A stretch of DNA of 64,000 nucleotides from Sphingomonadaceae bacterium OTU29LAMAA1 (GCA_024072375.1 CP099617.1:2797001-2861000), one strand, 5' to 3'; numbered from the stretch's first letter, positions 1 through 64,000 are shown. Program-made: numbers and translations. The notes: a model not told the origin generated them from the sequence alone.

Positions 1-359
1 TGCACGTCGATCTCGACAGTTTTGCGATGGTCGACGGCAGCTACACCGCGGCGGCGGACCTGTATCTGGGCGATACGTCGAGCCAGGTCGTCGAATTCCT
101 GATGCGGCCGCGACCGTGTGTGTTCCTCGATCCCGCCGCCGTCGCGTGGCAGGGGGATCCGAGCTATGCGATGTGGGCGGCCGGTGAGGTGGTGACCACG
201 ATCGACGCCATGATGCCGGCGCTGGATCGCGCGACGGCGCGGCATTCCGGCTTCGTTGCGGCGCAGGAGGCGTTCGCGACGACGTCGCTGGGCGACAGCG
301 ACGGCGTGGCACCGGACCGGGCGGCGGCGGCGATCCTGCGGCTGCTCGCGACCAGTTGA
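1..359 (+). CDS. C-terminal end of a CDP-glycerol glycerophosphotransferase/epimerase-like GT-B protein (partial)
   Basis: The reading frame is open from the left edge and ends at 357-359, leaving about 118 residues. The segment GDTSSQVVEFLMRPRPCVFL followed by an aromatic W and a YxxW motif resembles the nucleotide-binding C-terminal half of CDP-glycerol:polyglycerophosphate glycerophosphotransferases and UDP-GlcNAc 2-epimerase-type GT-B enzymes. Such enzymes transfer glycerol-phosphate or sugar units to envelope acceptors in the cytoplasm. It is followed immediately by a CDP-alcohol phosphatidyltransferase, which fits a role in building a polar lipid or polymer. The N-terminal part is outside the window, so substrate and length cannot be judged. 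Confidence 0.6.
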   Translation, partial: HVDLDSFAMVDGSYTAAADLYLGDTSSQVVEFLMRPRPCVFLDPAAVAWQGDPSYAMWAAGEVVTTIDAMMPALDRATARHSGFVAAQEAFATTSLGDSDGVAPDRAAAAILRLLATS

Positions 360-406
360 ACGCTGGCGACTATCCCGATCGCATCGGCGACGCTATCGGG
401 CCGGAC

Positions 407-1537
407 ATGACCGTGCCCGTTCCCGCCCCGCGCCCGATCGTGATCGCGATCGGAGACAATCCGACGCCGATCTGGGGGATGACCGTAGCGGAACGGCTGC
501 GGCGGCTGGCAGCGGCGCGCAAATTGCCGCTGGCGGGCGATGCCGATGCGGCGGGGGCGCTGCTCGCCAATCTCGCGTTCGCGTTCGACCCTGCGTGGGT
601 GCCGTACCTCGTCGCGCGACCGGGCACGGTAGTGACGCGGGGCGGCGTGCCCGTACTTGCGCACATCCTCGACGCCGCCGATCGCGCACGCGTCGCCGCG
701 GCGATGGAGGCGAACGGGCCGCTGGAGCCGGGCACGCTGACGGTGATCCCGGCAGAGGCGGAGGACGGCATCTTCAACGAGGCGCTGCGAAAGCGGGAGC
801 GTCCGTTTGCGGAGCGGCTGGAACCTGCCAGCGTGCCGGCGATCGAACGCGCCAGCTACACCGGCGCGTATAAGGGCGTCACCGATCTGCTGACCAAATA
901 TCTGTGGCCGGAATGGGCGTTGTGGATCACGCGGCTGTGCGCGCGGGCCGGCATCTCACCCAATCAGGTCACGGCGCTGGGTTCGGTGCTGTGCATCGTC
1001 GCGACCGTGGCGTTCTGGTACGGCTGGTTCTGGAGCGGGCTGGCGGTCGGGCTGCTGTTCATGGTCCTCGACACCGTCGACGGAAAGCTGGCGCGGTGCA
1101 CGATCACCTCGTCCGCGCTCGGCAATGCCTGGGATCATGGCGTTGACCTGATCCACCCGCCGTTCTGGTGGTGGGCATGGGCGACGGGATGTGCCGCCTA
1201 TGGCAGGCCGCTCGATCACGACATCTTCGTCGCGGTGATCGCCGCGATGCTGTTCGGCTATGTCGCGCAGCGCTTGATCGAGGGCGCTTTCATCGCGCGG
1301 TTCGCAATGCACATCCACGTGTGGGAGCGGTTCGACAGCCGGTTCCGCCTGATCACCGCGCGCCGCAACCCGAACATGGTGCTGCTGTTCGCCTTGCTGC
1401 TGGTCGGTCGCCCCGACTGGGGCATCGTCGCGGTGGCGATGTGGACGATGCTGTCGCTCCTCGTCCACCTGGTTCGCCTGTTCCAAGCGATGGCCGTCGC
1501 CAGGCGGGGGCAGAGGATCGTCAGCTGGCTGGCATGA
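407..1537 (+). CDS. CDP-alcohol phosphatidyltransferase with an N-terminal extension
   Basis: This 376-residue protein has the full CDP-alcohol phosphotransferase signature DGx2ARx8Gx3Dx3D: DGKLAR at about residues 225-230, then G and two Asp residues ending at about 247. Several hydrophobic helices follow. The family transfers a phospho-alcohol from a CDP-activated donor to a second alcohol in the inner membrane. The first ~150 residues are soluble and contain short stretches (WGMTVAERLRR, GVPVLAHILD) that recall a worn NTP-transferase domain, as in IPCT/DIPPS-type fusions; this is a weak inference. ATG at 407 is preferred over a TTG at 356 that overlaps the upstream stop. It overlaps the downstream flippase by ATGA. 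Confidence 0.85.
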   Translation: MTVPVPAPRPIVIAIGDNPTPIWGMTVAERLRRLAAARKLPLAGDADAAGALLANLAFAFDPAWVPYLVARPGTVVTRGGVPVLAHILDAADRARVAAAMEANGPLEPGTLTVIPAEAEDGIFNEALRKRERPFAERLEPASVPAIERASYTGAYKGVTDLLTKYLWPEWALWITRLCARAGISPNQVTALGSVLCIVATVAFWYGWFWSGLAVGLLFMVLDTVDGKLARCTITSSALGNAWDHGVDLIHPPFWWWAWATGCAAYGRPLDHDIFVAVIAAMLFGYVAQRLIEGAFIARFAMHIHVWERFDSRFRLITARRNPNMVLLFALLLVGRPDWGIVAVAMWTMLSLLVHLVRLFQAMAVARRGQRIVSWLA

Positions 1538-2892
1538 GTCCCGACGCCACGAAGACCGGCCTGTTCCAGGGCGGTCCGATGCGCGCCATCGCGCGGAACC
1601 TGGGCTGGATGCTCGCCAGCCGCGGCGTGCTCGCCGTACTGAGCCTCGTCTATCTCGCGATCGTCACGCGAACGCTGGGGGTCAACGGCTTCGGCCGGTT
1701 CGCGCTGATCACCGGTGCGTCACAGGCGCTCGCCACCGTGGTCGGGTTCCAGACGTGGCAGATCATCGTCCGCTACGGCACGCAGCATCTGGGCGCTGCC
1801 GATCGCGATCCCGGCCAGAAGGACAGCGATGCCTTGCGGCTGGCGCGGCTGTTCAAGGCGTGCGGATTGCTCGATCTGGCGAGCGCGGTGGTCGGCGTGA
1901 TCCTGGCGGCGATCATCATCCGGACGTGGGGCGAGGCGCTGGGGGTCCGGCCCGTCCACGCGCGTGCGACCATGCTGTTCACCCTGGCACAACTGCTGTC
2001 GATCCGGTCGACTCCGCTGGGCATTCTGCGCCTGCGCGACCGGTTCTCGTTCGCGGCGGCGGCGGACAGCGTCACCCCGGTGATGCGGCTGGTGGGCGCG
2101 GTCGGGGCGGCGGTGTTCCTGCCCAGCGTCACCGGTTTCCTGATCGCCTGGGGCCTTGCCGAGGTGCTGACCGCCGCCGCATACTGGGCGGCGCTCGCCC
2201 GTACCGGTGACCTCAAGCTGCTGTTCGCCCGCGGCATCGGCGTGCGCGACGTGGTGGTCGATCATCCGGGTATCGTCCGCTTCTCGCTCGCCACCAACGC
2301 CAGCTCTTCGCTCGGTCTGTCGAGCAAGCAGATCCCGCTGCTGCTGGTCGGCGGCACCGTCGGCACCGCGTCGGCGGGCGCGTTCCGGCTGGCGCTGCAA
2401 CTGGCGCAGGCGCTGACCAAGGTGTCGCAATTGCTGGCCCGCGCGGCCTTTCCGGAGATCGTTCGTGCCGTCGCCGCCGGCGGGCTGGCACGGGTGCGGC
2501 AGATGATCATGCGATCGTTCCTGATGGCTTCGGTCGTCGCGGCATTCGCCTTCCTGATCGTCGTGCTGTTCGGACATCCGGTGCTGACGTTGATGGGGGG
2601 CAAGGAATTCGGCCGCGCCTATCCGATCCTGTTGTGGCTGGCCGCCGCCGGATGCGTCGATCTGGTCACCGTCGGGTTCGAGCCCTTGCTGCTCGCCGCC
2701 AACCGGATCGGCGCGACGTTCATCGCCCGACTGGTGGGGATCGTCGTACTGTTCGGCGTCAGCTTCTGGCTCAGCCCGTCGCTGGGCGTCATCGGCATCG
2801 GTGTCGCCGTGCTGGCCAACGCGTTGATCGTCGCGGTCATGCTCGGGGTCGCCACGCGCGCATTGCTCACGCGGTCTGCCGCGGCCGCCTGA
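1534..2892 (+). CDS. Polysaccharide/lipid flippase of the MOP superfamily
   Basis: This 452-residue protein is built almost entirely of hydrophobic segments (roughly 12 or more). It begins with the arrangement typical of oligosaccharide flippases: a short cytoplasmic leader, then GWMLASRGVLAVLSLVYLAI and RTLGVNGFGRFAL. Members (Wzx, MurJ-like, PST) move lipid-linked glycans or other amphiphiles across the inner membrane. Translation is probably coupled to the upstream CDP-alcohol transferase through the ATGA overlap. Its place among lipid head-group enzymes suggests that it flips their product. The cargo cannot be deduced from sequence. Confidence 0.82.
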   Translation: MSPDATKTGLFQGGPMRAIARNLGWMLASRGVLAVLSLVYLAIVTRTLGVNGFGRFALITGASQALATVVGFQTWQIIVRYGTQHLGAADRDPGQKDSDALRLARLFKACGLLDLASAVVGVILAAIIIRTWGEALGVRPVHARATMLFTLAQLLSIRSTPLGILRLRDRFSFAAAADSVTPVMRLVGAVGAAVFLPSVTGFLIAWGLAEVLTAAAYWAALARTGDLKLLFARGIGVRDVVVDHPGIVRFSLATNASSSLGLSSKQIPLLLVGGTVGTASAGAFRLALQLAQALTKVSQLLARAAFPEIVRAVAAGGLARVRQMIMRSFLMASVVAAFAFLIVVLFGHPVLTLMGGKEFGRAYPILLWLAAAGCVDLVTVGFEPLLLAANRIGATFIARLVGIVVLFGVSFWLSPSLGVIGIGVAVLANALIVAVMLGVATRALLTRSAAAA

Positions 2893-3018
2893 CCTTCGAC
2901 GAAGCGCGCATTTCGGCGAAATCATACTAAAATGCGTCAATTTTCTTGCTGGGGCCGTAATCCTGCCCATATTCTCGCCTGTGACAGTTCGGTGAAGGAC
3001 TTGTGACGGAGGGCGGTT

Positions 3019-4071
3019 GTGGCCACACGGATAGATGGGCGGCCCTCCGCCGGACAGACCCTGCTCGGTGCGGCGGGCGAAGTCCTGTTTCGCCAGACCG
3101 GCGCACATGCTGACGGTCGCCTGCCGCGGGTCGCATTGCCGGCTGCGCTGGCGCCGGCATCGTCTCTCGTAGGCGTGATTGCCAACGCTCGCAGCCACCG
3201 CAATCAGAAGACCGGGGTGCGGCTGGATCACTGGCCGGACGTGCTTTACGCTGCGCCGGAGACGTTCGACGCGCTGGAGGACACGCTGCGCGACTATGCC
3301 GCGCGCCAGATCGGCCTGCTGGTCGTCAATGGCGGTGACGGAACGTTGCGCGACGTGATGACCGCGGCGGCACGGGTGTTCGACCGGTTGCCGCCGATGG
3401 CGATCATCCCGTCGGGCAAGACCAACGCGCTGGCACTCGACCTCGGTATTCCGGACGTGTGGACGGTACGCGATGCGATCGCCGCGGCACAGGCCGGGCG
3501 GTTCGTCCAGCGTTCCCCGGTCGAGGTGCTGCGCAAAGGCAGCGACCTGCCCGATGCACGCGGATTCCTGCTGGGCATGGGCGGCTTCGTGCGTGCGACC
3601 GAACTGGCGCAGAGCACGCACCGTGCCGGCGCGTTCAACGGTATCGCGGTGGCGCTGTCGCTCGGCTGGAGCATCGCCCAGACGCTGTTCGGCGGCCCCG
3701 GCAATCCCTGGCGCCGGGGGACGACGATGCATATGCAGGTTGACGATCAGGCGCCGGCGACGCGCCGATTGTACCTGATGCTCGCATCGACGCTCGAGCG
3801 GATGCCGGTCGGACTGAAACCGTTCGGTCGCCAGCGCGCAGGCCTCAAGATGCTGACTGTCGAGGCCCCGCCGAAGCATCTGCTGCGCATGCTGAAGCCG
3901 ATCCTGACCGGAACCGACGGCGGTGCCGCAACAGCGGACGATTTCACTCGAAGCGATCCGCGTATCGTCCATGTCCGGTCGGACGAGGGCTTCATTCTCG
4001 ACGGCGAACATTATGCCGGTGGCGATCTGACGATCCGGGCGGGAGAGCCAATTCGGTTCGCCGCCCCGTGA
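3019..4071 (+). CDS. Diacylglycerol-kinase-family lipid kinase
   Basis: This 350-residue protein carries the DAGK catalytic-domain hallmarks: GGDGT at residues 105-109 and the PSGKTN loop at 131-136, as in DgkB, YegS and sphingosine/ceramide kinases. The reaction is ATP-dependent phosphorylation of a lipid hydroxyl. A bacterial ceramide kinase of this family (CpgB of Caulobacter) is known, so in a sphingolipid-making organism ceramide is as plausible a substrate as diacylglycerol. It starts with GTG at 3019, about 125 bp after the flippase, and its stop overlaps the next gene as GTGA. The substrate is not decided by the sequence. Confidence 0.82.
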   Translation: MATRIDGRPSAGQTLLGAAGEVLFRQTGAHADGRLPRVALPAALAPASSLVGVIANARSHRNQKTGVRLDHWPDVLYAAPETFDALEDTLRDYAARQIGLLVVNGGDGTLRDVMTAAARVFDRLPPMAIIPSGKTNALALDLGIPDVWTVRDAIAAAQAGRFVQRSPVEVLRKGSDLPDARGFLLGMGGFVRATELAQSTHRAGAFNGIAVALSLGWSIAQTLFGGPGNPWRRGTTMHMQVDDQAPATRRLYLMLASTLERMPVGLKPFGRQRAGLKMLTVEAPPKHLLRMLKPILTGTDGGAATADDFTRSDPRIVHVRSDEGFILDGEHYAGGDLTIRAGEPIRFAAP

Positions 4072-5006
4072 GTTCAGGTGTGGATCGGGCGGCGGGACAC
4101 ACCTTGTTGTCGTTCGTCGCAGATGAACTGGATGTCGCGGTCGCCCCGCCGGTTTCGGCTGCGGCGCGCGATCTGGTACGGCGACTCAATGGCGTGGCGG
4201 TGCTGTTCTACGGATCGGTACTGCGGACCGGCGATCTGGATGGTGTCCTCGATTTCTATGTCCTGACGCCGCCGCCGCGGGGCTTCGGCGTGCGGGCCTT
4301 GGCGACGCGGGCGCTCTGGCCCGACGTCAGCTTCCACGAGCTTCCGGTCGGTGGTCGTATGATCCGGGCCAAGGTGGCGACGATGCCGCTCGATACATTC
4401 TGCCGCGCCGCCGGGGGGCGAACGATCGACACGACGGTCTGGACGCGGTTTGCGCAGCCGGCCGGGCTGGTGTGGAGCGCCGATCCGGTGACCGGTGCGC
4501 GGGTGGTTCGCGCGGTTGCGCATGCCGCGGCGACAGCGGCGCGTTTTGCCGCGGTGCTGGGTCCGCAAAGCGGCCGCCCCGGCGATTTCTGGACCGCGCT
4601 GTTCCGCCAGACCTATTCCGCCGAACTGCGCGTCGAGGCGCCGGGGCGAGAGCAGCAGATTCTCGCCTTCGATCCCGACCGATTCGATACCCTGTTGCCG
4701 CTGGCGTGGCAGGGCGCAGGGATCGGGTACGAACGCCGCGGCGACGCCTATCGCCCGCTAGTGACCGAGCGGGACAGCCGCCAGACGCTTGCAGCCTGGT
4801 GGTTGCGCCAGCGGCTCGGCAAATGGCTCAACGTCGCACGGCTGATCAAGGCGGCCTTCACGTTCGACGGTGCCGCCCGTTACGGCCTGTGGAAGTTGCA
4901 GCGTCACACCGGCATCGACCTGCCGCTGACGCCGTGGCGCGAACGCCATCCGATTCTGGCGGCGCCGGGCGTGATGTGGCGCGTATGGCACGTGCGTCAG
5001 GCATGA
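4068..5006 (+). CDS. GS/DxD nucleotidyltransferase-fold protein, possibly Tam41-like
   Basis: This 312-residue protein has no clear named family by eye. Residues 46-64 read LFYGS, then DLD and a further Asp four residues on (LDFYV). That is the GS...DxD pattern of the polymerase-beta nucleotidyltransferase fold. The spacing recalls Tam41, the mitochondrial CDP-diacylglycerol synthase (YGSGVF followed by an IDF motif). If correct, it would activate a phosphatidic-acid-like lipid with CTP, matching the lipid kinase before it and the CDP-alcohol transferase upstream. It overlaps both neighbours (GTGA before, ATGA after), so it is firmly part of this operon. The Tam41 link is inference; an unrelated nucleotidyltransferase is possible. 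Confidence 0.6.
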   Translation: MSSGVDRAAGHTLLSFVADELDVAVAPPVSAAARDLVRRLNGVAVLFYGSVLRTGDLDGVLDFYVLTPPPRGFGVRALATRALWPDVSFHELPVGGRMIRAKVATMPLDTFCRAAGGRTIDTTVWTRFAQPAGLVWSADPVTGARVVRAVAHAAATAARFAAVLGPQSGRPGDFWTALFRQTYSAELRVEAPGREQQILAFDPDRFDTLLPLAWQGAGIGYERRGDAYRPLVTERDSRQTLAAWWLRQRLGKWLNVARLIKAAFTFDGAARYGLWKLQRHTGIDLPLTPWRERHPILAAPGVMWRVWHVRQA

Positions 5007-5776
5007 CCTTCAACGCACTGATACTGGCGGGATCGCGCGGCGGCGCGGATGCGGTCGCATCATATGCCGGAGTGGCGGACAAGGCCCTGATCGTGATCGA
5101 AGGCGAGACGATGCTGGCGCGGGTCGTCGCGGCGCTGCGGGCGGCGGGTGCCGACCGGATCGCCGTGTCGGCGAACGCTCCTGCGGTGCGTGCCGAGGCG
5201 ATCCGGCTGGGTGCCGAACCGCTCGATGCCGCTGCCGGCCCCAGCGCCAGCACTCGGTCGGGCTTGCGGACGCTGGGCGCGCCGCTGCTGGTCACCACGG
5301 CAGATCACGCGCTGTTGCGTGCCGCATGGGTGTGCGAGCTCCTGACCGATGCACCGGCCGACGCGGACGTCGCGGCGCTGCTGGCGCACCGCGATGTCGT
5401 CGAACGCGACGCGCCGCCGACCCGGCGTACCTATCTGCGCTTTGCCGACGGCGGCTGGTCGGGCTGCAACCTGTTCCTGTTGCGCACGCCGGCTGCCGAC
5501 GCTGCGATTGGACTGTGGATGTCGGTCGAGGCGGACCGCAAGCGGCCGTGGCGGATCGTCCGGCGTCTGGGCGTGCGCACGCTGCTACGCTATCTGGGCG
5601 GCCGGCTGACGCTGAATGCCGCATTGGCACAGCTTGGAGCGATCGCAGGCGTACGGGCGGCGGCCGTCGCGGCACGGCATGGGCTGGCTGCGGTCGATGT
5701 CGATAAGCCCGACGACCTCGACCTCGTCCGCAGGATCGTGGCGGAACCGCCGGGTCAGGCGTCCCAGTCGACCTGA
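5003..5776 (+). CDS. MobA-like NTP transferase domain protein
   Basis: This 257-residue protein opens with ALILAGSRGG, the glycine-rich nucleotide loop of GT-A NTP transferases (MobA, IspD, inositol-1-phosphate cytidylyltransferase). The signature Lys of ADKALI follows, then VTTADHALL, which supplies the metal-binding Asp. Such enzymes condense CTP, UTP or GTP with a phosphorylated small molecule. MobA itself is unlikely because no other molybdenum-cofactor gene is near. In this operon a CDP-head-group donor for the CDP-alcohol transferase is the simplest product. ATG overlaps the previous stop, and the 3' end overlaps the convergent HAD gene by 22 bp. Confidence 0.72.
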   Translation: MTFNALILAGSRGGADAVASYAGVADKALIVIEGETMLARVVAALRAAGADRIAVSANAPAVRAEAIRLGAEPLDAAAGPSASTRSGLRTLGAPLLVTTADHALLRAAWVCELLTDAPADADVAALLAHRDVVERDAPPTRRTYLRFADGGWSGCNLFLLRTPAADAAIGLWMSVEADRKRPWRIVRRLGVRTLLRYLGGRLTLNAALAQLGAIAGVRAAAVAARHGLAAVDVDKPDDLDLVRRIVAEPPGQASQST

Positions 5777-6423
5777 GGCCAGCCACGCTGTGCGGTGACG
5801 CGTCTCAGCGGGGCATGCGGATTGACCACCACGGGCTCGTCCGACCAATCGAAGGTCGGCACGTCGGAGACATGGTCGGAATAGAAGCGGACGGTCGTGG
5901 TGGCGCGGTCCAGTCCCTGCGCCGCAAACCACGCCTCGATCATCGCCAGCTTGCCCTTGCCATAGCAATTGCCGCCCTCGATCCGTGGCAGCAGGTGCCC
6001 GCGCGCGTCGACCGCGGTGCGCGTCGCGATCAGCGCATCGGCGCCGACATCGCGCGCGATCGCCTCGGCGTAGAAACCATAGGCCGCGGTGGCGATCACG
6101 ATGCGATATCCCGCCGCGCGATCCGCCGCCATCTGTCGGCGGGCCGAGGCGCGAATCTGCGCCGGTCCGAATCGCGCCATCCAGCGCGCCGCGATCGCTG
6201 CCGCGCGATCCGGTGACAGCGTGCCGAGGGCGGCGCGGTGCATCACCTGCTTCAGCCGGTCGCGATGCAGCAGCCCGACCCCCCGCAATGCCGCCGCCGC
6301 CAGCACGGCGGGCAGCAACGCCAGCCGCCACGGCGCGTGGCGGACGACGGCGTGCAGCAGAAACGGGGTCCAGGTCGGCAACCGGGTGATCGTCCGGTCG
6401 AGATCGTAGATCGCCACCCGCAT
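5755..6423 (-). CDS. HAD-superfamily (class IB) phosphatase
   Basis: This 222-residue protein begins MRVAIYDLDRTI, the HAD motif I DxDxT with nucleophile and acid/base Asp. Motif II (VIATAA), the GNCYGKGK lysine region and the SDHVSDVPTFDW motif IV follow. This is the SerB/PgpC-type class IB arrangement. PgpC dephosphorylates phosphatidylglycerophosphate, so a lipid phosphate made by the neighbouring CDP-alcohol transferase is an attractive substrate. Phosphoserine or another small phosphate is possible. A longer frame upstream exists, but the CAT at 6421-6423 places the start directly before motif I. It is convergent with the NTP-transferase gene. Confidence 0.8.
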   Translation of the reverse strand: MRVAIYDLDRTITRLPTWTPFLLHAVVRHAPWRLALLPAVLAAAALRGVGLLHRDRLKQVMHRAALGTLSPDRAAAIAARWMARFGPAQIRASARRQMAADRAAGYRIVIATAAYGFYAEAIARDVGADALIATRTAVDARGHLLPRIEGGNCYGKGKLAMIEAWFAAQGLDRATTTVRFYSDHVSDVPTFDWSDEPVVVNPHAPLRRVTAQRGWPQVDWDA

Positions 6424-6580
6424 GAGGGCTGACGAGCGTGGCGGGGTGTCATCCATCAGAGCGTCGATGGCGTTCGAAGATGGCGCGGACGTGGCAGGGA
6501 GCGGACACTGGTCAGGCATCCACCGTGCGCGATTCGAAGCGGTTGCGGCGGACATCCGGCCACGCTAGGCGCGGCGTTCC

Positions 6581-7363
6581 ATGCGGTCCTATCAGCCATC
6601 GTCGGACCGTCGCCGGGCAGTGTCGCTGGCGCTCACCGTCGCCGCGCATGTCCTGATCGCATGGCTGCTGTGGCAACTCGCGCCGGTGTTCGATCCCGAC
6701 CGGGAGCCGGGTCGGTCGCTGACGGTCAACATGCTGCCCGTCGGCGACAACAATTCCACCGCGACCAGGAGCGCCAAGGCGCCCGCCCGCGCAGCACAGG
6801 CGAGCCGCCGCACCGCGCCCGATCCCCCCGCTGCACCGAAGCCGCCGGCAGAGGACAGGCCGGTGCCGCCACCGGTCGACACGCCGTTTCCCGGCTATCT
6901 TGTGCTCAGCAAGAACGATTTCGCCGCCTCCGACGTCGGCAAGATCCCGTCGCGCAAGTCGGGCGGCAGCGCGGGCAGGCAGATGGCGGCGGCGGCGGAG
7001 GGGCAGGGCGACGGCGACGACGGCGAAACCACGGCGGCGGCGGGCATCGGGCCGGGCGGGCAGCGCCTCTACGCCGCCGAATGGTACGTCCGGCCGGCGG
7101 CGTCGCAGCTCAATCCGTATATGCCGCGCAACATCGTGCCTGCGGGGTCATGGGCAGAGATCGCCTGTCGCACCGCGCCCAATTACCGGGTCGAGGATTG
7201 CGTTCAGATCGGCGATTCGCGTCCCGGGCTGGGGCTGGCCCGCGCGATCCGCGAGGCGGCGTGGCAGTTCAAGATCCGTCCGCCACGCATCAACGGCAAG
7301 CCGCAGATCGGTGCCTGGGTGCGCATCCACTACGACATCGTCGAGGGGCGACTGACGCCCTGA
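6581..7363 (+). CDS. TonB-like periplasmic-spanning protein
   Basis: This 260-residue protein has a short basic N-terminus and one membrane segment (about residues 16-36). A long Pro/Ala/Lys-rich linker follows (PDPPAAPKPPAEDRPVPPP), then a compact C-terminal domain from about residue 165. That architecture is typical of energy transducers of the TonB family, which couple the ExbBD motor to outer-membrane receptors. The C-terminal domain lacks an obvious YP motif and has two Cys residues (CRTAPNYRVEDC), so it may be a TonB-like protein with another job. No exbB, exbD or receptor gene is adjacent. It starts divergently from the HAD gene. Confidence 0.5.
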   Translation: MRSYQPSSDRRRAVSLALTVAAHVLIAWLLWQLAPVFDPDREPGRSLTVNMLPVGDNNSTATRSAKAPARAAQASRRTAPDPPAAPKPPAEDRPVPPPVDTPFPGYLVLSKNDFAASDVGKIPSRKSGGSAGRQMAAAAEGQGDGDDGETTAAAGIGPGGQRLYAAEWYVRPAASQLNPYMPRNIVPAGSWAEIACRTAPNYRVEDCVQIGDSRPGLGLARAIREAAWQFKIRPPRINGKPQIGAWVRIHYDIVEGRLTP

Positions 7364-7373
7364 CGCGGCGGGG

Positions 7374-8279
7374 TCAGCCCCGTTCGCGCGCGCGGCGGTA
7401 CGTGCCCAGTACGCGCACCCATTTCGAATGGAAGCCCAGCTCCTCCAGCGCGCGATCGACCGCGGCGTCGCCGGGCTTGCCCTCGATATCGGCGAAGAAC
7501 TCCGTCGCGACGAACTGCCCGCCGCGCTGATAGCTTTCCAGCTTCGTCATGTTGACGCCGTTCGTCGCGAAGCCGCCCATCGCCTTGTAGAGCGCGGCGG
7601 GAATGTTCTTCACCTCGAAGATCAGCGTCGTCATCCATGGGCCCCCGTCTTGCCCGTCTGCGCCGACCGTCGGCTTGCCGCCGCGCGCCAGCACGACGAA
7701 CCGCGTGGTGTTGTGATCGGCATCCGCGATGTCGACGCCGAGCAGGTTGAGGCCATAGATCGCCGCCGCACCGGGCGGGGCGAGCGCCGCGATCGCCGGA
7801 TCGCCGAGCTCCGCCACATAGGCTGCCGCGCCCGCAGTATCGGGATAGGACGCCTGCCGGATACCGTGCGCCTTCAGCCAATGGCGGCATTGGCCGATCG
7901 CCTGCGGGTGGCTCATCGCCTCGCGAACGTCGTCGCGCGTGCCGGTACCCATCAGCGCATGGCGAATCGACAGGAAATGTTCGCCGGTGATGACCAGCCC
8001 GGATTCCGGCAGCAGGAAATGGATGTCGGCGACGCGGCCGTGCAGCGAATTCTCGATCGGGATGACCGCACAATCCGCCCGGCCGTCGCGCACGGCGTCG
8101 ATCGCATCCTCGAACGCGAAGCACGGTAGCGGCAGGCCGTCGGGAAAGGCCTCCAGTGCCGCGACATGGCTGTTGGCGCCCGGTGCGCCCTGAAAGGCGA
8201 CGGCGCGACCGGGGTCGGCGGCGGCGGCGGCAGTCATCGCGGCGACGATCGGACGGGCGGGGGCGGCATAGGTTTCCAT
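7374..8279 (-). CDS. pheA: Prephenate dehydratase
   Basis: This 301-residue protein converts prephenate to phenylpyruvate in phenylalanine synthesis in the cytoplasm. AVAFQGAPGANSH opens the catalytic domain, with the substrate-binding PIENSLHGRV loop and NTTRFVVL (the conserved TRF) near its end. A C-terminal ACT domain follows (FEVKNIPAALYKAMGGFA, then TKLESYQRGG) that binds phenylalanine as feedback inhibitor. There is no chorismate mutase domain, so this is the monofunctional form. The start at 8279 (METYAAP) is preferred over an ATG 39 bp upstream. It is transcribed divergently from the cytochrome c gene. Confidence 0.95.
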   Translation of the reverse strand: METYAAPARPIVAAMTAAAAADPGRAVAFQGAPGANSHVAALEAFPDGLPLPCFAFEDAIDAVRDGRADCAVIPIENSLHGRVADIHFLLPESGLVITGEHFLSIRHALMGTGTRDDVREAMSHPQAIGQCRHWLKAHGIRQASYPDTAGAAAYVAELGDPAIAALAPPGAAAIYGLNLLGVDIADADHNTTRFVVLARGGKPTVGADGQDGGPWMTTLIFEVKNIPAALYKAMGGFATNGVNMTKLESYQRGGQFVATEFFADIEGKPGDAAVDRALEELGFHSKWVRVLGTYRRARERG

Positions 8280-8394
8280 GGCGACCGCGGCGGTAGAGTG
8301 CCTGTGCGCCACCAGCAAGCGCGCGCTTGCGGATGTATCCGCCGTTTCCTATGGGTTCGCTGCGCAAGAAGAGAACAGGGGCAGCGTCAGGCAG

Positions 8395-9087
8395 ATGGAT
8401 AACCGCACCAACACGATCGCCGGGTGGACGCTGGCAGCCTGCGGGCTCGCGCTCGGTCTGTCGATCGTCGGCGGCATGGCCTTCCACAGCGAGCGGCCGG
8501 AAAAGATGGGCTATGCGATCGAGGGCGTCGAGGCCGAGGGCGGCGAAGGCGGCGCGGCCGAGGTGCCGATCGCCACGCTGCTGCCGGCCGCCGACCCCGG
8601 CAAGGGCGCCGAAGTGTTCAAGAAGTGCGCTGCCTGCCACACCGTGACGCAGGGTGGTGCGAACGGCATCGGCCCGAACCTGTACGCGACGATGGGCGAG
8701 GGCATCGGCCAGGGCAAGGGCGGCTTCGCCTTCTCCGACGCGCTGAAGGGCGTGGGCGGCAACTGGGACTTCGACAAGATGAACGCGTGGCTGACGAGCC
8801 CGCGCAAATTCGCACCCGGCACCAAGATGACCTTCGCCGGTCTCGGCAATGCGCAGGATCGTGCCAACGTCATCGTCTATCTGAACGCGCAGGGATCGAA
8901 CCTGCCGCTGCCGGCCGCTCCTGCCGCGGGTGCCGCTGCTCCTGCCGATGCGAAGGCGCCGGAGGGCAAGGATTCGGTAACCAACACCGATGCCGCGAAC
9001 AACCTCGGCAATACCGGCACGCCGGCATCGGGCGCGCCATCCGTCGATCCGAACGCCGCGATCGAAGGGGCGAAGGCGGGCAAGTAA
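8395..9087 (+). CDS. Membrane-anchored class I c-type cytochrome (CycM-like)
   Basis: This 230-residue protein has an uncleaved-looking hydrophobic anchor (about residues 9-30). The haem-binding CAACH is at residues 78-82 and the distal Met ligand lies in PGTKMTFAG, the pattern of the soluble domain of CycM/cytochrome c552. Such proteins carry electrons from the bc1 complex to terminal oxidases on the periplasmic face. The last ~55 residues are a low-complexity Ala/Pro/Asn/Gly tail not needed for haem binding. An in-frame ATG 117 bp upstream lies inside the divergent pheA promoter region, so 8395 was chosen. Confidence 0.92.
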   Translation: MDNRTNTIAGWTLAACGLALGLSIVGGMAFHSERPEKMGYAIEGVEAEGGEGGAAEVPIATLLPAADPGKGAEVFKKCAACHTVTQGGANGIGPNLYATMGEGIGQGKGGFAFSDALKGVGGNWDFDKMNAWLTSPRKFAPGTKMTFAGLGNAQDRANVIVYLNAQGSNLPLPAAPAAGAAAPADAKAPEGKDSVTNTDAANNLGNTGTPASGAPSVDPNAAIEGAKAGK

Positions 9088-9093
9088 CGCCCA

Positions 9094-9128
9094 GGGCTAT
9101 CGATCGGGCGAGTGCTGGTCGATAGCCC
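9094..9128 (+). terminator. Hairpin after the cytochrome c gene
   Basis: GGGCTATCGA at 9094-9103 is repeated inverted at 9119-9128 (TCGATAGCCC), giving a perfect 10-bp stem with a 15-nt loop seven bases after the cytochrome stop codon. There is no U tract. It may terminate transcription or stabilise the 3' end, and it also lies at the 3' end of the convergent LOG gene. Confidence 0.45.
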
Positions 9129-9185
9129 CGGATCCGCTGTCACCCGGAACGTATTCCGGAGACGATGGGCCGCGACGGCAAAGGC

Positions 9186-10061
9186 TCAGCCGTCCTTCTT
9201 CGCCTGTTCCTCGTAGAAGTTGCGCACCACGTCCCACGCCTCCTCGGCGCTTTCGACATAGGTGAAGATCCCCAGATCGCGCGCGCTCACCACGCCTTCG
9301 TCGACGAGGGCCTGGAAATTCACCACCTTTTCCCAGAATTCGCGTCCGAACAGCAGCACCGGGATCGGCTTGATCTTGCCGGTCTGGATCAGCGTCAGCA
9401 GCTCGAACAGCTCGTCGAACGTCCCGAACCCGCCGGGGAACGCCGCCAGCGCCCGCGCGCGCAGCAGGAAGTGCATCTTGCGCAGCGCGAAATAGTGGAA
9501 CTGGAAACTCAGCGACGGTGTCACATAGGGGTTGGGCGCCTGCTCATGCGGCAGCACGATGTTGAGGCCGATCGATTCCGCCCCCACGTCGGTCGCGCCG
9601 CGGTTGGCGGCTTCCATGATCGATGGGCCGCCGCCCGAGCAGACGACGAACTGGCGCATCCCGGCCTGATCGCGCGGCACGCGGCTGGCGATCTGCGCCA
9701 GCTCGCGCGCGACATCGTAATAGCGGCTCTTGGCGACCAGTCGCTCGGCGATCGCGCGCGAGACGTCGTCGGTGGCGAGTTCGAGCATCGCCTGCGCCTT
9801 GGCAGGCTCGGGGATGCGCGCCGACCCGTACATGACGAAGGTGGAGGCGATCTGCGCCTCCTCGAGCAGCAGTTCGGGCTTCAGCAGTTCGAGCTGGAAC
9901 CGGATCGGCCGCAGGTCTTCGCGCAGCAGGAAATCCATGTCCTGGAAGGCGAGCTTGTAGGCGGGATGCTCGGTCTGCGGCGTCGAGATCGCCTGTTCGG
10001 CGCTGGCGGCATCCTGTCGGGCGCGGGGAAAGACCCGCTCGGGTACGCGTGTATCAGTCAT
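9186..10061 (-). CDS. LOG-family (TIGR00730-type) Rossmann-fold protein
   Basis: This 291-residue protein has the family signature PGGFGTFDE and the upstream CSGGGPSIMEAANRGA segment that binds the nucleotide. LOG proteins hydrolyse cytokinin or purine riboside 5'-monophosphates to free base and ribose-phosphate. Many bacterial members are annotated only as 'Rossman fold' and act in nucleotide metabolism. The N-terminal ~75 residues are an extension compared with the shortest LOG proteins, as in the larger alphaproteobacterial subtype. It is convergent with the cytochrome gene and stands alone. Confidence 0.85.
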   Translation of the reverse strand: MTDTRVPERVFPRARQDAASAEQAISTPQTEHPAYKLAFQDMDFLLREDLRPIRFQLELLKPELLLEEAQIASTFVMYGSARIPEPAKAQAMLELATDDVSRAIAERLVAKSRYYDVARELAQIASRVPRDQAGMRQFVVCSGGGPSIMEAANRGATDVGAESIGLNIVLPHEQAPNPYVTPSLSFQFHYFALRKMHFLLRARALAAFPGGFGTFDELFELLTLIQTGKIKPIPVLLFGREFWEKVVNFQALVDEGVVSARDLGIFTYVESAEEAWDVVRNFYEEQAKKDG

Positions 10062-10108
10062 CCGAGGGGGTTAGAGCAAAGCGCGTACCCGCTCAACGGA
10101 GGAAATCT

Positions 10109-10759
10109 TCACCGGCAGAAGCGCGCGCCGTCATCTTCCAAATGCAGGTGGTTGCGGTGCGCGGCATTGTACGCCGGCGACAGGACGGTGCCGAAACGGC
10201 GGCAGGCCGAATCGTGGATCGTGGTGAGGAATCGCTGCACCTGCGGATCGGGCGAGGTCCAGTCGTTGAGCACCGTCAAGCGCCGCCCGTCCTTCAGCGT
10301 CACGCCGCCGATATCGATCGCATTGGCGATGGCATGGCCGGAGCGGCGATCGGTGCGCTTCGACCCGATGACGTTGCGGCAAGCGTAGCTGCCCATGCTC
10401 TGCACGCTGACGAGTTCGCTGCCGAGGATCTGGTATGCCGCCGGGGCGACGGCATTGCGAATCCAGCCGGAAAATGCCCGCGCCTCGCCGCAGCGCACCG
10501 CACCGAGGCCGGTAACAGGCACGCCGATCTCGACGAGCTGGACCGTGCCCGAGAGGCCGCAGCCGTTGCCGTTGTCGGTTTCGGGCAGCACGCGATAGGC
10601 GACGTTCATCGCGCGCAGATCGGCGAGGCATTGCGCCGTCTCGCGGGCCGCAGGTCTGGCGATCGTGTCGCGCGTGGGGGCGGGGCGCTCGCGGCTGCCG
10701 CATGCGGCAAGGAAGGCCAGCGCCGACAGGACGCACGGAAAGCGAAGATACCGATACAC
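10109..10759 (-). CDS. Extensin-like family lipoprotein
   Basis: This 216-residue protein begins with GTG. Its signal peptide ends in a lipobox (LAFLAAC), so it should be lipid-anchored and periplasmic. The body matches the extensin-like C-terminal domain of alphaproteobacteria: NGCGL, a SGHAIANAIDIGG stretch, then HRNHLHLE at the end. The His/Asp/His arrangement recalls the M15 D-Ala-D-Ala peptidase fold, so a peptidoglycan-related role is a reasonable inference. A longer frame to 10903 would overlap the serC ribosome-binding site antisense and was not used. It is divergent from serC. Confidence 0.78.
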   Translation of the reverse strand: MYRYLRFPCVLSALAFLAACGSRERPAPTRDTIARPAARETAQCLADLRAMNVAYRVLPETDNGNGCGLSGTVQLVEIGVPVTGLGAVRCGEARAFSGWIRNAVAPAAYQILGSELVSVQSMGSYACRNVIGSKRTDRRSGHAIANAIDIGGVTLKDGRRLTVLNDWTSPDPQVQRFLTTIHDSACRRFGTVLSPAYNAAHRNHLHLEDDGARFCR

Positions 10760-10889
10760 GCGGCGATCATGCGTCAGACGCGCGGGCACAAACAAGTCCG
10801 GGACGGACGAACCTGCCTTGCCAGCGGCACGAACCGCCTCTAGGGCCGTCGACGGGCCACGCCGCCCCAACGCGGCGCGTGCTCTCTGT

Positions 10890-10896
10890 GAGGAGA
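10890..10896 (+). promoter_or_regulatory. Ribosome-binding site that sets a TTG start for serC
   Basis: GAGGAGA lies 6 nt before TTG at 10903. No ATG or GTG in the serC frame has comparable spacing, and the sequence upstream in the same frame is not SerC-like. This site decides the start codon. Confidence 0.7.
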
Positions 10897-10902
10897 GATA
10901 CA

Positions 10903-12054
10903 TTGACGGATACCGTTACCGCACCCGCGTTGGGTGCGACCAAGCCTGCCACCACACCGGCACGCCCCTTCTTCAGCTCCGGCCCCTGCGCCAAGCCTCC
11001 GGGCTGGGATGCGTCGAAGCTCGCCACCGCATCGCTCGGTCGCTCGCACCGGTCCAAGATCGGCAAGACCCGCCTTGCCTATTGCATAGACCTGATGCGC
11101 GAGCTGCTGGGCCTGCCCGACACGCATCGTATCGGCATCGTTCCCGGCTCCGACACCGGCGCGTTCGAAATGGCGATGTGGACGATGCTCGGCGCGCGCC
11201 CCGTCACGACGCTGGCGTGGGAAAGCTTCGGCGAGGGCTGGGTGACCGATGCGGTCAAGCAACTCAAGATCGATCCCACCGTCATTCGCGCCGATTACGG
11301 GCAGCTCCCCGATCTGACGCAGATCGACTGGGCGACCGACGTGCTGTTCACCTGGAACGGCACCACAAGCGGCGTGCGTGTGCCGAATGCGGACTTCATC
11401 CCCGCCGACCGCGAGGGGCTGAGTTTCGCCGACGCGACGTCGGGCGTGTTCGCCTATGACATCGACTGGGCAAAAATCGATGTCGCGACCTTTAGCTGGC
11501 AGAAGGTGCTGGGCGGCGAGGGCGGGCATGGCGTCCTGATCCTCGGCCCGCGCGCGGTCGAGCGGCTGGAGAGCTATACCCCCGCATGGCCGCTGCCCAA
11601 GGTGTTTCGCCTGGTGTCGAAGGGCAAGCTGACCGAGGGCGTGTTCAAGGGCGAGACGATCAACACGCCGTCGATGCTGGCGGTGGAGGATGCGATCGCG
11701 TCGCTGGAATGGGCGAAATCGCTCGGCGAGCGTGGTCTGATCGCACGGTCGGATGCGAATGCGGCGGCGCTGGACCGGATCGTCGAGGAGCGGGACTGGC
11801 TCGGGCATCTTGCCGCCGATCCGGTATCGCGGTCGAAGACCAGCGTCTGCCTGACCGTCGAGGGCGCCGACGAGGCGTTCATCAAGACGATGGCCGGGCT
11901 GCTGGAGAAGGAAGGTGCGGCGTATGACGTCGCGGGCTATCGCGATGCGCCCGCCGGCCTGCGCATCTGGTGCGGTGCGACCGTCGATACCGCCGATATC
12001 GAGGCGCTCGGGCCGTGGCTCGACTGGGCTTATGCGACCGCGAAAGCGGCCTGA
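10903..12054 (+). CDS. serC: Phosphoserine aminotransferase
   Basis: This 383-residue protein catalyses the PLP-dependent, glutamate-driven conversion of 3-phosphohydroxypyruvate to phosphoserine. It can also act in pyridoxine synthesis. FFSSGPCAKPPGW is the usual N-terminus of the alphaproteobacterial/mycobacterial subtype, SDTGAFEMAMW binds the cofactor, and TFSWQKVLGGEGGHG contains the Schiff-base lysine. The start is TTG with a strong Shine-Dalgarno site. It is followed after about 106 bp by serA, with two palindromes between them, so the two consecutive serine-pathway enzymes form a likely unit. Confidence 0.94.
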   Translation: MTDTVTAPALGATKPATTPARPFFSSGPCAKPPGWDASKLATASLGRSHRSKIGKTRLAYCIDLMRELLGLPDTHRIGIVPGSDTGAFEMAMWTMLGARPVTTLAWESFGEGWVTDAVKQLKIDPTVIRADYGQLPDLTQIDWATDVLFTWNGTTSGVRVPNADFIPADREGLSFADATSGVFAYDIDWAKIDVATFSWQKVLGGEGGHGVLILGPRAVERLESYTPAWPLPKVFRLVSKGKLTEGVFKGETINTPSMLAVEDAIASLEWAKSLGERGLIARSDANAAALDRIVEERDWLGHLAADPVSRSKTSVCLTVEGADEAFIKTMAGLLEKEGAAYDVAGYRDAPAGLRIWCGATVDTADIEALGPWLDWAYATAKAA

Positions 12055-12063
12055 TTTGCCGTG

Positions 12064-12135
12064 CTCCTGCGCACGCAGGAGCCCAGAGCCACATGCGACA
12101 TCCCCTGTAATCCTGGGCTCCTGCGTTCGCAGGAG
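12064..12135. repeat. Pair of REP-like palindromes between serC and serA
   Basis: CTCCTGCGCACGCAGGAG (12064-12081) and CTCCTGCGTTCGCAGGAG (12118-12135) are near-identical 8-bp-arm palindromes. The bases next to them (GCCCAG and CTGGGC) extend the symmetry, so the whole segment is itself an inverted pair. This is the layout of repetitive extragenic palindromes. They could also form attenuating structures in the serC-serA transcript. Confidence 0.75.
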
Positions 12136-12160
12136 AACAGTCGTTCTTTAGGAAATCCCC

Positions 12161-13738
12161 ATGCCAAAAGTCCTCATCAGCGACAAAATGGACCCCAAGG
12201 CCGCGCAGATCTTTCGCGAGCGCGGTGTCGAGGTCGACGAGATCACCGGCAAGACGCCGGAAGAGTTGATCGCGATCATCGGTGACTATGACGGCCTCGC
12301 GATCCGCAGCTCGACCAAGGTGACGAAGGCGATTCTCGAACACGCCACCAACCTCAAGGTCGTCGGTCGTGCCGGCATCGGCGTCGATAACGTCGATATC
12401 CCCGCCGCATCGGCGAAGGGCGTCGTCGTCATGAACACGCCCTTCGGCAACAGCATCACGACCGCCGAGCACGCCATCGCCTTGATGTTCGCTCTCGCCC
12501 GGCAATTGCCCGAGGCAGACGCCTCGACGCAGGCCGGCAAGTGGGAGAAGAACCGCTTCATGGGGGTCGAGTTGACCGCCAAGACGCTGGGGTTGATCGG
12601 GGCCGGCAATATCGGCTCAATCGTCGCCGACCGTGCGCGCGGGCTCAAGATGAAGGTTGTCGCGTTCGACCCGTTCCTGACACCGGAGCGCGCGGTGGAG
12701 ATGGGCGTCGAGAAGGTGACGCTGGACGAACTGCTCGCCCGCGCCGACTTCATCACGCTGCACACGCCGCTGACCGACCAGACGCGTAACATCCTGTCGG
12801 CCGAGGCGCTGGCCAAGACCAGGAAGGGCGTGCGGATCATTAATTGCGCGCGCGGCGGCCTGATCGACGAAGCGGCGCTGAAGGCAGGGCTCGACAGCGG
12901 TCATATCGGCGGCGCGGCACTGGACGTGTTCGTCGAGGAGCCGGCCAAGGCGTCGCCGCTGTTCGGCACGCCCAATTTCGTCAGCACGCCGCATCTGGGC
13001 GCATCGACGACCGAGGCGCAGGTCAACGTCGCGATCCAGGTCGCCGAGCAGATGGCCGATTTCCTCGTCTCGGGCGGCGTCACCAACGCGCTCAACATGC
13101 CGAGCCTGTCGGCGGAGGAAGCGCCGAAGCTGAAGCCGTATATGGCGCTGGCGGAGAAGCTGGGGTCGTTGGTCGGCCAGCTTACCACGGGTGCGATCAC
13201 GCGGATCTCCGTGCATACCGAGGGTGCGGCGGCGGAGCTGAATGCCAAGCCGATCACCAGCGCGGTGCTGGCGGGCTTCCTCGGTACGCAGACCGCGACG
13301 GTCAACATGGTCAACGCGCCGCTGCTGGCGCGCGACCGCGGTGTCGAGGTGCGCGAGGTCCGCACCGAGCGCGAGGGCGATTACCACACGCTGCTGCGCG
13401 TATCGGTGAAGACCGCGGATGGTGAACGCTCGGTCGCGGGTACGCTGTTCGGCGATCAGGCGCCGCGCCTGGTCGAGCTGTTCGGCATCAAGGTGGAGGC
13501 CGATCTGGTCGGGCCGATGCTCTACGTCGTCAACGAGGACGCGCCGGGCTTCATCGGTCGCCTCGGAACGGCGCTGGGGGAGGCCGGGGTCAACATCGGT
13601 ACCTTCCATCTCGGTCGCCGTCAGGCGGGCGGCGAGGCGGTGCTGTTGCTGTCGGTCGATGAGCCGGTCGACGCCGCGCTGCTGGCCAAGGTGAAGGCTC
13701 TCGGCGGCGTGAAGACCGCGATGGGTCTGACCTTCTGA
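12161..13738 (+). CDS. serA: D-3-phosphoglycerate dehydrogenase
   Basis: This 525-residue protein catalyses the first step of serine synthesis, NAD-dependent oxidation of 3-phosphoglycerate. GRAGIGVDNVDI and the Rossmann glycine motif LGLIGAGNIGSIVADRA are present. INCARGGLIDE and the catalytic His in STPHLGAST follow. After the catalytic core come an ASB/intervening domain and a C-terminal ACT domain (NEDAPGFIGRLGTALGEAG), as in the long type 1 enzymes. The length is normal for that type. It lies downstream of serC and ends before a strong hairpin. Confidence 0.97.
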   Translation: MPKVLISDKMDPKAAQIFRERGVEVDEITGKTPEELIAIIGDYDGLAIRSSTKVTKAILEHATNLKVVGRAGIGVDNVDIPAASAKGVVVMNTPFGNSITTAEHAIALMFALARQLPEADASTQAGKWEKNRFMGVELTAKTLGLIGAGNIGSIVADRARGLKMKVVAFDPFLTPERAVEMGVEKVTLDELLARADFITLHTPLTDQTRNILSAEALAKTRKGVRIINCARGGLIDEAALKAGLDSGHIGGAALDVFVEEPAKASPLFGTPNFVSTPHLGASTTEAQVNVAIQVAEQMADFLVSGGVTNALNMPSLSAEEAPKLKPYMALAEKLGSLVGQLTTGAITRISVHTEGAAAELNAKPITSAVLAGFLGTQTATVNMVNAPLLARDRGVEVREVRTEREGDYHTLLRVSVKTADGERSVAGTLFGDQAPRLVELFGIKVEADLVGPMLYVVNEDAPGFIGRLGTALGEAGVNIGTFHLGRRQAGGEAVLLLSVDEPVDAALLAKVKALGGVKTAMGLTF

Positions 13739-13749
13739 TCCGACCCGCA

Positions 13750-13785
13750 GGGTGCCACGGAACAAGCGATCGTTCCGTGGCACCC
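13750..13785 (+). terminator. Hairpin terminator candidate after serA
   Basis: A perfect 14-bp inverted repeat, GGGTGCCACGGAAC (13750-13763) and its complement (13772-13785), with an 8-nt loop lies 11 bp after the serA stop. There is only a weak pyrimidine run (TCTCT) behind it, so termination efficiency is uncertain. Confidence 0.65.
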
Positions 13786-13859
13786 TCTCTGGTGCTTTGC
13801 CGCATAGATGGTATGCAGCACCCGCCGGTCGGTTCGCGCCGGTGTGGAGATCATCGTAA

Positions 13860-14915
13860 GTGGCGCTGTCGGTGATCGCGATCCTGCTGTCCCTGTCGGA
13901 TCAGCCGGTTACGCCCGCGCCTTCTCTCGTCGCTCCGGTTGAGCAGACGGCGAGCACCGGATCGGGAGCGATCGCGGATCGTGCGTCGGGTACGGTCCCG
14001 CAGATGGCGGATGCCACACCGGTCGTGTCCGTCCTGCCGCTCGTATCGGTCCCTTTCGACACGTTTCCGGTCTTCGTGGCGGCGGACGGCACATCGGCAC
14101 CCAGCGATATTATCGTCACCGCACGCGCCGAATGGGAGGCCCCCGATCCGCTCGCCGGGATCAATGCGACCGCGTTTGAGGCGACGCAGACGGTGGATCG
14201 TGCGCTGATCGGCCCCCTGTCGATGGCGTATAAAAAGAAGGTGCCTGGGCCGATCCGCGACGGCATCCACAACTTCCTCTACAATCTGCGCGAACCCGTC
14301 GTCTTCGTGAACTACGTGCTCCAGCACAAGATCGGCAAGGCGGTGGAGACGGTCGGGCGATTCGTGGTCAACACGACGATCGGCGCGATCGGCCTGTTCG
14401 ACATCGCCAGGCGCAAACCGTTCAGGCTGCCGCGCCGGAGCAACGGGTTCGCCAATACACTGGGGTTCTACGGCGTGCCCAACGGCGCGTTCCTGTACCT
14501 GCCGCTGGTCGGGCCGACGACGGTACGCGACCTGTTCGGCGGCGCGGTCGATCGCCTGATCCTGCCGATCACGCTGGGGCAGGGGGTGACCGATCCCAAA
14601 TTCGCGATTCCCGCCGGCGTGCTCGGCGCGCTCGATCACCGGGCCGAATTCGACGAGACCTACAAAGCGATCGATACCGCGCCCGGGGACCGTTACGGCA
14701 ATGCCCGCGACTTCTACCTGCAGCGGCGGCAGGCGGAGATCGACCGTCTTCATGGTCGCGGCAAGGCCGGAGCGGGTGGCATGACCAAGGCGCCGAGCGG
14801 GACGATCCGGCTGCGCGGGCGGGGATCGGACCCGACCGTCGAGCTTCCCGTCACCCCGTCCGCGATCCCTGCGGCTACGCCGTCCGCAACGACGACAACG
14901 CCGCCCGCCAGATAG
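13860..14915 (+). CDS. mlaA: MlaA/VacJ family outer-membrane lipid-asymmetry protein
   Basis: This 351-residue protein has the MlaA core from about residue 95 to 300: DPLAGINATAFEATQTVDRAL, then PIRDGIHNFLYNLREPVVF and TTIGAIGLFDIA. LGFYGVPNGAFLYLPLVGP and VRDLFGG follow. In E. coli MlaA forms a doughnut in the outer membrane that extracts mislocalised phospholipids for the Mla importer. The N-terminus is hydrophobic with a long Pro/Thr/Ser-rich linker, and no clean lipobox Cys is visible. The C-terminal ~60 residues are low complexity. It begins with GTG. The ABC importer genes are 28 kb away at 41960-45513. Confidence 0.85.
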   Translation: MALSVIAILLSLSDQPVTPAPSLVAPVEQTASTGSGAIADRASGTVPQMADATPVVSVLPLVSVPFDTFPVFVAADGTSAPSDIIVTARAEWEAPDPLAGINATAFEATQTVDRALIGPLSMAYKKKVPGPIRDGIHNFLYNLREPVVFVNYVLQHKIGKAVETVGRFVVNTTIGAIGLFDIARRKPFRLPRRSNGFANTLGFYGVPNGAFLYLPLVGPTTVRDLFGGAVDRLILPITLGQGVTDPKFAIPAGVLGALDHRAEFDETYKAIDTAPGDRYGNARDFYLQRRQAEIDRLHGRGKAGAGGMTKAPSGTIRLRGRGSDPTVELPVTPSAIPAATPSATTTTPPAR

Positions 14916-14970
14916 GGCTGCTGCATCGCAGCTATGGCGCTCCCCCGCCGCTGTCGCTATCCGCGCGGAC

Positions 14971-16083
14971 ATGACCAAGTTCGGCCTGCTGCCCGAGGGC
15001 TTCCACGATCGCCTGCCCCCCTTCGCCGACGCCGCCGCCGCGGTCGAAGCGCGCGTGCTGGAGGCGGCGCGGCGCCACGGTTACGAACGGGTCGATCCGC
15101 CGCTCGCCGAATTCGCCGAGGGACTGGCTGCGCGGTTGAAGGCGGGTGGCCTGCGCAACGCGGTGCGCTTCGTCGATCCGGTCAGCCAGACGACGATGGC
15201 GATCCGCCCTGATCTGACCGCGCAGGTCGCGCGCATCGCCGCGACGCGTATGGGGCATCATCCGCGGCCCGTTCGACTGTCCTATGCGGGATCGGTGCTG
15301 GCCTTGCGCGCCTCCGCGCTCGCGCCCGGCCGTGAGCGGCGACAGGTCGGTGCGGAGCTGATCGGCCTCGATTCGATTCCCGCTGCGCGTGAGGTCGTCG
15401 GTGTGGCGGTCGAGGGGCTGATCGCGGCCGGTGTCGCCGGCGTGTCGATCGACTTCACGCTGCCCGATCTGGTCGACACGCTCGCCGCTGGACCGCTGCC
15501 GGTCGCCGCCGACCGGATCGGGCGATTGCGCGAGCGGCTGGACGCCAAGGATGCCGGCGGCGTCGCCGAGATCGCGCCCGCCTATCTGCCGCTGATCGCC
15601 GCGGCGGGACCGTTCGCCAGTGCGATGGCGCAGTTACGCGCGTTCGATAACCAAGGCGTGCTCGCATCGCGACTCGACGGCCTCGCCGACATCGCAGCGG
15701 CGATTCCCGCCGGTATCACGCTGACGCTGGATCCCACCGAACGCCATGGCTTCGAATATCAGACCTGGCTCGGCTTCTCGTTGTTCGCTGCCGGCGTCGC
15801 GCGCGAGGTCGGGCGTGGCGGGACCTATCTGATCGTCCACGGCGATGGCGCCGAAGAGGTCGCGACGGGTTTCTCGCTCTACGCCGACGCGATCGTCGCA
15901 ACGACGGGACCGGTCGATCGCCGCCGCCTGTTCCTGCCGCTCGGTACCCCCGCCGACGCGGGTGCGGCGATGCGCGCGGCAGGCTGGGTCGTTGTCGCGG
16001 CGCTTGAACCCGGCGATACGCCGGAGGCGCAACTGGCGACGCATCTGTTCGTCGATGGCCGAGCCAGTCCGCTGGACGGTTGA
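14971..16083 (+). CDS. hisZ: ATP phosphoribosyltransferase regulatory subunit
   Basis: This 370-residue HisRS paralogue lacks the C-terminal anticodon-binding domain. LPEGFHDRLPP, the motif 2-like FVDPVSQTTMAIRPDLTAQVARIA and a GRERRQVGAELIG stretch match HisZ. With short-form HisG it forms the first enzyme of histidine synthesis and gives histidine feedback. hisG is not in this window, so the partner is encoded elsewhere, unlike many alphaproteobacteria. It is followed by purA after about 110 bp, perhaps in the same transcript, joining two ATP-linked biosynthetic genes. Confidence 0.88.
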   Translation: MTKFGLLPEGFHDRLPPFADAAAAVEARVLEAARRHGYERVDPPLAEFAEGLAARLKAGGLRNAVRFVDPVSQTTMAIRPDLTAQVARIAATRMGHHPRPVRLSYAGSVLALRASALAPGRERRQVGAELIGLDSIPAAREVVGVAVEGLIAAGVAGVSIDFTLPDLVDTLAAGPLPVAADRIGRLRERLDAKDAGGVAEIAPAYLPLIAAAGPFASAMAQLRAFDNQGVLASRLDGLADIAAAIPAGITLTLDPTERHGFEYQTWLGFSLFAAGVAREVGRGGTYLIVHGDGAEEVATGFSLYADAIVATTGPVDRRRLFLPLGTPADAGAAMRAAGWVVVAALEPGDTPEAQLATHLFVDGRASPLDG

Positions 16084-16192
16084 CCCGCCGGGCGGAGACC
16101 GGTAGGCGCGCCCTCGCAATCAGGACCTGTTCGTGCGCCGAGTCCTGTCGAAGGGCGCACGGATCAACGCCGGCAGGCGGAGACCTGTATCC

Positions 16193-17482
16193 ATGGCCAA
16201 CGTAGCAGTCATCGGCGCGCAATGGGGCGACGAAGGCAAGGGCAAGATCGTCGACTGGCTCGCCGAGCGGGCCGACATGGTCGTGCGCTTTCAGGGCGGA
16301 CATAACGCCGGCCATACGCTCGTCGTCGGCGAGAACGTCTACAAGTTATCGCTGCTGCCGTCGGGCATCGTCCGCGGCACGCCCAGCGTCATCGGCAACG
16401 GTGTCGTGCTCGATCCGTGGGCGCTAAAGGCCGAAATCGAGCGGCTGGCGGCGCAGGGTGTCGTCGCGACGCCGGATACGCTGCGCATCGCCGACAATTG
16501 CGCGCTGATCCTGCCGCTCCACCGCGACCTCGATGCGCTGCGCGAGGATGCGAGCGGCGCGGGCAAGATCGGCACCACCCGACGCGGCATCGGCCCGGCA
16601 TATGAGGACAAGGTCGGGCGGCGCGCGATTCGCGTATGCGATCTCGCGCACCTCGACGACCTCGGTCCGCAGCTCGATCGCCTGCTGGCGCATCACGACG
16701 CGCTGCGTGCCGGCTTCGGCTCGCCAGCGATCGATCGCGAGGGACTGATCGCCGAACTGCGCGAGATCGCGGGTTATGTGCTGGCATTTGCCAAGCCGGT
16801 GTGGCGCGACCTCAACGAGGCGCGCGCGGCGGGCAAGCGCATCCTGTTCGAGGGCGCGCAGGGCGTGTTGCTCGACGTCGATCACGGCACCTATCCGTTC
16901 GTCACCTCGTCCAACACGATCGCGGGTACGGCGGCCGGCGGGTCCGGCCTTGGGCCGGCGGCGGTCGGCTTCGTTCTGGGCATCGCCAAGGCCTATACGA
17001 CACGCGTCGGCTCGGGACCGTTCCCCACCGAGCTTGAGGACGAGACCGGCGAGCGGCTGGGCGTGCGCGGTCACGAATTCGGCACGGTCACCGGGCGCAA
17101 GCGCCGCTGCGGCTGGATCGACACGGTGCTGCTGCGCCAGTCGGCGGCGGTCGGCGGCATCACCGGCATCGCGCTGACCAAGATCGACGTGCTCGACGGG
17201 TTCGAGACGGTGAAGATCTGCACCGGCTATCGCCTGGATGGGCAGGAGCTGGATTATTTCCCCTCACACGCCGCCGATCAGGCTGCGGTCGAGCCGATCT
17301 ACGAAGAAATGGAGGGTTGGCAGGAATCGACGGCCGGCGCCCGCAGCTGGGCCGCCCTGCCGGCACAGGCGATCAAGTATATCCGCCGCGTCGAGGAACT
17401 GATCCGCTGCCCGGTCGCGCTGGTATCGACCAGTCCGGAGCGTGAGGACACGATCCTGGTCCGCGATCCCTTCGCGGACTGA
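16193..17482 (+). CDS. purA: Adenylosuccinate synthetase
   Basis: This 429-residue protein joins IMP and aspartate using GTP in AMP synthesis. The N-terminal P-loop [11 protein letters not shown] with the catalytic Asp, the GGHNAGHT segment with the catalytic His, and [15 protein letters not shown] are all intact. The length is standard. The start at ATG 16193 directly precedes the conserved N-terminus; the 60 bp of open frame before it are not conserved-looking. It ends just before a bidirectional terminator. Confidence 0.97.
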
Positions 17483-17493
17483 TCCGGACGCGA

Positions 17494-17525
17494 AAAAGCC
17501 GGGCGGCTGACGCCACCCGGCTTTT
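17494..17525. terminator. Bidirectional intrinsic terminator
   Basis: AAAAGCCGGG-C-GGC pairs with GCC-A-CCCGGCTTTT around a TGAC loop (one mismatch in a 14-bp stem). A runs precede and T runs follow, so it can end purA on the plus strand and the convergent gene at 17545 on the minus strand. Confidence 0.85.
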
Positions 17526-17544
17526 CGTCCATCGGAATGGATGC

Positions 17545-18024
17545 TTATTGCGGCGGCGTGGTCGTACCGGTGCCTCCGGTCGTTCCGCCCATGGTGCCGG
17601 TGGTCGTCGATCCGCCCATCGTGCCCGTCGTGGTCGAACCGCCCATCGTACCGGTCGTCGTGCCGGTTCCGGTGCCGGTGGTGCCGCCCATAGGATCGGC
17701 TGTGCCGGACGTGCTGGTGCCCGTCGTGCCACTCATCGGATCTGCGGTCGTCGACCCGGGCGTGGTCGTCGTCGATGATCCGGTGCCGGTCGTGGTGCTG
17801 CCGCGGCGGCCGCTACGGCGCGACGAACGATCCTGCGTCGTCGTGGTACCGGTGCTGGCCGTGGGATCGGTCGGCGTGGTCGTCTGGCCACCCATGTTGC
17901 CCGAGGTCGCACCATTTGCGGTGCCGGACATCGTGCCGGGGGCGGAGCCGCCATTGCTGGTCTGGGCATACGCTGCGGCTGGGATCAGCATGGCAGCGGC
18001 CATGAACGGAATGATCTTACGCAT
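17545..18024 (-). CDS. Secreted Thr/Gly-rich repeat protein
   Basis: This 159-residue protein begins MRKIIPFMAAAMLIPAAAYA, a clear Sec signal peptide cleaved after AYA. The mature part is almost only Thr, Gly, Ser, Met and Pro. Near the C-terminus there is an internal repeat of about nine residues (GTMGGSTTT) in two exact copies with flanking variants, mirrored by direct DNA repeats at about 17560-17690. A short basic patch (RRSGRRG) sits in the middle. A good Shine-Dalgarno (AGGAGAG) precedes ATG at 18024. No enzymatic domain is seen; an exported disordered or surface protein is likely. Confidence 0.65.
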   Translation of the reverse strand: MRKIIPFMAAAMLIPAAAYAQTSNGGSAPGTMSGTANGATSGNMGGQTTTPTDPTASTGTTTTQDRSSRRSGRRGSTTTGTGSSTTTTPGSTTADPMSGTTGTSTSGTADPMGGTTGTGTGTTTGTMGGSTTTGTMGGSTTTGTMGGTTGGTGTTTPPQ

Positions 18025-18092
18025 TGTTCTCTCCTGCAAAACTTGCCCGCACCCAACGGGTTAGGCAGAAGAGTGTTCCACTCGTCAGGTGT

Positions 18093-19175
18093 TTAACGGC
18101 CCGTCTGGCCCCGATGCAGCAACGCCTGGTCGGCTAATACCAGTGCCATCATCGCTTCTACTACGGGCACACCGCGGATGCCCACACAGGGATCGTGACG
18201 ACCCTTGGTGGCAATGTCGGCAGCATTGCCGGAACGGTCGATCGTCTCCACCGGGGTCAGGATCGAGCTGGTCGGCTTGAACGCCACGCGCACGCGGATC
18301 GGCTGTCCGGTGGCGATGCCGCCGGTGATGCCGCCGGCATGGTTGGCAAGGAATTCAGGCCCCCCGTCAGCGCCATGTACACCCGGGCGCATCGCATCGG
18401 CATTGCCTTCGCCGGTCAACGCCGCCGCCGCGAAGCCGTCGCCGATCTCGACCCCCTTCACCGCGTTGATCCCCATGCAGGCATGCGCCAGTTCGGCGTC
18501 GAGCTTGGCATAAAGCGGCGCGCCCCAGCCGGCAGGCACGCCCGTCGCTTCGCAGGCGACCACCGCGCCGAGCGACGATCCCGCCTTGCGTGCGCCATCG
18601 ATCAGCGTCTCCCAACGTGCCGCTGCCGCACGATCGGGGCAAAAGAATGGATTCTCGTCGATCGCCGCGTCGTCGAAGGCGGCATAGTCGATCCCGTCGC
18701 CGCCGATCGCCTCTACCCAGCCGCGAATACGCACCTGCGGGATCACCAGTCTCGCGACGGCGCCGGCGGCGACACGCGATGCCGTCTCTCGGGCGGACGA
18801 TCGTCCGCCGCCGCGATAATCGCGAAAGCCGTATTTGGCGTCATAGGCGTAATCGGCATGACCGGGACGGTACGCCAGCGCGACCTCTGAATAATCCTTC
18901 GACCGCTGGTCGACATTCTCGATCATCAGGCTGATCGGCGTTCCGGTCGTCCGCCCCTCGAACGTGCCCGACAGGATGCGCACCTGATCCGGCTCGCGCC
19001 GCTGCGTGGTGAAGCGCGAGGTGCCGGGCCGCCGCTTGTCGAGCCACGGCTGGATGTCGGTTTCGCTCAGCGTCAGACCGGGGGGGCAGCCATCGACGAC
19101 GGCGCCGATCGCCGGGCCGTGGCTTTCACCCCAGGTGGTGAAACGAAACAGGTGACCGAAGGAATTGACGCTCAT
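18093..19175 (-). CDS. aroC: Chorismate synthase
   Basis: This 360-residue protein eliminates phosphate from EPSP to give chorismate, using reduced FMN. The three family signatures are visible: [18 protein letters not shown] at the N-terminus, [22 protein letters not shown] ([15 protein letters not shown]) in the middle, and [13 protein letters not shown] near the C-terminus. The length is normal. The start codon overlaps the stop of an upstream broken DUF559 gene (ATGA), so aroC was probably translationally coupled to it and now depends on its own initiation or on re-initiation. Confidence 0.97.
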
Positions 19176-19614
19176 GCTCTGCTCTCCGCATGGGGGAGAG
19201 TAAGGGCCCCGCCCGGCATCGCCGGGTAAAAAGGTGATGGCGGAAGCGCGGCAAGGATCGTAGCAGCGACGCCGTCCAGATTGCCCATCACGTCCGCATT
19301 GCCGAAACGCACGGTTCGATATCCTTCCTGTGCCAGAAACGCCGTCCTTTGTGCATCGGCCGCCACCGCGGCAGCGACGCCATGCGTATCGCCATCGACC
19401 TCTACGACAAGCTTTGCGCTCTGGCAGGCAAAATCCGCAATGCGCGTATCAAGACGCTCTTGTCGGCGAAACTAGAAGCCGGCGGGGCGCTGCCGTGCAG
19501 AGCAGACCAAAAGAAAGTTTCGGCAGGGGTGGCATCACGGCGCAGGCTTCGCGCGCGCTCTATCGTGCCGTCACCTGGTGGATAGCGTGGCGGCACTGAC
19601 CCCCACGCTCCCAC
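19172..19614 (-). pseudogene. Broken DUF559 (very-short-patch-repair-like) endonuclease-domain gene
   Basis: Two frames together make one DUF559 protein. The 5' part reads SLRRDATPAETFFWSAL in one frame. The rest continues in another frame as ARQRPAGF, a TAG codon at 19472-19474, [19 protein letters not shown], then [12 protein letters not shown] and [19 protein letters not shown] to the end. A frameshift lies at about 19496-19499, and the TAG stands where the family has Lys (GFKFRRQ). DUF559 proteins have a PD-(D/E)xK-like fold of unknown role. It sits between fabI and aroC on the same strand and overlaps the aroC start. Confidence 0.8.
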
Positions 19615-19649
19615 TGCCTGCGGCAGCGGGCCCCTCCCTTTCCCCCGCG
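19608..19649. repeat. Two-hairpin intergenic element, copy 1
   Basis: CTGCCTGCGGCAG forms a first hairpin, GGGCCC a spacer, and CCCTTTCCCCCGCGGGGAGAGGG a second, imperfect one. The order and spacing match the element at 22769-22817, so these are probably copies of one dispersed palindromic repeat. Confidence 0.5.
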
Positions 19650-19672
19650 GGGAGAGGGGTCGAGCGGCATTC

Positions 19673-20476
19673 CTAGGCCAGCGCGATATCCGGCGCGTCC
19701 TCTGCCTTCATGCCGATGACGTTGTAACCGGCATCGACGTGGTGGATCTCGCCCGTCACGCCGCTCGCCAGATCACTGAGCATGTACAGGCCCGCGCCGC
19801 CGACATCCTCGATCGTCACCGTGCGCCGCAACGGCGCGTTCAGCTCGTTCCACTTCAGGATATAGTTGAAGTCGCCGATGCCGCGCGCCGCCAAGGTCTG
19901 GATCGGGCCTGCCGAGATCGCGTTGATGCGGATATTGTCGGGGCCGAGATCGACCGCGAGATATTTGACGCTCGTCTCCAGCGCCGCCTTGGCGACGCCC
20001 ATGACGTTGTAGTGCGGAATGACCTTTTCAGCGCCGTAATAGGTCAGCGTCAGGATCGATCCACCTTCCGGCATCATCCGACGTGCGCGCTGCGCCACCG
20101 CGACCAGGCTGTAGGCCGAGATGTTCATCGTCATCAGAAAATTGTCGAGTGTGGTGTCGTAATACCGTCCGCGCAACTGCGACTTGTCGGAAAAGCCGAT
20201 CGCATGGACAACGAAATCGATCGTCGGCCATTCCGCCGCCAGTGCCTCGAACGTCGTATCCAGCGCCGCCATGTCCGACACGTCGCAATCAAACAGACGC
20301 GCCACGCCGAGCTGCTCGGCAAGTGGACGCACCCGCTTTTCCATCGCCGCGCCCTGATAGGAAAACGCCAGCTCCGCGCCATGTTCGGACAATTGCTTGG
20401 CGATGCCCCAGGCTAGCGACTTGTCGTTCGCCAGACCCATGATCAGCCCACGCTTGCCCGCCATCAAACCCGTCAC
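19673..20476 (-). CDS. fabI: Enoyl-[acyl-carrier-protein] reductase (NADH)
   Basis: This 267-residue protein catalyses the last reduction of each fatty-acid elongation cycle. KRGLIMGLANDKSLAWGIAK is the FabI-specific nucleotide loop (not the GxxxGxG of other SDRs). DFVVHAIGFSDK follows, and the catalytic pair is in YYGAEKVIPHYNVMGVAKAALE (Tyr and Lys six apart). ISAGPIQTLAARGI is the substrate loop region. The start overlaps the yihY stop (ATGA), so it belongs to the dnaJ-like / yihY / fabI transcript. FabI is the target of triclosan; nothing unusual is seen in the loop. Confidence 0.96.
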   Translation of the reverse strand: MTGLMAGKRGLIMGLANDKSLAWGIAKQLSEHGAELAFSYQGAAMEKRVRPLAEQLGVARLFDCDVSDMAALDTTFEALAAEWPTIDFVVHAIGFSDKSQLRGRYYDTTLDNFLMTMNISAYSLVAVAQRARRMMPEGGSILTLTYYGAEKVIPHYNVMGVAKAALETSVKYLAVDLGPDNIRINAISAGPIQTLAARGIGDFNYILKWNELNAPLRRTVTIEDVGGAGLYMLSDLASGVTGEIHHVDAGYNVIGMKAEDAPDIALA

Positions 20477-21423
20477 GCCGTCTTCGCCTCCATCTTGGTC
20501 GCGCTCCCCTGTAGCGTCGGTTCCGGCGGTTCCGCCAGTGCCGCATTGAGATGGGCGCCGAACACCAGACCCAATCCGATTAGATAGAAGAACAATAGCA
20601 TCACGACTACACCGGCGAGACTACCATAGGTTAGGTCGTAGCCGCCGAGCTGCGCGAGCACCTTGGGCAACAACGCGGTCATGCTGATCCACCATCCGGC
20701 CGTGAACAGCGCACCCGGCCATTTCGCACAGTCGGTGTAACGATATTTGGACGGCGTCACCGAATAGAATAGCAGATACAACGCGCCATACATCACCAGT
20801 CCCGGAATGATCCGCGACAGCCCGACCCAGCCCGCGACGCCTTCCGCGAACGGCAACAGGCGATAGATGAACTGTTCCGTGGCGGTCAGGATACCCTGGA
20901 TCAGAAAGCTCATCAGCGCGATGATCACCGACAGGATGATGACGCCGGATGATGACAGACGCGATCGCCAGAACGGTGCGGTCGCCTTCACGCCATAGGC
21001 ACGGTGGAAGATATCGCGGATCGTCTCGACGAAACTGCCGACCGTCCATAGTCCCACCAGACCGCCCAGCCACAGCAACGATCCCGTTCGCGCGACCAGC
21101 ACATCGGCGATCGGCTTGCGCAGGATGTCCGCGACATTGGGCGGCAACACGTGGAGGAACGAGGCGACGGCACGCTGCGTCTCCTCGCTCTGGCCGAGCA
21201 GCGACAGCACCGCTGCCGCGGTGATGAAGAACGGGAACACCGTCATCAACGCCAGATAGGCGAGGTTTCCGGCGTGGATGAAACCATCGTTGAACACGCC
21301 GAGCGCGGAACGCTTGGTCACCTCCCACGCTGCGGGGCCGGGCTTCAGCTTGGCGAGTTGATGGCGGGCACCATGGCGCTGATGCGCACGGTCTTCGGGG
21401 GTCAGGGCAGCGGTATCGGTCAC
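20473..21423 (-). CDS. YihY/BrkB family inner-membrane protein
   Basis: This 316-residue protein has six or so hydrophobic segments. The family pattern includes the FNDGFIHAGNLAYLALMTVFPF segment near the N-terminus, a WLGGLVGLWTVGSFV helix, and FYSVTPSKYRY before the last membrane helices. Earlier annotation as ribonuclease BN was wrong for this family; the role is unknown, with transport suggested. Stop and start overlap with fabI downstream (ATGA), and only 8 bp separate it from the dnaJ-like gene upstream. Confidence 0.88.
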   Translation of the reverse strand: MTDTAALTPEDRAHQRHGARHQLAKLKPGPAAWEVTKRSALGVFNDGFIHAGNLAYLALMTVFPFFITAAAVLSLLGQSEETQRAVASFLHVLPPNVADILRKPIADVLVARTGSLLWLGGLVGLWTVGSFVETIRDIFHRAYGVKATAPFWRSRLSSSGVIILSVIIALMSFLIQGILTATEQFIYRLLPFAEGVAGWVGLSRIIPGLVMYGALYLLFYSVTPSKYRYTDCAKWPGALFTAGWWISMTALLPKVLAQLGGYDLTYGSLAGVVVMLLFFYLIGLGLVFGAHLNAALAEPPEPTLQGSATKMEAKTA

Positions 21424-21431
21424 GTGGACGT

Positions 21432-22388
21432 TCAGACGCCCATCGCCGCGCGAGGGTTCCGTGGGTCGGTCCAGCCCGCTACGAACTGTTGCAGCGCCGC
21501 ATCGTCTGCAGGCACGTCGATCACCAGCGTCACCAGCTGGTCGCCGCGACTGCCATCCTTCTTGTGGAACCCCTTGCCCTTCAGGCGCAGGGTCTTGCCC
21601 GACGTCGTTCCTTTGGGGATGGTGAGCATCACCGCCTTGTCGACCGTCGGCACGCGCACTGCGCCGCCGGCCACCGCCTCGCCGAGCGTGATCGGCAGGT
21701 CGAGCCGCACGTCGTCGCCTTCGCGGGTGAAGAAGCGGTGGCCCTGCACCTCGATCGACACGATCGCATCGCCGGCCCCGCCCGGACCCTGTTCGCCCTT
21801 GCCGCCCAGCTTCATCTGGGTGCCGGTCTCGACCCCCGCGGGCAGCTTCAGATCGATCGTCTTGCCGTCACCCAGCGTGACGCGCTGTGGGCTGAGCATA
21901 GCCGCGTCGACGAAGGGCACCTGCAGGCGATAGGTGACGTTGGCGCCCTTTGGCTGCGGCTGCCGGCCAAAACCGCTGGAAAATCCGCCGCCGCGCGATC
22001 GGCCGCCGCCGAACAGGCCTTCGAAGATGTCGCTCATGTCGGGATCGCCGGCACTGCCGCCGCCGCCGAATTCGAATCCTGCACTGCTGAACCCGCCGCC
22101 GGGGCCACCGGCGCGACCACCACCTCCCGGCCGCGCGCCGCCGCCATAGCCGAACGGCGAGGCGGGGTTGCCGTCGCCGTCGATCTCGCCGCGGTCGAAG
22201 CGGGCGCGCTTGTCCTTGTCGTTCAGCAGGTCATAGGCGTTGGTGACCTGGCTGAATTTCTCCGACGCCTTCGGATTGTCCTTGTTGCGATCGGGGTGCA
22301 GCTCTTTTGCAAGCTTGCGATACGCTTTCTTGATGTCCGCCTCGGACGCGCCGCGGGCGACGCCCAAGGTCTGATATGGATCGGCCAT
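21432..22388 (-). CDS. DnaJ/CbpA-type co-chaperone
   Basis: This 318-residue protein has an N-terminal J domain (residues 3-70) with the HPD tripeptide in [17 protein letters not shown] Gly/Phe-rich region (about 80-145) and two DnaJ C-terminal beta domains follow, with no CxxCxGxG zinc finger. It is therefore the type II/CbpA class, which stimulates the ATPase of DnaK and delivers unfolded clients. The two C-terminal domains (about 150-315) include the client-binding [16 protein letters not shown] stretch. It is the first gene of a minus-strand run with yihY and fabI and is divergent from a small acidic-protein gene. Confidence 0.9.
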
Positions 22389-22485
22389 TGGTTCCCCGTT
22401 GGTGTATTATGCGCCTATGTGGGGGAGGGCGTCGCGCAACGCAATCTCGGGTTGGGTCGTTTGGGTCGCACAAGGAGATGCGATC

Positions 22486-22749
22486 ATGACCGACAAGCAA
22501 CCGATGCAGGCGATGCCCGAGAACGATGCGAAGCAGGGCGCGGACGATGGCGTGACCAACCCGTCCGGCAAGAGCGACAGCGAGAGCAACGGCGGGGCTT
22601 ATCCCAATCCGCACACCGGCAAGGGCAAGCAGGACGACGTCGGCGGCGGCTTCATGGGCCACGGCGGACAAAGCCATGTCGAATATTCCGGCACCGGAGA
22701 TAACGGGACGGATGACGACGTGGGGAACGAGAATGCGGTGACGAAATAG
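22486..22749 (+). CDS. Small hydrophilic protein, unknown function
   Basis: This 87-residue protein is almost free of hydrophobic residues and rich in Gly, Asp, Asn, Lys and Ser, with GGAYPNPHTGKGK and GGGFMGHGGQSHVEYSG segments. A strong AAGGAG site about 12 bases before ATG 22486 fixes the start. I know short proteins of this style in sphingomonads only as hypothetical. The composition recalls stress-related disordered proteins, but that is impression only. It is followed by the palindromic element at 22769. Confidence 0.65.
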   Translation: MTDKQPMQAMPENDAKQGADDGVTNPSGKSDSESNGGAYPNPHTGKGKQDDVGGGFMGHGGQSHVEYSGTGDNGTDDDVGNENAVTK

Positions 22750-22768
22750 GGACGTCGTCCTCACCCTT

Positions 22769-22817
22769 CCCACCGCTGGCGCGGTGGGGCCCTTCCCTCT
22801 CCCGTCGGGAGAGGGAA
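22769..22817. repeat. Two-hairpin intergenic element, copy 2
   Basis: CCCACCGC-TGGC-GCGGTGGG (22769-22788) is followed by TTCCCTCTCCC-GTC-GGGAGAGGGAA (22793-22817). Both stems are perfect (8 and 11 bp). The second hairpin could also terminate the small gene upstream, since four A residues follow on one strand and TTTT precedes it on the other. Confidence 0.6.
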
Positions 22818-22865
22818 AAGACGCCAAAGGCGGCGAAAGGGTGACGGCAGGCGCAGGACGGTCGC

Positions 22866-23762
22866 TTAAGCCTCGATCAACGGTGCGACGTCCACGCTGA
22901 CGTCCATGTTCTGTGCCTGCGATCCCAGCACCACGCCATCCACCGGCGCGATCTCGGCATAGTCGCGCCCGACAGCCATGACGATATGGTCGCCCGCCAT
23001 CCAGATGCCGTTGGTGGGGTCCAACCCGACCCAGCCCTTCACCGGCCCGCACCACAGCAGCACCCACGCATGCGTCGCATCCGCGCCGACCAGCCGCGGC
23101 TGCCCCTCCGGCGGGATCGTGCGGATGTAGCCACTCGCATATGCCGCCGGCAGCCCGGCCGCGCGCAGGCCGGTGATCATGATCTGCGCGAAATCCTGGC
23201 ACACGCCCTTGCGCTTCAGGAATGCCTCGTGCGGCGGCGTGTCGACCAGGGTCGCGGTCGCGTCGAAGGTGAAATCGTCCTGTATACGGCGCGCGAGCGC
23301 AATGCCCGCTTCCAGACTGCCGCGATCCGGGTCGAGATCGGCCGCGCAATAATCGGCGATGGCATGGTCGAGCGGGATCAGAGGTGACGGAAACAGATAA
23401 TTAGCCGGGCTCGCCGCCGACAGGTCGCGGCTCGTCCGCGCCATCGCCGCCACGTCGCGCAGGCTGAAATCGCTCGCGTCCGGCACCGGCACCAGCCGGT
23501 CGACCCGCATCCGCGATCGGCTTTCGATCGTCAGGCTGCGCACCGGCGTGTCGATTACCAGCCGGGTGACGTTGGCGAGTCCCGCCTCCGCCCGCGCAGG
23601 GCTGACGCGCCCGACCGGCTCGACGGTCAGCGCGTAATCCTCCAGCGTCTGCCCGGGCCAGTCGATCGGCTTCAGCCGCAGGTTGCAGCGGGCGAACTTA
23701 ACGTTGCCGCCATAGTCGAACCGGGTGATGTGCCGGATATCGTAGAGCATGTCGCCGGTCAC
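22866..23762 (-). CDS. Transglutaminase-like cysteine peptidase-fold protein
   Basis: This 298-residue protein has the N-terminal beta domain of bacterial transglutaminase families (YDIRHITRFDYGGNV). The catalytic triad is Cys in KGVCQDFAQIM, His in GADATHAWV and Asp in GLDPTNG. It probably cleaves or ligates peptide bonds in the cytoplasm. The start overlaps the stop of the ATP-grasp/alpha-E gene (ATGA). The association of a transglutaminase with circularly permuted ATP-grasp and alpha-E proteins is a recognised genomic link, proposed to act in synthesis or degradation of a peptide modification. Confidence 0.88.
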   Translation of the reverse strand: MTGDMLYDIRHITRFDYGGNVKFARCNLRLKPIDWPGQTLEDYALTVEPVGRVSPARAEAGLANVTRLVIDTPVRSLTIESRSRMRVDRLVPVPDASDFSLRDVAAMARTSRDLSAASPANYLFPSPLIPLDHAIADYCAADLDPDRGSLEAGIALARRIQDDFTFDATATLVDTPPHEAFLKRKGVCQDFAQIMITGLRAAGLPAAYASGYIRTIPPEGQPRLVGADATHAWVLLWCGPVKGWVGLDPTNGIWMAGDHIVMAVGRDYAEIAPVDGVVLGSQAQNMDVSVDVAPLIEA

Positions 23763-26233
23763 GCTAACGTCAGCCCCCCGGCGCGGAGCGGTTCCGCGCC
23801 CTGCAGGAAATAGCGGCGTGCCACGCTTTCCGACAATTGCGCCAGCCGCCGCTCCAGATCGCCGAGCGCATCCGGCTCCAGCGCCGCCGCCGTCGTCATC
23901 GACAGCGCCGCCGCCAGCGCGCGGCCATGCGCCTGCTGTGGTTCGGGCATACCGTCGTCGCTCAACACGGGCAGGTCACGCAGCCGTTCGCCGATCCGCT
24001 CCGCCTGATAGGCGAGGGAGCGTGGGTTGCCCGGATCGAGCGCGACCAGATCGACCACCGGTATGCGCGCAAGCCCCGTCATATAACGCTGGCGATAGCT
24101 GATCTGGCTGTCGGCGAGGTCGAGCAGGGTGGACAGGTCGTCCAGCGTCGCCCCCGGCATGCCGAACAACCGCAACGCCCGCGTCATCGCCATCGCCCGC
24201 TCGATCCGTCGGCCCAGGTCGTGGAACCGCCACGCCGCCGTCCGCCCCATATGCTCCGCCGACAGACCGGCGATCGCGACATAGCGGCGTTGCAGCGACC
24301 CGGCGCGATCGAGCATGCCGCGATGGGTGGGGAAGGGCGCCTCGAGCAGCCGCACCATGTCCGCCGACAGCCGGTCGCGCGACCCCTCGCCGATCCCGCG
24401 CGCGAGGCGGTTGATCGTGGCGACCGAATGCCAGCCTTCGTCCTCCATCGCCTGACGCGCGAACGCGGTCAGGTCGCCGCGCTTGAGCGATGGCGGGTGC
24501 GCCGCCGCCCCGCCGCCGGCGATCAGCCCGACGAGCTTCCCGACCGTCGCCGACGACAGCGCCGCGCCGCCGTCCGCATCGATCGAATTGCCGAGCATGA
24601 CGCGGATCGCGGCGAGCAACGCCTCACCCCGTTCCAGATAACGACCGAGCCAGTAGAAATTGTCGGCCACGCGGCTCGGCAGCGTTCCCGGATTGCGACG
24701 GACGTGGTGCGAATCGGGCGCCGGTAGCAGCGACACCGGTTCGACCGTATCGACACCGTGGATGCAGACGTCCGCCGACCATGTCCCCTCGCCGAGCACG
24801 CTGGCGCGCGGGTCGGTCGCTTCGCCGATCCGCGCAAAGCCGCCGGGCATCACCGTCCAGCCGCCGCTCGCATCGCGTGCCGCGAACACACGCAGCGTGA
24901 ACGGCCGTGGCACCAGCGCGTCGTCGATGACGACCGGCATCGTCGAAAGGCGCACGATCTCCTGCCCGACGTAATCCTGCGGCCGGCGGGTCATGTCGGC
25001 GAGCAGCTGCGCCCGCTGACCCGCATCGAGTTCGCCGCCGTGCACCGTGCGCCCGCCCGGCAGGCCGAGCGGCACCGGCCCGAACGCCGATCCGATCAGC
25101 ATCCGGTCGAGATCCTCCTCGACGCGCGCCAGCTCCGACGACTGGCCGCACCACCAGGTCGCGATATTGGGCAGGTGCAGGCTTTCGCCCATCAGCCGGG
25201 TCGCGAGTTGCGGCAGGAACGCGCCGAACGCCGGCGCCTCCAGCACGCCCGCACCGGGCGCGTTCGACAGCACCACGTTGCCCGCGGCATAGGCGTCGAT
25301 CAGCCCCGGCACACCGATCTGCGAATGCGAATCGAACGCCAGTGGATCGAGCATGCGTGGATCGACCCGCCGCCACAGCGCATCGATGCGCTTCAGCCCG
25401 CCGATGGTGCGGACGTAGACCTGGTTCTCCAGCGCGGCCAAGTCTGCACCTTCGACCAGCAGCAAACCGAGATAGCGCGCCAGATGCGCCTGTTCGGGAT
25501 AGCTCGGATTGAACCGCCCGGGTGTCAGCAGCCCGATGCGCGGATCGGTACGCCGGCACATCGCCGCGATCCCCGCGCGAAAGGCGGCGAAGAACGGTGC
25601 GTGCCGCTGCACGTTGATCCGCCCCTGAAGACCGCCGAGCGTGCGGCTGACCGCCAGCCGGTTCTCCAGCGCATAGCCGGCGCCGGCGGGCGCGCGTAGA
25701 TGGTCGGCAAGCACGCGCCATTCGCCGGTGGGGCCGCGACCCAGGTCGATCGCGATGAAATGCAGGTGTTTGCCGCCCGGCGGCTCCAGCCCGACCATCG
25801 GCCGCAGGAAATAGGGGCTGCCGGTCACCAGCGCGGCAGGGATCAGCCCCCGCTCGACGAGGCGACCGGGGCCATAGAGATCGGCGATCACCGTCTCCAT
25901 CAATTCGGCACGCTGGACGACGCCGCGGCTGATCTGCGCCCATTCCTCCGCATCGATCAGCAGCGGCACGGGGGAGACGGGCCATGGCCGCTCGTCCGCC
26001 TCGCCGATCATCCGGAACCCCATGCCGATGTCGGCGGCATGCCGGCGCACCCGCTCGCGGACATGGTCGAGATCGTCGGAAGCGACGGTCGCCAGTTCTT
26101 CGAACATCGCGGTCCAGGCGGGATCGTCGCTGCCGCACAACACGTCGCCAGCGGTGGATCGCGCGCAATAATCGGCGATCCATCGCCGTGCATGCGTCGT
26201 CGCATCGAATAAGGGCGCAGCCTGCGTCGCCAT
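23759..26233 (-). CDS. Circularly permuted ATP-grasp protein fused to an alpha-E domain
   Basis: This 824-residue protein joins two families that are often separate genes. Residues ~1-480 are the circularly permuted type 2 ATP-grasp (DUF404/407-like), with RAELMETVIADLYGPGRLVE, LTPGRFNPSYPEQAHLARYL and a VLSNAPGAGVLEAPAF segment. Residues ~500-820 are the all-helical alpha-E domain (RVADNFYWLGRYLERGEALLAAIR, then ARRYFLQG at the C-terminal end). ATP-grasps form amide or related bonds through acyl phosphates. The product of this system is unknown. It is the first gene of a two-gene operon with the transglutaminase. Confidence 0.85.
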   Translation of the reverse strand: MATQAAPLFDATTHARRWIADYCARSTAGDVLCGSDDPAWTAMFEELATVASDDLDHVRERVRRHAADIGMGFRMIGEADERPWPVSPVPLLIDAEEWAQISRGVVQRAELMETVIADLYGPGRLVERGLIPAALVTGSPYFLRPMVGLEPPGGKHLHFIAIDLGRGPTGEWRVLADHLRAPAGAGYALENRLAVSRTLGGLQGRINVQRHAPFFAAFRAGIAAMCRRTDPRIGLLTPGRFNPSYPEQAHLARYLGLLLVEGADLAALENQVYVRTIGGLKRIDALWRRVDPRMLDPLAFDSHSQIGVPGLIDAYAAGNVVLSNAPGAGVLEAPAFGAFLPQLATRLMGESLHLPNIATWWCGQSSELARVEEDLDRMLIGSAFGPVPLGLPGGRTVHGGELDAGQRAQLLADMTRRPQDYVGQEIVRLSTMPVVIDDALVPRPFTLRVFAARDASGGWTVMPGGFARIGEATDPRASVLGEGTWSADVCIHGVDTVEPVSLLPAPDSHHVRRNPGTLPSRVADNFYWLGRYLERGEALLAAIRVMLGNSIDADGGAALSSATVGKLVGLIAGGGAAAHPPSLKRGDLTAFARQAMEDEGWHSVATINRLARGIGEGSRDRLSADMVRLLEAPFPTHRGMLDRAGSLQRRYVAIAGLSAEHMGRTAAWRFHDLGRRIERAMAMTRALRLFGMPGATLDDLSTLLDLADSQISYRQRYMTGLARIPVVDLVALDPGNPRSLAYQAERIGERLRDLPVLSDDGMPEPQQAHGRALAAALSMTTAAALEPDALGDLERRLAQLSESVARRYFLQGAEPLRAGGLTLA

Positions 26234-26335
26234 CGCTCTAGCGTGTCACCCCATGAAGCCCGCGCTCACCGTGTTCGCTTGCGTGCTGCGAAGCAACACA
26301 AAACGGGGAAGCGGGTGGACGTCCGCGCTTTCCAC

Positions 26336-26410
26336 TCCTCCCTCGCGGGGGAGGAACGTGGACCAGCCAACCTTCTTTAATTCCTCCCTCGCTTTAGCGG
26401 GGGAGGGGAA
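26336..26410. repeat. Two C/G-rich hairpins in a 297-bp intergenic gap
   Basis: TCCTCCC (26336-26342) pairs with GGGAGGA (26349-26355). A second hairpin runs from 26383 to 26406 (CCTCCC, inner CGCT-TT-AGCG, then GGGAGG). The gap 26234-26530 shows no credible gene. The repeats resemble the dispersed elements at 19608 and 22769 in composition but not in exact layout. Confidence 0.45.
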
Positions 26411-26530
26411 CCGTTCGCGAAGCGAATGGTGGAGGGGGCGCTTCCGCAAGCGACCGGGCTCGCAGCTTGCCTCCCCTCCGTCACGCTCCCGTGAACGCAG
26501 CACCTCCCCATGACAGGGTAGGAATAACGA

Positions 26531-29011
26531 TCACAAATCCGGCAGCACCTGATCCGCCACGCCCCATCCCGCCAGCGCCCGCGACGTGGCGCGATCCAGC
26601 AGCTCCGCGGCATCCCGCACGCCCCAGCGCGCCGCGGTGTCGATGTCGCGCAACTCGGTCCACGACACCGGCGCCGCGACCGGAGCGCCGGCCCGTGCGC
26701 GCGCCGAATAGGGCATGATCGCGGTGCTGCCGCGCTGGTTGCGCAGGTAGTCGATGAAGATCTTGCCCTTGCGCTTGGCCTTGGTCATCACCGCGACGAA
26801 CCGGTCCGGCTCCGCCGCCGCCAGCGCCCGTGCGAAGCGATCGGCGAAGTCCTTCACTGCCGGCCATTCCGCCTGCGGGGTCAGCGGCACCACGACATGC
26901 ACGCCCTTGCCGCCCGACAGCAGGGGAAAGCTCACCAGCCCCAGCTCGGCCAGTTGCGCCGACACATGCTCCGCCGCGCGCCTGGTGTCGGCGAAGTCGA
27001 GTCCTTCATCGGGATCCAGGTCGATCACCAGCCGGTCGGGCTGTTCCAGCGCGTCGATCCGCGATCCCCAGCCGTGGAATTCGATCGTCCCCATCTGGAC
27101 GCAGGCGACCAGGCCATCGGCATCGTCGACGTACAGATAGGGCTGGGTCGACCCGTCCTTCTCCCGCACGTCGATGTGGTGGACGGTGTCGCCGAAGCTG
27201 CCGGCGTCGTGCTTCTGGAAGAAGCATGCCTTGCCACGGCCCTGTGGACAGCGGACCAGACTGATCGGTCGCCGCCCCGCCCACGGCAGCATGATCGGCG
27301 ACAGCTGCGCGTAATAGTCCGCCAGTTCACCCTTGGTGACCTTGCTCTCCGGAAAGATCACCCGGTCTCGGCTGCTCACCTTGATAAGCACCTGCGGCGC
27401 GGCGGCGGGGGCGGGTTCGGGCACCTCGGCGACCACCTGATCCGCCGTCTTGTCGCCGCGCAGGCCGACGAAGCTCGAATGGCGTAGCACCTTGTCGGGC
27501 GTCACCTCGGCAAAGGCGATTTCGGCGACGAGTTCCGGCCTGATCCACTTCGCCCCGCGCAGGGCGGCCTTGTGCGTCTTCAGGCTGGCCGCATCGACCG
27601 ACGGCTTCGCGACCGACAGCGTCGTCATCCGGTTCTTCAGGTCGTTCATCAGATCCTGGTCGAACCCCGTGCCGACCTTGCCGGCATAGCGAAACCCGTC
27701 CGCTTCGCGCAGCCCGAGCAGCAGCGACCTGAACCCGCGGTTCTTGTCCGACGGCGTCCAGCCGACGATGACGAATTCCTGCCGCTGGATGCACTTGGCC
27801 TTCAGCCACGTCCTGTTGCGTGCACCGGCATACGGCGCGTCGGCGCGTTTCGACACGACGCCTTCCAGCCCCTCGCGGCACATCGTCTCGAACAATTCCT
27901 CGCCCGAACCAAGCACGTGTTCGGCGAACTGGATGCGTTCGCCATTCTCCACGATTCCACGCAGTCGATCCTTGCGCTCGACGGTGGTGAGGGGGGTCAA
28001 ATCCTCGCCGTTCAGCTCCAGCAGGTCGAACGCGAACAGGGTCATGTCGCCGGCGTTGGCGATCGCATCCTTCAGCGTCGAAAAATCCGGGTGGCCGTCC
28101 TTGTACGCGACGATTTCGCCATCGATCAGCGCGGACTGCACCGGCAGGGCGGCGGCGGCATCGGCGATCGCGGCGAACTTGTCCGTCCAGTCGAGGCCGC
28201 TGCGGGTATGGACCTTGGCCTTGCCATCGCCGATCGCGACGAGGGCGCGATAGCCATCGTATTTCACCTCGTGCAGCCATCCGGTGCCGGCAGGGACGCT
28301 GTCGACGAGGGTGCAGAGCTGCGGTTCGCGAAACGCGGGCAATGGCTTGCTAGCGCCGGACCTGCCCTTCCGCGGCTTCGCCGCAGGTGCCGGCTTGCGG
28401 GCCGGTTTGCCGGCCGGCGCCTTTGCGGTCGCGGTCTTCCCCTCGGCGATGTCCGCCATCGTCCGACCGGTGGCGACGCTGGTCAGCGCCCCTTCGACCA
28501 ATGTGTCGGTGCCGCCGGCATAAGCGTCGTTGATCTTGCGGAGCAGCCAGTTCTCCCGCTTCTCCTTCGCGCGCGGTTTCAGCCGGATCAGCAGCCATTC
28601 TCCCTTCATCCGCTCCCCATCGAGCGTGAAGTGCAGATGTCCCTTGTCCAGATCCCTGGCGGATTTGCCCGCGATCGGGGCCCATGTTCCGCGGTCCCAC
28701 AGCATCACCGTTCCGCCGCCATATTCCCCGGCGGGAATCGTCCCCTCGAACGTCGCATAGGACAGCGGATGATCCTCGGTCCGCACCGCCAGCCGCTTTT
28801 CGTCGGGATCCAGGCTCGGCCCGCGCGTCACCGCCCAGCTTTTCAGGACGCCGTCGATTTCCAGCCGGAAATCCCAGTGCAGCCGGGTCGCGTCATGCTT
28901 CTGGACCATGAAGCTGTTGCCGTGGCCCGGCGCCAAAGTACCGGCGGGCTCCGCAGTCTTCGCAAAGTCGCGCTTGGCGTTGTAGCGTTCGAGCGGGTCG
29001 GCCTCAGGCAC
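26531..29011 (-). CDS. ligD: ATP-dependent DNA ligase D (phosphoesterase-ligase-polymerase)
   Basis: This 826-residue protein has the Pseudomonas-type domain order. The 3'-phosphoesterase domain (about 1-170) carries His39 and His45 in the HDATRLHW motif. An Ala/Lys/Pro linker follows, then the ligase domain (about 225-525) with the adenylated Lys250 in LHEVKYDGYRALV. The primase/polymerase domain (about 540-826) has the metal-binding VIDLDPDEG. With Ku it performs nonhomologous end joining of double-strand breaks. The 5' end overlaps ku by 8 bp, giving a ku-ligD operon with ku first. Confidence 0.95.
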   Translation of the reverse strand: MPEADPLERYNAKRDFAKTAEPAGTLAPGHGNSFMVQKHDATRLHWDFRLEIDGVLKSWAVTRGPSLDPDEKRLAVRTEDHPLSYATFEGTIPAGEYGGGTVMLWDRGTWAPIAGKSARDLDKGHLHFTLDGERMKGEWLLIRLKPRAKEKRENWLLRKINDAYAGGTDTLVEGALTSVATGRTMADIAEGKTATAKAPAGKPARKPAPAAKPRKGRSGASKPLPAFREPQLCTLVDSVPAGTGWLHEVKYDGYRALVAIGDGKAKVHTRSGLDWTDKFAAIADAAAALPVQSALIDGEIVAYKDGHPDFSTLKDAIANAGDMTLFAFDLLELNGEDLTPLTTVERKDRLRGIVENGERIQFAEHVLGSGEELFETMCREGLEGVVSKRADAPYAGARNRTWLKAKCIQRQEFVIVGWTPSDKNRGFRSLLLGLREADGFRYAGKVGTGFDQDLMNDLKNRMTTLSVAKPSVDAASLKTHKAALRGAKWIRPELVAEIAFAEVTPDKVLRHSSFVGLRGDKTADQVVAEVPEPAPAAAPQVLIKVSSRDRVIFPESKVTKGELADYYAQLSPIMLPWAGRRPISLVRCPQGRGKACFFQKHDAGSFGDTVHHIDVREKDGSTQPYLYVDDADGLVACVQMGTIEFHGWGSRIDALEQPDRLVIDLDPDEGLDFADTRRAAEHVSAQLAELGLVSFPLLSGGKGVHVVVPLTPQAEWPAVKDFADRFARALAAAEPDRFVAVMTKAKRKGKIFIDYLRNQRGSTAIMPYSARARAGAPVAAPVSWTELRDIDTAARWGVRDAAELLDRATSRALAGWGVADQVLPDL

Positions 29012-29867
29012 GCTTTTTCGCCGGTGCGCGCTTGGCGGGGGCCTTCTTCGCAGGGGCCTTCTGCGCGGCGGTCCCGCCGGATTTTTCCATCGACTTCTTC
29101 AACGCCGCCATCAGATCGACGACGTTGCTGCCGGACTTGGTGCCGCTATCGTCCGCGGCCTCGATCAACTTGCCGCCCTTCGCCTTCCGCTTGCGCTCGA
29201 CGAGGTCCTTCAGCGCATCGACGTAGCGGTCGTGGAACTCCTGCGGGTCGAAGGTCGCGGTTTTCTTGTCGATCAGTGCCTCGGCCAGATCGAGCAGCTC
29301 GGCATCCGGCTTCTGGTCCGGTATCTCGCGAAAATAACTCTGCGCCTTGTTGACCTCGTCGGCATAACGAAGCGTTTCCAGCACCATCCCGCGTCCGCAT
29401 GGTTTCAGGCTGACGACATATTCCCGCCCGCGCATGGCGAGTTGCCCCAGGCCGACCTTCTTCGTCCGCCGCAACGCCTCGCGCAGCACGATGAACGCCT
29501 CCTCGGCCAGATCGTCGGCGGGCACGACGAAATACGGCTTCTCGTAATAGAGCACGTCGATCTCGCTCGCGTCGACGAATTGGGTCAACTCCAGCGTCTT
29601 CTTCGATTCCAGCTTCACCGCGTCGATCTCGTCCTGCTCCAGCAGCACGAACTCGCCCTTCGACACCTCATAGCCCTTCATGATCTCGTCGGTGTCGACG
29701 GGACCGACACCGGTGACGATCTTCTCGTAATGGATCGGTTTGCCGGTCGGCTCGTGGATCTGCTTGAACGCCACCGCCGCGCCGCTCTTGGTCGCGGAGT
29801 AGATTTCGACCGGAATCGACACCAGCGCGAGCCGGATCTGTCCTTGCCAATACGCACGTGCGGCCAT
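29004..29867 (-). CDS. ku: DNA end-binding protein Ku
   Basis: This 287-residue protein begins WQGQIRLALVSIPVEIYSAT, the standard start of bacterial Ku, and includes IHEPTGKPIHYEKIVTG and the core beta-barrel. A homodimer rings DNA ends and recruits LigD. The C-terminal tail from about residue 262 is a Lys/Ala/Pro repeat (KKAPAKRAPAKK), as in Ku proteins whose basic tail aids DNA threading. It is followed directly by ligD with an 8-bp overlap, and is divergent from pdxH across about 190 bp with no further gene. Confidence 0.95.
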   Translation of the reverse strand: MAARAYWQGQIRLALVSIPVEIYSATKSGAAVAFKQIHEPTGKPIHYEKIVTGVGPVDTDEIMKGYEVSKGEFVLLEQDEIDAVKLESKKTLELTQFVDASEIDVLYYEKPYFVVPADDLAEEAFIVLREALRRTKKVGLGQLAMRGREYVVSLKPCGRGMVLETLRYADEVNKAQSYFREIPDQKPDAELLDLAEALIDKKTATFDPQEFHDRYVDALKDLVERKRKAKGGKLIEAADDSGTKSGSNVVDLMAALKKSMEKSGGTAAQKAPAKKAPAKRAPAKKRA

Positions 29868-30059
29868 GTGTCGGTGTCTTTCCGTTGCGGAAGCGATTCA
29901 ATTCGCGGGCGAAAGAGTCGTTCCGCGACAACTGAAGTCCTCCCCCGCGGGGGGGAGGTGGCGCGGCGTAGCCCATGACGCAGGGGGGCAGGCGACCTCT
30001 TCGACTGGAAGGCCCCAGCTCCCTTTCCCCCGATCGCCGACATGCGCTAGAGAGCCGCT

Positions 30060-30638
30060 ATGGCCGACGATCCCTTCGCTCTGTTCGACAGCTGGTACGC
30101 TGATGCGCGGGACAGCGAACCGAACGATCCCAATGCGATGGCGCTCGCCACCGTCGATGCGGAGGGGCAGCCTTCCGTACGTATGGTGCTGCTGAAGGGG
30201 CACGGCCCCGACGGATTCGTGTTCTACACCAACCGCGAAGGGCGCAAGGCGGCGGACCTCGCCGCGGTTCCGAAGGCGGCACTGCTGTTTCATTGGAAAT
30301 CGCTGCGTCGACAGATACGTATCGAAGGCCCCGTAACGCTCGCCACCGATGCCGAATCCGATGCCTATTTCGCCAGCCGCGGCCGGGATTCGCAGCTCGG
30401 CGCATGGGCGTCCGACCAGTCGCGCCCGCTCGCCGACCGGGAAACGTTCGAGGCGCGCTTTGCCGAAATGACGGAGCGGTTCGAGGGCGGGGACGTCCCG
30501 CGGCCGCCGCATTGGGGCGGCTATCGCGTCACGCCACGGGTGATCGAATTCTGGCAGGATCGTGCGCATCGCCTGCACGAACGCCGCGTCTTCACCCGTT
30601 CCGGCAGCGACTGGAGCGAGGGGCTGCTGTTCCCGTGA
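30060..30638 (+). CDS. pdxH: Pyridoxamine/pyridoxine 5'-phosphate oxidase
   Basis: This 192-residue flavoprotein oxidises PNP and PMP to pyridoxal phosphate with FMN. NAMALATVDAEGQPSVRMVLLKG, FYTNREGRKAADL and ALLFHWKSLRRQIRIEG are the FMN-binding core. HWGGYRVTPRVIEFWQ and a C-terminal RLHERRVFTR segment complete the family pattern. Length is short-normal. Its stop overlaps the next start (GTGA), so it heads a three-gene row pdxH / cation efflux / phzF-like. Confidence 0.95.
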   Translation: MADDPFALFDSWYADARDSEPNDPNAMALATVDAEGQPSVRMVLLKGHGPDGFVFYTNREGRKAADLAAVPKAALLFHWKSLRRQIRIEGPVTLATDAESDAYFASRGRDSQLGAWASDQSRPLADRETFEARFAEMTERFEGGDVPRPPHWGGYRVTPRVIEFWQDRAHRLHERRVFTRSGSDWSEGLLFP

Positions 30639-31582
30639 CGCGTGACGAACAGCGTCGGTTCCTGCCACTTGCGACGCGCGCCGCGCTCGCCAGCGTGGCG
30701 ATGGCGTGTTTCCTGCTGGCGTTGAAGAGCTTCGCGGCATGGCAGACCGGATCGGTCGCGATGCTCGGCAGCCTCGCCGATACCGCGCTCGATCTCCTCG
30801 CCAGCCTCGTCACCCTGTACGGCGTCCGCCTCGCCGCGACGCCGGCCGATCACGACCACCGCTTCGGCCATGGCAAGGCGGAGGCGCTGGCGGCGTTGTT
30901 CCAGGTCGCGCTCATCACCGCGTCGGCCGCCGCCATCGCATGGCGCGCGATCGATGCGCTGGGCCAGAACGGCCCGACCGCATCGGCGGATTTCGGCATC
31001 ACCGTATCGGTCGTCGCGATCGTCGCCACGGCGGTCCTGCTCTGGTACCAGCGCAGCATCATCCGGCAGACCGGCTCCGTCGCGATCATGGCCGACAACA
31101 TCCATTACCAGTCCGACGTGCTGCTCAACGGATCGGTGATCGTCGCGCTGGTGCTCGACCAGTATCTCGGGTTTCACAAGGCGGACCCGATCCTCGGCAT
31201 CGCCATCGCGCTCTGGCTGGCCTGGGGTGCGTTCCAGGCGTCGTCCAACGCGATCGACCAGCTGATGGACAAGGAATGGCCGGAGGATCAGCGCAATGCC
31301 TTTCTCGACGTCGCTGCCCGCCAGCCGGGACTGAAGGGCATCCACGATTTCCGCACGCGCCGGTCGGGCAGCCACGATTTCGCGCAATTCCACATGGAGG
31401 TCGACCGCAACCTGACGGTCGGCGCCGCGCACGACATCGTCGAATCGGTCGAATTCAACCTCCGCCAGACCTTTCCCAAGGTCGAGGTGCTGATCCACCT
31501 CGATCCCGAGGGGCATGTCGACACCGACAATCCGCTGGTCGAGGCCGACGTCACCCCCCATTGGTTCGGAAAGCGCCTATGA
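30635..31582 (+). CDS. Cation diffusion facilitator (FieF/ZitB-like)
   Basis: This 315-residue protein has the six-helix CDF membrane domain. The first metal-site motif lies in GSVAMLGSLADTALDLLASLV and the second in MADNIHYQSDVLLNG, with DHDHRFGHGKAEALAAL between helices. A cytoplasmic ferredoxin-like domain follows (HDFRTRRSGSHDFAQFHMEV). CDFs export Zn, Fe, Mn or similar divalent cations by proton antiport. A DxxxD pair and a HxxxD pair like FieF suggest Zn/Fe. It begins with GTG overlapping pdxH, and its stop overlaps the phzF-like start (ATGA). Confidence 0.92.
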   Translation: MTRDEQRRFLPLATRAALASVAMACFLLALKSFAAWQTGSVAMLGSLADTALDLLASLVTLYGVRLAATPADHDHRFGHGKAEALAALFQVALITASAAAIAWRAIDALGQNGPTASADFGITVSVVAIVATAVLLWYQRSIIRQTGSVAIMADNIHYQSDVLLNGSVIVALVLDQYLGFHKADPILGIAIALWLAWGAFQASSNAIDQLMDKEWPEDQRNAFLDVAARQPGLKGIHDFRTRRSGSHDFAQFHMEVDRNLTVGAAHDIVESVEFNLRQTFPKVEVLIHLDPEGHVDTDNPLVEADVTPHWFGKRL

Positions 31583-32388
31583 GAATCCCGTTCGCCCAGA
31601 TCGATGCTTTCGCCGAGAGTGCTTTCGGCGGCAATCCGGCGGCGGTGATGCCGCTGTCGGCATGGCTCGACGACGCCGTGCTCCAGAACATCGCGTCCGA
31701 GAACAACCTCAGCGAAACCGCTTTCATCGTCCCGATCGCGGGCAACGGCGGCGCGGATGACGATGCGGATTTCGAGTTGCGCTGGTTTACCCCCGCGGCG
31801 GAAGTCGCGCTGTGCGGCCATGCGACGCTGGCGAGCGGTCACTTCGTGCTGTCGTCCGACGACGACCGGACGACGGTGCGCTTCCGGACGCGGCAGGCTG
31901 GTATCCTGCAGGTCTCGCGCGAAGGCGACCGCTATCGCATGGCGCTGCCGGCGTGGGGGCCATCGCCCCGACCGCTCGACGCGATCGTCGCCGCGCTCGG
32001 CGTCGAGGCGGTCGAGACGCTGTGGCAGGACAAGGGCTATGCGCTGGTCGTCGTCGCCGATGAAGCCGCGGTGCGCGCCGCCCGGCCGGACGATCGTGCA
32101 CTGATGGACGCGGGGCCGATCGTCGCGATCGTCACCGCGCGGGGCGAGCGCACCGACATCGTCAGCCGCGCCTTCACACCCTATTTCGACATTTCCGAAG
32201 ACCCGGTGACCGGTGCCGCGCATGCCGTCGCGGTGCCTTATTGGGCGGAAAAGCTCGGCAAGGACCGGTTCACCGCCTTTCAGGCCAGCAAGCGCGGTGG
32301 CCTGCTCACCTGCGCGCTGGAAGGCGACCGCGTGATCCTGGGTGGCGCCTGCGTGACGGTGATTGAAGGGACGTTCCTGCTGCCGTAA
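31579..32388 (+). CDS. PhzF-family isomerase
   Basis: This 269-residue protein is a diaminopimelate-epimerase-fold enzyme. The general acid/base Glu lies in ASENNLSETAFIV. GGNPAAVM, ALCGHATLASGH and FDISEDPVTGAAHAVAVPYW are the remaining family motifs. PhzF itself isomerises DHHA in phenazine synthesis, but most members outside phenazine clusters have unknown substrates. No phenazine gene is seen here. It is the last gene of the pdxH operon, with ATGA overlap. Confidence 0.9.
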   Translation: MRIPFAQIDAFAESAFGGNPAAVMPLSAWLDDAVLQNIASENNLSETAFIVPIAGNGGADDDADFELRWFTPAAEVALCGHATLASGHFVLSSDDDRTTVRFRTRQAGILQVSREGDRYRMALPAWGPSPRPLDAIVAALGVEAVETLWQDKGYALVVVADEAAVRAARPDDRALMDAGPIVAIVTARGERTDIVSRAFTPYFDISEDPVTGAAHAVAVPYWAEKLGKDRFTAFQASKRGGLLTCALEGDRVILGGACVTVIEGTFLLP

Positions 32389-32442
32389 GGGGCATCCTGC
32401 ACATCACCCACACCACCATCATGCCGGGAACCCCGCGTTTCT

Positions 32443-32697
32443 CTACCGCCCACGGCCCTTCGTCATCGGGTCGGGCTTCACCGGCTTCACCCAGCCTTCG
32501 GGCGGCACGACGCGCGACTGGCTCGTTCCCAGGCCCATCGCGCCCGGCCGCTGCCGCTCCAGCCCCGCCGGGTCGACATCCTCGCCGCCGCCGCGCAACA
32601 GGCTGATCCGGTCGCGCAACCGCCCCGCCGTTTCGAAATCGAGTGCCGCGGCGGCGGCTTCCATCTCCAGTCGCAACGCCTCGATGGAGACGGTCAC
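32443..32697 (-). CDS. Small UVR-motif protein
   Basis: This 84-residue protein begins with a UVR (UvrB/UvrC) helix-turn-helix hairpin at residues 1-40: [20 protein letters not shown] followed by [12 protein letters not shown]. In UvrB and UvrC this motif mediates their contact. Stand-alone versions occur in clamp-like adaptor proteins (McsA) and as small unknowns. The rest is Pro/Gly-rich and ends in a basic tail. Its start overlaps the mnmA stop (ATGA), so it is translated from the mnmA transcript. The partner is unknown. Confidence 0.8.
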
Positions 32698-33806
32698 GCC
32701 GCTTCCGCCACCATCGCCGCCTCGGTCGCCGCGATCCAGCCGCCGCCGAGCACGCGTGTTCCCGCATACAGCACCGCCGCCTGACCCGGCGCGACGCCAT
32801 ATTCGGGTGCATCGAACGACAGCCGGTCGCCATCCAGCCGTGCCGCCACCGGCCTCGCCATCGATCGCACCTTGGCGGTGACCGGCCCGTCATGGTCGCC
32901 ACCGATCCAGTTGAGCCCGGTGATCCGTGCCGCCCCTACCGCCAGCGCCGCGCGCGGCCCGACCACCACCTGCCGCGCGGCCGCATCGACCCGCACCACG
33001 TACAGGGGTTCGGGCGTGCCGCCGATCTCCAGCCCGCGGCGCTGGCCGACAGTGAAGTGGATGATGCCGCGATGCGTGCCGAGCTTCGCGCCGGACAGGT
33101 CGACGATATCGCCCGCGGTATCCACCTCCGGGCGCAGCTTGCGCACCAGACCGGCATAATCGCCGTCGGGGACGAAGCAGATGTCCTGACTGTCGGGCTT
33201 CGCCGCGACACCCAGACCCAGTTCGGCGGCGATCTCGCGCACCCGCGGCTTGGGTAGCGCACCGAGCGGGAAGCGCAGATAGTCGACCTGCGCCTGCGTC
33301 GTCGCGAACAGAAAATAGCTCTGGTCGCGCGCGGGATCGGCACCGCGATGCAGCTCCGCGCCCGCCGGCCCGATCACCCGCTGCACGTAATGACCCGTCG
33401 CCAGACAATCCGCCCCCAGGTCGCGTGCCAGCGCCAGCAGATCGGTGAACTTCGGCCCGGTGTTGCATTGTACGCAGGGGATCGGCGTGCGGCCGGCAAG
33501 ATATTCGTCGGCGAAGGTGTCGACCACCGTCTCCTTGAAGCGGGTCTCGTGATCGAAGACGTAATGCGCGATCCCCAGCCGGTCGCATACCGCACGCGCG
33601 TCGCGGATGTCGCGGCCGGCGCAGCAACTGCCGGCGCGGCCCGTCGCCTCGCCATGATCGTACAATTGCAGCGTCACGCCGATCGTCTCGGCCCCGGTAC
33701 GCGCCGCCAGCGCAGCGACGACCGAACTGTCGACGCCGCCCGACATCGCCACCACGATCCGCTTCGAGGCGAGGTCGCCACCCAGCTGAAAATCCACATC
33801 GTCCAT
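32694..33806 (-). CDS. mnmA: tRNA-specific 2-thiouridylase
   Basis: This 370-residue protein adds sulfur to U34 of tRNA-Lys/Glu/Gln with ATP. The PP-loop MSGGVDSS near the N-terminus, the first catalytic Cys in [13 protein letters not shown] and the second in [12 protein letters not shown] are present, plus a C-terminal beta-barrel ([16 protein letters not shown]). Start at 33806 (MDDVDF) is preferred over ATGs 12 and 36 bp upstream because the conserved part begins soon after. It is followed by the UVR-motif gene with ATGA overlap. Confidence 0.95.
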
Positions 33807-33842
33807 GCCCGGCCACATAGGCGTTCCGACGTGGAACCGCAA

Positions 33843-34313
33843 AGCGACACCCGTGGTGGAACGGTAAGGTAATGAAGGTTCACATAAACTTGCGTCGGGC
33901 TTTACCCCGCCTTCACCGCCTGTCCCCTAAGCCCGGGTTCCCGAACGCGTAACACGAGTAATCGAGCATTGGATCTCAGCTTCCCCGGCTTCGACAGGAA
34001 TTCGGAAGTCACCCAGCTTCCGGGCGATCTGGCGGTGCTCATGGTCGGGATCGCCGCGCGGCAGACGGCGTCTCCGACCGCCGTCGCGCAGGCACGGTTC
34101 GGCCGCCTGGGCGATCCGTCCCGGTTGCTGCAGCCGCTGGATGGTGCCTTCAACGGCCCGATGGCGGCGATGCTCGCGCGTTGGAGCGGAACCCGACGAA
34201 GTGAGGAATGAATGCGCCGTTTACCGTGGCGTTTCAGGCGATCTTCAAGACCGCTCGCTAGGGACCAGTATCGCGTTTGAGAGGGGGCCCCCCGCCCCGA
34301 TCGAGGTTGAGTA
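33843..34313. other. 470-bp region upstream of sciP without a firm gene
   Basis: The only plus-strand frame of note is TTG 33969 to 34211 (80 codons). It has no clear Shine-Dalgarno and no recognised domain. It may be a real small gene (about one chance in four by my judgement) or the long leader of sciP. No CtrA-type TTAA-N7-TTAA box or GANTC cluster was seen, although in Caulobacter sciP is cell-cycle controlled. Confidence 0.4.
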
Positions 34314-34613
34314 ATGATCGAGAACCAGAAAATCCGTCCCGCCAAAGTCATCGGTCCGCTCGGCGAGTCGCTGACGCTGGACTCGCTGCCGCCGCCATCG
34401 ACGACGCGGTGGGTGGTGCGACGCAAGGCGGAGGTGGTCGCCGCGGTCAACGGCGGACTGCTGAGCGTGGACGAGGTCTGTGCCCGCTACGGCCTGACGG
34501 TCGAGGAATTCGCCGGCTGGCAGCGGGCGATCGACCGGTCGGGCATGCCGGGCCTGCGCGTCACCCGCATCCAGCATTACAAATCCCTCTACGAACGCCA
34601 GCAAAAGTATTGA
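34314..34613 (+). CDS. sciP: SciP-type CtrA inhibitor (DUF1153)
   Basis: This 99-residue helix-turn-helix protein has the near-invariant DUF1153 core: LPPPSTTRWVVRRKAEVVAA, GGLLSVDEVCARYGLTVEEF and WQRAIDRSGMPGLRVTRIQ. In Caulobacter SciP binds the master regulator CtrA and blocks its activation of transcription in G1 cells. Here the full domain is present, so a cell-cycle or motility role through CtrA is likely. ATG is preceded by GAGGTTGAGT. It stands alone and is followed by a hairpin at 34623-34658. Confidence 0.92.
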   Translation: MIENQKIRPAKVIGPLGESLTLDSLPPPSTTRWVVRRKAEVVAAVNGGLLSVDEVCARYGLTVEEFAGWQRAIDRSGMPGLRVTRIQHYKSLYERQQKY

Positions 34614-34622
34614 GAACACCCG

Positions 34623-34658
34623 GTTCCGCACGTCGCAAAAACGAAACGCGTGCGGAAC
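34623..34658 (+). terminator. Hairpin after sciP
   Basis: GTTCCGCACG (34623-34632) and CGTGCGGAAC (34649-34658) form a perfect 10-bp stem with a 16-nt A-rich loop ten bases after the sciP stop. No U tract is present, so it may be a weak terminator or an RNA-stability element. Confidence 0.45.
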
Positions 34659-34719
34659 ATTATCCGGCCCTCATGAGTCTTTCCGCACAGAGCCCACGCC
34701 GGGCGTAACGGAGGGACTT

Positions 34720-34977
34720 ATGGGTATCATTCTTTGGCTGATCATCGGTGGTGTCATCGGCTGGCTGGCCAGCATCATCATGCGCACCGATGCGCAGCAG
34801 GGCATCTTCCTGAACATCATCGTCGGCATCGTCGGCGCGTTCATCGGCGGGCTGATCATCTCGGGCGGATCGATCAACAATGCACCGCTGAACATTACCT
34901 CGTTCCTGGTGTCGCTGCTGGGCGCGATCGTCCTGCTGGCGATCGTCAACCTGGTGCGTCGCGGCAGCGTCCGCTAA
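34720..34977 (+). CDS. GlsB/YeaQ/YmgE family small membrane protein
   Basis: This 85-residue protein consists of three glycine-rich hydrophobic helices (WLIIGGVIGWLASIIMR, FLNIIVGIVGAFIGGLII, ITSFLVSLLGAIVLLAIV), the exact layout of the transglycosylase-associated/GlsB family. Members are stress-induced inner-membrane proteins of unknown mechanism. A good GGAGGG site precedes ATG 34720, and a strong intrinsic terminator follows the gene. Confidence 0.93.
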   Translation: MGIILWLIIGGVIGWLASIIMRTDAQQGIFLNIIVGIVGAFIGGLIISGGSINNAPLNITSFLVSLLGAIVLLAIVNLVRRGSVR

Positions 34978-35012
34978 CCACGACGGACTTTCGCTTCGTC
35001 ACGCGAACGTGG

Positions 35013-35044
35013 AAAGGCCGCCCGGGCAACCGGGCGGCCTTTTT
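35013..35044. terminator. Bidirectional intrinsic terminator
   Basis: AAAGGCCGCCCGG-GCAA-CCGGGCGGCCTTT with five T residues at its end. The 13-bp perfect stem lies between glsB (plus) and the SIMPL gene (minus) and serves both. Confidence 0.9.
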
Positions 35045-35046
35045 CG

Positions 35047-35778
35047 TCATTGCAGCAGGAAACGGACCGACAGCGTCACGGTGACGTCCTGTTCGCCCGG
35101 TGCGATCGACGTCTGTGCATCGGCGGCGCGCTGTACCCGGAACAGCACCGGCGGCGTCGGGCCGCCCGCGTTCTGCCCGGCCTCGGCGATCGAGATCACC
35201 CGGACGACCTTCATCCCCGCCGCGGCTGCGTATAGATCGGCTCGCGTGCGGGCCTGCTTCACCGCGTCGGTCCGCGCTTCGTCCAGCGCGGCGTCGGGCT
35301 TGTCGATCGACAGGTTGGGGCCGTCGATCTGGTTCGCACCCTGTGCGACCAGCGTATCGAGCACACCACCGGCTTTCGCGACGTCGCGGAAGCGGACGCT
35401 GACGGTATTGGTCGCCTGATAGCCGGTGAGGGCGGGCGGCTGCCCGTCGGTATAGCGATATTGCGGGCTGAGCCCGACGTTGGCGGTCGCGATGTCGCGG
35501 GTGGCGATGCCCCCACGCTTCAGGGCGGCCAGCACCCGCGCCATCCGCTGGGCATTGTCCGCGAGTGCCGCCGCCGCGGTCGACGCCTGTGACACCACGC
35601 CGGCGCGGATCGTCGCGATGTCGGGCACGCGCGTCGTCCGCCCTTCGGCGCTGACGTCCAGGATCGTGCCCTGCGCCGGTATCAGCGGCTCGACCGTCTG
35701 CGGCGCGGTCTGCGCAGCCGCCGCGGCAGGGACCATCACCGTCGCCAGCGCTGCCCCGAAAGCCATCGAACCCTTCAC
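35047..35778 (-). CDS. Periplasmic SIMPL-domain protein
   Basis: This 243-residue protein starts with GTG after a GGAG site. It has a Sec signal peptide (KGSMAFGAALATVMVPAAAAA) and then the SIMPL/DUF541 domain: ISAEGR-like LDVSAEGRTTRVPDIATIRAGV, then LSPQYRYTDGQPPALTGYQA and the ARTRADLYAAAAGMKVVRV helix. SIMPL proteins (YggE, BP26 of Brucella) are periplasmic, some form ring oligomers, and YggE is linked to oxidative stress. The function here is not known. A long frame extends 210 bp upstream but has no signal-like start. Confidence 0.88.
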   Translation of the reverse strand: MKGSMAFGAALATVMVPAAAAAQTAPQTVEPLIPAQGTILDVSAEGRTTRVPDIATIRAGVVSQASTAAAALADNAQRMARVLAALKRGGIATRDIATANVGLSPQYRYTDGQPPALTGYQATNTVSVRFRDVAKAGGVLDTLVAQGANQIDGPNLSIDKPDAALDEARTDAVKQARTRADLYAAAAGMKVVRVISIAEAGQNAGGPTPPVLFRVQRAADAQTSIAPGEQDVTVTLSVRFLLQ

Positions 35779-35986
35779 TATCGTATCTCCCGTCGCCTCA
35801 GTGCGAGACGGTCGTCTGCCGCGCTGCGACGAAACCTCAGCTGAACGGGTGAAATCGTTGCGAAGACGGGCGCTTTCGGGCATGGCACAGCGGTCGCGCC
35901 GGCGGGGGCTTGAGCGTGGTGATATATTCATATAATACAGCTGCGGTATGCGGTGGCCATGATGGCCGGACGGGGATGGGACAGGC

Positions 35987-37162
35987 ATGAACGACTATCA
36001 GGGTTCGATCGGGCACGAGGAGCGGCTGGCGTTGCCGGGTGAGCCTGCACCGTCGCGCCGCGGCCGCACGATCGTCATCACGCTGATCGTCGTCGTTCTG
36101 CTCGCCGTCGCCGCATGGGCGATGTTCGGCCGCAAGAAGGTGGACCCCAACGCCGGGCAAAAGACCGAACAGATGCCGACGGTTACCGTCGTCGTTCCCG
36201 GCCGCAAGACCGTCGATCGCACATTGTCCGCAACCGGCACGCTCGCCGCGCGCCGCGAGATGCCGGTCGGTGTCGCCGGCGAGGGCGGCATGATTACCCG
36301 TGTGCTCGTCGAGCCGGGCCAGTGGGTCAATGCGGGACAGGTGCTCGCCACCGTCGACCGGTCGGTGCAGCAGCAAACCGCGCAGTCGCTCGCGGCACAG
36401 GTGAACGTCGCCCGCTCCGACCAGACGATCGCGCAGGCGGAGCTGGACCGCGCCCAGCAGCTCGTCGATCGCGGCTTCATCTCGAAAGCCGATCTCCAGC
36501 GCAAGGCCGCCACCCGCGACGCCGCCGCCGCCCGCGTGCAGGTCGCCGCCGCCGGTCTGCGAGAGGCGAATGCCCGAAACGGCCGGCTGGACATCCGCGC
36601 GCCCGCCGCCGGGCTGGTCCTGACGCGTGGCGCCGAGCCGGGCCAGATCGTCAGCTCGGGCACCGGCGTCCTGTTCCGCATGGCGCAGGGTGGGCAGATC
36701 GAGATGCGCGCGCAACTCGCCGAGGCGGATCTTGCGACGCTGCGCCCCGGCGCCCGCGCTCAGGTGACGCCGGTCGGCAGCGACCGCGTCTTCACCGGAG
36801 AGGTCTGGCAGGTCGCGCCGATCATCGACGCGCAGACGCGGCAGGGCGTCGCGCGCATCGCATTGCGCTACGATCCTGCGCTGCGCCCGGGCGGGTTCGC
36901 CGCCGCGACGATCGTCGGCGGCGCCGCGGTTGCGCCGCTGCTCCCCGACAGCGCCTTGCAGAGCGACGAAAAGGGCAGCTTCGTGTATGTCATCGGCAAG
37001 GACGATAAGGTCGAACGCCGCAACATCAAGATCGGCCAGGTCTCCGATGCCGGCGTCACGGTGATGTCGGGCCTCGACGGCACCGAACGCGTCGTGCGCT
37101 CGGCCGGCGGGTTCCTCGCGCCGGGCCAGAAGGTGAAGCCGGTCGTACAGAAGGCGAGCTGA
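35987..37162 (+). CDS. RND efflux periplasmic adaptor (membrane fusion protein)
   Basis: This 391-residue protein is anchored by an N-terminal helix (about residues 28-47). It shows the lipoyl/hairpin arrangement of AcrA/MdtA proteins: EGGMITRVLVEPGQWVNAGQ, a coiled-coil with QLVDRGFISKADLQR, then LDIRAPAAGLVLTRGAEPGQ. A beta-barrel and membrane-proximal domain follow. It bridges the inner-membrane pump to an outer-membrane channel. The permease begins 1 bp after its stop. No outer-membrane factor or regulator is next to it, so it must share a TolC-like protein. Confidence 0.93.
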   Translation: MNDYQGSIGHEERLALPGEPAPSRRGRTIVITLIVVVLLAVAAWAMFGRKKVDPNAGQKTEQMPTVTVVVPGRKTVDRTLSATGTLAARREMPVGVAGEGGMITRVLVEPGQWVNAGQVLATVDRSVQQQTAQSLAAQVNVARSDQTIAQAELDRAQQLVDRGFISKADLQRKAATRDAAAARVQVAAAGLREANARNGRLDIRAPAAGLVLTRGAEPGQIVSSGTGVLFRMAQGGQIEMRAQLAEADLATLRPGARAQVTPVGSDRVFTGEVWQVAPIIDAQTRQGVARIALRYDPALRPGGFAAATIVGGAAVAPLLPDSALQSDEKGSFVYVIGKDDKVERRNIKIGQVSDAGVTVMSGLDGTERVVRSAGGFLAPGQKVKPVVQKAS

Positions 37163-37163
37163 C

Positions 37164-40100
37164 ATGAGCTTTCGCAACATCTCCGCCTGGGCGATCCGCA
37201 ACCCGGTCCCGCCGCTCGTCCTGTTCTTCGCGCTGACGCTGGCGGGCATCGTCAGCTTCATGCGGATGGACGTGAACAACGATCCGGACATCGATTTCCC
37301 GATCGTCATCGTCGTCATCAGCCAGCCTGGCGCGGCGCCGACCGAACTTGAAAATCAGGTCACCAACCGCGTCGAAGCGGCGGTGCGATCGCTCCAGGGT
37401 ATCGACGAGATCAACTCGACGGTGACCGAAGGCCAGTCGCAGACCGTCGTCCAGCTCGCGATCGGCACCTCGATCGACCGCGCGGTCAACGACACCCGCG
37501 ACAAGATCGCCCAGATTCGCAGCGACCTGCCTGACGGCATCCTCGAACCGCAGATCTTCCGCGCCGACACCACCGATAACGATCTTGCCAGCTATTCGGC
37601 GATCGCCAGCGACATGACGGTGGAGCAGCTCAGCTGGTACATCGACAACACCGTGTCGAAGGAATTGCTGTCGGTGCCCGGCATGGCCGCGGTCAACCGC
37701 AACGGCGGCGTCAGCCGCGAAATCCGGGTCATCCTCGATCCGCTCAAGCTGCAAAGCCAGGGCCTCACCGCGTCTCAGGTCAACCAGCAGCTCCGCCAGA
37801 TCAACCTCAACGCCGCGGGCGGGCGTGCCGAGATCGCCGGGTCCGAACAGTCGGTCCGCGTGCTCGGCAATGCCAGAAACGCCAACCAGCTGTCGGACAC
37901 GCTGCTCAACGTCGGCGGCGGCCGCACCATCCGTCTGGGGGACATCGCCACCGTCCGCGATCTGTACGCCGAACAGCGCAGCCGCGCCGCGGTCGACGGG
38001 CGTCAGGCGATCAGCTTCGATTTCCAGCGCGCCAAGGGCGCATCGGACGTCACCGTCTTCAACGAAGCGGTCAAGAAGCTGGAGGCGCTGGAGAAGCGCA
38101 ACCCGAACGTTCACTTCATCCTCCGCTCGAACAGCGTCAAATATACCGAGGCGCAGTACGAATCCGCCATCCATGCCATGATCGAGGGCGCGGTGCTCGC
38201 GGTGCTCGTCGTGCTGCTGTTCCTGCGCGACTGGCGCGCGACGCTGATCTCGGCGCTCGCGATCCCCTTGTCTGCGATCCCGACCTTCTGGTTCATGGAG
38301 CTGCTCGGCTTCAACCTCAACCAGATGACGCTGCTCGGCCTCAGCCTGGTCGCGGGCGTGCTGGTCGACGACGCGATCGTGGAGATCGAGAACATCGTCC
38401 GGCACATGCGGATGGGCAAATCCGCCTATCAGGCCTCGATCGACGCCGCGGACGAGATCGGCCTTGCCGTGCTCGCCACCACCATGTCGATCGTCGCGGT
38501 GTTCATGCCGGTCAGCCTGATGCCCGGCATCTCGGGCCAGTATTTCCAGAACTTCGGCCTCACCGTCGTTGTGTCGGTGCTGATGAGCCTCGCCGTCGCG
38601 CGCCTCATCACGCCGATGATCGCCGCCTATTTCCTCAAATCCTTCGGCCACGCCAGCCACGGCGAGGGCAAGCTGATGGACGTCTACATGCGCGTGCTGC
38701 GCTGGACGCTCGACAGCACCCGGCAAAAGGCGAGCGCGGCGCGCGGCGGCTTCCATCGCTTTTCGAGCCGCTGGCGCGATCACCGCATGTGGGTGATGGG
38801 TTTCGGCTTCCTCACCTTCGTCGCGACGATCCTGATGTTCGGCGCGGTGCCGATGCAATTCTCGCCATCCGAGGATAGCGACAATTCGACCGCGACGATC
38901 GAGATGGTGCCCGGCACCACCCTCGCCCAGACCGACGCCGTCGTCACCCGCGTCAGCGACCTGCTCCGCCGCCAGCCGGAGGTGCAGTCGGTCTACGCCC
39001 GCACCGGCGTCGGCAACGGCCGCGTCACCGCCACCCTGAAGGACGATCGCAAGGTCACCAGCACCGAATTCGAACGCAATCTCGCGCCCGAGCTCGCCAA
39101 GTTCGCCGATGCCCGCGTCGGTTTCCGCTCGCAATTCGGCTGGGGATCTTCGGGTCGTGACATGACCGTCGTCCTCGGCGGCGACGATCCGGAACTGCTG
39201 CAGAAGACCGCGACCACGCTGGTCGAACAGATGTCGCGCCTGCCGACGCTCACCCAGCCGCGCATCTCGGGCAACCTCCAGCGGCCGGAGATCGTCATCC
39301 GTCCGCGCTTCGATCTCGCCGCCAGCCTCGGCGTGACGACGCAGGCGCTGTCCAGCGCGATCCGTATCGCCACGCTGGGCGACATCGACCAGAATTCGGC
39401 CCGCTTCTCGCTGTCGGATCGTCAGGTGCCGATCCGCGTCGCGCTCGACCAAGGCGCGCGGACCGAATTGTCGACGATCCAGAACCTGCCCGTCTCCACC
39501 CAGTCGGGCGGATCGGTGCCGCTGTCTCTGATCGCCGACATCTCGCTCGGCTCCGGCCCGACTCAGATCGACCGCGTCAACCAGCAGCGCCGCATCGCCG
39601 TCGGCGCCGACCTCGCATCCGGCGTCGTGTCCGGCATCGCGCAGAAGCAGATCGACATGCTGCCGGTCATGCAGAACCTGCCGATCGGCGTGAACAAGCT
39701 GACGCTGGGCCAGGCCAAGTGGCAGGCGGAGATGTTGCAGAACTTCGTCGTCGCGGTCGTCGCGGGCACCTTCCTCGTCTTCGCGGTGCTGGTGCTGCTG
39801 TATCGTCGCGCGCTGCCGCCGTTCGTCAACATGGCCTCGCTGCTGCTCGCGCCGCTGGGCGGGCTGATCGCGCTATGGGCAACGGGCAATCCCCTGTCGC
39901 TGCCGGTGTTCATCGGCCTGCTGATGCTGCTCGGCATCGTCGCCAAGAATTCGATCCTGCTGATCGACTTCGCGCTGGAGGAGATGAACAAGGGCGTCGA
40001 CACGCTTACCGCGATCATCGATGCCGGGCACAAGCGCGCCCAGCCGATCGTCATGACCACGGTCGCGATGGTCGCCGGCATGATCCCCACCGCCGCTTCG

Positions 40101-40379
40101 ATCGGCAGCGACGGTTCGTGGCGCGCGCCGATGGGCATCGTCGTGATCGGCGGGCTGATCCTGTCGACGCTGCTGACGCTGGTGATCGTGCCGGCGGCCT
40201 TCAGCCTAGCGGTCGGGGTCGAACGCTACGTCGGACCGCGGCTCGGCCGTCGCCTGCTGACCTATCGTCCCGGCGACGACGGCAGCACCGTGGTCGGCAT
40301 CGCCGGCCCGGATCAGCCGGCGATCGCACCCGCACCGGGACGCATCGGCTACGGCGAGGGCGAACAGCCGGCGGAATGA
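37164..40379 (+). CDS. RND superfamily efflux permease
   Basis: This 1071-residue protein has the twofold HAE1-type layout: one N-terminal helix, a large periplasmic loop, six helices, then the repeat. The proton-relay Asp pair of TM4 is in [18 protein letters not shown], and NDPDIDFP near the N-terminus is typical of the MdtB/C-CzcA-like alphaproteobacterial group. Cargo (drugs, detergents, lipids) cannot be read. The two halves are complete, with no sign of frameshift. It forms an operon with the adaptor and is followed by REP-like palindromes. Confidence 0.95.
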
Positions 40380-40403
40380 TGCGGGGCGGGGGCGCGTCCT
40401 TCC

Positions 40404-40542
40404 CCCCGGTCGTCCCGGCGAACGCCAGGACGACCGGGGAAGGGGGATCGTCATCCCCGCGAACGCGGCGATCCATAATCACGATGCCAGCGAAGGGTCT
40501 GCACGCCGGCCCTATGGATTCCCGCCTTGGCGGGCATGACGA
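40404..40542. repeat. Cluster of REP-like palindromes
   Basis: CCCCGGTCGTCC (40404-40415) pairs with GGACGACCGGGG (40428-40439) around an inner GGCG-AA-CGCC. A second unit, CGTCATCCCCGCGAACGCGG followed by ATCCATA (40449-40477), is inverted relative to TATGGATTCCCGCCTTGGCG at 40513-40532, which ends in GGCATGACGAC. Together they make a BIME-like mosaic in the 232-bp gap after the RND permease. Confidence 0.75.
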
Positions 40543-40611
40543 CACGGAGCCGCAACACCCCTTTCGTCGCCGCCACTTGAACTTCCCCCGTTTTCAGGGA
40601 TTGTTTCGTCG

Positions 40612-41877
40612 ATGACACCAATCCCCCGCGCCAGCAGCACAGAGGCGGCCCCGCCCGCACTCGTGCGGATGCGGCGGGTTGCGGGTGCGCTGCTGATCGT
40701 CATGGCCGCGACGTTCCTCGTCAGCCGCCACTTTGCACCACTCCATTCCTGGGTCGGCTTCCTCCAGGCATTCAGCGAGGCGGCGATGGTCGGCGGCCTT
40801 GCCGACTGGTTCGCGGTGACCGCGCTGTTCCGGCATCCGCTCGGTCTGCCGATCCCGCACACCGCGATCGTGCCGCGTAACAAGGACCGGATCGGCGACA
40901 CGCTCGCGCAATTCCTGCGTGCCAACTTCCTCCAGCCCGCCGTCATCAGCCGCCGGATGCGCCGCGTCGATGTCGCCACGGCGATCGCCCGCTGGCTGAC
41001 CGACCCGCCGGAGGGCGCCGGCGGTCGCTTCCGCCAGGGCGCATCGAAACTGGTCGCGCAGGTTCTCGAAGGCCTCGACCCGCAACGCCTCGGCGGGATG
41101 GTCAAGGCCGGCATCGCCGCCCGCCTGCGCGAGACGGAGGTCGCGCCGATTCTCGGCCGGATGATGAAGGCGGCGCTCGCCGAACAGCGCCATGCCCCGC
41201 TGCTCGACGGTGCGATCCGCTGGGGATCGAAGGCATTGGCTGCCAACGAACATCTCATCCGCCAGATGGTGCACGATCGCGCCGGATCGATCCTGCGCTG
41301 GACAGGACTAGACGAAACCGTAGCGGACAAGCTGATCGCCGGCCTCGACAAGCTGATCGCCGACATGGCCGATGATCCGCAACATCCGCTGCGGCTGAAG
41401 GCGGAGGAGGGGCTGGATCGCCTCGCCTGGGATCTTCAGTTCGATCCCGTCATGCAGGCCCGGGTCGAGGCGATGAAGGTCGAGATGATCGCCAATCCGG
41501 CGATGCAGCGTTGGCTGGACGGCCTGTGGGAATCGGCCCGCGCCGGGCTGCTGCGCATTGCGCGCGATCCGGAAAGCGCGATGGCCGGACAATTGGGCGA
41601 CATGCTGCGCCAGCTGGGACAGACGCTGACGCAGGACCCGCGCCTGTCCCGCACGATCAACCGCTTCGTCCGGCGCGCGATCGTCGGCGTCGCTGCGGAC
41701 TATGGCGACGGCATCGTCCGGCTGGTATCGGAAACCGTACGCGGCTGGGATGCCCGCACGATTACCAGCCGGTTGGAAAATGCGGTGGGACGCGATCTTC
41801 AGTATATCCGCATCAACGGGACGCTGGTCGGCGGTCTGGTCGGCCTCGTCATCCACAGTGTCGATGTCCTGTTGTGA
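40612..41877 (+). CDS. DUF445 membrane protein
   Basis: This 421-residue protein matches the DUF445 family (E. coli YjiN): an N-terminal membrane helix, the VGGLADWFAVTALFRHPLGLPIPHT core with the conserved WFAVTALFRHP, and IVPRNKDRIGDTLAQFLRANFL. It ends in a second membrane helix (GTLVGGLVGLVIHSVDVLL). The middle is a long amphipathic helical region. The function of the family is unknown. It starts 232 bp after the RND gene and is separated from the lipid importer operon by about 80 bp. Confidence 0.88.
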   Translation: MTPIPRASSTEAAPPALVRMRRVAGALLIVMAATFLVSRHFAPLHSWVGFLQAFSEAAMVGGLADWFAVTALFRHPLGLPIPHTAIVPRNKDRIGDTLAQFLRANFLQPAVISRRMRRVDVATAIARWLTDPPEGAGGRFRQGASKLVAQVLEGLDPQRLGGMVKAGIAARLRETEVAPILGRMMKAALAEQRHAPLLDGAIRWGSKALAANEHLIRQMVHDRAGSILRWTGLDETVADKLIAGLDKLIADMADDPQHPLRLKAEEGLDRLAWDLQFDPVMQARVEAMKVEMIANPAMQRWLDGLWESARAGLLRIARDPESAMAGQLGDMLRQLGQTLTQDPRLSRTINRFVRRAIVGVAADYGDGIVRLVSETVRGWDARTITSRLENAVGRDLQYIRINGTLVGGLVGLVIHSVDVLL

Positions 41878-41959
41878 GCCGATCGCGCCGTCCGAACCGA
41901 ACCGTCGCGTATGTTAAACGCCTTGCCGTCCCTGCCGACTTGCCGCAGAAGCGGACGTG

Positions 41960-43060
41960 ATGAGCGCCACAGCCGAATTCGAGCAGGACAGCGGCGGAAC
42001 ACTTCGCTTTTCCGGTGACCTGCTGCTGCGCACGCTGGGCAAATTGCCCGACCGACTCGATTCGCTTGACGGACCGGTGCAGCGGATCGACCTCAGCGAT
42101 GTCGGCCGGATCGACACCGTGGGCGCTTGGGTCGTCCACCGGCTGGCGACGCGCCACGATGCCCGGATCGACGGCCTCGACGAGGATGGGCGATTCCTGC
42201 TCGACTCCGTCGTCGCCGCGGATCAGCCGGTGGCGCTGCCGGAACGTCCGTCGAACGCCTTCAATCGCCTGCTCGGTGAAGTCGGCGACGCCGTCGTCAT
42301 CACCTTCCGCACGCTCTACGGTTTGCTCGGCTTTCTCGGTGCGACCACGATCGCCCTCGCCAACGTCATCCGCCATCCCGGCCGCTTCCGCTTCAACGCC
42401 ACCGTCCATCGGTTCGAAGTCGTCGGTGTACAGGCGCTCGCGATCGTCGGGTTGATGAGCTTCCTGATCGGCATCGTCATCGCGCAACAGGGCGCGGTGC
42501 AGTTGCGCCAGTTCGGCGCGGAGGTGTTCACGATCAATTTGATCGGCCGTCTTACCCTGCGCGAACTTGGCGTGCTGATGACCGCGATCATGGTCGCCGG
42601 CCGCTCCGGCTCGGCGTTCGCGGCGCAACTGGGCACGATGAAGCTGACCGAAGAGATCGACGCGATGCGCACGATCGGCGTGTCGCCGATGGAGGCGTTG
42701 GTGCTGCCGCGCACGATCGCCGCCGTGCTGCTGATGCCGCTGCTCGGCTTCTATGCATCGCTGGTCGCGATCATCGGCGGTGGCCTTTTGTGCTGGGTGT
42801 CCCTCGACATTCCGCCCGTCACCTTCATCCAGCGCATCCGCGAAGTCGTGCCGATCACCGATCTGTATATCGGCCTGATCAAGGCACCGGTGTTCGGGGC
42901 GATCATCGCCATCGCCGGCTGTTTCCAGGGCATGCTGGTCGAATCCGACGCGGAACAGGTCGGCCTGCGCACCACATCGGCGGTGGTTCAGGCGATCTTC
43001 CTCGTCATCGTCCTCGATGCCTTTTTCGCGGTGTTCTTCACCTGGGTGGGGTGGAACTGA
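41960..43060 (+). CDS. mlaE: MlaE-type ABC permease with N-terminal STAS domain
   Basis: This 366-residue protein combines a STAS-like domain (residues ~1-95: LRFSGDLLL, VQRIDLSDVGRIDTVGAWVV) with the MlaE permease. The permease part shows FLIGIVIAQQGAVQLRQFGA, LRELGVLMTAIMVAGRSGSAF, the conserved MRTIGVSPMEALVLPRTIA and a QGMLVESDAEQVG stretch. The STAS part takes the place of separate MlaB. The complex moves phospholipids between membranes. GTG at 41957 and ATG at 41960 are adjacent starts. Its stop overlaps the ATPase start (TGATG). Confidence 0.93.
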   Translation: MSATAEFEQDSGGTLRFSGDLLLRTLGKLPDRLDSLDGPVQRIDLSDVGRIDTVGAWVVHRLATRHDARIDGLDEDGRFLLDSVVAADQPVALPERPSNAFNRLLGEVGDAVVITFRTLYGLLGFLGATTIALANVIRHPGRFRFNATVHRFEVVGVQALAIVGLMSFLIGIVIAQQGAVQLRQFGAEVFTINLIGRLTLRELGVLMTAIMVAGRSGSAFAAQLGTMKLTEEIDAMRTIGVSPMEALVLPRTIAAVLLMPLLGFYASLVAIIGGGLLCWVSLDIPPVTFIQRIREVVPITDLYIGLIKAPVFGAIIAIAGCFQGMLVESDAEQVGLRTTSAVVQAIFLVIVLDAFFAVFFTWVGWN

Positions 43061-43959
43061 TGCCTGCATCCAGCACCGATCGTGACGCCGACGAACATAT
43101 CATCGAGGTTCGCGGCCTGAAGAACGCGTTTGGTGACGCGGTCATCCACGACGGCCTCGACCTCGACGTGCGGCGTGGCGAAATCCTCGGCGTGGTCGGC
43201 GGTTCCGGCACCGGCAAGTCGGTGCTGATGCGCTCGATCATCGGTCTCCAGACGCCGGTCGCGGGCGATATCACCGTCTTCGGCGAACCGACGATCGGTC
43301 GCGAGGAGACGGAGGCGACCAACATCCGCAAGCGCTGGGGCGTGCTGTTCCAGGGCGGTGCATTGTTCTCGACACTGACCGTGTCCGAAAACGTGCAGGT
43401 GCCGCTGCGCGAATTCTACGGCGACATGAACCCGGCGCTGATGGCGGAGGTCGCCGCCTACAAGGTCGTGATGACCGGGCTGAAGCCGGACGCCGGACCG
43501 AAATATCCCGCCGAACTCTCGGGCGGCATGAAGAAGCGTGCCGGCCTTGCGCGTGCGCTGGCGCTCGATCCCGAATTGCTGTTTCTCGACGAACCGACCG
43601 CCGGCCTCGACCCGATCGGTGCGGCGGCGTTCGATGATCTCACCAAATCGCTGCAGAAGACGCTTGGGCTTACCGTCTTCCTCATCACCCACGATCTCGA
43701 TACGCTGTATGCGATCTGCGACCGGGTGGCGGTGCTGGCCGACAAGAAGGTGATCGCCGTCGGCACGATCGACGAACTCCTCGCGCTCGATCACCCGTGG
43801 ATCCAGGAATATTTCAAGGGGCCTCGCGGCCGTGCCGCCGTCGCGACGCAGGAAGCGCAGGCAGAAGCGCGCGCCCACCCGACCGAAGTCAAATCACAGC
43901 AGATCGCGGCAAGTCCCGCCGCGGCGACCGAACCGGCCGAAAAGGCGAGTAGCGACTGA
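43060..43959 (+). CDS. mlaF: MlaF-type ABC ATPase
   Basis: This 299-residue ATPase carries Walker A GGSGTGKS, the ABC signature LSGGM followed by KKRAGLARALALDPELLFLD (Walker B), and the switch His in FLITHDLD. It energises the MCE permease. The last ~50 residues are a charged Ala/Glu-rich tail beyond the usual MlaF end. It begins 1 bp inside the mlaE stop and ends 1 bp inside the mlaD start, so the operon is very tight. Confidence 0.94.
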   Translation: MPASSTDRDADEHIIEVRGLKNAFGDAVIHDGLDLDVRRGEILGVVGGSGTGKSVLMRSIIGLQTPVAGDITVFGEPTIGREETEATNIRKRWGVLFQGGALFSTLTVSENVQVPLREFYGDMNPALMAEVAAYKVVMTGLKPDAGPKYPAELSGGMKKRAGLARALALDPELLFLDEPTAGLDPIGAAAFDDLTKSLQKTLGLTVFLITHDLDTLYAICDRVAVLADKKVIAVGTIDELLALDHPWIQEYFKGPRGRAAVATQEAQAEARAHPTEVKSQQIAASPAAATEPAEKASSD

Positions 43960-44921
43960 TGGAAACCCGTTCCAACCATGTGATCGTCGGCGCGGTCGTG
44001 CTGATCCTGCTCGCCGTATTGGCGATCTTCACCGTCTGGATCGCGCGTCTGGGGGGTGCGACCGAACGCGAATACGACATCTTCTTCAAACAGTCGGTCG
44101 ATGGCCTCGCCAAGGGGTCGACGGTGACCTATTCCGGCGTTCCGACCGGGCAGGTGAAGACGATCGCCTTGTGGAAGCCCGATCCGCAGTTCGTCCGCGT
44201 CCGCGTGACCGTCAATGACGAGACGCCGATCCTTCAGGGCACGACCGCGACGATCCTCGGCAGCTTCACCGGCACCAGCACCGTCGCGCTCGATGGCGCG
44301 CGCAAGGGCGCGCCGCCGATCGTCTGCCCCGAACGTCCCGATGCGACGCAATGCCCCTATGGCGTGCCGGTCATCGCGACCAAGCAGGGCGGCATCGGCG
44401 CGATCCTGAACAGCGCGCCGCAGTTGCTCGAGCGGCTGTCGACCCTGACCGAGCGGCTCACCGGTCTGTTGACGGACCGCAATCAGGCATCGATCGCCGG
44501 CATTCTCGACAACACCAATCGCCTGACCGATGCGCTCGCCGATCGCGGGCCGGAAATCGCGGCGACGCTGGCGCAGACCCGTATCGCTATCCAGCAGGCG
44601 GGCGATGCCGCGCAGTCGATCGGCAAGCTCGCCGATACGACCAACGGCGTACTGGCCGAGGATGTGAAGCCGACGCTCCAGAACCTCAACAAGACGATCG
44701 CCTCGGCGCAGCAGAGCACCGAGACGCTCAATGCGGCGATTCAGGATGCGCGTCCCGGCTTGCAGACCTTCTCGAAGCAGACGATCCCGGAGGCGAACCG
44801 GCTGGTTCGCGATCTGCGCGTCACGGCGAGTGCGTTGTCGTCGATCGCCGACAAGGTCGATCAGGGCGGGGCCAGCTCGCTGATCGGCCAGCAGAAGCTC
44901 CCCGACTACAAGGGCAAGTGA
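43959..44921 (+). CDS. mlaD: MlaD/MCE-domain lipid-binding protein
   Basis: This 320-residue protein has one N-terminal membrane anchor (VGAVVLILLAVLAIFTVWIA) and an MCE domain (about 40-120: YDIFFKQSVDGLAKGSTVTY, SGVPTGQVKTI). A long helical region rich in polar repeats follows (LTDALADRGPEIAATLAQTR). MCE rings form a hydrophobic channel that receives lipid. The extended C-terminal helices suggest a tube or needle longer than that of E. coli MlaD. It is the third gene of the operon. Confidence 0.93.
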   Translation: METRSNHVIVGAVVLILLAVLAIFTVWIARLGGATEREYDIFFKQSVDGLAKGSTVTYSGVPTGQVKTIALWKPDPQFVRVRVTVNDETPILQGTTATILGSFTGTSTVALDGARKGAPPIVCPERPDATQCPYGVPVIATKQGGIGAILNSAPQLLERLSTLTERLTGLLTDRNQASIAGILDNTNRLTDALADRGPEIAATLAQTRIAIQQAGDAAQSIGKLADTTNGVLAEDVKPTLQNLNKTIASAQQSTETLNAAIQDARPGLQTFSKQTIPEANRLVRDLRVTASALSSIADKVDQGGASSLIGQQKLPDYKGK

Positions 44922-44925
44922 GATC

Positions 44926-45513
44926 ATGAAGACCAAGCTTCTCATTGTCGCCGCGGCCCTGCCGCTTGCCGCCTGCATCAGCTTCGGCGCCAAGCCGCCG
45001 CCCTCGCTGCTGACGCTGGACGCGACATCGGCGCCGGCCGTGGGCACCGAGCAGAATTCGGCGAAGGCGCGCTCGATCACCATCCAGGTGCCGTCGACGC
45101 CGACGTCGATCGCCGGCGCGCGCGTGCCGGTGCAGGCGACGCCGACGACGATCGCCTATGTCGAGGATGCGCAGTGGAGCGAGCCGCCGGCGCGGCTGTT
45201 CGCCCGGCTGTTGTCCGACACCGTGTCGGCACGCAGCAACATGGTGGTGCTGTCGACCGTCCAGTCGATCGCCGATCCCAGTGCGACGCTGACCGGCGAG
45301 CTGCGTCGCTTCGGGCTCGACGCGACCAGCCGCGAGGCGATCGTGACCTATGACGCGGCGCTGACCCGCGCGGGCGGTGCGACGGTGGAGAAGCGCCGGT
45401 TCGAGGCGCGCGTGCCGGTCGCCGCGATCGACGCGACGAATGCGGGGACTGCGCTCAGCCAGGCCGCCAATCAGGTCGCGGTCGAGGTTGCGGCATGGGT
45501 CGCGGCCAGCTGA
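44926..45513 (+). CDS. ABC-transport auxiliary lipoprotein (PqiC-like)
   Basis: This 195-residue protein begins with a lipoprotein signal (LLIVAAALPLAAC), so it is anchored in a membrane facing the periplasm. It contains the ABC_trans_aux domain: LLTLDA, ARSITIQVP, IAYVEDAQWSEPPARLFARL. Such lipoproteins (PqiC, LetB-associated) accompany MCE transporters at the outer membrane. It starts 4 bp after mlaD. Together with mlaE, mlaF and mlaD it completes the importer. No mlaC-like periplasmic carrier gene is present here. Confidence 0.88.
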   Translation: MKTKLLIVAAALPLAACISFGAKPPPSLLTLDATSAPAVGTEQNSAKARSITIQVPSTPTSIAGARVPVQATPTTIAYVEDAQWSEPPARLFARLLSDTVSARSNMVVLSTVQSIADPSATLTGELRRFGLDATSREAIVTYDAALTRAGGATVEKRRFEARVPVAAIDATNAGTALSQAANQVAVEVAAWVAAS

Positions 45514-45605
45514 CGATGGCGTGATCCAATGCCGTCGCGTTATCCGCGCTGGCCCCGTCTCTACCCGGATCAGGGCGAGCCTGAACCAGCGGGCGAGGGT
45601 CGACG

Positions 45606-46460
45606 TCAGGGCGTCCGACGGACCGCTGGCAAAACGTCGCACACCGTTGCTCCGCCAAGCGATACCGTTGGCGCCTCCGGATTTTCGCGGCGTGCTACTG
45701 CCGCGGCGAAGCGCGGGTTATCGGCGCTGCGATACTGGAAATGCGGTCGCTCGCCCGCAGGCAAATCGCTCGCCAGCCGCACCGTGGCGATCGGGACTCT
45801 CTCACCCGGAGTGGCATACATCCCCATCGCCGCCTCGCTTCGTGGCAGGGCGGACAGATATTGCATGCCCTCTACGATCCGTCCGACGACGGTGTAGTTG
45901 CGATCCAGCCGGCGTGCCGATTGGCCGATCGGCGTGAACAGTTCCGCCCCCGATCCCGTGCTCGGCAGCGCGTCCCGTGCTACGCCTACCATGCCGTAAC
46001 AATGCGTCAGCCATGCCTGCGTGCCGTTGGTCGCCACCGGCCAGCCATCCGCCGTGATGCCGCTTGCAGTGGAATAGCCGTCCGCCTGTGCCATCCGCAC
46101 TGCAGGGCTGAAGTTCGCGATCTCGAACTCGGCGGCGGGCCGGTCCGTGACCCCCGCCGGCAATGGTTTCTTCTCGGTCGCGTCGCCCCATTGCGCGACC
46201 CAGTTCTCCTGCACGCGGTACACGCTCGCCGCGTCCCACCAGCGCTTCCGTGCAAGCGTGCGAATATTGCCGACGTGGGCCGGTGCCATCGCCGCAGCCA
46301 GCCGGATCACGACCTGCTTGCCGTTCGCCAGCGTCATGACCAACAATTCGTCGTCGGGGACGGCCCGCCAATCGCCGATGACCGGATCGGCAGGCGCGGT
46401 GGCGCCTTGAGGAGCGGTTTGCGGCAAGGCCGCGGCGACGAGAAAAAGCAGGCTGAGCAT
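45606..46460 (-). CDS. Cyclophilin-type peptidyl-prolyl isomerase, exported
   Basis: This 284-residue protein has a signal peptide (LSLLFLVAAALPQTAPQG) and a divergent cyclophilin domain: LANGKQVVIRLAAAMAPAHV, then NIRTLARKRWWDAASVYRVQ, HCYGMVGVARD and a RNYTVVGRIVEGMQYL stretch. Cyclophilins isomerise proline peptide bonds and assist folding in the periplasm. It has insertions between the conserved blocks compared with PpiA, so activity is not certain. It is convergent with the lipid-importer operon, and its start is 88 bp from the tRNA-Ser. Confidence 0.82.
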   Translation of the reverse strand: MLSLLFLVAAALPQTAPQGATAPADPVIGDWRAVPDDELLVMTLANGKQVVIRLAAAMAPAHVGNIRTLARKRWWDAASVYRVQENWVAQWGDATEKKPLPAGVTDRPAAEFEIANFSPAVRMAQADGYSTASGITADGWPVATNGTQAWLTHCYGMVGVARDALPSTGSGAELFTPIGQSARRLDRNYTVVGRIVEGMQYLSALPRSEAAMGMYATPGERVPIATVRLASDLPAGERPHFQYRSADNPRFAAAVARRENPEAPTVSLGGATVCDVLPAVRRTP

Positions 46461-46548
46461 AACGCGGCAGACTGACGTAACCCGCGGACATGCGCAATCA
46501 CTTGCAGGCCACGACCGGACAGGCTAGGCGCGCCCTTCCAGGATATGC

Positions 46549-46639
46549 GGAGCGGTGGCCGAGTGGTCGAAGGCGCTCGCCTGGAAAGTGAGTATACGCC
46601 AAAAGCGTATCGAGGGTTCGAATCCCTCCCGCTCCGCCA
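46549..46639 (+). tRNA. tRNA-Ser (anticodon GGA)
   Basis: A 91-nt tRNA with encoded CCA. The acceptor stem GGAGCGG/CCGCTCC has discriminator G at 46636. The anticodon stem is CTCGC/GTGAG with anticodon GGA at 46583-46585, there is a long variable arm (TACGCC-AAAA-GGCGTA-like pairing), and the T arm reads GAGGG-TTCGAAT-CCCTC. It reads UCC/UCU serine codons. tRNA-Ser genes are frequent integration sites, and the accessory region begins immediately downstream. Confidence 0.97.
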
Positions 46640-47321
46640 CCTAGTCACAGACATCGGATCTCCGCGAGAAAATGCGCGCGAAGCGGCGCAGAACCGCGCG
46701 TATCTGTGACATATCCGTACTGCAGAGATCCGAGTCAGGCATAAAAATGCTCGATTCGGCCTCTGATTCTCTGCGGCTCAGGGGCGCAGTACCGAACCGA
46801 TATGTCCGCACGATCCCCTTTTGGACCCTCATCAGTGCATCCGCCAAGCCGTGCCTGCCCGCACGCCCATTTCCCTGATCAGCGATGTTTTACAGGGATC
46901 TTTTCCGTGTTTTCCGTCGTCGGCTTGATCGCGGGTACGTGGAACCCGCGCAATTCCTCGCGTGTCATTGGAAATTCCCTGGACCGAAGAACAGGGAAAT
47001 CATTCTCGATTCCTTGGATAATGGAAGTAGATCATCAAGAATGATGGTCGGATCAGAGTATTCAAAGCTGCTTCCCGGTATGTCTGATTGACAACAAAAG
47101 TCTACTATGCTGAGTTAGCTGATCATTCAGCTTTGTTGGCGTAGCTGTCATGGTCGAAGGTGCGAGCCTTCCCCGAAGAATAGATGGCTGAAGTGTTTTG
47201 ACACTATGCCTGAAGGACAGCGGGTTCACATGACAATCGTACGGACCACACGGTTCGGCGAGCGGGTGATCACGCGCAATGTCGCTGCACCTGCTTGTCC
47301 TCCGTGTGTTGGAGACCAGAT
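46640..47321. other. 682-bp junction with short inverted repeats and no firm gene
   Basis: The segment contains alternating TTTCCCTG (46870-46877), CAGGGA (46893-46898), TTCCCTG (46975-46981) and CAGGGAAA (46992-46999). It also has a hairpin CGCGGGT/ACCCGCG at 46930-46950. Short frames here (for example 46885-47091) lack start signals and domain features. It looks like decayed or regulatory DNA upstream of the methylase gene. Confidence 0.5.
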
Positions 47322-48692
47322 ATGCCTCGTGCAAAGATGAAACCCGTCGACAAGTCGCTCGGCAACGCCTGCGCCGCGCTCGAGCACAAGCTCGGACCTA
47401 TTCTATACCGGAGCGTGACGAGCATTCGCGGCTATGACGGTCACGCCCGCAAACATCCCGAGAAACAGATCATCCAGCTGATGGCGTCGATGACGCAGTT
47501 CGGATTTGCCATGCCACTGCTTGTCGATGAGGCCGGTGTCCTCATCGTGGGTCACGCCCGCTTTGAGGCGGCAGGCCGGCTCAGCCTTGCCGAGGTACCG
47601 GTCATCGTAGCGGACCATTGGTCGGCAGCGCAGGTGAAGGCCTACCGACTGGCGGACAATCAGCTTGCGCGCCATGCAACCTGGGACGAGCGTCTGCTGC
47701 GCATCGAAATCCAGAGCATCATCGACCTCGACGAAGTGTCGGTCGAGGTGATCGGCTGGGAGACAGCCGAGATCGATGTGCTGCTGGCCGACACTGGCAT
47801 CGACGACAGCGACCCCGACGATGATATGCCTGTAGAAGATGCTCTCGTCGTCGCCCTTCCTGGCGACCTGTGGCTGCTGGGCAAACACCGGCTGCTGTGT
47901 GGCACATCGCTGGAACCGGAAAACTGGTCCCGGCTGATGGCTGGCGCACAGGCCGCGATGGTGCTGACCGACGCTCCGTTCAATGTTCCGGTGAACGGCC
48001 ATGTGTCAGGAAGCGGGCGCCACACGGAATTTGCCATGGCGTCGGGCGAGATGTCCGAAGCTGAATTCATGAAGTTCAACGAGACGTACCTCAGGAACAT
48101 GGCAGCGCATCTGAAGGACGGCGCCATTGTCATGGCTTTCATGGACCACAAGCACCTCTACGAGCTGATGTCCGCTGGACGCGCTGCAGGACTGCACCAC
48201 CTCAACCTGTGCGTTTGGGCCAAGACGAACGGTGGGATGGGTAGCCTCTATCGCTCGCAGCACGAACTGGTGCTGGTGCTGAAACATGGCAAGGCGCCGC
48301 ATACAAACACGGTGCAGCTGGGAAAGCACGGCCGCTATCGCACGAACGTCTGGAGCCATGCTGGTGCCAACAGCTTCAGCTCCAGCCGCGATGCAGATCT
48401 CGCCGCACACCCGACGGTAAAACCCGTTGGCTTGCTGGCCGAGGCTATTCGCGATGTCACCCGCCACGGTGAAATCGTGCTTGATGCCTTCTCCGGCTCG
48501 GGCAGCACCATCCTTGCCTGCGAGCGGACAAGGCGGATCGGCTACGCGGTCGAGATCGAGCCAAAGTACATCGATGTCGCCATCCGTCGCTGGCAAGCGA
48601 TGACAGGCGAGCAAGCCATTCTGGAAGGGTCGGGGCAAACCTTTGCCGATGCCGCCGCCGAGCGTCACGCTCCTGCAGCCCTGGCGGCGTGA
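47322..48692 (+). CDS. ParB-domain / DNA methyltransferase fusion
   Basis: This 456-residue protein starts with ATG after a GGAG site. Residues ~27-130 are a ParB/Sulfiredoxin-like N-domain (ARKHPEKQIIQLMASMTQFG, VGHARFEAAGRL, YRLADNQLA). Residues ~175-440 are a class beta N4/N6 aminomethyltransferase: catalytic motif IV first (DAPF at 217-220), HPTVKPV, then the SAM-binding DAFSGSGST. The usual motif IV is DPPY, so DAPF is a variant. Similar fusions occur beside DUF5681 and terminase genes in alphaproteobacterial elements. It may methylate the element's DNA or be a degraded relative. Confidence 0.88.
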   Translation: MPRAKMKPVDKSLGNACAALEHKLGPILYRSVTSIRGYDGHARKHPEKQIIQLMASMTQFGFAMPLLVDEAGVLIVGHARFEAAGRLSLAEVPVIVADHWSAAQVKAYRLADNQLARHATWDERLLRIEIQSIIDLDEVSVEVIGWETAEIDVLLADTGIDDSDPDDDMPVEDALVVALPGDLWLLGKHRLLCGTSLEPENWSRLMAGAQAAMVLTDAPFNVPVNGHVSGSGRHTEFAMASGEMSEAEFMKFNETYLRNMAAHLKDGAIVMAFMDHKHLYELMSAGRAAGLHHLNLCVWAKTNGGMGSLYRSQHELVLVLKHGKAPHTNTVQLGKHGRYRTNVWSHAGANSFSSSRDADLAAHPTVKPVGLLAEAIRDVTRHGEIVLDAFSGSGSTILACERTRRIGYAVEIEPKYIDVAIRRWQAMTGEQAILEGSGQTFADAAAERHAPAALAA

Positions 48693-48775
48693 AGATTACC
48701 TCACCGAATTAATACCTGTGCAATCGGTCGTATGGCTTGGTTCTTTGCACAGGGATGACCTCATGGAGATTTTCG

Positions 48776-49384
48776 ATGCCTATCGTTCCCTCTCGATCCC
48801 TGCGCGTGTCGGCCCCGGCAACATCGGTGCATCGCCCCGATATCGTAGCGCGCCCTCGCGTTCGCCAACGCAGTCTTGCCGCCAACCCCGCTCCATCACC
48901 CGCTGCTGCTTCAGAGCCGGCGGTCGCGCCGGAACTGCATAAAGCAGCACCGGCATCCCCGCCAAAGGATGGCACTGCTGCTGGCTATGAGGTCGGCTAC
49001 GGTCGGCCGCCGAAGCACACGCGGTTCCGCAAAGGTCAGTCCGGCAACCCTAAGGGTCGCCCCAAAGGCGCCAAGGCTTTCAACACCATCGTCCGGGAGA
49101 CGCTGACGACGAAGCTGAGGGTCCGCACCGCCAAGGGGCGCAAGAACGTCACGCACGTGCAGGCGTTGATGATGCAGACCATCGAGAGCGCGCTCAAGGG
49201 CAGCAGGCAGGATCGCCATGAACTGCTGCGCTACTATCGTGACGCCGTGCCTGACGAGCCGCAGGCCCTTGCCGGCGATGCGCTGCCGAGCAACGCCGAG
49301 GCGGAGGATACCGACGCGCATGACCGCGCCATCCTCGAGCGGTTGCGTGTAAGCATCATCGCCGAAGCGGAAGACGAACAATGA
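48776..49384 (+). CDS. DUF5681-domain protein
   Basis: This 202-residue protein has an N-terminal low-complexity Ala/Pro stretch. At about residues 70-100 comes the DUF5681 hallmark YEVGYGRPPKHTRFRKGQSG followed by NPKGRPKGAK, then a helical tail. The basic glycine-rich motif looks like nucleic-acid binding. The domain is nearly always found just before large terminase subunits, so it may act as a small-terminase-like DNA-recognition partner; that is inference. GGAG before ATG 48776 sets the start, and the ATGA overlap couples it to the terminase. Confidence 0.82.
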   Translation: MPIVPSRSLRVSAPATSVHRPDIVARPRVRQRSLAANPAPSPAAASEPAVAPELHKAAPASPPKDGTAAGYEVGYGRPPKHTRFRKGQSGNPKGRPKGAKAFNTIVRETLTTKLRVRTAKGRKNVTHVQALMMQTIESALKGSRQDRHELLRYYRDAVPDEPQALAGDALPSNAEAEDTDAHDRAILERLRVSIIAEAEDEQ

Positions 49385-50838
49385 GCAATGTTCTCGATGC
49401 CGCTATGCGGCAGCAGTTCGACCTGTTCCTCATGCGCGTGTTCGGCGACCTGCACCACGGCGCCGAGCCACTGCACCTCGCCTGGTATCTGCGCGCCATC
49501 TGTCATGCCTCGACCGAGGCGTGTGCCCGCCCGGGTGCACGGCTGGTGATCAACGTGCCGCCGCGGCACCTGAAATCCGTTGCGACGTCGGTCGCGCTAA
49601 CGGCGTGGCTGCTCGGACGCGATCCCCACGTCAGGATCATGGTTGCAACCTACAGCCAGGATCTTGCCCGGCTGCACGCGACACAATGCCGCACCATCAT
49701 GCAGACGGCATGGTACCGGCGCTTGTTCCCCAACACCGTCATCGCCGATGATGGCAACCGCATGCTCGAGATCGTCACCACCAGGGGAGGCGGCCGCAAG
49801 GCCGTGTCTGTGGGCGGCAGCGTCACAGGACACGGCGCCGACATCATCATCGTCGATGATTGCCTGAAAGCAGACGATGCTCGCAGCGAAGCCAAACGGC
49901 ACGAGGCGAAGGAATGGTTCAACGGCACGCTCGCGACGCGTCTCAACGATGTCGGGGGCGGTGCGATCATCTCGATCTCGCAGCGGCTGCACGAGGACGA
50001 TCTGGCCGCGCACCTTCTCGACAAGGGTTACGAGCTGCTCTGCCTGCCGGCGATCGCCGAGCGCAATGAGCGGATCGCGATCGGTCCGGAACAATGGCAC
50101 CACCGCCGGGTCGGCGATCTGCTCGACCGTCCGGGGATCACCCGCGAGGTTCTTGAGGGTGAACGACGCAACCTCGGCGTGCAGGTCTATTCGTCGCAGT
50201 TCCAGCAGAACCCCGTCGCCCCTGAAGGCAACGTCATTCGGATGGAGTGGTTCGGCAGCTACGAGGAGGCGCTCGAGCGCGATAGCTATTTCAAGGTCGT
50301 GCAGAGCTGGGACACCGCATTGAGCGATCAACCGACGGCCGACTTCTCGGTATGCACCACCTGGGGATATACCGGGGGCAAGTGGCATCTGCTCGATGTC
50401 TTCCGGCAGCGGCTTGCCTTTCCGGATCTCAAGCGCGCGGTGCTACGCCTGAACCGGCAGTGGCAGCCCGATGAGGTCATCATCGAGGATGCAGGTACGG
50501 GTAAGTCTTTGTGGCAGGAATTCCGTGCCAGTGGCGAGCTGCGTCCCGTCATGTGGTCGGTCACGCAAAGTAAGGAAGAGCGTCTCGTCGGCGTGACTGC
50601 CCAGCTGGAGGCCGGGATATGCGTGCTACCCACGGAAGCACCTTGGCTGGCCGATCTACACCGCGAACTGAGAGCCTTTCCCTTTGGCCGGAACGACGAT
50701 CAGGTCGACAGCCTGACGCAATTCTTGGAGTACTTCCTGCGCCGCGCGCCATGGCTCCTCGTCGAGCGGGATGAAACGGGACGCCCGCTACGGATCAATC
50801 GGCCCAGCCGCATTCAGCGCCGCTCGCGGCTGGGATGA
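49381..50838 (+). CDS. Phage-type large terminase subunit
   Basis: This 485-residue protein has the ATPase motor with a variant Walker A (PPRHLKS at residues 60-66), Walker B IIIVDDC and the coupling motif ISISQRLHEDD. The RNase H-like nuclease follows with Asp residues in VQSWDTALSD, VIIEDAGTGKSLW and the final FPFGRNDDQVDS. Both catalytic centres look intact. Terminases cut and package phage DNA, but there are no portal, capsid or tail genes near, so it belongs to a remnant or to a satellite that borrows another phage's capsid. Confidence 0.9.
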   Translation: MSNVLDAAMRQQFDLFLMRVFGDLHHGAEPLHLAWYLRAICHASTEACARPGARLVINVPPRHLKSVATSVALTAWLLGRDPHVRIMVATYSQDLARLHATQCRTIMQTAWYRRLFPNTVIADDGNRMLEIVTTRGGGRKAVSVGGSVTGHGADIIIVDDCLKADDARSEAKRHEAKEWFNGTLATRLNDVGGGAIISISQRLHEDDLAAHLLDKGYELLCLPAIAERNERIAIGPEQWHHRRVGDLLDRPGITREVLEGERRNLGVQVYSSQFQQNPVAPEGNVIRMEWFGSYEEALERDSYFKVVQSWDTALSDQPTADFSVCTTWGYTGGKWHLLDVFRQRLAFPDLKRAVLRLNRQWQPDEVIIEDAGTGKSLWQEFRASGELRPVMWSVTQSKEERLVGVTAQLEAGICVLPTEAPWLADLHRELRAFPFGRNDDQVDSLTQFLEYFLRRAPWLLVERDETGRPLRINRPSRIQRRSRLG

Positions 50839-50848
50839 CTGCAGCCGC

Positions 50849-51271
50849 CTAGCTCCCCGCCGGGAGGAGTTCGGCGCTGGTCAGGGTCTCGCCCTCGAAG
50901 ACGCAGGCAGCGGTTGCATCAATGGGGAGACCCAGCCCGTTCTTCGCAGTCAATCCGACAGTAAAGCGCGCGCGCATCCCGTCGGTATGGAAGGTGGTAT
51001 CGGTAAAGGTGTGGAAGTCAGCTGACCGGGGCTGCGCGAGCATCGGCGTAATGGCATCCATGCACGCGCTTGCCGCGGTCCCCTTGTTGAGCGGCCCTGC
51101 AACTACTTCTTCAGGCGAGGCCGCCTGTGTGTTGGAAGCTGTGGTATCGGGAGCCGTATTGGCAAGTCGGAACATGACGATGCCAAGGCAAACAAGGATC
51201 GTGATTATCACGACGTGCCACACCTGCCACCGTGGTCGACCGCGCGTTGCGGGTTCTTTATCCCTGGTCAT
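50849..51271 (-). CDS. Membrane-anchored protein of unknown function
   Basis: This 140-residue protein has a charged N-terminus (TRDKEPATRGRPRWQ), one hydrophobic helix (about 18-38: VWHVVIITILVCLGIVMF) and a ~100-residue extracytoplasmic part with two Cys residues (SACMDAI and AACVFEG) that could form a disulfide. No family is recognised. It is convergent with the terminase gene (10 bp apart) and divergent from the Xre gene. It could be an exported small lipoprotein-like or phage-exclusion protein, but nothing in the sequence proves this. Confidence 0.6.
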   Translation of the reverse strand: MTRDKEPATRGRPRWQVWHVVIITILVCLGIVMFRLANTAPDTTASNTQAASPEEVVAGPLNKGTAASACMDAITPMLAQPRSADFHTFTDTTFHTDGMRARFTVGLTAKNGLGLPIDATAACVFEGETLTSAELLPAGS

Positions 51272-51399
51272 AGTTCTCTCCGTCGACGATCAGTGACAAC
51301 ACCAATCCGCCAACGGCCGTACCAGTCAACTGGAATGTCACTGATCGTCTGTAGATTCATCATCGACAGGCGCGTCTGTATCGACGCGTGGACATATGC

Positions 51400-51591
51400 A
51401 TGCGCCTTGGTCAGAACGTTCGTCAGCTGCGCGAGGCCAAGGGCTGGAGCCAGGAAGATTATGCCGACCGCGCCGGCATCCACCGGACCTATGTCAGTGA
51501 CATCGAGCGTGGCCGTCGCAACCCTACCATTACCGTCGTCGAGAGGCTCGCACAGCCGTTGGGCGTGACAACGGGCAGCCTGCTCGACTGA
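51400..51591 (+). CDS. Xre-family helix-turn-helix regulator
   Basis: This 63-residue protein is one HTH_3 domain: RLGQNVRQLREAKGWSQED, YADRAGIHRTYVSDIERGRR and NPTITVVERLAQPLGVT. Such single-domain regulators resemble phage Cro or the controller (C) proteins of restriction-modification systems. It may control the methylase or the recombinase module. ATG 51400 is used; a GTG 12 bp upstream is possible. It is followed 61 bp later by a small unknown gene on the same strand. Confidence 0.85.
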   Translation: MRLGQNVRQLREAKGWSQEDYADRAGIHRTYVSDIERGRRNPTITVVERLAQPLGVTTGSLLD

Positions 51592-51652
51592 ACCAGCGAA
51601 GGTGAAAAGCTGCAGCTAGACTTGAGCTGTCACTTGGCCCCTCTGGGTGGAC

Positions 51653-51850
51653 ATGGCGGACGAGAGAAACGACCAGATCGAGCAGCTGCTGATAGCGGTG
51701 GCAGGGATCATGGAGGATGTCAGCGCGATGCTTTTGGACGCGAATAGCGCGTCTGTCGCTGCCCGGATTGAGATGGCGAGGCGGGCGGGCGAGCGGATCG
51801 CCATTCTAAGCGAAACTGCCGCCGCATTGTTTGACGCTGCGGGATCATGA
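51653..51850 (+). CDS. Small helical protein, unknown
   Basis: This 65-residue protein is predicted to be almost all amphipathic helix, with no hydrophobic membrane segment (DERNDQIEQLLIAVAGIMED, then ARIEMARRAGERIAILSETA). It lies downstream of the Xre regulator on the same strand and may be its partner. A GTG start 6 bp earlier is also possible. No known family was recognised, and coding status rests on frame, length and residue pattern. Confidence 0.5.
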   Translation: MADERNDQIEQLLIAVAGIMEDVSAMLLDANSASVAARIEMARRAGERIAILSETAAALFDAAGS

Positions 51851-52019
51851 TGCACGATTGGACCAGTTTCGGTCGGGCAGGAACACGGCCGCGTCTTGCT
51901 CGTGCGACCACAGGCTTGATCGGAAGGTTATCTGCCTCGAAGCTGCCAGCGTGTTGGCGGCCTGCCCAACGGTGATTATTGCCCTCCTTAGGCGTAGGAC
52001 GAGCTAGGCTGGTGAGGGA

Positions 52020-53680
<1,661 letters not shown>

Positions 53681-53684
<4 letters not shown>

Positions 53685-54097
53685 GCTGCTACCGCCTTCT
53701 TCTTGAGGCCGAAGAAGGCAGGGCCCGACCAGCGGGTGCCGGTGATTGCGCGGGCAACCTCGCTGAGCGAGCGCCATTCGCGCTCGTCCCAGCGGATCAC
53801 CTGATCCTCGCCAACGGTGACGACATGAACCCGGCCGTGCCACTCGCGCACCAGCCGCATGCCGGGCGTTGCCGCCTGTGTCCGGGTATGGCCGCGGCCA
53901 AGCTGGTCGAGCGTCTGGCCGGTGGTGCGCGCCAGGCCGGCGGAGGCGCGCGCCTGGATCTCCCAGGCGAGCGCCAGCCGCAGCATCTTCGGGCTGATCC
54001 TGGGCGCGGGGCTGCCGACAAGACTGCGCCATCGCTGGCGCAGGGCATCAGAGGAGAGCGTATCGAGCTCCGCGAGGGTGGCGGCCACCGCCATCAC
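53681..54097 (-). CDS. DUF2924 protein
   Basis: This 138-residue protein has the DUF2924 pattern: LRQRWRSLVGSPAPRISPKMLRLALAWEIQ in the first half (shown here only as family recognition by LRQRWRSL and PRISPKMLRLALAWEIQ), and PGMRLVREWHGRVHVV, WDEREWRSLSEVARAITGTRWSGPAFFGL in the second (from WDEREWRSLSEVARAI to WSGPAFFGLKKK). The second half resembles the RAMA/DUF4357-type DNA-associated fold. It is almost always found next to a serine recombinase and may help it bind DNA. Both ends overlap neighbours by ATGA. Confidence 0.9.
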
Positions 54098-54609
54098 GCC
54101 GCCCCGAGGATGCGGTAGCAGGTCATGCCATCGCGTTTGATCCGCTGGATGCTGTGGCCCTTCTTGCGCAGGCCGGTGATGGCGGCGCGGATGGTATGCG
54201 GCAGCCAGCCGGTAGCCGTCATCAACTCAGCGATCGGGACACCATCTTTTCGCGCCAGCAGCGCCAGCACGGTTGCGATCTTGGTCGGGGCTTTCTCGAC
54301 GTCGACGATCTCGGAAAGCTGCGCAGCGACGGCCTGACACGCATCCTCGTCTTCCGCGCTGACCCCGATTGCAGCCATACCGGCCGCGGTGATGAACACG
54401 CCGAAGCGCAGGTCGCCGTCTGTACGGTGCACGGCGGCCTGGTCGGTGGTTTCGCGCTCCACCACCAGCGCCTGCCGCACAAGCCCTGCGATGGCCTTGG
54501 TGATGCCGCCGCCGCGCTTGATGCTGGCGTGGAATGGCAGGACGCTGCCGTCGCCACGCTGGCAGGCGGCGGCAAGCAGGATGCGCTGGGTGTCACTCAA
54601 TGTGGTCAT
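54094..54609 (-). CDS. DUF3489 protein
   Basis: This 171-residue protein starts MTTLSDTQRILLAAACQRGD and ends with a winged-helix-like DUF3489 domain (about 100-170: KIATVLALLARKDGVPIAEL, then GWLPHTIRAAITGLRKKGH and a final YRI). It looks like a DNA-binding regulator and is the first gene of the recombinase operon. The start at 54609 follows from the conserved N-terminus; a 165-bp open stretch upstream has no such feature. It is divergent from the HU gene across 270 bp. Confidence 0.88.
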   Translation of the reverse strand: MTTLSDTQRILLAAACQRGDGSVLPFHASIKRGGGITKAIAGLVRQALVVERETTDQAAVHRTDGDLRFGVFITAAGMAAIGVSAEDEDACQAVAAQLSEIVDVEKAPTKIATVLALLARKDGVPIAELMTATGWLPHTIRAAITGLRKKGHSIQRIKRDGMTCYRILGAA

Positions 54610-54879
54610 GATGCTGTTCTCCGGCTCGGAGCAGCACCGATGCTGCCCCACCAGCCAGAGCCCCGGTGAGCAGCTCACCTGGGGCGATGCGGGGCGGCAT
54701 TGTGCCCCGCGGTTCATGTGATGACGCTGTCGCTCTGGTGCGCCATGAAGTCGAATGGAATGTGCAGCGGTCACGCAGATTGTCAGCGGTGAGTGCAGCT
54801 GTCCCGCAAGATCAAATCTGCCACGTCGCCTTGCGCACGGTTAGCCGCTAGGTGGCCGCTCCACCTGGAGACATGCACC

Positions 54880-55155
54880 ATGAATAACGCCGAACTCGCT
54901 GAAACCCTCGTTGCTGGCCATGCGATGTCCAAGGCCGATGCGCGCAAGGTTGTGGATGATCTGTTCGCTGCCATCGTCGCTGCCGCGCATAAGGGCGATG
55001 AAGTGTCGCTCTCGGGCTTCGGCAAGTTCAAGGTGAAGGACAGCCCGGCTCGCGAGGGGCGCAATCCTGCCAATGGCGAGACGATTCAGATCGCCGCATC
55101 GCGCAAGCTCGCCTTCGTACCTGCGAAGGCGGTCAAGGACGCCCTGAACGCTTGA
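54880..55155 (+). CDS. HU-family DNA-binding protein
   Basis: This 91-residue protein is a complete HU/IHF: helices (NAELAETLVAGHAMSKADAR), the VSLSGFGKFKVKDSPAREGR beta-arm start and the NPANGETIQIAASRKLAFVP arm with the Pro that intercalates in DNA. It bends DNA and could serve the recombinase synapse or compact the island DNA. The start at 54880 follows GGAG. A hairpin with a TTCTT tail lies 20 bp after the stop. Confidence 0.94.
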   Translation: MNNAELAETLVAGHAMSKADARKVVDDLFAAIVAAAHKGDEVSLSGFGKFKVKDSPAREGRNPANGETIQIAASRKLAFVPAKAVKDALNA

Positions 55156-55174
55156 TGCGATGACCACCGCAAGG

Positions 55175-55195
55175 CCGGCCTGACGGCCGGTTCTT
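55175..55195 (+). terminator. Intrinsic terminator candidate after the HU gene
   Basis: CCGGCC (55175-55180), loop TGAC, GGCCGG (55185-55190), then TTCTT. A short but fully GC stem, 20 bp behind the HU stop codon. Confidence 0.6.
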
Positions 55196-55378
55196 CATGG
55201 CAGCTCGACCTCTCCGCGACGGAGATGTCGAGCCTGGCCTTAGTGCGACCGCATCAAGGATGGTGGATCAAGCCTCGGGATCCCCATGACAGGGAAGGCA
55301 CCGACCGGTCATCCCATATACATCTGCCGTGACACAGCGTGCTGAGACAGGATCTTAACGACGGGTGGACCAGCAATC

Positions 55379-55516
55379 ATGCAAGAAGCTCTGACGTGTC
55401 TACTGACGGCACTCGAACTGCTGGATGCGCATGAGCAGTTTGCGGCTGCAGCGCAGCTTGATCACGTCATCCAGCAGGTTCAGGCAATCCTTCTTGCCCC
55501 ACCGGGCAGCGTGTAA
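55379..55516 (+). CDS. 45-residue acidic helical micro-protein
   Basis: A short frame from ATG 55379 to TAA 55516 encodes 45 residues with a regular helical pattern (ALTCLLTALELLDAHEQFAA, AAQLDHVIQQVQAILLAP). Its 3' end overlaps the end of the convergent PAS gene by 37 bp. I have seen small alphaproteobacterial proteins with a similar LD-x-A-LDH-style pattern, but could not name a family. There is no strong Shine-Dalgarno. Coding status is tentative. Confidence 0.4.
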   Translation: MQEALTCLLTALELLDAHEQFAAAAQLDHVIQQVQAILLAPPGSV

Positions 55517-56145
55517 ACCGCCGCCAGCATGGCTTCTACCTTGTCGATGCCGGCCTGGGTCAACAATATGCTGAGCTCGGCGTCGGTCGTAGTTTCGATG
55601 ATCCCCCGCTGTTGCAGCACCTTCAACCAACGCCGTGCGGTAGATGGCGCGATAGCCGCATAGGTTGCGATTTCGCCAAGCGCGATGTTCCGGCCCTCGG
55701 CTTCCGCCAGATAGGTGCCAATAACGATCGTCCCGACAGGGTCTGAACTTAGATCGGGGCCGAATAGCGTCACGCGTGCATCGTGGATATGAGCAACCCT
55801 GAGCGCGGCTTCCCACAGCTCCGCCGGCGGCAGCGGGCGTCCATCGTCGTGCCAGAACAGAGTGCTGATAAGCCGATCAGGATTGGAAAAGCGGGTGACA
55901 AGAAGGTTTGCCGGAATGCTGGTGCCATCTGGTCGTAGATAGCGCTTCTGCAGCCGAACCGGTGCTGCGCCTTCCTCCAGGGCTGCCAGCATCTGCGCAC
56001 TTCGGCCCAAGTCGTTCGGATCGGTGATCGTCTTATACGATGCGCCGATCAGTTCGCTCTGCGAACGCTGCAGCATATCCAGAAAGCTCTGATCTGCGTG
56101 CAGTATGATCCCCGCCAGCGACGAGACGCAATGAGCTGCTGGCAT
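55480..56145 (-). CDS. PAS-domain protein with C-terminal winged helix
   Basis: This 221-residue protein has an N-terminal PAS-like domain (about 10-110: HADQSFLDMLQRSQSELIGA, KRYLRPDGTSIPANLLVTRF). A C-terminal winged-helix DNA-binding domain follows (about 150-215: LAEAEGRNIALGEIATYAAI, STARRWLKVLQQRGIIETT). The combination suggests a one-component regulator that responds to a small ligand or redox state sensed by PAS. It lies alone on the minus strand and is divergent from the RNB gene across about 190 bp. No partner kinase or receiver is present. Confidence 0.75.
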   Translation of the reverse strand: MPAAHCVSSLAGIILHADQSFLDMLQRSQSELIGASYKTITDPNDLGRSAQMLAALEEGAAPVRLQKRYLRPDGTSIPANLLVTRFSNPDRLISTLFWHDDGRPLPPAELWEAALRVAHIHDARVTLFGPDLSSDPVGTIVIGTYLAEAEGRNIALGEIATYAAIAPSTARRWLKVLQQRGIIETTTDAELSILLTQAGIDKVEAMLAAVYTLPGGARRIA

Positions 56146-56330
56146 CGCTCAACCCCTTTTATGCGTCTGTTAATCTAGATCAAAGAAGCGGCCGTGCAAA
56201 GGCGTTGACGGCCGTGCGGCGCTGATCCCGCTGGCGCTGGATAAGCTGCTCGATCGTCGGTGCACGTCTGCTGATGCGCTCGTCCGGCAGTGGCACTCAA
56301 GCGATTTTGCATTGCGCAGGCGTCACGCCC

Positions 56331-57728
56331 ATGGATGCGTCTATGAAGACGCTTCTCGATCCCGATCGCGCCCTTGCTGATGGGCTCACGCAAATTCGGA
56401 CCGAGTTCCAGGTCCCCGACGGCTTTCCTCCCGCGGTTCTGGCCGCCGCAGAAGCTGCAGTTCGACGTACACCCACCCAGCATGTCGATCGCACACAGAT
56501 GCGGTTCGTCACGCTGGATCCTGCCGCTTCTACCGATCTTGATCAGGCATTTGCGATCGAGCAGGCGGGAGCGGACCTGCTGCTGCATTATGCCATCGCC
56601 GATGTCGGCTGGTTCGTCGAAGATGGCGATCCACTCGATGTGGAAGCCTGGACTCGCGGCGAGACGCTTTACCTGCCCGATGGCAAGGCGGGTCTCTATC
56701 CTTCCATCCTGAGCGAGGGCGCAGCCAGCCTCCTGCCGGAGGTCGAGCGCGCCGCCGTCATTTTCGCCGTCCGCGTCGCGCCCGACGGCAAGGCCCGACT
56801 AGATGGCGCCGAGCGGGCGATCATACGGTCGCACGCGAAACTCGGCTATGAGACCGTGCAACCAGCGGATCTGCCAGCACAGTTTGAGGAGCTTGCCCGT
56901 CGAACCCAGGCTACCGAGCGCGCCCGTGGCGCTGCACGGGTGGATCCACCTGAACAGGAGGTCGAACGTGAAACTGACGGTCGCCTGCGGCTAGGCTTCC
57001 GGCCTCGTCTCGCATCGGAAGCACAGAATGCTGCGCTGTCACTCGCGACCAACCTTGCCGTGGCCGATGCGCTGCAGGCGCATCAGACCGGGCTGTTTCG
57101 GGTCATGGACGGACCGGACGATGCCGCAGTTGGTCGGCTTCGCCACATTGCACATGGGCTGGGACTAAGCTGGTCAGCCGATGCTTCGCTCGATCAGTTT
57201 TCACGGTCGCGAAATGCAAATGATCCGACGGACGCTGCCTTCATGCTCGCCATTCGCCGAGCCGGAAACGGGGCGTCCTATGCGCCCTACAGAGAGGGCG
57301 TGGTGCCATGGCATGCCGCTGTTGCGGCGACCTATGCCCAGGCGACCGCCCCACTCCGCAGGCTTGCCGACCGCTACGTCATCCGGGCTGCCCTCGCAGT
57401 TACGACCGGTCAGCCCGTTCCTGAACAGGTGAGCGCGGCATTCGAGGCGCTGCCGAAGGTCATGAGCAGAGCCGATGCTCGCGCCGGTCAGATCAATCGT
57501 GCGGTCATTGATGTTGCCGAAGCGGTGCTGCTTTCGGGACGTGAAGGAGAGGTGTTTGCCGCTACGGTGGTTGACGCTGACGAGCGCGGTGCACGCATCC
57601 AGCTTGCAAACGTACCGGTGGTGGTACGCCTGGGGGGTACCGGCTACCAGCCGGGTGACACGCTCGACGTTGCTTTGAGCGACGTCGACGTCACTCGCCG
57701 AACGATAAAGTTCGTCGCCGCCACCTGA
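56331..57728 (+). CDS. RNB-domain ribonuclease, short form
   Basis: This 465-residue protein contains the RNB catalytic domain with the Asp cluster in TLDPAASTDLDQAFAIE and YAIADVGWFVEDGDPLD, then GETLYLPDGKAGLYPSILSE. ATYAQATAPLRRLADRYVIR is the C-terminal RNB signature. Of the four metal Asp residues of RNase II (spacing D-x5-DxDD), three are present and the fourth position is Gln. There are no cold-shock domains at the N-terminus, and a short beta region at the C-terminus may replace S1. It degrades RNA 3' to 5'. ATG 56331 is preferred; 56343 is possible. Confidence 0.85.
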   Translation: MDASMKTLLDPDRALADGLTQIRTEFQVPDGFPPAVLAAAEAAVRRTPTQHVDRTQMRFVTLDPAASTDLDQAFAIEQAGADLLLHYAIADVGWFVEDGDPLDVEAWTRGETLYLPDGKAGLYPSILSEGAASLLPEVERAAVIFAVRVAPDGKARLDGAERAIIRSHAKLGYETVQPADLPAQFEELARRTQATERARGAARVDPPEQEVERETDGRLRLGFRPRLASEAQNAALSLATNLAVADALQAHQTGLFRVMDGPDDAAVGRLRHIAHGLGLSWSADASLDQFSRSRNANDPTDAAFMLAIRRAGNGASYAPYREGVVPWHAAVAATYAQATAPLRRLADRYVIRAALAVTTGQPVPEQVSAAFEALPKVMSRADARAGQINRAVIDVAEAVLLSGREGEVFAATVVDADERGARIQLANVPVVVRLGGTGYQPGDTLDVALSDVDVTRRTIKFVAAT

Positions 57729-57843
57729 TCGCGCTGCACCAGCCGACCGGCGCTTATCATCGGCAGGAGCAACACACGCAAAGCTTGAGAACGGCGCGAT
57801 TACTAACGCTCCGGTAACCCTCGTCCGGTAGCGATCTCCGGTG

Positions 57844-58509
57844 ATGGAAGCGAACGTCGATAGCGAAATAGAGACAGGGCCCAGTGCTGGCTATTGTCGT
57901 GCAGCATGGATGGCGGTCTGCCGCTCACAGGCCGTTGCCGAGTTCGATATGGGCGGGCGGGTGACATGGGCTAACGACCAGTTCCTGCAGCTAGTCGGCT
58001 GGCGCTTGTCTGATGTGATGGGCAAGCACCACCGCGTGTTCTGTGACGAGGATTACGCAAGCTCGGATGCATATGTAGAGTTCTGGCAGTCGCTCCAGCA
58101 CGGCAAGTTCATGCAAGGGGTGTACTCGCGTAAGGACTCCCGCGGGCGGGCCTTATGGCTTCAGGCGACGTATAGCGTCATCTACGATCCAGAGGGCCGA
58201 CCACAACGCGTGCTGAAGCTTGCAACAGATGTCACGCGCGAGGTTGAACTCGAGCAGGAGCTGCAAAGCCGAGGCCTCTCGTTACAAGGGACCATGGATC
58301 AGCTGGGCACGGTCGTCGACTCGATCATGTCGATCGCTGCGATGACCAACCTCCTTGCGCTGAATGCCACGATTGAAGCTGCGCGCGCTGGCGACGCCGG
58401 CCGAGGGTTTGCTGTCGTAGCGTCGGAAGTGAAAAAGCTGGCTACCGACACCAAGCAGGCAACGGAACATGCCCGCGCGATGCTCGGGCGTCACGGGCAG
58501 GTGCGTTAG
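57844..58509 (+). CDS. Miniature soluble PAS / methyl-accepting signalling protein
   Basis: This 221-residue protein has one PAS domain (about 25-145: [35 protein letters not shown]). Only the tip of a methyl-accepting signalling domain follows: [20 protein letters not shown] directly followed by [19 protein letters not shown]. That tip is the part that contacts CheA and CheW. There is no membrane helix. The signalling region is far shorter than in full receptors, so it may be a remnant, a soluble sensor such as Aer2/BdlA relatives, or an interfering short receptor. It is on the plus strand after the RNB gene. Confidence 0.75.
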
Positions 58510-58747
58510 CTCCAAGGTTTCCGGGTATTACGTCTGTCGGCTCTGTCCAAACCGGGTGGATATCGGTCAGTCCGCTTTGGGGGCGTCCAGGTGGCGTAAG
58601 CAGACGTTCGTTCATGAAGCCAACAGCGGCAGCTATGCGCCTCAATTTCAGACGTCGAGCGCGCGATCTGTGATTCCTGGGAGTGGACGTAGCGCGGTTT
58701 ACGGATGATGATTATTGGCCAATCCGTGACCCATGCTAAAGTGTCGT

Positions 58748-59410
58748 ATGGCCAACGCCAACGAACAGCCCGAGGCAAAGCCAAACGATGCGGATCCCCG
58801 CATCCGGTGCTTCGAACGTCCCGTGGACGATGAAGCTTTTGACAGATCGCTCACCGCGCTTATGGGCAGGCTGCAGGAAAAGACGCGCCAAACATTCGTC
58901 AGTGACCACAACGTGCTGCGAATGAACCACGGAAGCAATTGGGTGCATTCGGCACGCGATCCGGAACCCGATACGACGATGCACTCCATCTCGGCAGAAT
59001 GGACGATACCGTTCAAGGACATCGCCGACAACGATCTCAGTCTGATCGGTCGAACGATCTTCCCCATCAGCGAGGAGATGGACAGGCAGTTCGCGCAGAA
59101 TATGTATGGTGTAGTGGGGGCGGCAGCGCAGAAGGTCGGCAACGTCGTCGATGCCAAGACCACCGGATCGTTCGCCCAGTCGATGCTGGAGATGTTCCGC
59201 AAGCTCGAACTCGGGGTCGATCGCGAAGGGAACGTCAGCATGCCCCAGATGCACGTTGGCCCCGAACTATACGCCCGGCTGCCCGAGGAGATGAGCAAGG
59301 TGCCCCCCGAGCTCAACGCCGAAATCGAGCGTGTGAAGGCCGAGAAAATCAAGGACGCGCTGGACCGCGAAGCCGAGCGGAAGGGGAAGTTCAAGCGGGC
59401 TGCCGGATGA
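58748..59410 (+). CDS. Unrecognised protein, first gene of the caspase/STAND row
   Basis: This 220-residue protein has no family I can name, no signal peptide and no membrane helix. It is rich in charged residues. The middle (about 60-170) is mixed alpha/beta, with SNWVHSARDPEPDTTMHSIS and EWTIPFKDIADNDLSLIGRT. The end is a strongly charged helix (LNAEIERVKAEKIKDALDRE). Its stop overlaps the caspase-gene start (ATGA), so they are co-translated. It could be a sensor, a scaffold or a substrate of the protease. An ATG 15 bp upstream is a second possible start. Confidence 0.7.
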   Translation: MANANEQPEAKPNDADPRIRCFERPVDDEAFDRSLTALMGRLQEKTRQTFVSDHNVLRMNHGSNWVHSARDPEPDTTMHSISAEWTIPFKDIADNDLSLIGRTIFPISEEMDRQFAQNMYGVVGAAAQKVGNVVDAKTTGSFAQSMLEMFRKLELGVDREGNVSMPQMHVGPELYARLPEEMSKVPPELNAEIERVKAEKIKDALDREAERKGKFKRAAG

Positions 59411-61305
59411 GTGGACGTGCCCTGCTGGCGATCGGGTGCAACGCCTACGACCATCTCAATAGCCTGACCTGCGCGGAGGCGGATGCCGACGCCCTGTTCA
59501 GACTTTTGATCGAACCGAGCATCGGCGACTACGATGCGGCGCGGTCGCGCCTACTCCTGTCGCCGACGCTACAAGACGTTCGTGGCGCACTTGCGACCAT
59601 GCTCTTCGAAGGCGAGGCGCTGGACACGCTGACCATCACCTTCGCGGGCCATGGCGCGGCAAGCAGCGGCAGCTTCTACATGGCGTTGCGGGATGCGCGG
59701 CTGAATGCCCTTTCCGCCACCGCGCTGTCGCTCGCCGACCTGTTCCGGATGATTGCGGAAGCGGCTCCGAAGCAGACGTATCTGGTCATCGACGCATGCC
59801 AATCCGGCGGTCTCATCTCGGACCTCAACGTGATCCTCAAATCGGAGGTGATGGGCGAGTTCGGCACACCCGGCGTCACCTTGCTGGCAACCGCGGCATC
59901 CAACGAGATCGCGATCGAAACCGGCGGCCACGGAATCGGCACCGCGGCGCTGCTCGATTGCATCCGAGGCGACGTGTTCCTGCAGGATGGCAACCCCGCA
60001 CTCGACCTCGTCGAGATCGGCCGCGCGGTATCGGAACGCGTCGGGGCCACCGGCGCACAGACGCCGGTGGTCTGGGGCCTCAACCTCTATGGCCCGTCCA
60101 GCTTCTGCAAGAATCCGCATGCCGGCAGGGGTGACGCCCCCTTGCGCAGCGTGTTGGCCGGGTGGCCGGACGCCGACACCGCCACCGCGATCGGCGCGGG
60201 GTTGCCGCGACTGTGGGAACCCTATGTCTCGGTCCCGACGCGGTGGGATCCGCGCCAGTTCCTCGATCGGCTCGCACCGATGATGGATGCGCTCAAGGGC
60301 GAACCCGCCGTCCTGCTCAACCTCATCCAACGTGTATCGGAGACCTTCGCCGCGCGCGCTCGGGCATCGCAGGACCGGTTCCGCGAGATCGAGGTCAGGG
60401 CGGCGTGCACCGTAGCACTCCTGCCGTTCTGCGACGAGCCCGCGGTCATTCGGAATCTCTCCGCCCAATGCATCGAGATAGCCGGGTTGGTCGAACTGGC
60501 CATCGGCGACGTCGTCGATGCCGTGGACGCCTATCGATACGCGCTCGTCACAGGCGGCCTTGGCGATCTCTACCATCTGCCGATCAGGCTGTCGAAGCTG
60601 ATCGGATGGGCGGGATTCGCGATCCACACGCCTCGCCTCATGGGTCGGGACACGGATCCGGCCGCAGGCAGGCTCGCTTCGCTCTTCGATCGCATCTTTG
60701 ACACCTATTCGCTCTCGCTCGTGGCGATGAGTGATTGCCAGGCACCCTACGTCATGTCGGCGATGACGGCGTGCGCGGCGGCGGGGATGACCGATGCCGC
60801 CGAACGGGTTCTGGGACACATGTTCGCATCGACGGTCGCCTGCGCAGGACGGGTCGCGCGGTGCGATCTCGATGGCTCGAAGACACTGGCCTATCTGGTC
60901 GCGCGGGGAAACCAGCCTAAGCAGCTGACCGCCGAGATGGCCGCGCAACCGACCGAACTGGTCCTCGCGTTGCTGCGCCTTTCCAGCCTGTTCGATCTGG
61001 CCGAAGAGTTCGACGCCTCACTCAGTGATCTCGACCACCTCCCGCTGAACGCCTACCTCGCTGACGACTACCGGCAGTTCGGCCAGAATCACATCATGGG
61101 CGGCATGAACGCAGTGTTCGTGATCGGCCACGACTTCTGGACGATCGCGGGGCTGGAGGCGGCGTGGCCGAGCCTTCCGGCTCCCGATCAACCGGCGGTA
61201 GCGATGACGGTCCTGCTGGCAAGCCTGCTGCTCCCCGACAGATCGCCCTGGTTCCTTCTATCAGCACCGGCGCGGATCGAGGCTCAGACCCGCCAGGCTA
61301 TCTGA
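59407..61305 (+). CDS. Caspase-fold (C14) protease with long C-terminal helical region
   Basis: This 632-residue protein starts with a caspase-like domain (1-215). ALLAIGCNAYDHLNSLTCAE is the usual beta1/loop; the catalytic His82 lies in ITFAGHGAASSGSF and Cys131 in LVIDACQSGG. It ends near VVWGLNLYGPS. Residues ~240-632 are a long, largely helical region of unknown type, perhaps a repeat or recognition domain. Caspases in bacteria serve in antiphage defence (gasdermin operons, CRISPR-linked proteases) and in signalling. Nothing indicates secretion. It lies between an unknown protein and a STAND-like NTPase on the same strand. Confidence 0.88.
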   Translation: MSGRALLAIGCNAYDHLNSLTCAEADADALFRLLIEPSIGDYDAARSRLLLSPTLQDVRGALATMLFEGEALDTLTITFAGHGAASSGSFYMALRDARLNALSATALSLADLFRMIAEAAPKQTYLVIDACQSGGLISDLNVILKSEVMGEFGTPGVTLLATAASNEIAIETGGHGIGTAALLDCIRGDVFLQDGNPALDLVEIGRAVSERVGATGAQTPVVWGLNLYGPSSFCKNPHAGRGDAPLRSVLAGWPDADTATAIGAGLPRLWEPYVSVPTRWDPRQFLDRLAPMMDALKGEPAVLLNLIQRVSETFAARARASQDRFREIEVRAACTVALLPFCDEPAVIRNLSAQCIEIAGLVELAIGDVVDAVDAYRYALVTGGLGDLYHLPIRLSKLIGWAGFAIHTPRLMGRDTDPAAGRLASLFDRIFDTYSLSLVAMSDCQAPYVMSAMTACAAAGMTDAAERVLGHMFASTVACAGRVARCDLDGSKTLAYLVARGNQPKQLTAEMAAQPTELVLALLRLSSLFDLAEEFDASLSDLDHLPLNAYLADDYRQFGQNHIMGGMNAVFVIGHDFWTIAGLEAAWPSLPAPDQPAVAMTVLLASLLLPDRSPWFLLSAPARIEAQTRQAI

Positions 61306-61530
61306 ACTGCGGCCCGCCGCCGCTCGTCCCGATGAAGGCGATGCAGCACCACACAAGGGTGGCCGAGTTGACGGTGGACCATCGTGCTCAGGTACCGCAG
61401 TATGTCGGAATGAAGATCGATCGACCGCAGAACGTAGTAACGCCTCACGCGTGCGCGCACGCCGTCGTGACTGTCGCGACGCGGCTGGTCGCGGCGGAAT
61501 GACTTCCCGTCGCTCGTCGTGGGCGGCGTG

Positions 61531-64000
61531 ATGGCGCTCGCGCCGAACGACACTGTCCCGCTGGATCGCCGCTTCGAGCGAGCGACTACCTCCGACTCCG
61601 CCGAATACTGGGCGGAGGCGCTGGCGGACAAGCCGCGGGATTGGAAATGGCTGCGTGAGCGCTCTCGCGTCGTGGCGCTTTTGGCCCAGGCGGGGTCGGG
61701 CAAGACCGTCGAGTTCATGCGGCAGGTGGACCAAGTCCGCAGCGCGAACCGGGACGCATTCTTCTTCCGGGTCGAACGGCTCTGCTCGGGGCCTTTGGAG
61801 GGCGCGCACGAAACGCCGGACTGCAGGGCGCGCTTCGAGGAATGGGTAAAGGCCAACCGTCCGGCGGAATTCTTCCTCGACGCCGTCGATGAGGCGAAAC
61901 TTCCACAGGCGCGGACAGCCCGCCCACTGCGGGATGCGCTCCGTGCGCTGAGCTTCGCGCTCGGACCGCACTTCGGTCGGATCTCGATCTTCGTGTCGTG
62001 CCGGAGTTCCGAATGGTTCGACGACGTCGAGCAGAAAGCTTTGGACGAATTAGCCGCCGCGATGAGCGCGGCGCGGACCGATCCCGAGCCGATCTCCGTG
62101 TTCAACGCCACCTTCGCCCCGCTGGACGGCACTCGCGTACGCCTGCTGGCGCAAGACCGCGGCGGCGATGACGCCATCGCCTTGCTTACAGAAAGCGAGG
62201 CGATCGCCGACATCGTGACGCCCCTCGACGCGATCCTCTATCTCGACACCTATCTCGAGTTCGAAGGCACGCCCGACCTCGCGGCGCGGTTCTCGTCACG
62301 CGGCGGGCTGCTCGACACCTCGGTCCGCCGCCGCCTGGCCGAGCAGGGCGGCGACACGCGTCGGTCGCAGCTGGACCTCAGCACGGGTGTCAGGGCCGCC
62401 CGGTTCCTCGCCTTTGCCACGATCGTCGCGCAGACGATGGACATCGCCGTGGGGGCGGCGAGGAAGGACTGCGTCGATCCCCAGGAACTGCTGGCGGGCG
62501 GACACGCTGCTCTGTCGCCGGACGGCATCCGTCAGCTGCTGGCCTGTCCATTGTTCGTCCCGGCCGGGCAGGCAAGGGTCCGCTTCTATCGTCGCGAAGC
62601 CCGGGACCTGCTGGCAGCGCAGTGGCTGCGCGACCGCATCGACGAGGGCGCGTCGGCGCTGTCGATCACGGATCGCTTCATCAAGAGCGCCTTCGGCGAA
62701 CCGCGAGTGCCGATCGTCTACGGCAGCATGCTCGCCTGGCTCGCCTCCTATGATCCGACCACGCTCCGCAGGATGATCAACGCGGCGCCGCATTGGATCA
62801 TCGAGGGCGGCGATCCGAGAAGCCTGGCGCTGGAGGACCGGGTGGCGGCGCTGGAGCAGCACTTACGACTGGGTCCGGGACGCTTCCACGGCGAGTTCAT
62901 GTTCGAGGTCGGCGAGCTGCGCCGGTTCGCGCGACCCGAACTCGAAGACGCCATCGTCGGGCATCTCGCGGTCCCGCCCGCTGGCGACCTGTTCGACCAT
63001 CTCATGCAGATGGTCGAGGCGGGCCGCTACGCGTCCGCGGTACCGAAGTTGGTGTCGATGCTCTGTGACTTCTCGCGTAGTTCGGGCGATCGGATGTTCG
63101 CGATGCGGGCACTGCTCGCCTGCGGCGGGAGCGACGACCTTCGCGCTTTGGCCAAGCACTTCATCTCCACCGGCGGCCCCACCGTCTCGAGTGACGAGGC
63201 ATTCGGCAGGAGCCGCAACGATCACTTCCTGCTCGATCTGGTCACCGCCGCCTATCCGAACGCGATCGGCGTCGCCGACGCGCTAACGCTACTGAGCCAG
63301 ATCCATGGCAAGGATTACAGCCACGAAGCGAAGTCAGTCGCCCGCTGGCTGGCCACAAGCGCGCCATCGGCCGACCTCGCGGACTGGCTGGTCGGCCTAG
63401 ACCGGCTCTGCTTCGATGTGCCCGATCCGGACTATAGTCCATTCGGGCACGCCATCCCGAAGATGCACCGTCGGGCGACTGTCCTGCTGCGCGGGCTGCT
63501 CGAGATCACCGCCCGCTATCTCGCGGAGACTTCCCAGTTCGACATGGAGCGCGATCTGCTCATCTACGATCGCGTCCGCCACGCGAACAAACTGGGTGCG
63601 TCGTTCTCGATGTCGCGCCGCGGTTCGCCCGTTCCGGCGGCGTTGACCTCGAACGCCGAATTCCGCCACGCGCTCTATGAACGGCTGGCGACCAAAGAGA
63701 GGCGTAAGCATAGCGCCTTTGCCTATATCGAGCACATCGACTGGTCGGTCTACCGCGCGGGCGTGGACCGGGCGGACCTGCGATGGTTCCTGGAACGCTA
63801 TGGTCAGAGCGACGGCGAGGAGCGACGCGACTACGCCCAGTCTGCCGTCTTCGTCGCCGATCGCTTCGCCAAGGCGGACCGGATCAAGGCACGGCTGACC
63901 ATCGCGTGGGTGGCGACGAAAGATGGCAAGCGCGACTGGTCCGTCGTCAGGCAGGTGACGACCGACCCGCTGCTAGCGCCGTGGCGCCGATACCGCGCAC
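61531..64000 (+). CDS. Large STAND/NACHT-like P-loop NTPase (3' end outside the window)
   Basis: The frame from ATG 61531 is open to the edge of the window, 823 residues so far. A Walker A-like loop AQAGSGKT is at residues 52-59 (the first Gly of the consensus is Ala). Walker B FFLDAVDEA is at about 114-122, and ISIFVSCRSSEW at about 151-162 matches the sensor position of NACHT-type STAND proteins. The remaining ~600 residues look like a long helical solenoid, suited to target recognition. STAND NTPases such as Avs and NLR-like proteins sense phage products and activate effector domains. The caspase upstream is the obvious effector. 225 bp without a clear gene separate the two. Confidence 0.78.
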   Translation, partial: MALAPNDTVPLDRRFERATTSDSAEYWAEALADKPRDWKWLRERSRVVALLAQAGSGKTVEFMRQVDQVRSANRDAFFFRVERLCSGPLEGAHETPDCRARFEEWVKANRPAEFFLDAVDEAKLPQARTARPLRDALRALSFALGPHFGRISIFVSCRSSEWFDDVEQKALDELAAAMSAARTDPEPISVFNATFAPLDGTRVRLLAQDRGGDDAIALLTESEAIADIVTPLDAILYLDTYLEFEGTPDLAARFSSRGGLLDTSVRRRLAEQGGDTRRSQLDLSTGVRAARFLAFATIVAQTMDIAVGAARKDCVDPQELLAGGHAALSPDGIRQLLACPLFVPAGQARVRFYRREARDLLAAQWLRDRIDEGASALSITDRFIKSAFGEPRVPIVYGSMLAWLASYDPTTLRRMINAAPHWIIEGGDPRSLALEDRVAALEQHLRLGPGRFHGEFMFEVGELRRFARPELEDAIVGHLAVPPAGDLFDHLMQMVEAGRYASAVPKLVSMLCDFSRSSGDRMFAMRALLACGGSDDLRALAKHFISTGGPTVSSDEAFGRSRNDHFLLDLVTAAYPNAIGVADALTLLSQIHGKDYSHEAKSVARWLATSAPSADLADWLVGLDRLCFDVPDPDYSPFGHAIPKMHRRATVLLRGLLEITARYLAETSQFDMERDLLIYDRVRHANKLGASFSMSRRGSPVPAALTSNAEFRHALYERLATKERRKHSAFAYIEHIDWSVYRAGVDRADLRWFLERYGQSDGEERRDYAQSAVFVADRFAKADRIKARLTIAWVATKDGKRDWSVVRQVTTDPLLAPWRRYRA

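Follow-up and report, generated by a model that had tools for sequence, protein, structure and literature searches.

The question raised by this locus is which lipid, if any, is made by the tightly packed genes that open the window (the whole analyzed stretch of 64,000 nucleotides, G000:C2:2797001-2861000, from a complete genome of 4.13 Mb). An initial annotation proposed for positions 1-6423 an overlapping gene cluster that could make and flip a lipid with an unusual head group, possibly a phospho-ceramide or an inositol-type lipid. The six gene families named there do lie together at this place, as follows from domain matches for five of them and from the predicted fold for the nucleotidyltransferase. 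The extent of the cluster had to be corrected, its true start being outside the window, about 1.5 kb upstream (G000:C2:2795534, the cpgD-like gene), and two genes, cpgD-like and TagF-like, had to be added to the list:

L010:14535-15251, plus strand: cpgD-like cytidylyltransferase, directly before the TagF-like gene, with an ATGA overlap.
L010:15248 to window position 359, plus strand: TagF-like (Glyphos_transf-like) transferase of 370 aa, its 3' end at window positions 1-359 (PF04464, E=4.8e-4, below the cut-off).
407-1537, plus strand: CDP-alcohol phosphotransferase similar to CpgA (CC_1159) (PF01066, 3e-7; AF2 fold; neighbor of a CpgB homolog).
1534-2892, plus strand: MOP-family flippase (Polysacc_synt PF01943, 2e-7; WZX_like).
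3019-4071, plus strand: lipid kinase similar to CpgB (CC_1160), predicted ceramide kinase (DAGK_cat, 1e-12; GGDG; synteny; co-occurrence with CerS).
4068-5006, plus strand: nucleotidyltransferase similar to CpgC (CC_1161), predicted CTP:ceramide-1-phosphate cytidylyltransferase (Tam41-like fold of the AF2 model).
5003-5776, plus strand: MobA/CofC-like NTP transferase, similar to CC_1153 (NTP_transf_3 PF12804, 3e-15; weak F420_cofC match).
5755-6423, minus strand: HAD-IB phosphatase, candidate replacement for CC_1158 (TIGR01490, 1e-28, above the cut-off).

The gene overlaps noted initially can be read from the sequence at three places, ATGA at 1534 (cpgA/flippase), GTGA at 4068 (cpgB/cpgC) and ATGA at 5003 (cpgC/MobA), but they do not run through the whole cluster: 126 bases separate the end of the flippase gene (2892) from the start of the kinase gene (3019), and the HAD gene is convergent with the MobA-like gene, the two overlapping by their 3' ends at 5755-5776. 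A search of 2800-3100 revealed neither a sigma-70-like promoter nor a terminator. The CpgA-like ORF has an in-frame TTG at 356 as an alternative start. Beyond the cluster, the upstream flank carries cobalamin-type genes and the downstream flank a TonB-like protein and prephenate dehydratase, identified by sequence inspection rather than by domain searches. Among named organisms, Sphingomonas species are the nearest to the window at this locus, and the synteny comparison with other sphingomonads that had been suggested with the initial annotation showed the cluster order to be kept in them at 72-87% identity. In one locus, L002, the first two cluster genes are missing at the corresponding place.

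Outside this group, four of the encoded proteins (kinase, nucleotidyltransferase, CDP-alcohol transferase and MobA-like protein) have homologs with 25-50% protein identity whose genes are neighbors in many families of alphaproteobacteria. Conservation of this linkage across so many families leads us to reject a chance neighborhood. The homologs sit in sphingolipid loci together with Spt, CerS, CerR, AasR and LptF/G, and thus are not confined to the vicinity of exopolysaccharide genes, the pattern named initially as evidence against a lipid function. In L092 the order is AasR CerR AcpR Spt, CpgC CpgB CpgA, MPE HIT LptF LptG FAH CerS MobA, CpgD. This is the order published for CC_1165-CC_1152 of Caulobacter, and the predicted functions agree; the only additional gene is FAH (fatty-acid hydroxylase). 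The published order includes Spt (CC_1162), CC_1161, the ceramide kinase CC_1160, the CDP-alcohol-type CC_1159 and the phosphoesterase CC_1158, followed by LptF2, LptG2, CerS (CC_1154), the CofC-like CC_1153 and the cytidylyltransferase CC_1152/CpgD (PMC11324152, PMC12275187). Similar orders were found in L091, L090, L086, L081, L058 and other loci. When the copies in L058 and L053 were searched for domains, Spt scored above the NCBIfam equivalog cut-off, and there were further matches to AMP-binding, acyl carrier, LptF/G, metallophosphoesterase, HIT, FA_hydroxylase and GNAT domains. The MobA-like homolog comes after CerS in many loci, a flippase homolog adjoins a TagF-like gene and AasR in L053/L054, and in the sphingomonad loci L132, L134 and L158 cpgD and cpgA are accompanied by cpgB-cpgC, a TagF-like gene or a flippase.

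The pathway leading to ceramide mono- and diphosphoglycerate (CPG/CPG2) has been worked out in Caulobacter (PMC11324152, PMC12275187, PMC10331486), where the activities of CpgB and CpgD and the lipid phenotypes of mutants were demonstrated by others. Homologs of CpgA, CpgB, CpgC, CC_1153 and CpgD of Caulobacter crescentus (CpgA-D, CC_1161-CC_1152; PMC11324152, PMC10331486, PMC12275187, PMC13228409) are identified here by synteny, orthology to the C. crescentus proteins being assigned by matching gene order and function. We conclude that the cluster very probably represents the ceramide-phosphoglycerate pathway as it occurs in Sphingomonas. This assignment, together with the head group and all biochemistry that we infer for the window organism, is based on gene content, homology, synteny, co-occurrence and predicted folds. 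As in Caulobacter, a flippase is present and the genes of ceramide synthesis are found in the same genome.

Co-occurrence was analyzed at the class level in 289 alphaproteobacterial genomes, of which 41 carry CerS, 34 CpgC and 33 a kinase of the window type (strong matches). CerS is present in 33 of the 34 genomes with CpgC, compared with 41/289 overall (Fisher p=1e-34), and all 33 genomes with the kinase have CpgC; as the genomes are related, the co-occurrence p-values given here and below overstate independence. Within the family CpgC was found in 236 of 299 genomes, yet in only two of six members of the genus of the window organism, so that the set, common across the family, is missing from part of the genus. 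The close genus-mate G012 has ceramide synthase and lacks the head-group set.

The tracking of ceramide synthase by the kinase bears on the alternative of a general lipid kinase, of the diacylglycerol or YegS type, in a cluster serving glycerophospholipid recycling. Its DAGK_cat domain would fit such a role, but the window kinase falls below all YegS/DGK equivalog cut-offs and a better DAGK match is encoded separately in the host genome, which together make the recycling role scarcely credible. The kinase ORF contains VVNGGDGT and no cysteine at all, and hence no CxxxCxxC motif of eukaryotic ceramide kinase; likewise, CpgB has the GGDG motif and lacks this cysteine motif (PMC10331486). A weak third DAGK match, at G000:C2:857907, was considered as a possible CpgB and rejected, since its neighborhood is not related to sphingolipids and it is the window kinase that tracks CpgC.

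The CpgC-like nucleotidyltransferase has no match in Pfam. For each of 24 CpgC family members, the Tam41 Pfam family was absent among matches at E<=5, and sequence-profile searches against Pfam and PDB gave no useful match, only the fold search being informative. The AF2 model (pLDDT 93) has a confident nucleotidyltransferase fold, and Foldseek ranked Tam41 (6ig4/6ig2) as the best PDB match (E 5e-9 to 1e-7, probability 1.00, TM 0.49-0.60), ahead of aminoglycoside nucleotidyltransferases. YGS, D62, K102 and other residues are invariant in the family. The motif reads Y-G-S ... D-F-Y, and the GS/DxD motif of the initial annotation should be amended in this respect, as there is no canonical DxD. 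The homolog shares the fold and the YGS...DF motif with Tam41, the mitochondrial CDP-DAG synthase (6ig2, 6ig4), but differs from it in sequence (12-13% identity) and in the predicted lipid substrate, ceramide-1-phosphate. The similarity of the predicted fold to a CDP-DAG synthase supports CTP activation of ceramide-1-phosphate and thus gives independent support to Olea-Ozuna et al., who proposed, on the basis of an InterPro match, an activation like that by CDP-DAG synthase (PMC11324152).

For the CpgA-like protein the whole AF2 model (376 residues, pLDDT 93) matches AF2299 and PIP synthase over approximately 370 columns, the N-terminal extramembrane domain being itself included in the match. 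The whole-chain fold and DxxDGxxAR...GxxxDxxxD are common to this homolog and to AF2299 and the PIP synthases (4o6n, 5d92), with which it has only 14-16% identity and from which it differs in the predicted head group. That PIP synthases and the IPCT-DIPPS family provide its best curated models and folds is what speaks for an inositol-type (phospho)sphingolipid or glycerolipid, comparable to those of Bacteroidetes or mycobacteria, as the product of the cluster. Yet every inositol equivalog cut-off is missed by a wide margin (for PIPSynth, 36 bits versus 170), and inositol-3-phosphate (myo-inositol) synthase is encoded at a different locus, with its own cytidylyltransferase and CDP-alcohol transferase.

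The cpgD homolog matches, over its own full length, the genes in the CpgD position (31-37%). By motif and spacing, and not by mapping against CpgD itself, it retains four of the five glycerate contacts (equivalents of N110, M147, K161 and S170) as well as the equivalents of R16, K26 and D112, while the equivalent of W201 is Phe; N90, unlike in Caulobacter CpgD, is replaced by Ser in the subgroup of the window homolog. The inositol-locus paralog of the same genome lacks most CpgD residues, including glycerate contacts that the cpgD homolog holds. (An RmlA-like match in L137, obtained with the cpgD query, was interpreted as a glucose-1-phosphate thymidylyltransferase and set aside.) The glycerate contacts and the location of myo-inositol synthase elsewhere support a phosphoceramide lipid and not the inositol reading, and we consider an inositol-type product very unlikely. 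Of the initial lipid hypothesis, therefore, the part comprising phosphorylated ceramide, kinase, CTP activation, transfer and flipping is retained, in agreement with the sphingolipid loci and the tracking of CerS, and the inositol alternative is abandoned.

The ceramide-phosphoglycerate assignment leaves two genes that the window cluster adds to the Caulobacter set, those of the TagF-like transferase and the HAD-IB phosphatase. The TagF-like protein scores 19.6 bits against PF04464, below the Pfam gathering threshold of 22.1, and weakly matches the capsule polymerase Cps3D (8qoy), itself TagF-like. In the alignment its family has conserved stretches HG, PH and GDxSSxxxE, including His-containing motifs, that are common to TagF and CDP-glycerol glycerophosphotransferases (PF04464; 8qoy), the PF04464 match being partial. 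It differs from TagF in falling below the family cut-off and in its predicted donor, CDP-glycerate, and predicted acceptor, a sphingolipid. CpgC is present in eight of nine strong carriers of the TagF-like gene at the class level (p=1.4e-7) and in 130 of the 131 TagF-like genomes in the family, compared with 236/299 overall (p=2e-17). Among the genomes listed from four genera with variable CpgC, no CpgC-negative one has a TagF-like gene. The two genes are often at unlinked loci, being within 12 kb of each other in 10 of 36 genomes, a hand-picked subset in which coordinates were compared. In L156 and L157 the ceramide locus itself contains the TagF-like gene, which adjoins cpgA and cpgD in L158 and forms a pair with cpgD in L162.

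These distributions also allow us to weigh whether the cluster consists of two unrelated adjacent modules, a surface-glycan or teichoic-type one (cytidylyltransferase, TagF-like transferase, CDP-alcohol transferase, flippase) and a sphingolipid one (kinase, nucleotidyltransferase, MobA-like protein). The 126-base gap lies between these groups, kinase-CpgC-MobA occur without the other genes in L006 and L007, and G202 has TagF-like and CpgD-like genes in a glycan-like region. On the other hand, CpgA directly adjoins CpgB in many loci, in L081 and L092 the MobA gene of the sphingolipid locus has CpgD beside it, and both the TagF-like genes within ceramide loci and the near-constant company of CpgC tie the first group to the second. 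Hence such a division is improbable.

The HAD phosphatase gene is linked with MobA, TagF-like or Cpg genes in L001-L005 and, in divergent relatives, in L008, L125, L126, L158, L161, L166 and L167. CC_1158, which is not essential in Caulobacter, has no convincing ortholog in the genome of the window organism (best match 25% identity, E=1.7e-4), which makes its replacement by the HAD enzyme plausible. The near-exclusive occurrence of the TagF-like gene with CpgC and the co-traveling HAD phosphatase are apparently new observations, and both enzymes are candidates for unassigned steps of the pathway. A search of the openly accessible main literature yielded no paper joining ceramide, Caulobacter and glycerophosphotransferase, and no link of Tam41 with a bacterial ceramide pathway. 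In Sphingomonas wittichii, from the same family, orthologs of most of CC_1168-CC_1152 are scattered and CC_1158 is missing too, according to PMC11324152, whose main text mentions neither this compact gene arrangement nor a TagF-like or HAD gene.

Unlike Caulobacter, the genome studied here has its head-group genes split from the ceramide genes: CerS, LptG, LptF, Spt, AcpR and CerR are together at G000:C2 4.006-4.015 Mb, 1.2 Mb from the window cluster. It also differs in having a single LptF and a single LptG, both beside CerS in the ceramide locus, with no second copies found in the genome (in published surveys, LptF2/LptG2 are second copies), and in giving no match to LpxC in a search whose controls were positive in E. 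coli and Caulobacter. This gene content fits a lipid A-free sphingomonad, which would export its sphingolipids via the Lpt pair.

In the proposed pathway, CpgB would phosphorylate ceramide, the Tam41-like CpgC would activate ceramide-1-phosphate using CTP, and CDP-alcohol chemistry would join the (phospho)glycerate head group. CDP-glycerate, presumably made by the cpgD homolog, may be used by CpgA and/or the TagF-like transferase, so that further phosphoglycerate would be added, and the HAD enzyme could remove the terminal phosphate in place of CC_1158. The MOP flippase would carry the lipid across the inner membrane, and the LptF/LptG pair would serve its export to the outer membrane. The families present would be compatible with a PIP-synthase-like reaction between CDP-ceramide and a phosphoglycerate and the subsequent action of a phosphatase. 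This last proposal must still accommodate the place of CpgA in Caulobacter, where, according to genetics, it acts in the formation of CPG2 (the second addition) and not of CPG.

The cluster is a known pathway in a new setting, and two co-traveling genes that the cited papers leave unassigned make it a variant. We regard as conceivable, although rather doubtful, that the TagF-like enzyme, whose translation is coupled to that of the CDP-glycerate synthase homolog, extends the ceramide head group by one phosphoglycerate after another. The resulting short polyanion, teichoic-acid-like and anchored by a sphingolipid, would then take the place of LPS in a Gram-negative outer membrane that naturally lacks lipid A. 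Caulobacter without LPS depends in part on anionic ceramide phosphoglycerates. The Tam41-like fold predicted for CpgC, the co-occurrence of the TagF-like gene with CpgC and the traveling HAD gene provide testable candidates for ceramide-1-phosphate activation, glycerate joining and phosphate removal, respectively, and the presence of the pathway together with no detectable LpxC makes this genome a natural test of the replacement of LPS by sphingolipids.

A whole-genome search of the complete source genome (G000) gave no match to LpxC, the lipid A gene product; despite this, the export genes LptF/LptG are retained as a single pair, which adjoins the ceramide synthase (CerS) gene (L078:9908-14733). 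The strain also has its own inositol-phosphate locus, separate from the window cluster, and a second TagF-like gene:

G000:C2 3865.7-3868.4 kb (L049:7721-10373), minus strand: inositol-3-phosphate synthase, IPCT-like cytidylyltransferase and CDP-alcohol transferase
G000:C2:3233058-3235272 (L148:8058-10272), minus strand: second TagF-like gene, adjoining GINT1_N protein (PF24793) and flippase-like match

PF24793 is named after the plant glucosamine inositolphosphorylceramide transferase. The TagF-like/GINT1-like pair was seen again in loci L159 and L160; the sphingolipid locus L062 also contains a GINT1-like gene. In L152 (G202:C143), from a genome outside Sphingomonadaceae, a TagF-like gene shares 8 kb of glycan-like surroundings with a HAD fragment and a gene for a CpgD-like cytidylyltransferase.

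In most loci (L053, L054, L056-L060 and many others) CerS is adjoined by a fatty-acid hydroxylase (PF04116), which is absent from the genes described for Caulobacter CC_1168-CC_1152 in the text of PMC11324152. Within or adjoining the LptG/hydroxylase/CerS part, three sphingolipid loci carry a second CDP-alcohol transferase, possibly for a head-group step that is still unassigned:

L058:15126-16334, second CDP-alcohol transferase
L060:6169-7527, second CDP-alcohol transferase
L086:9030-10334, second CDP-alcohol transferase
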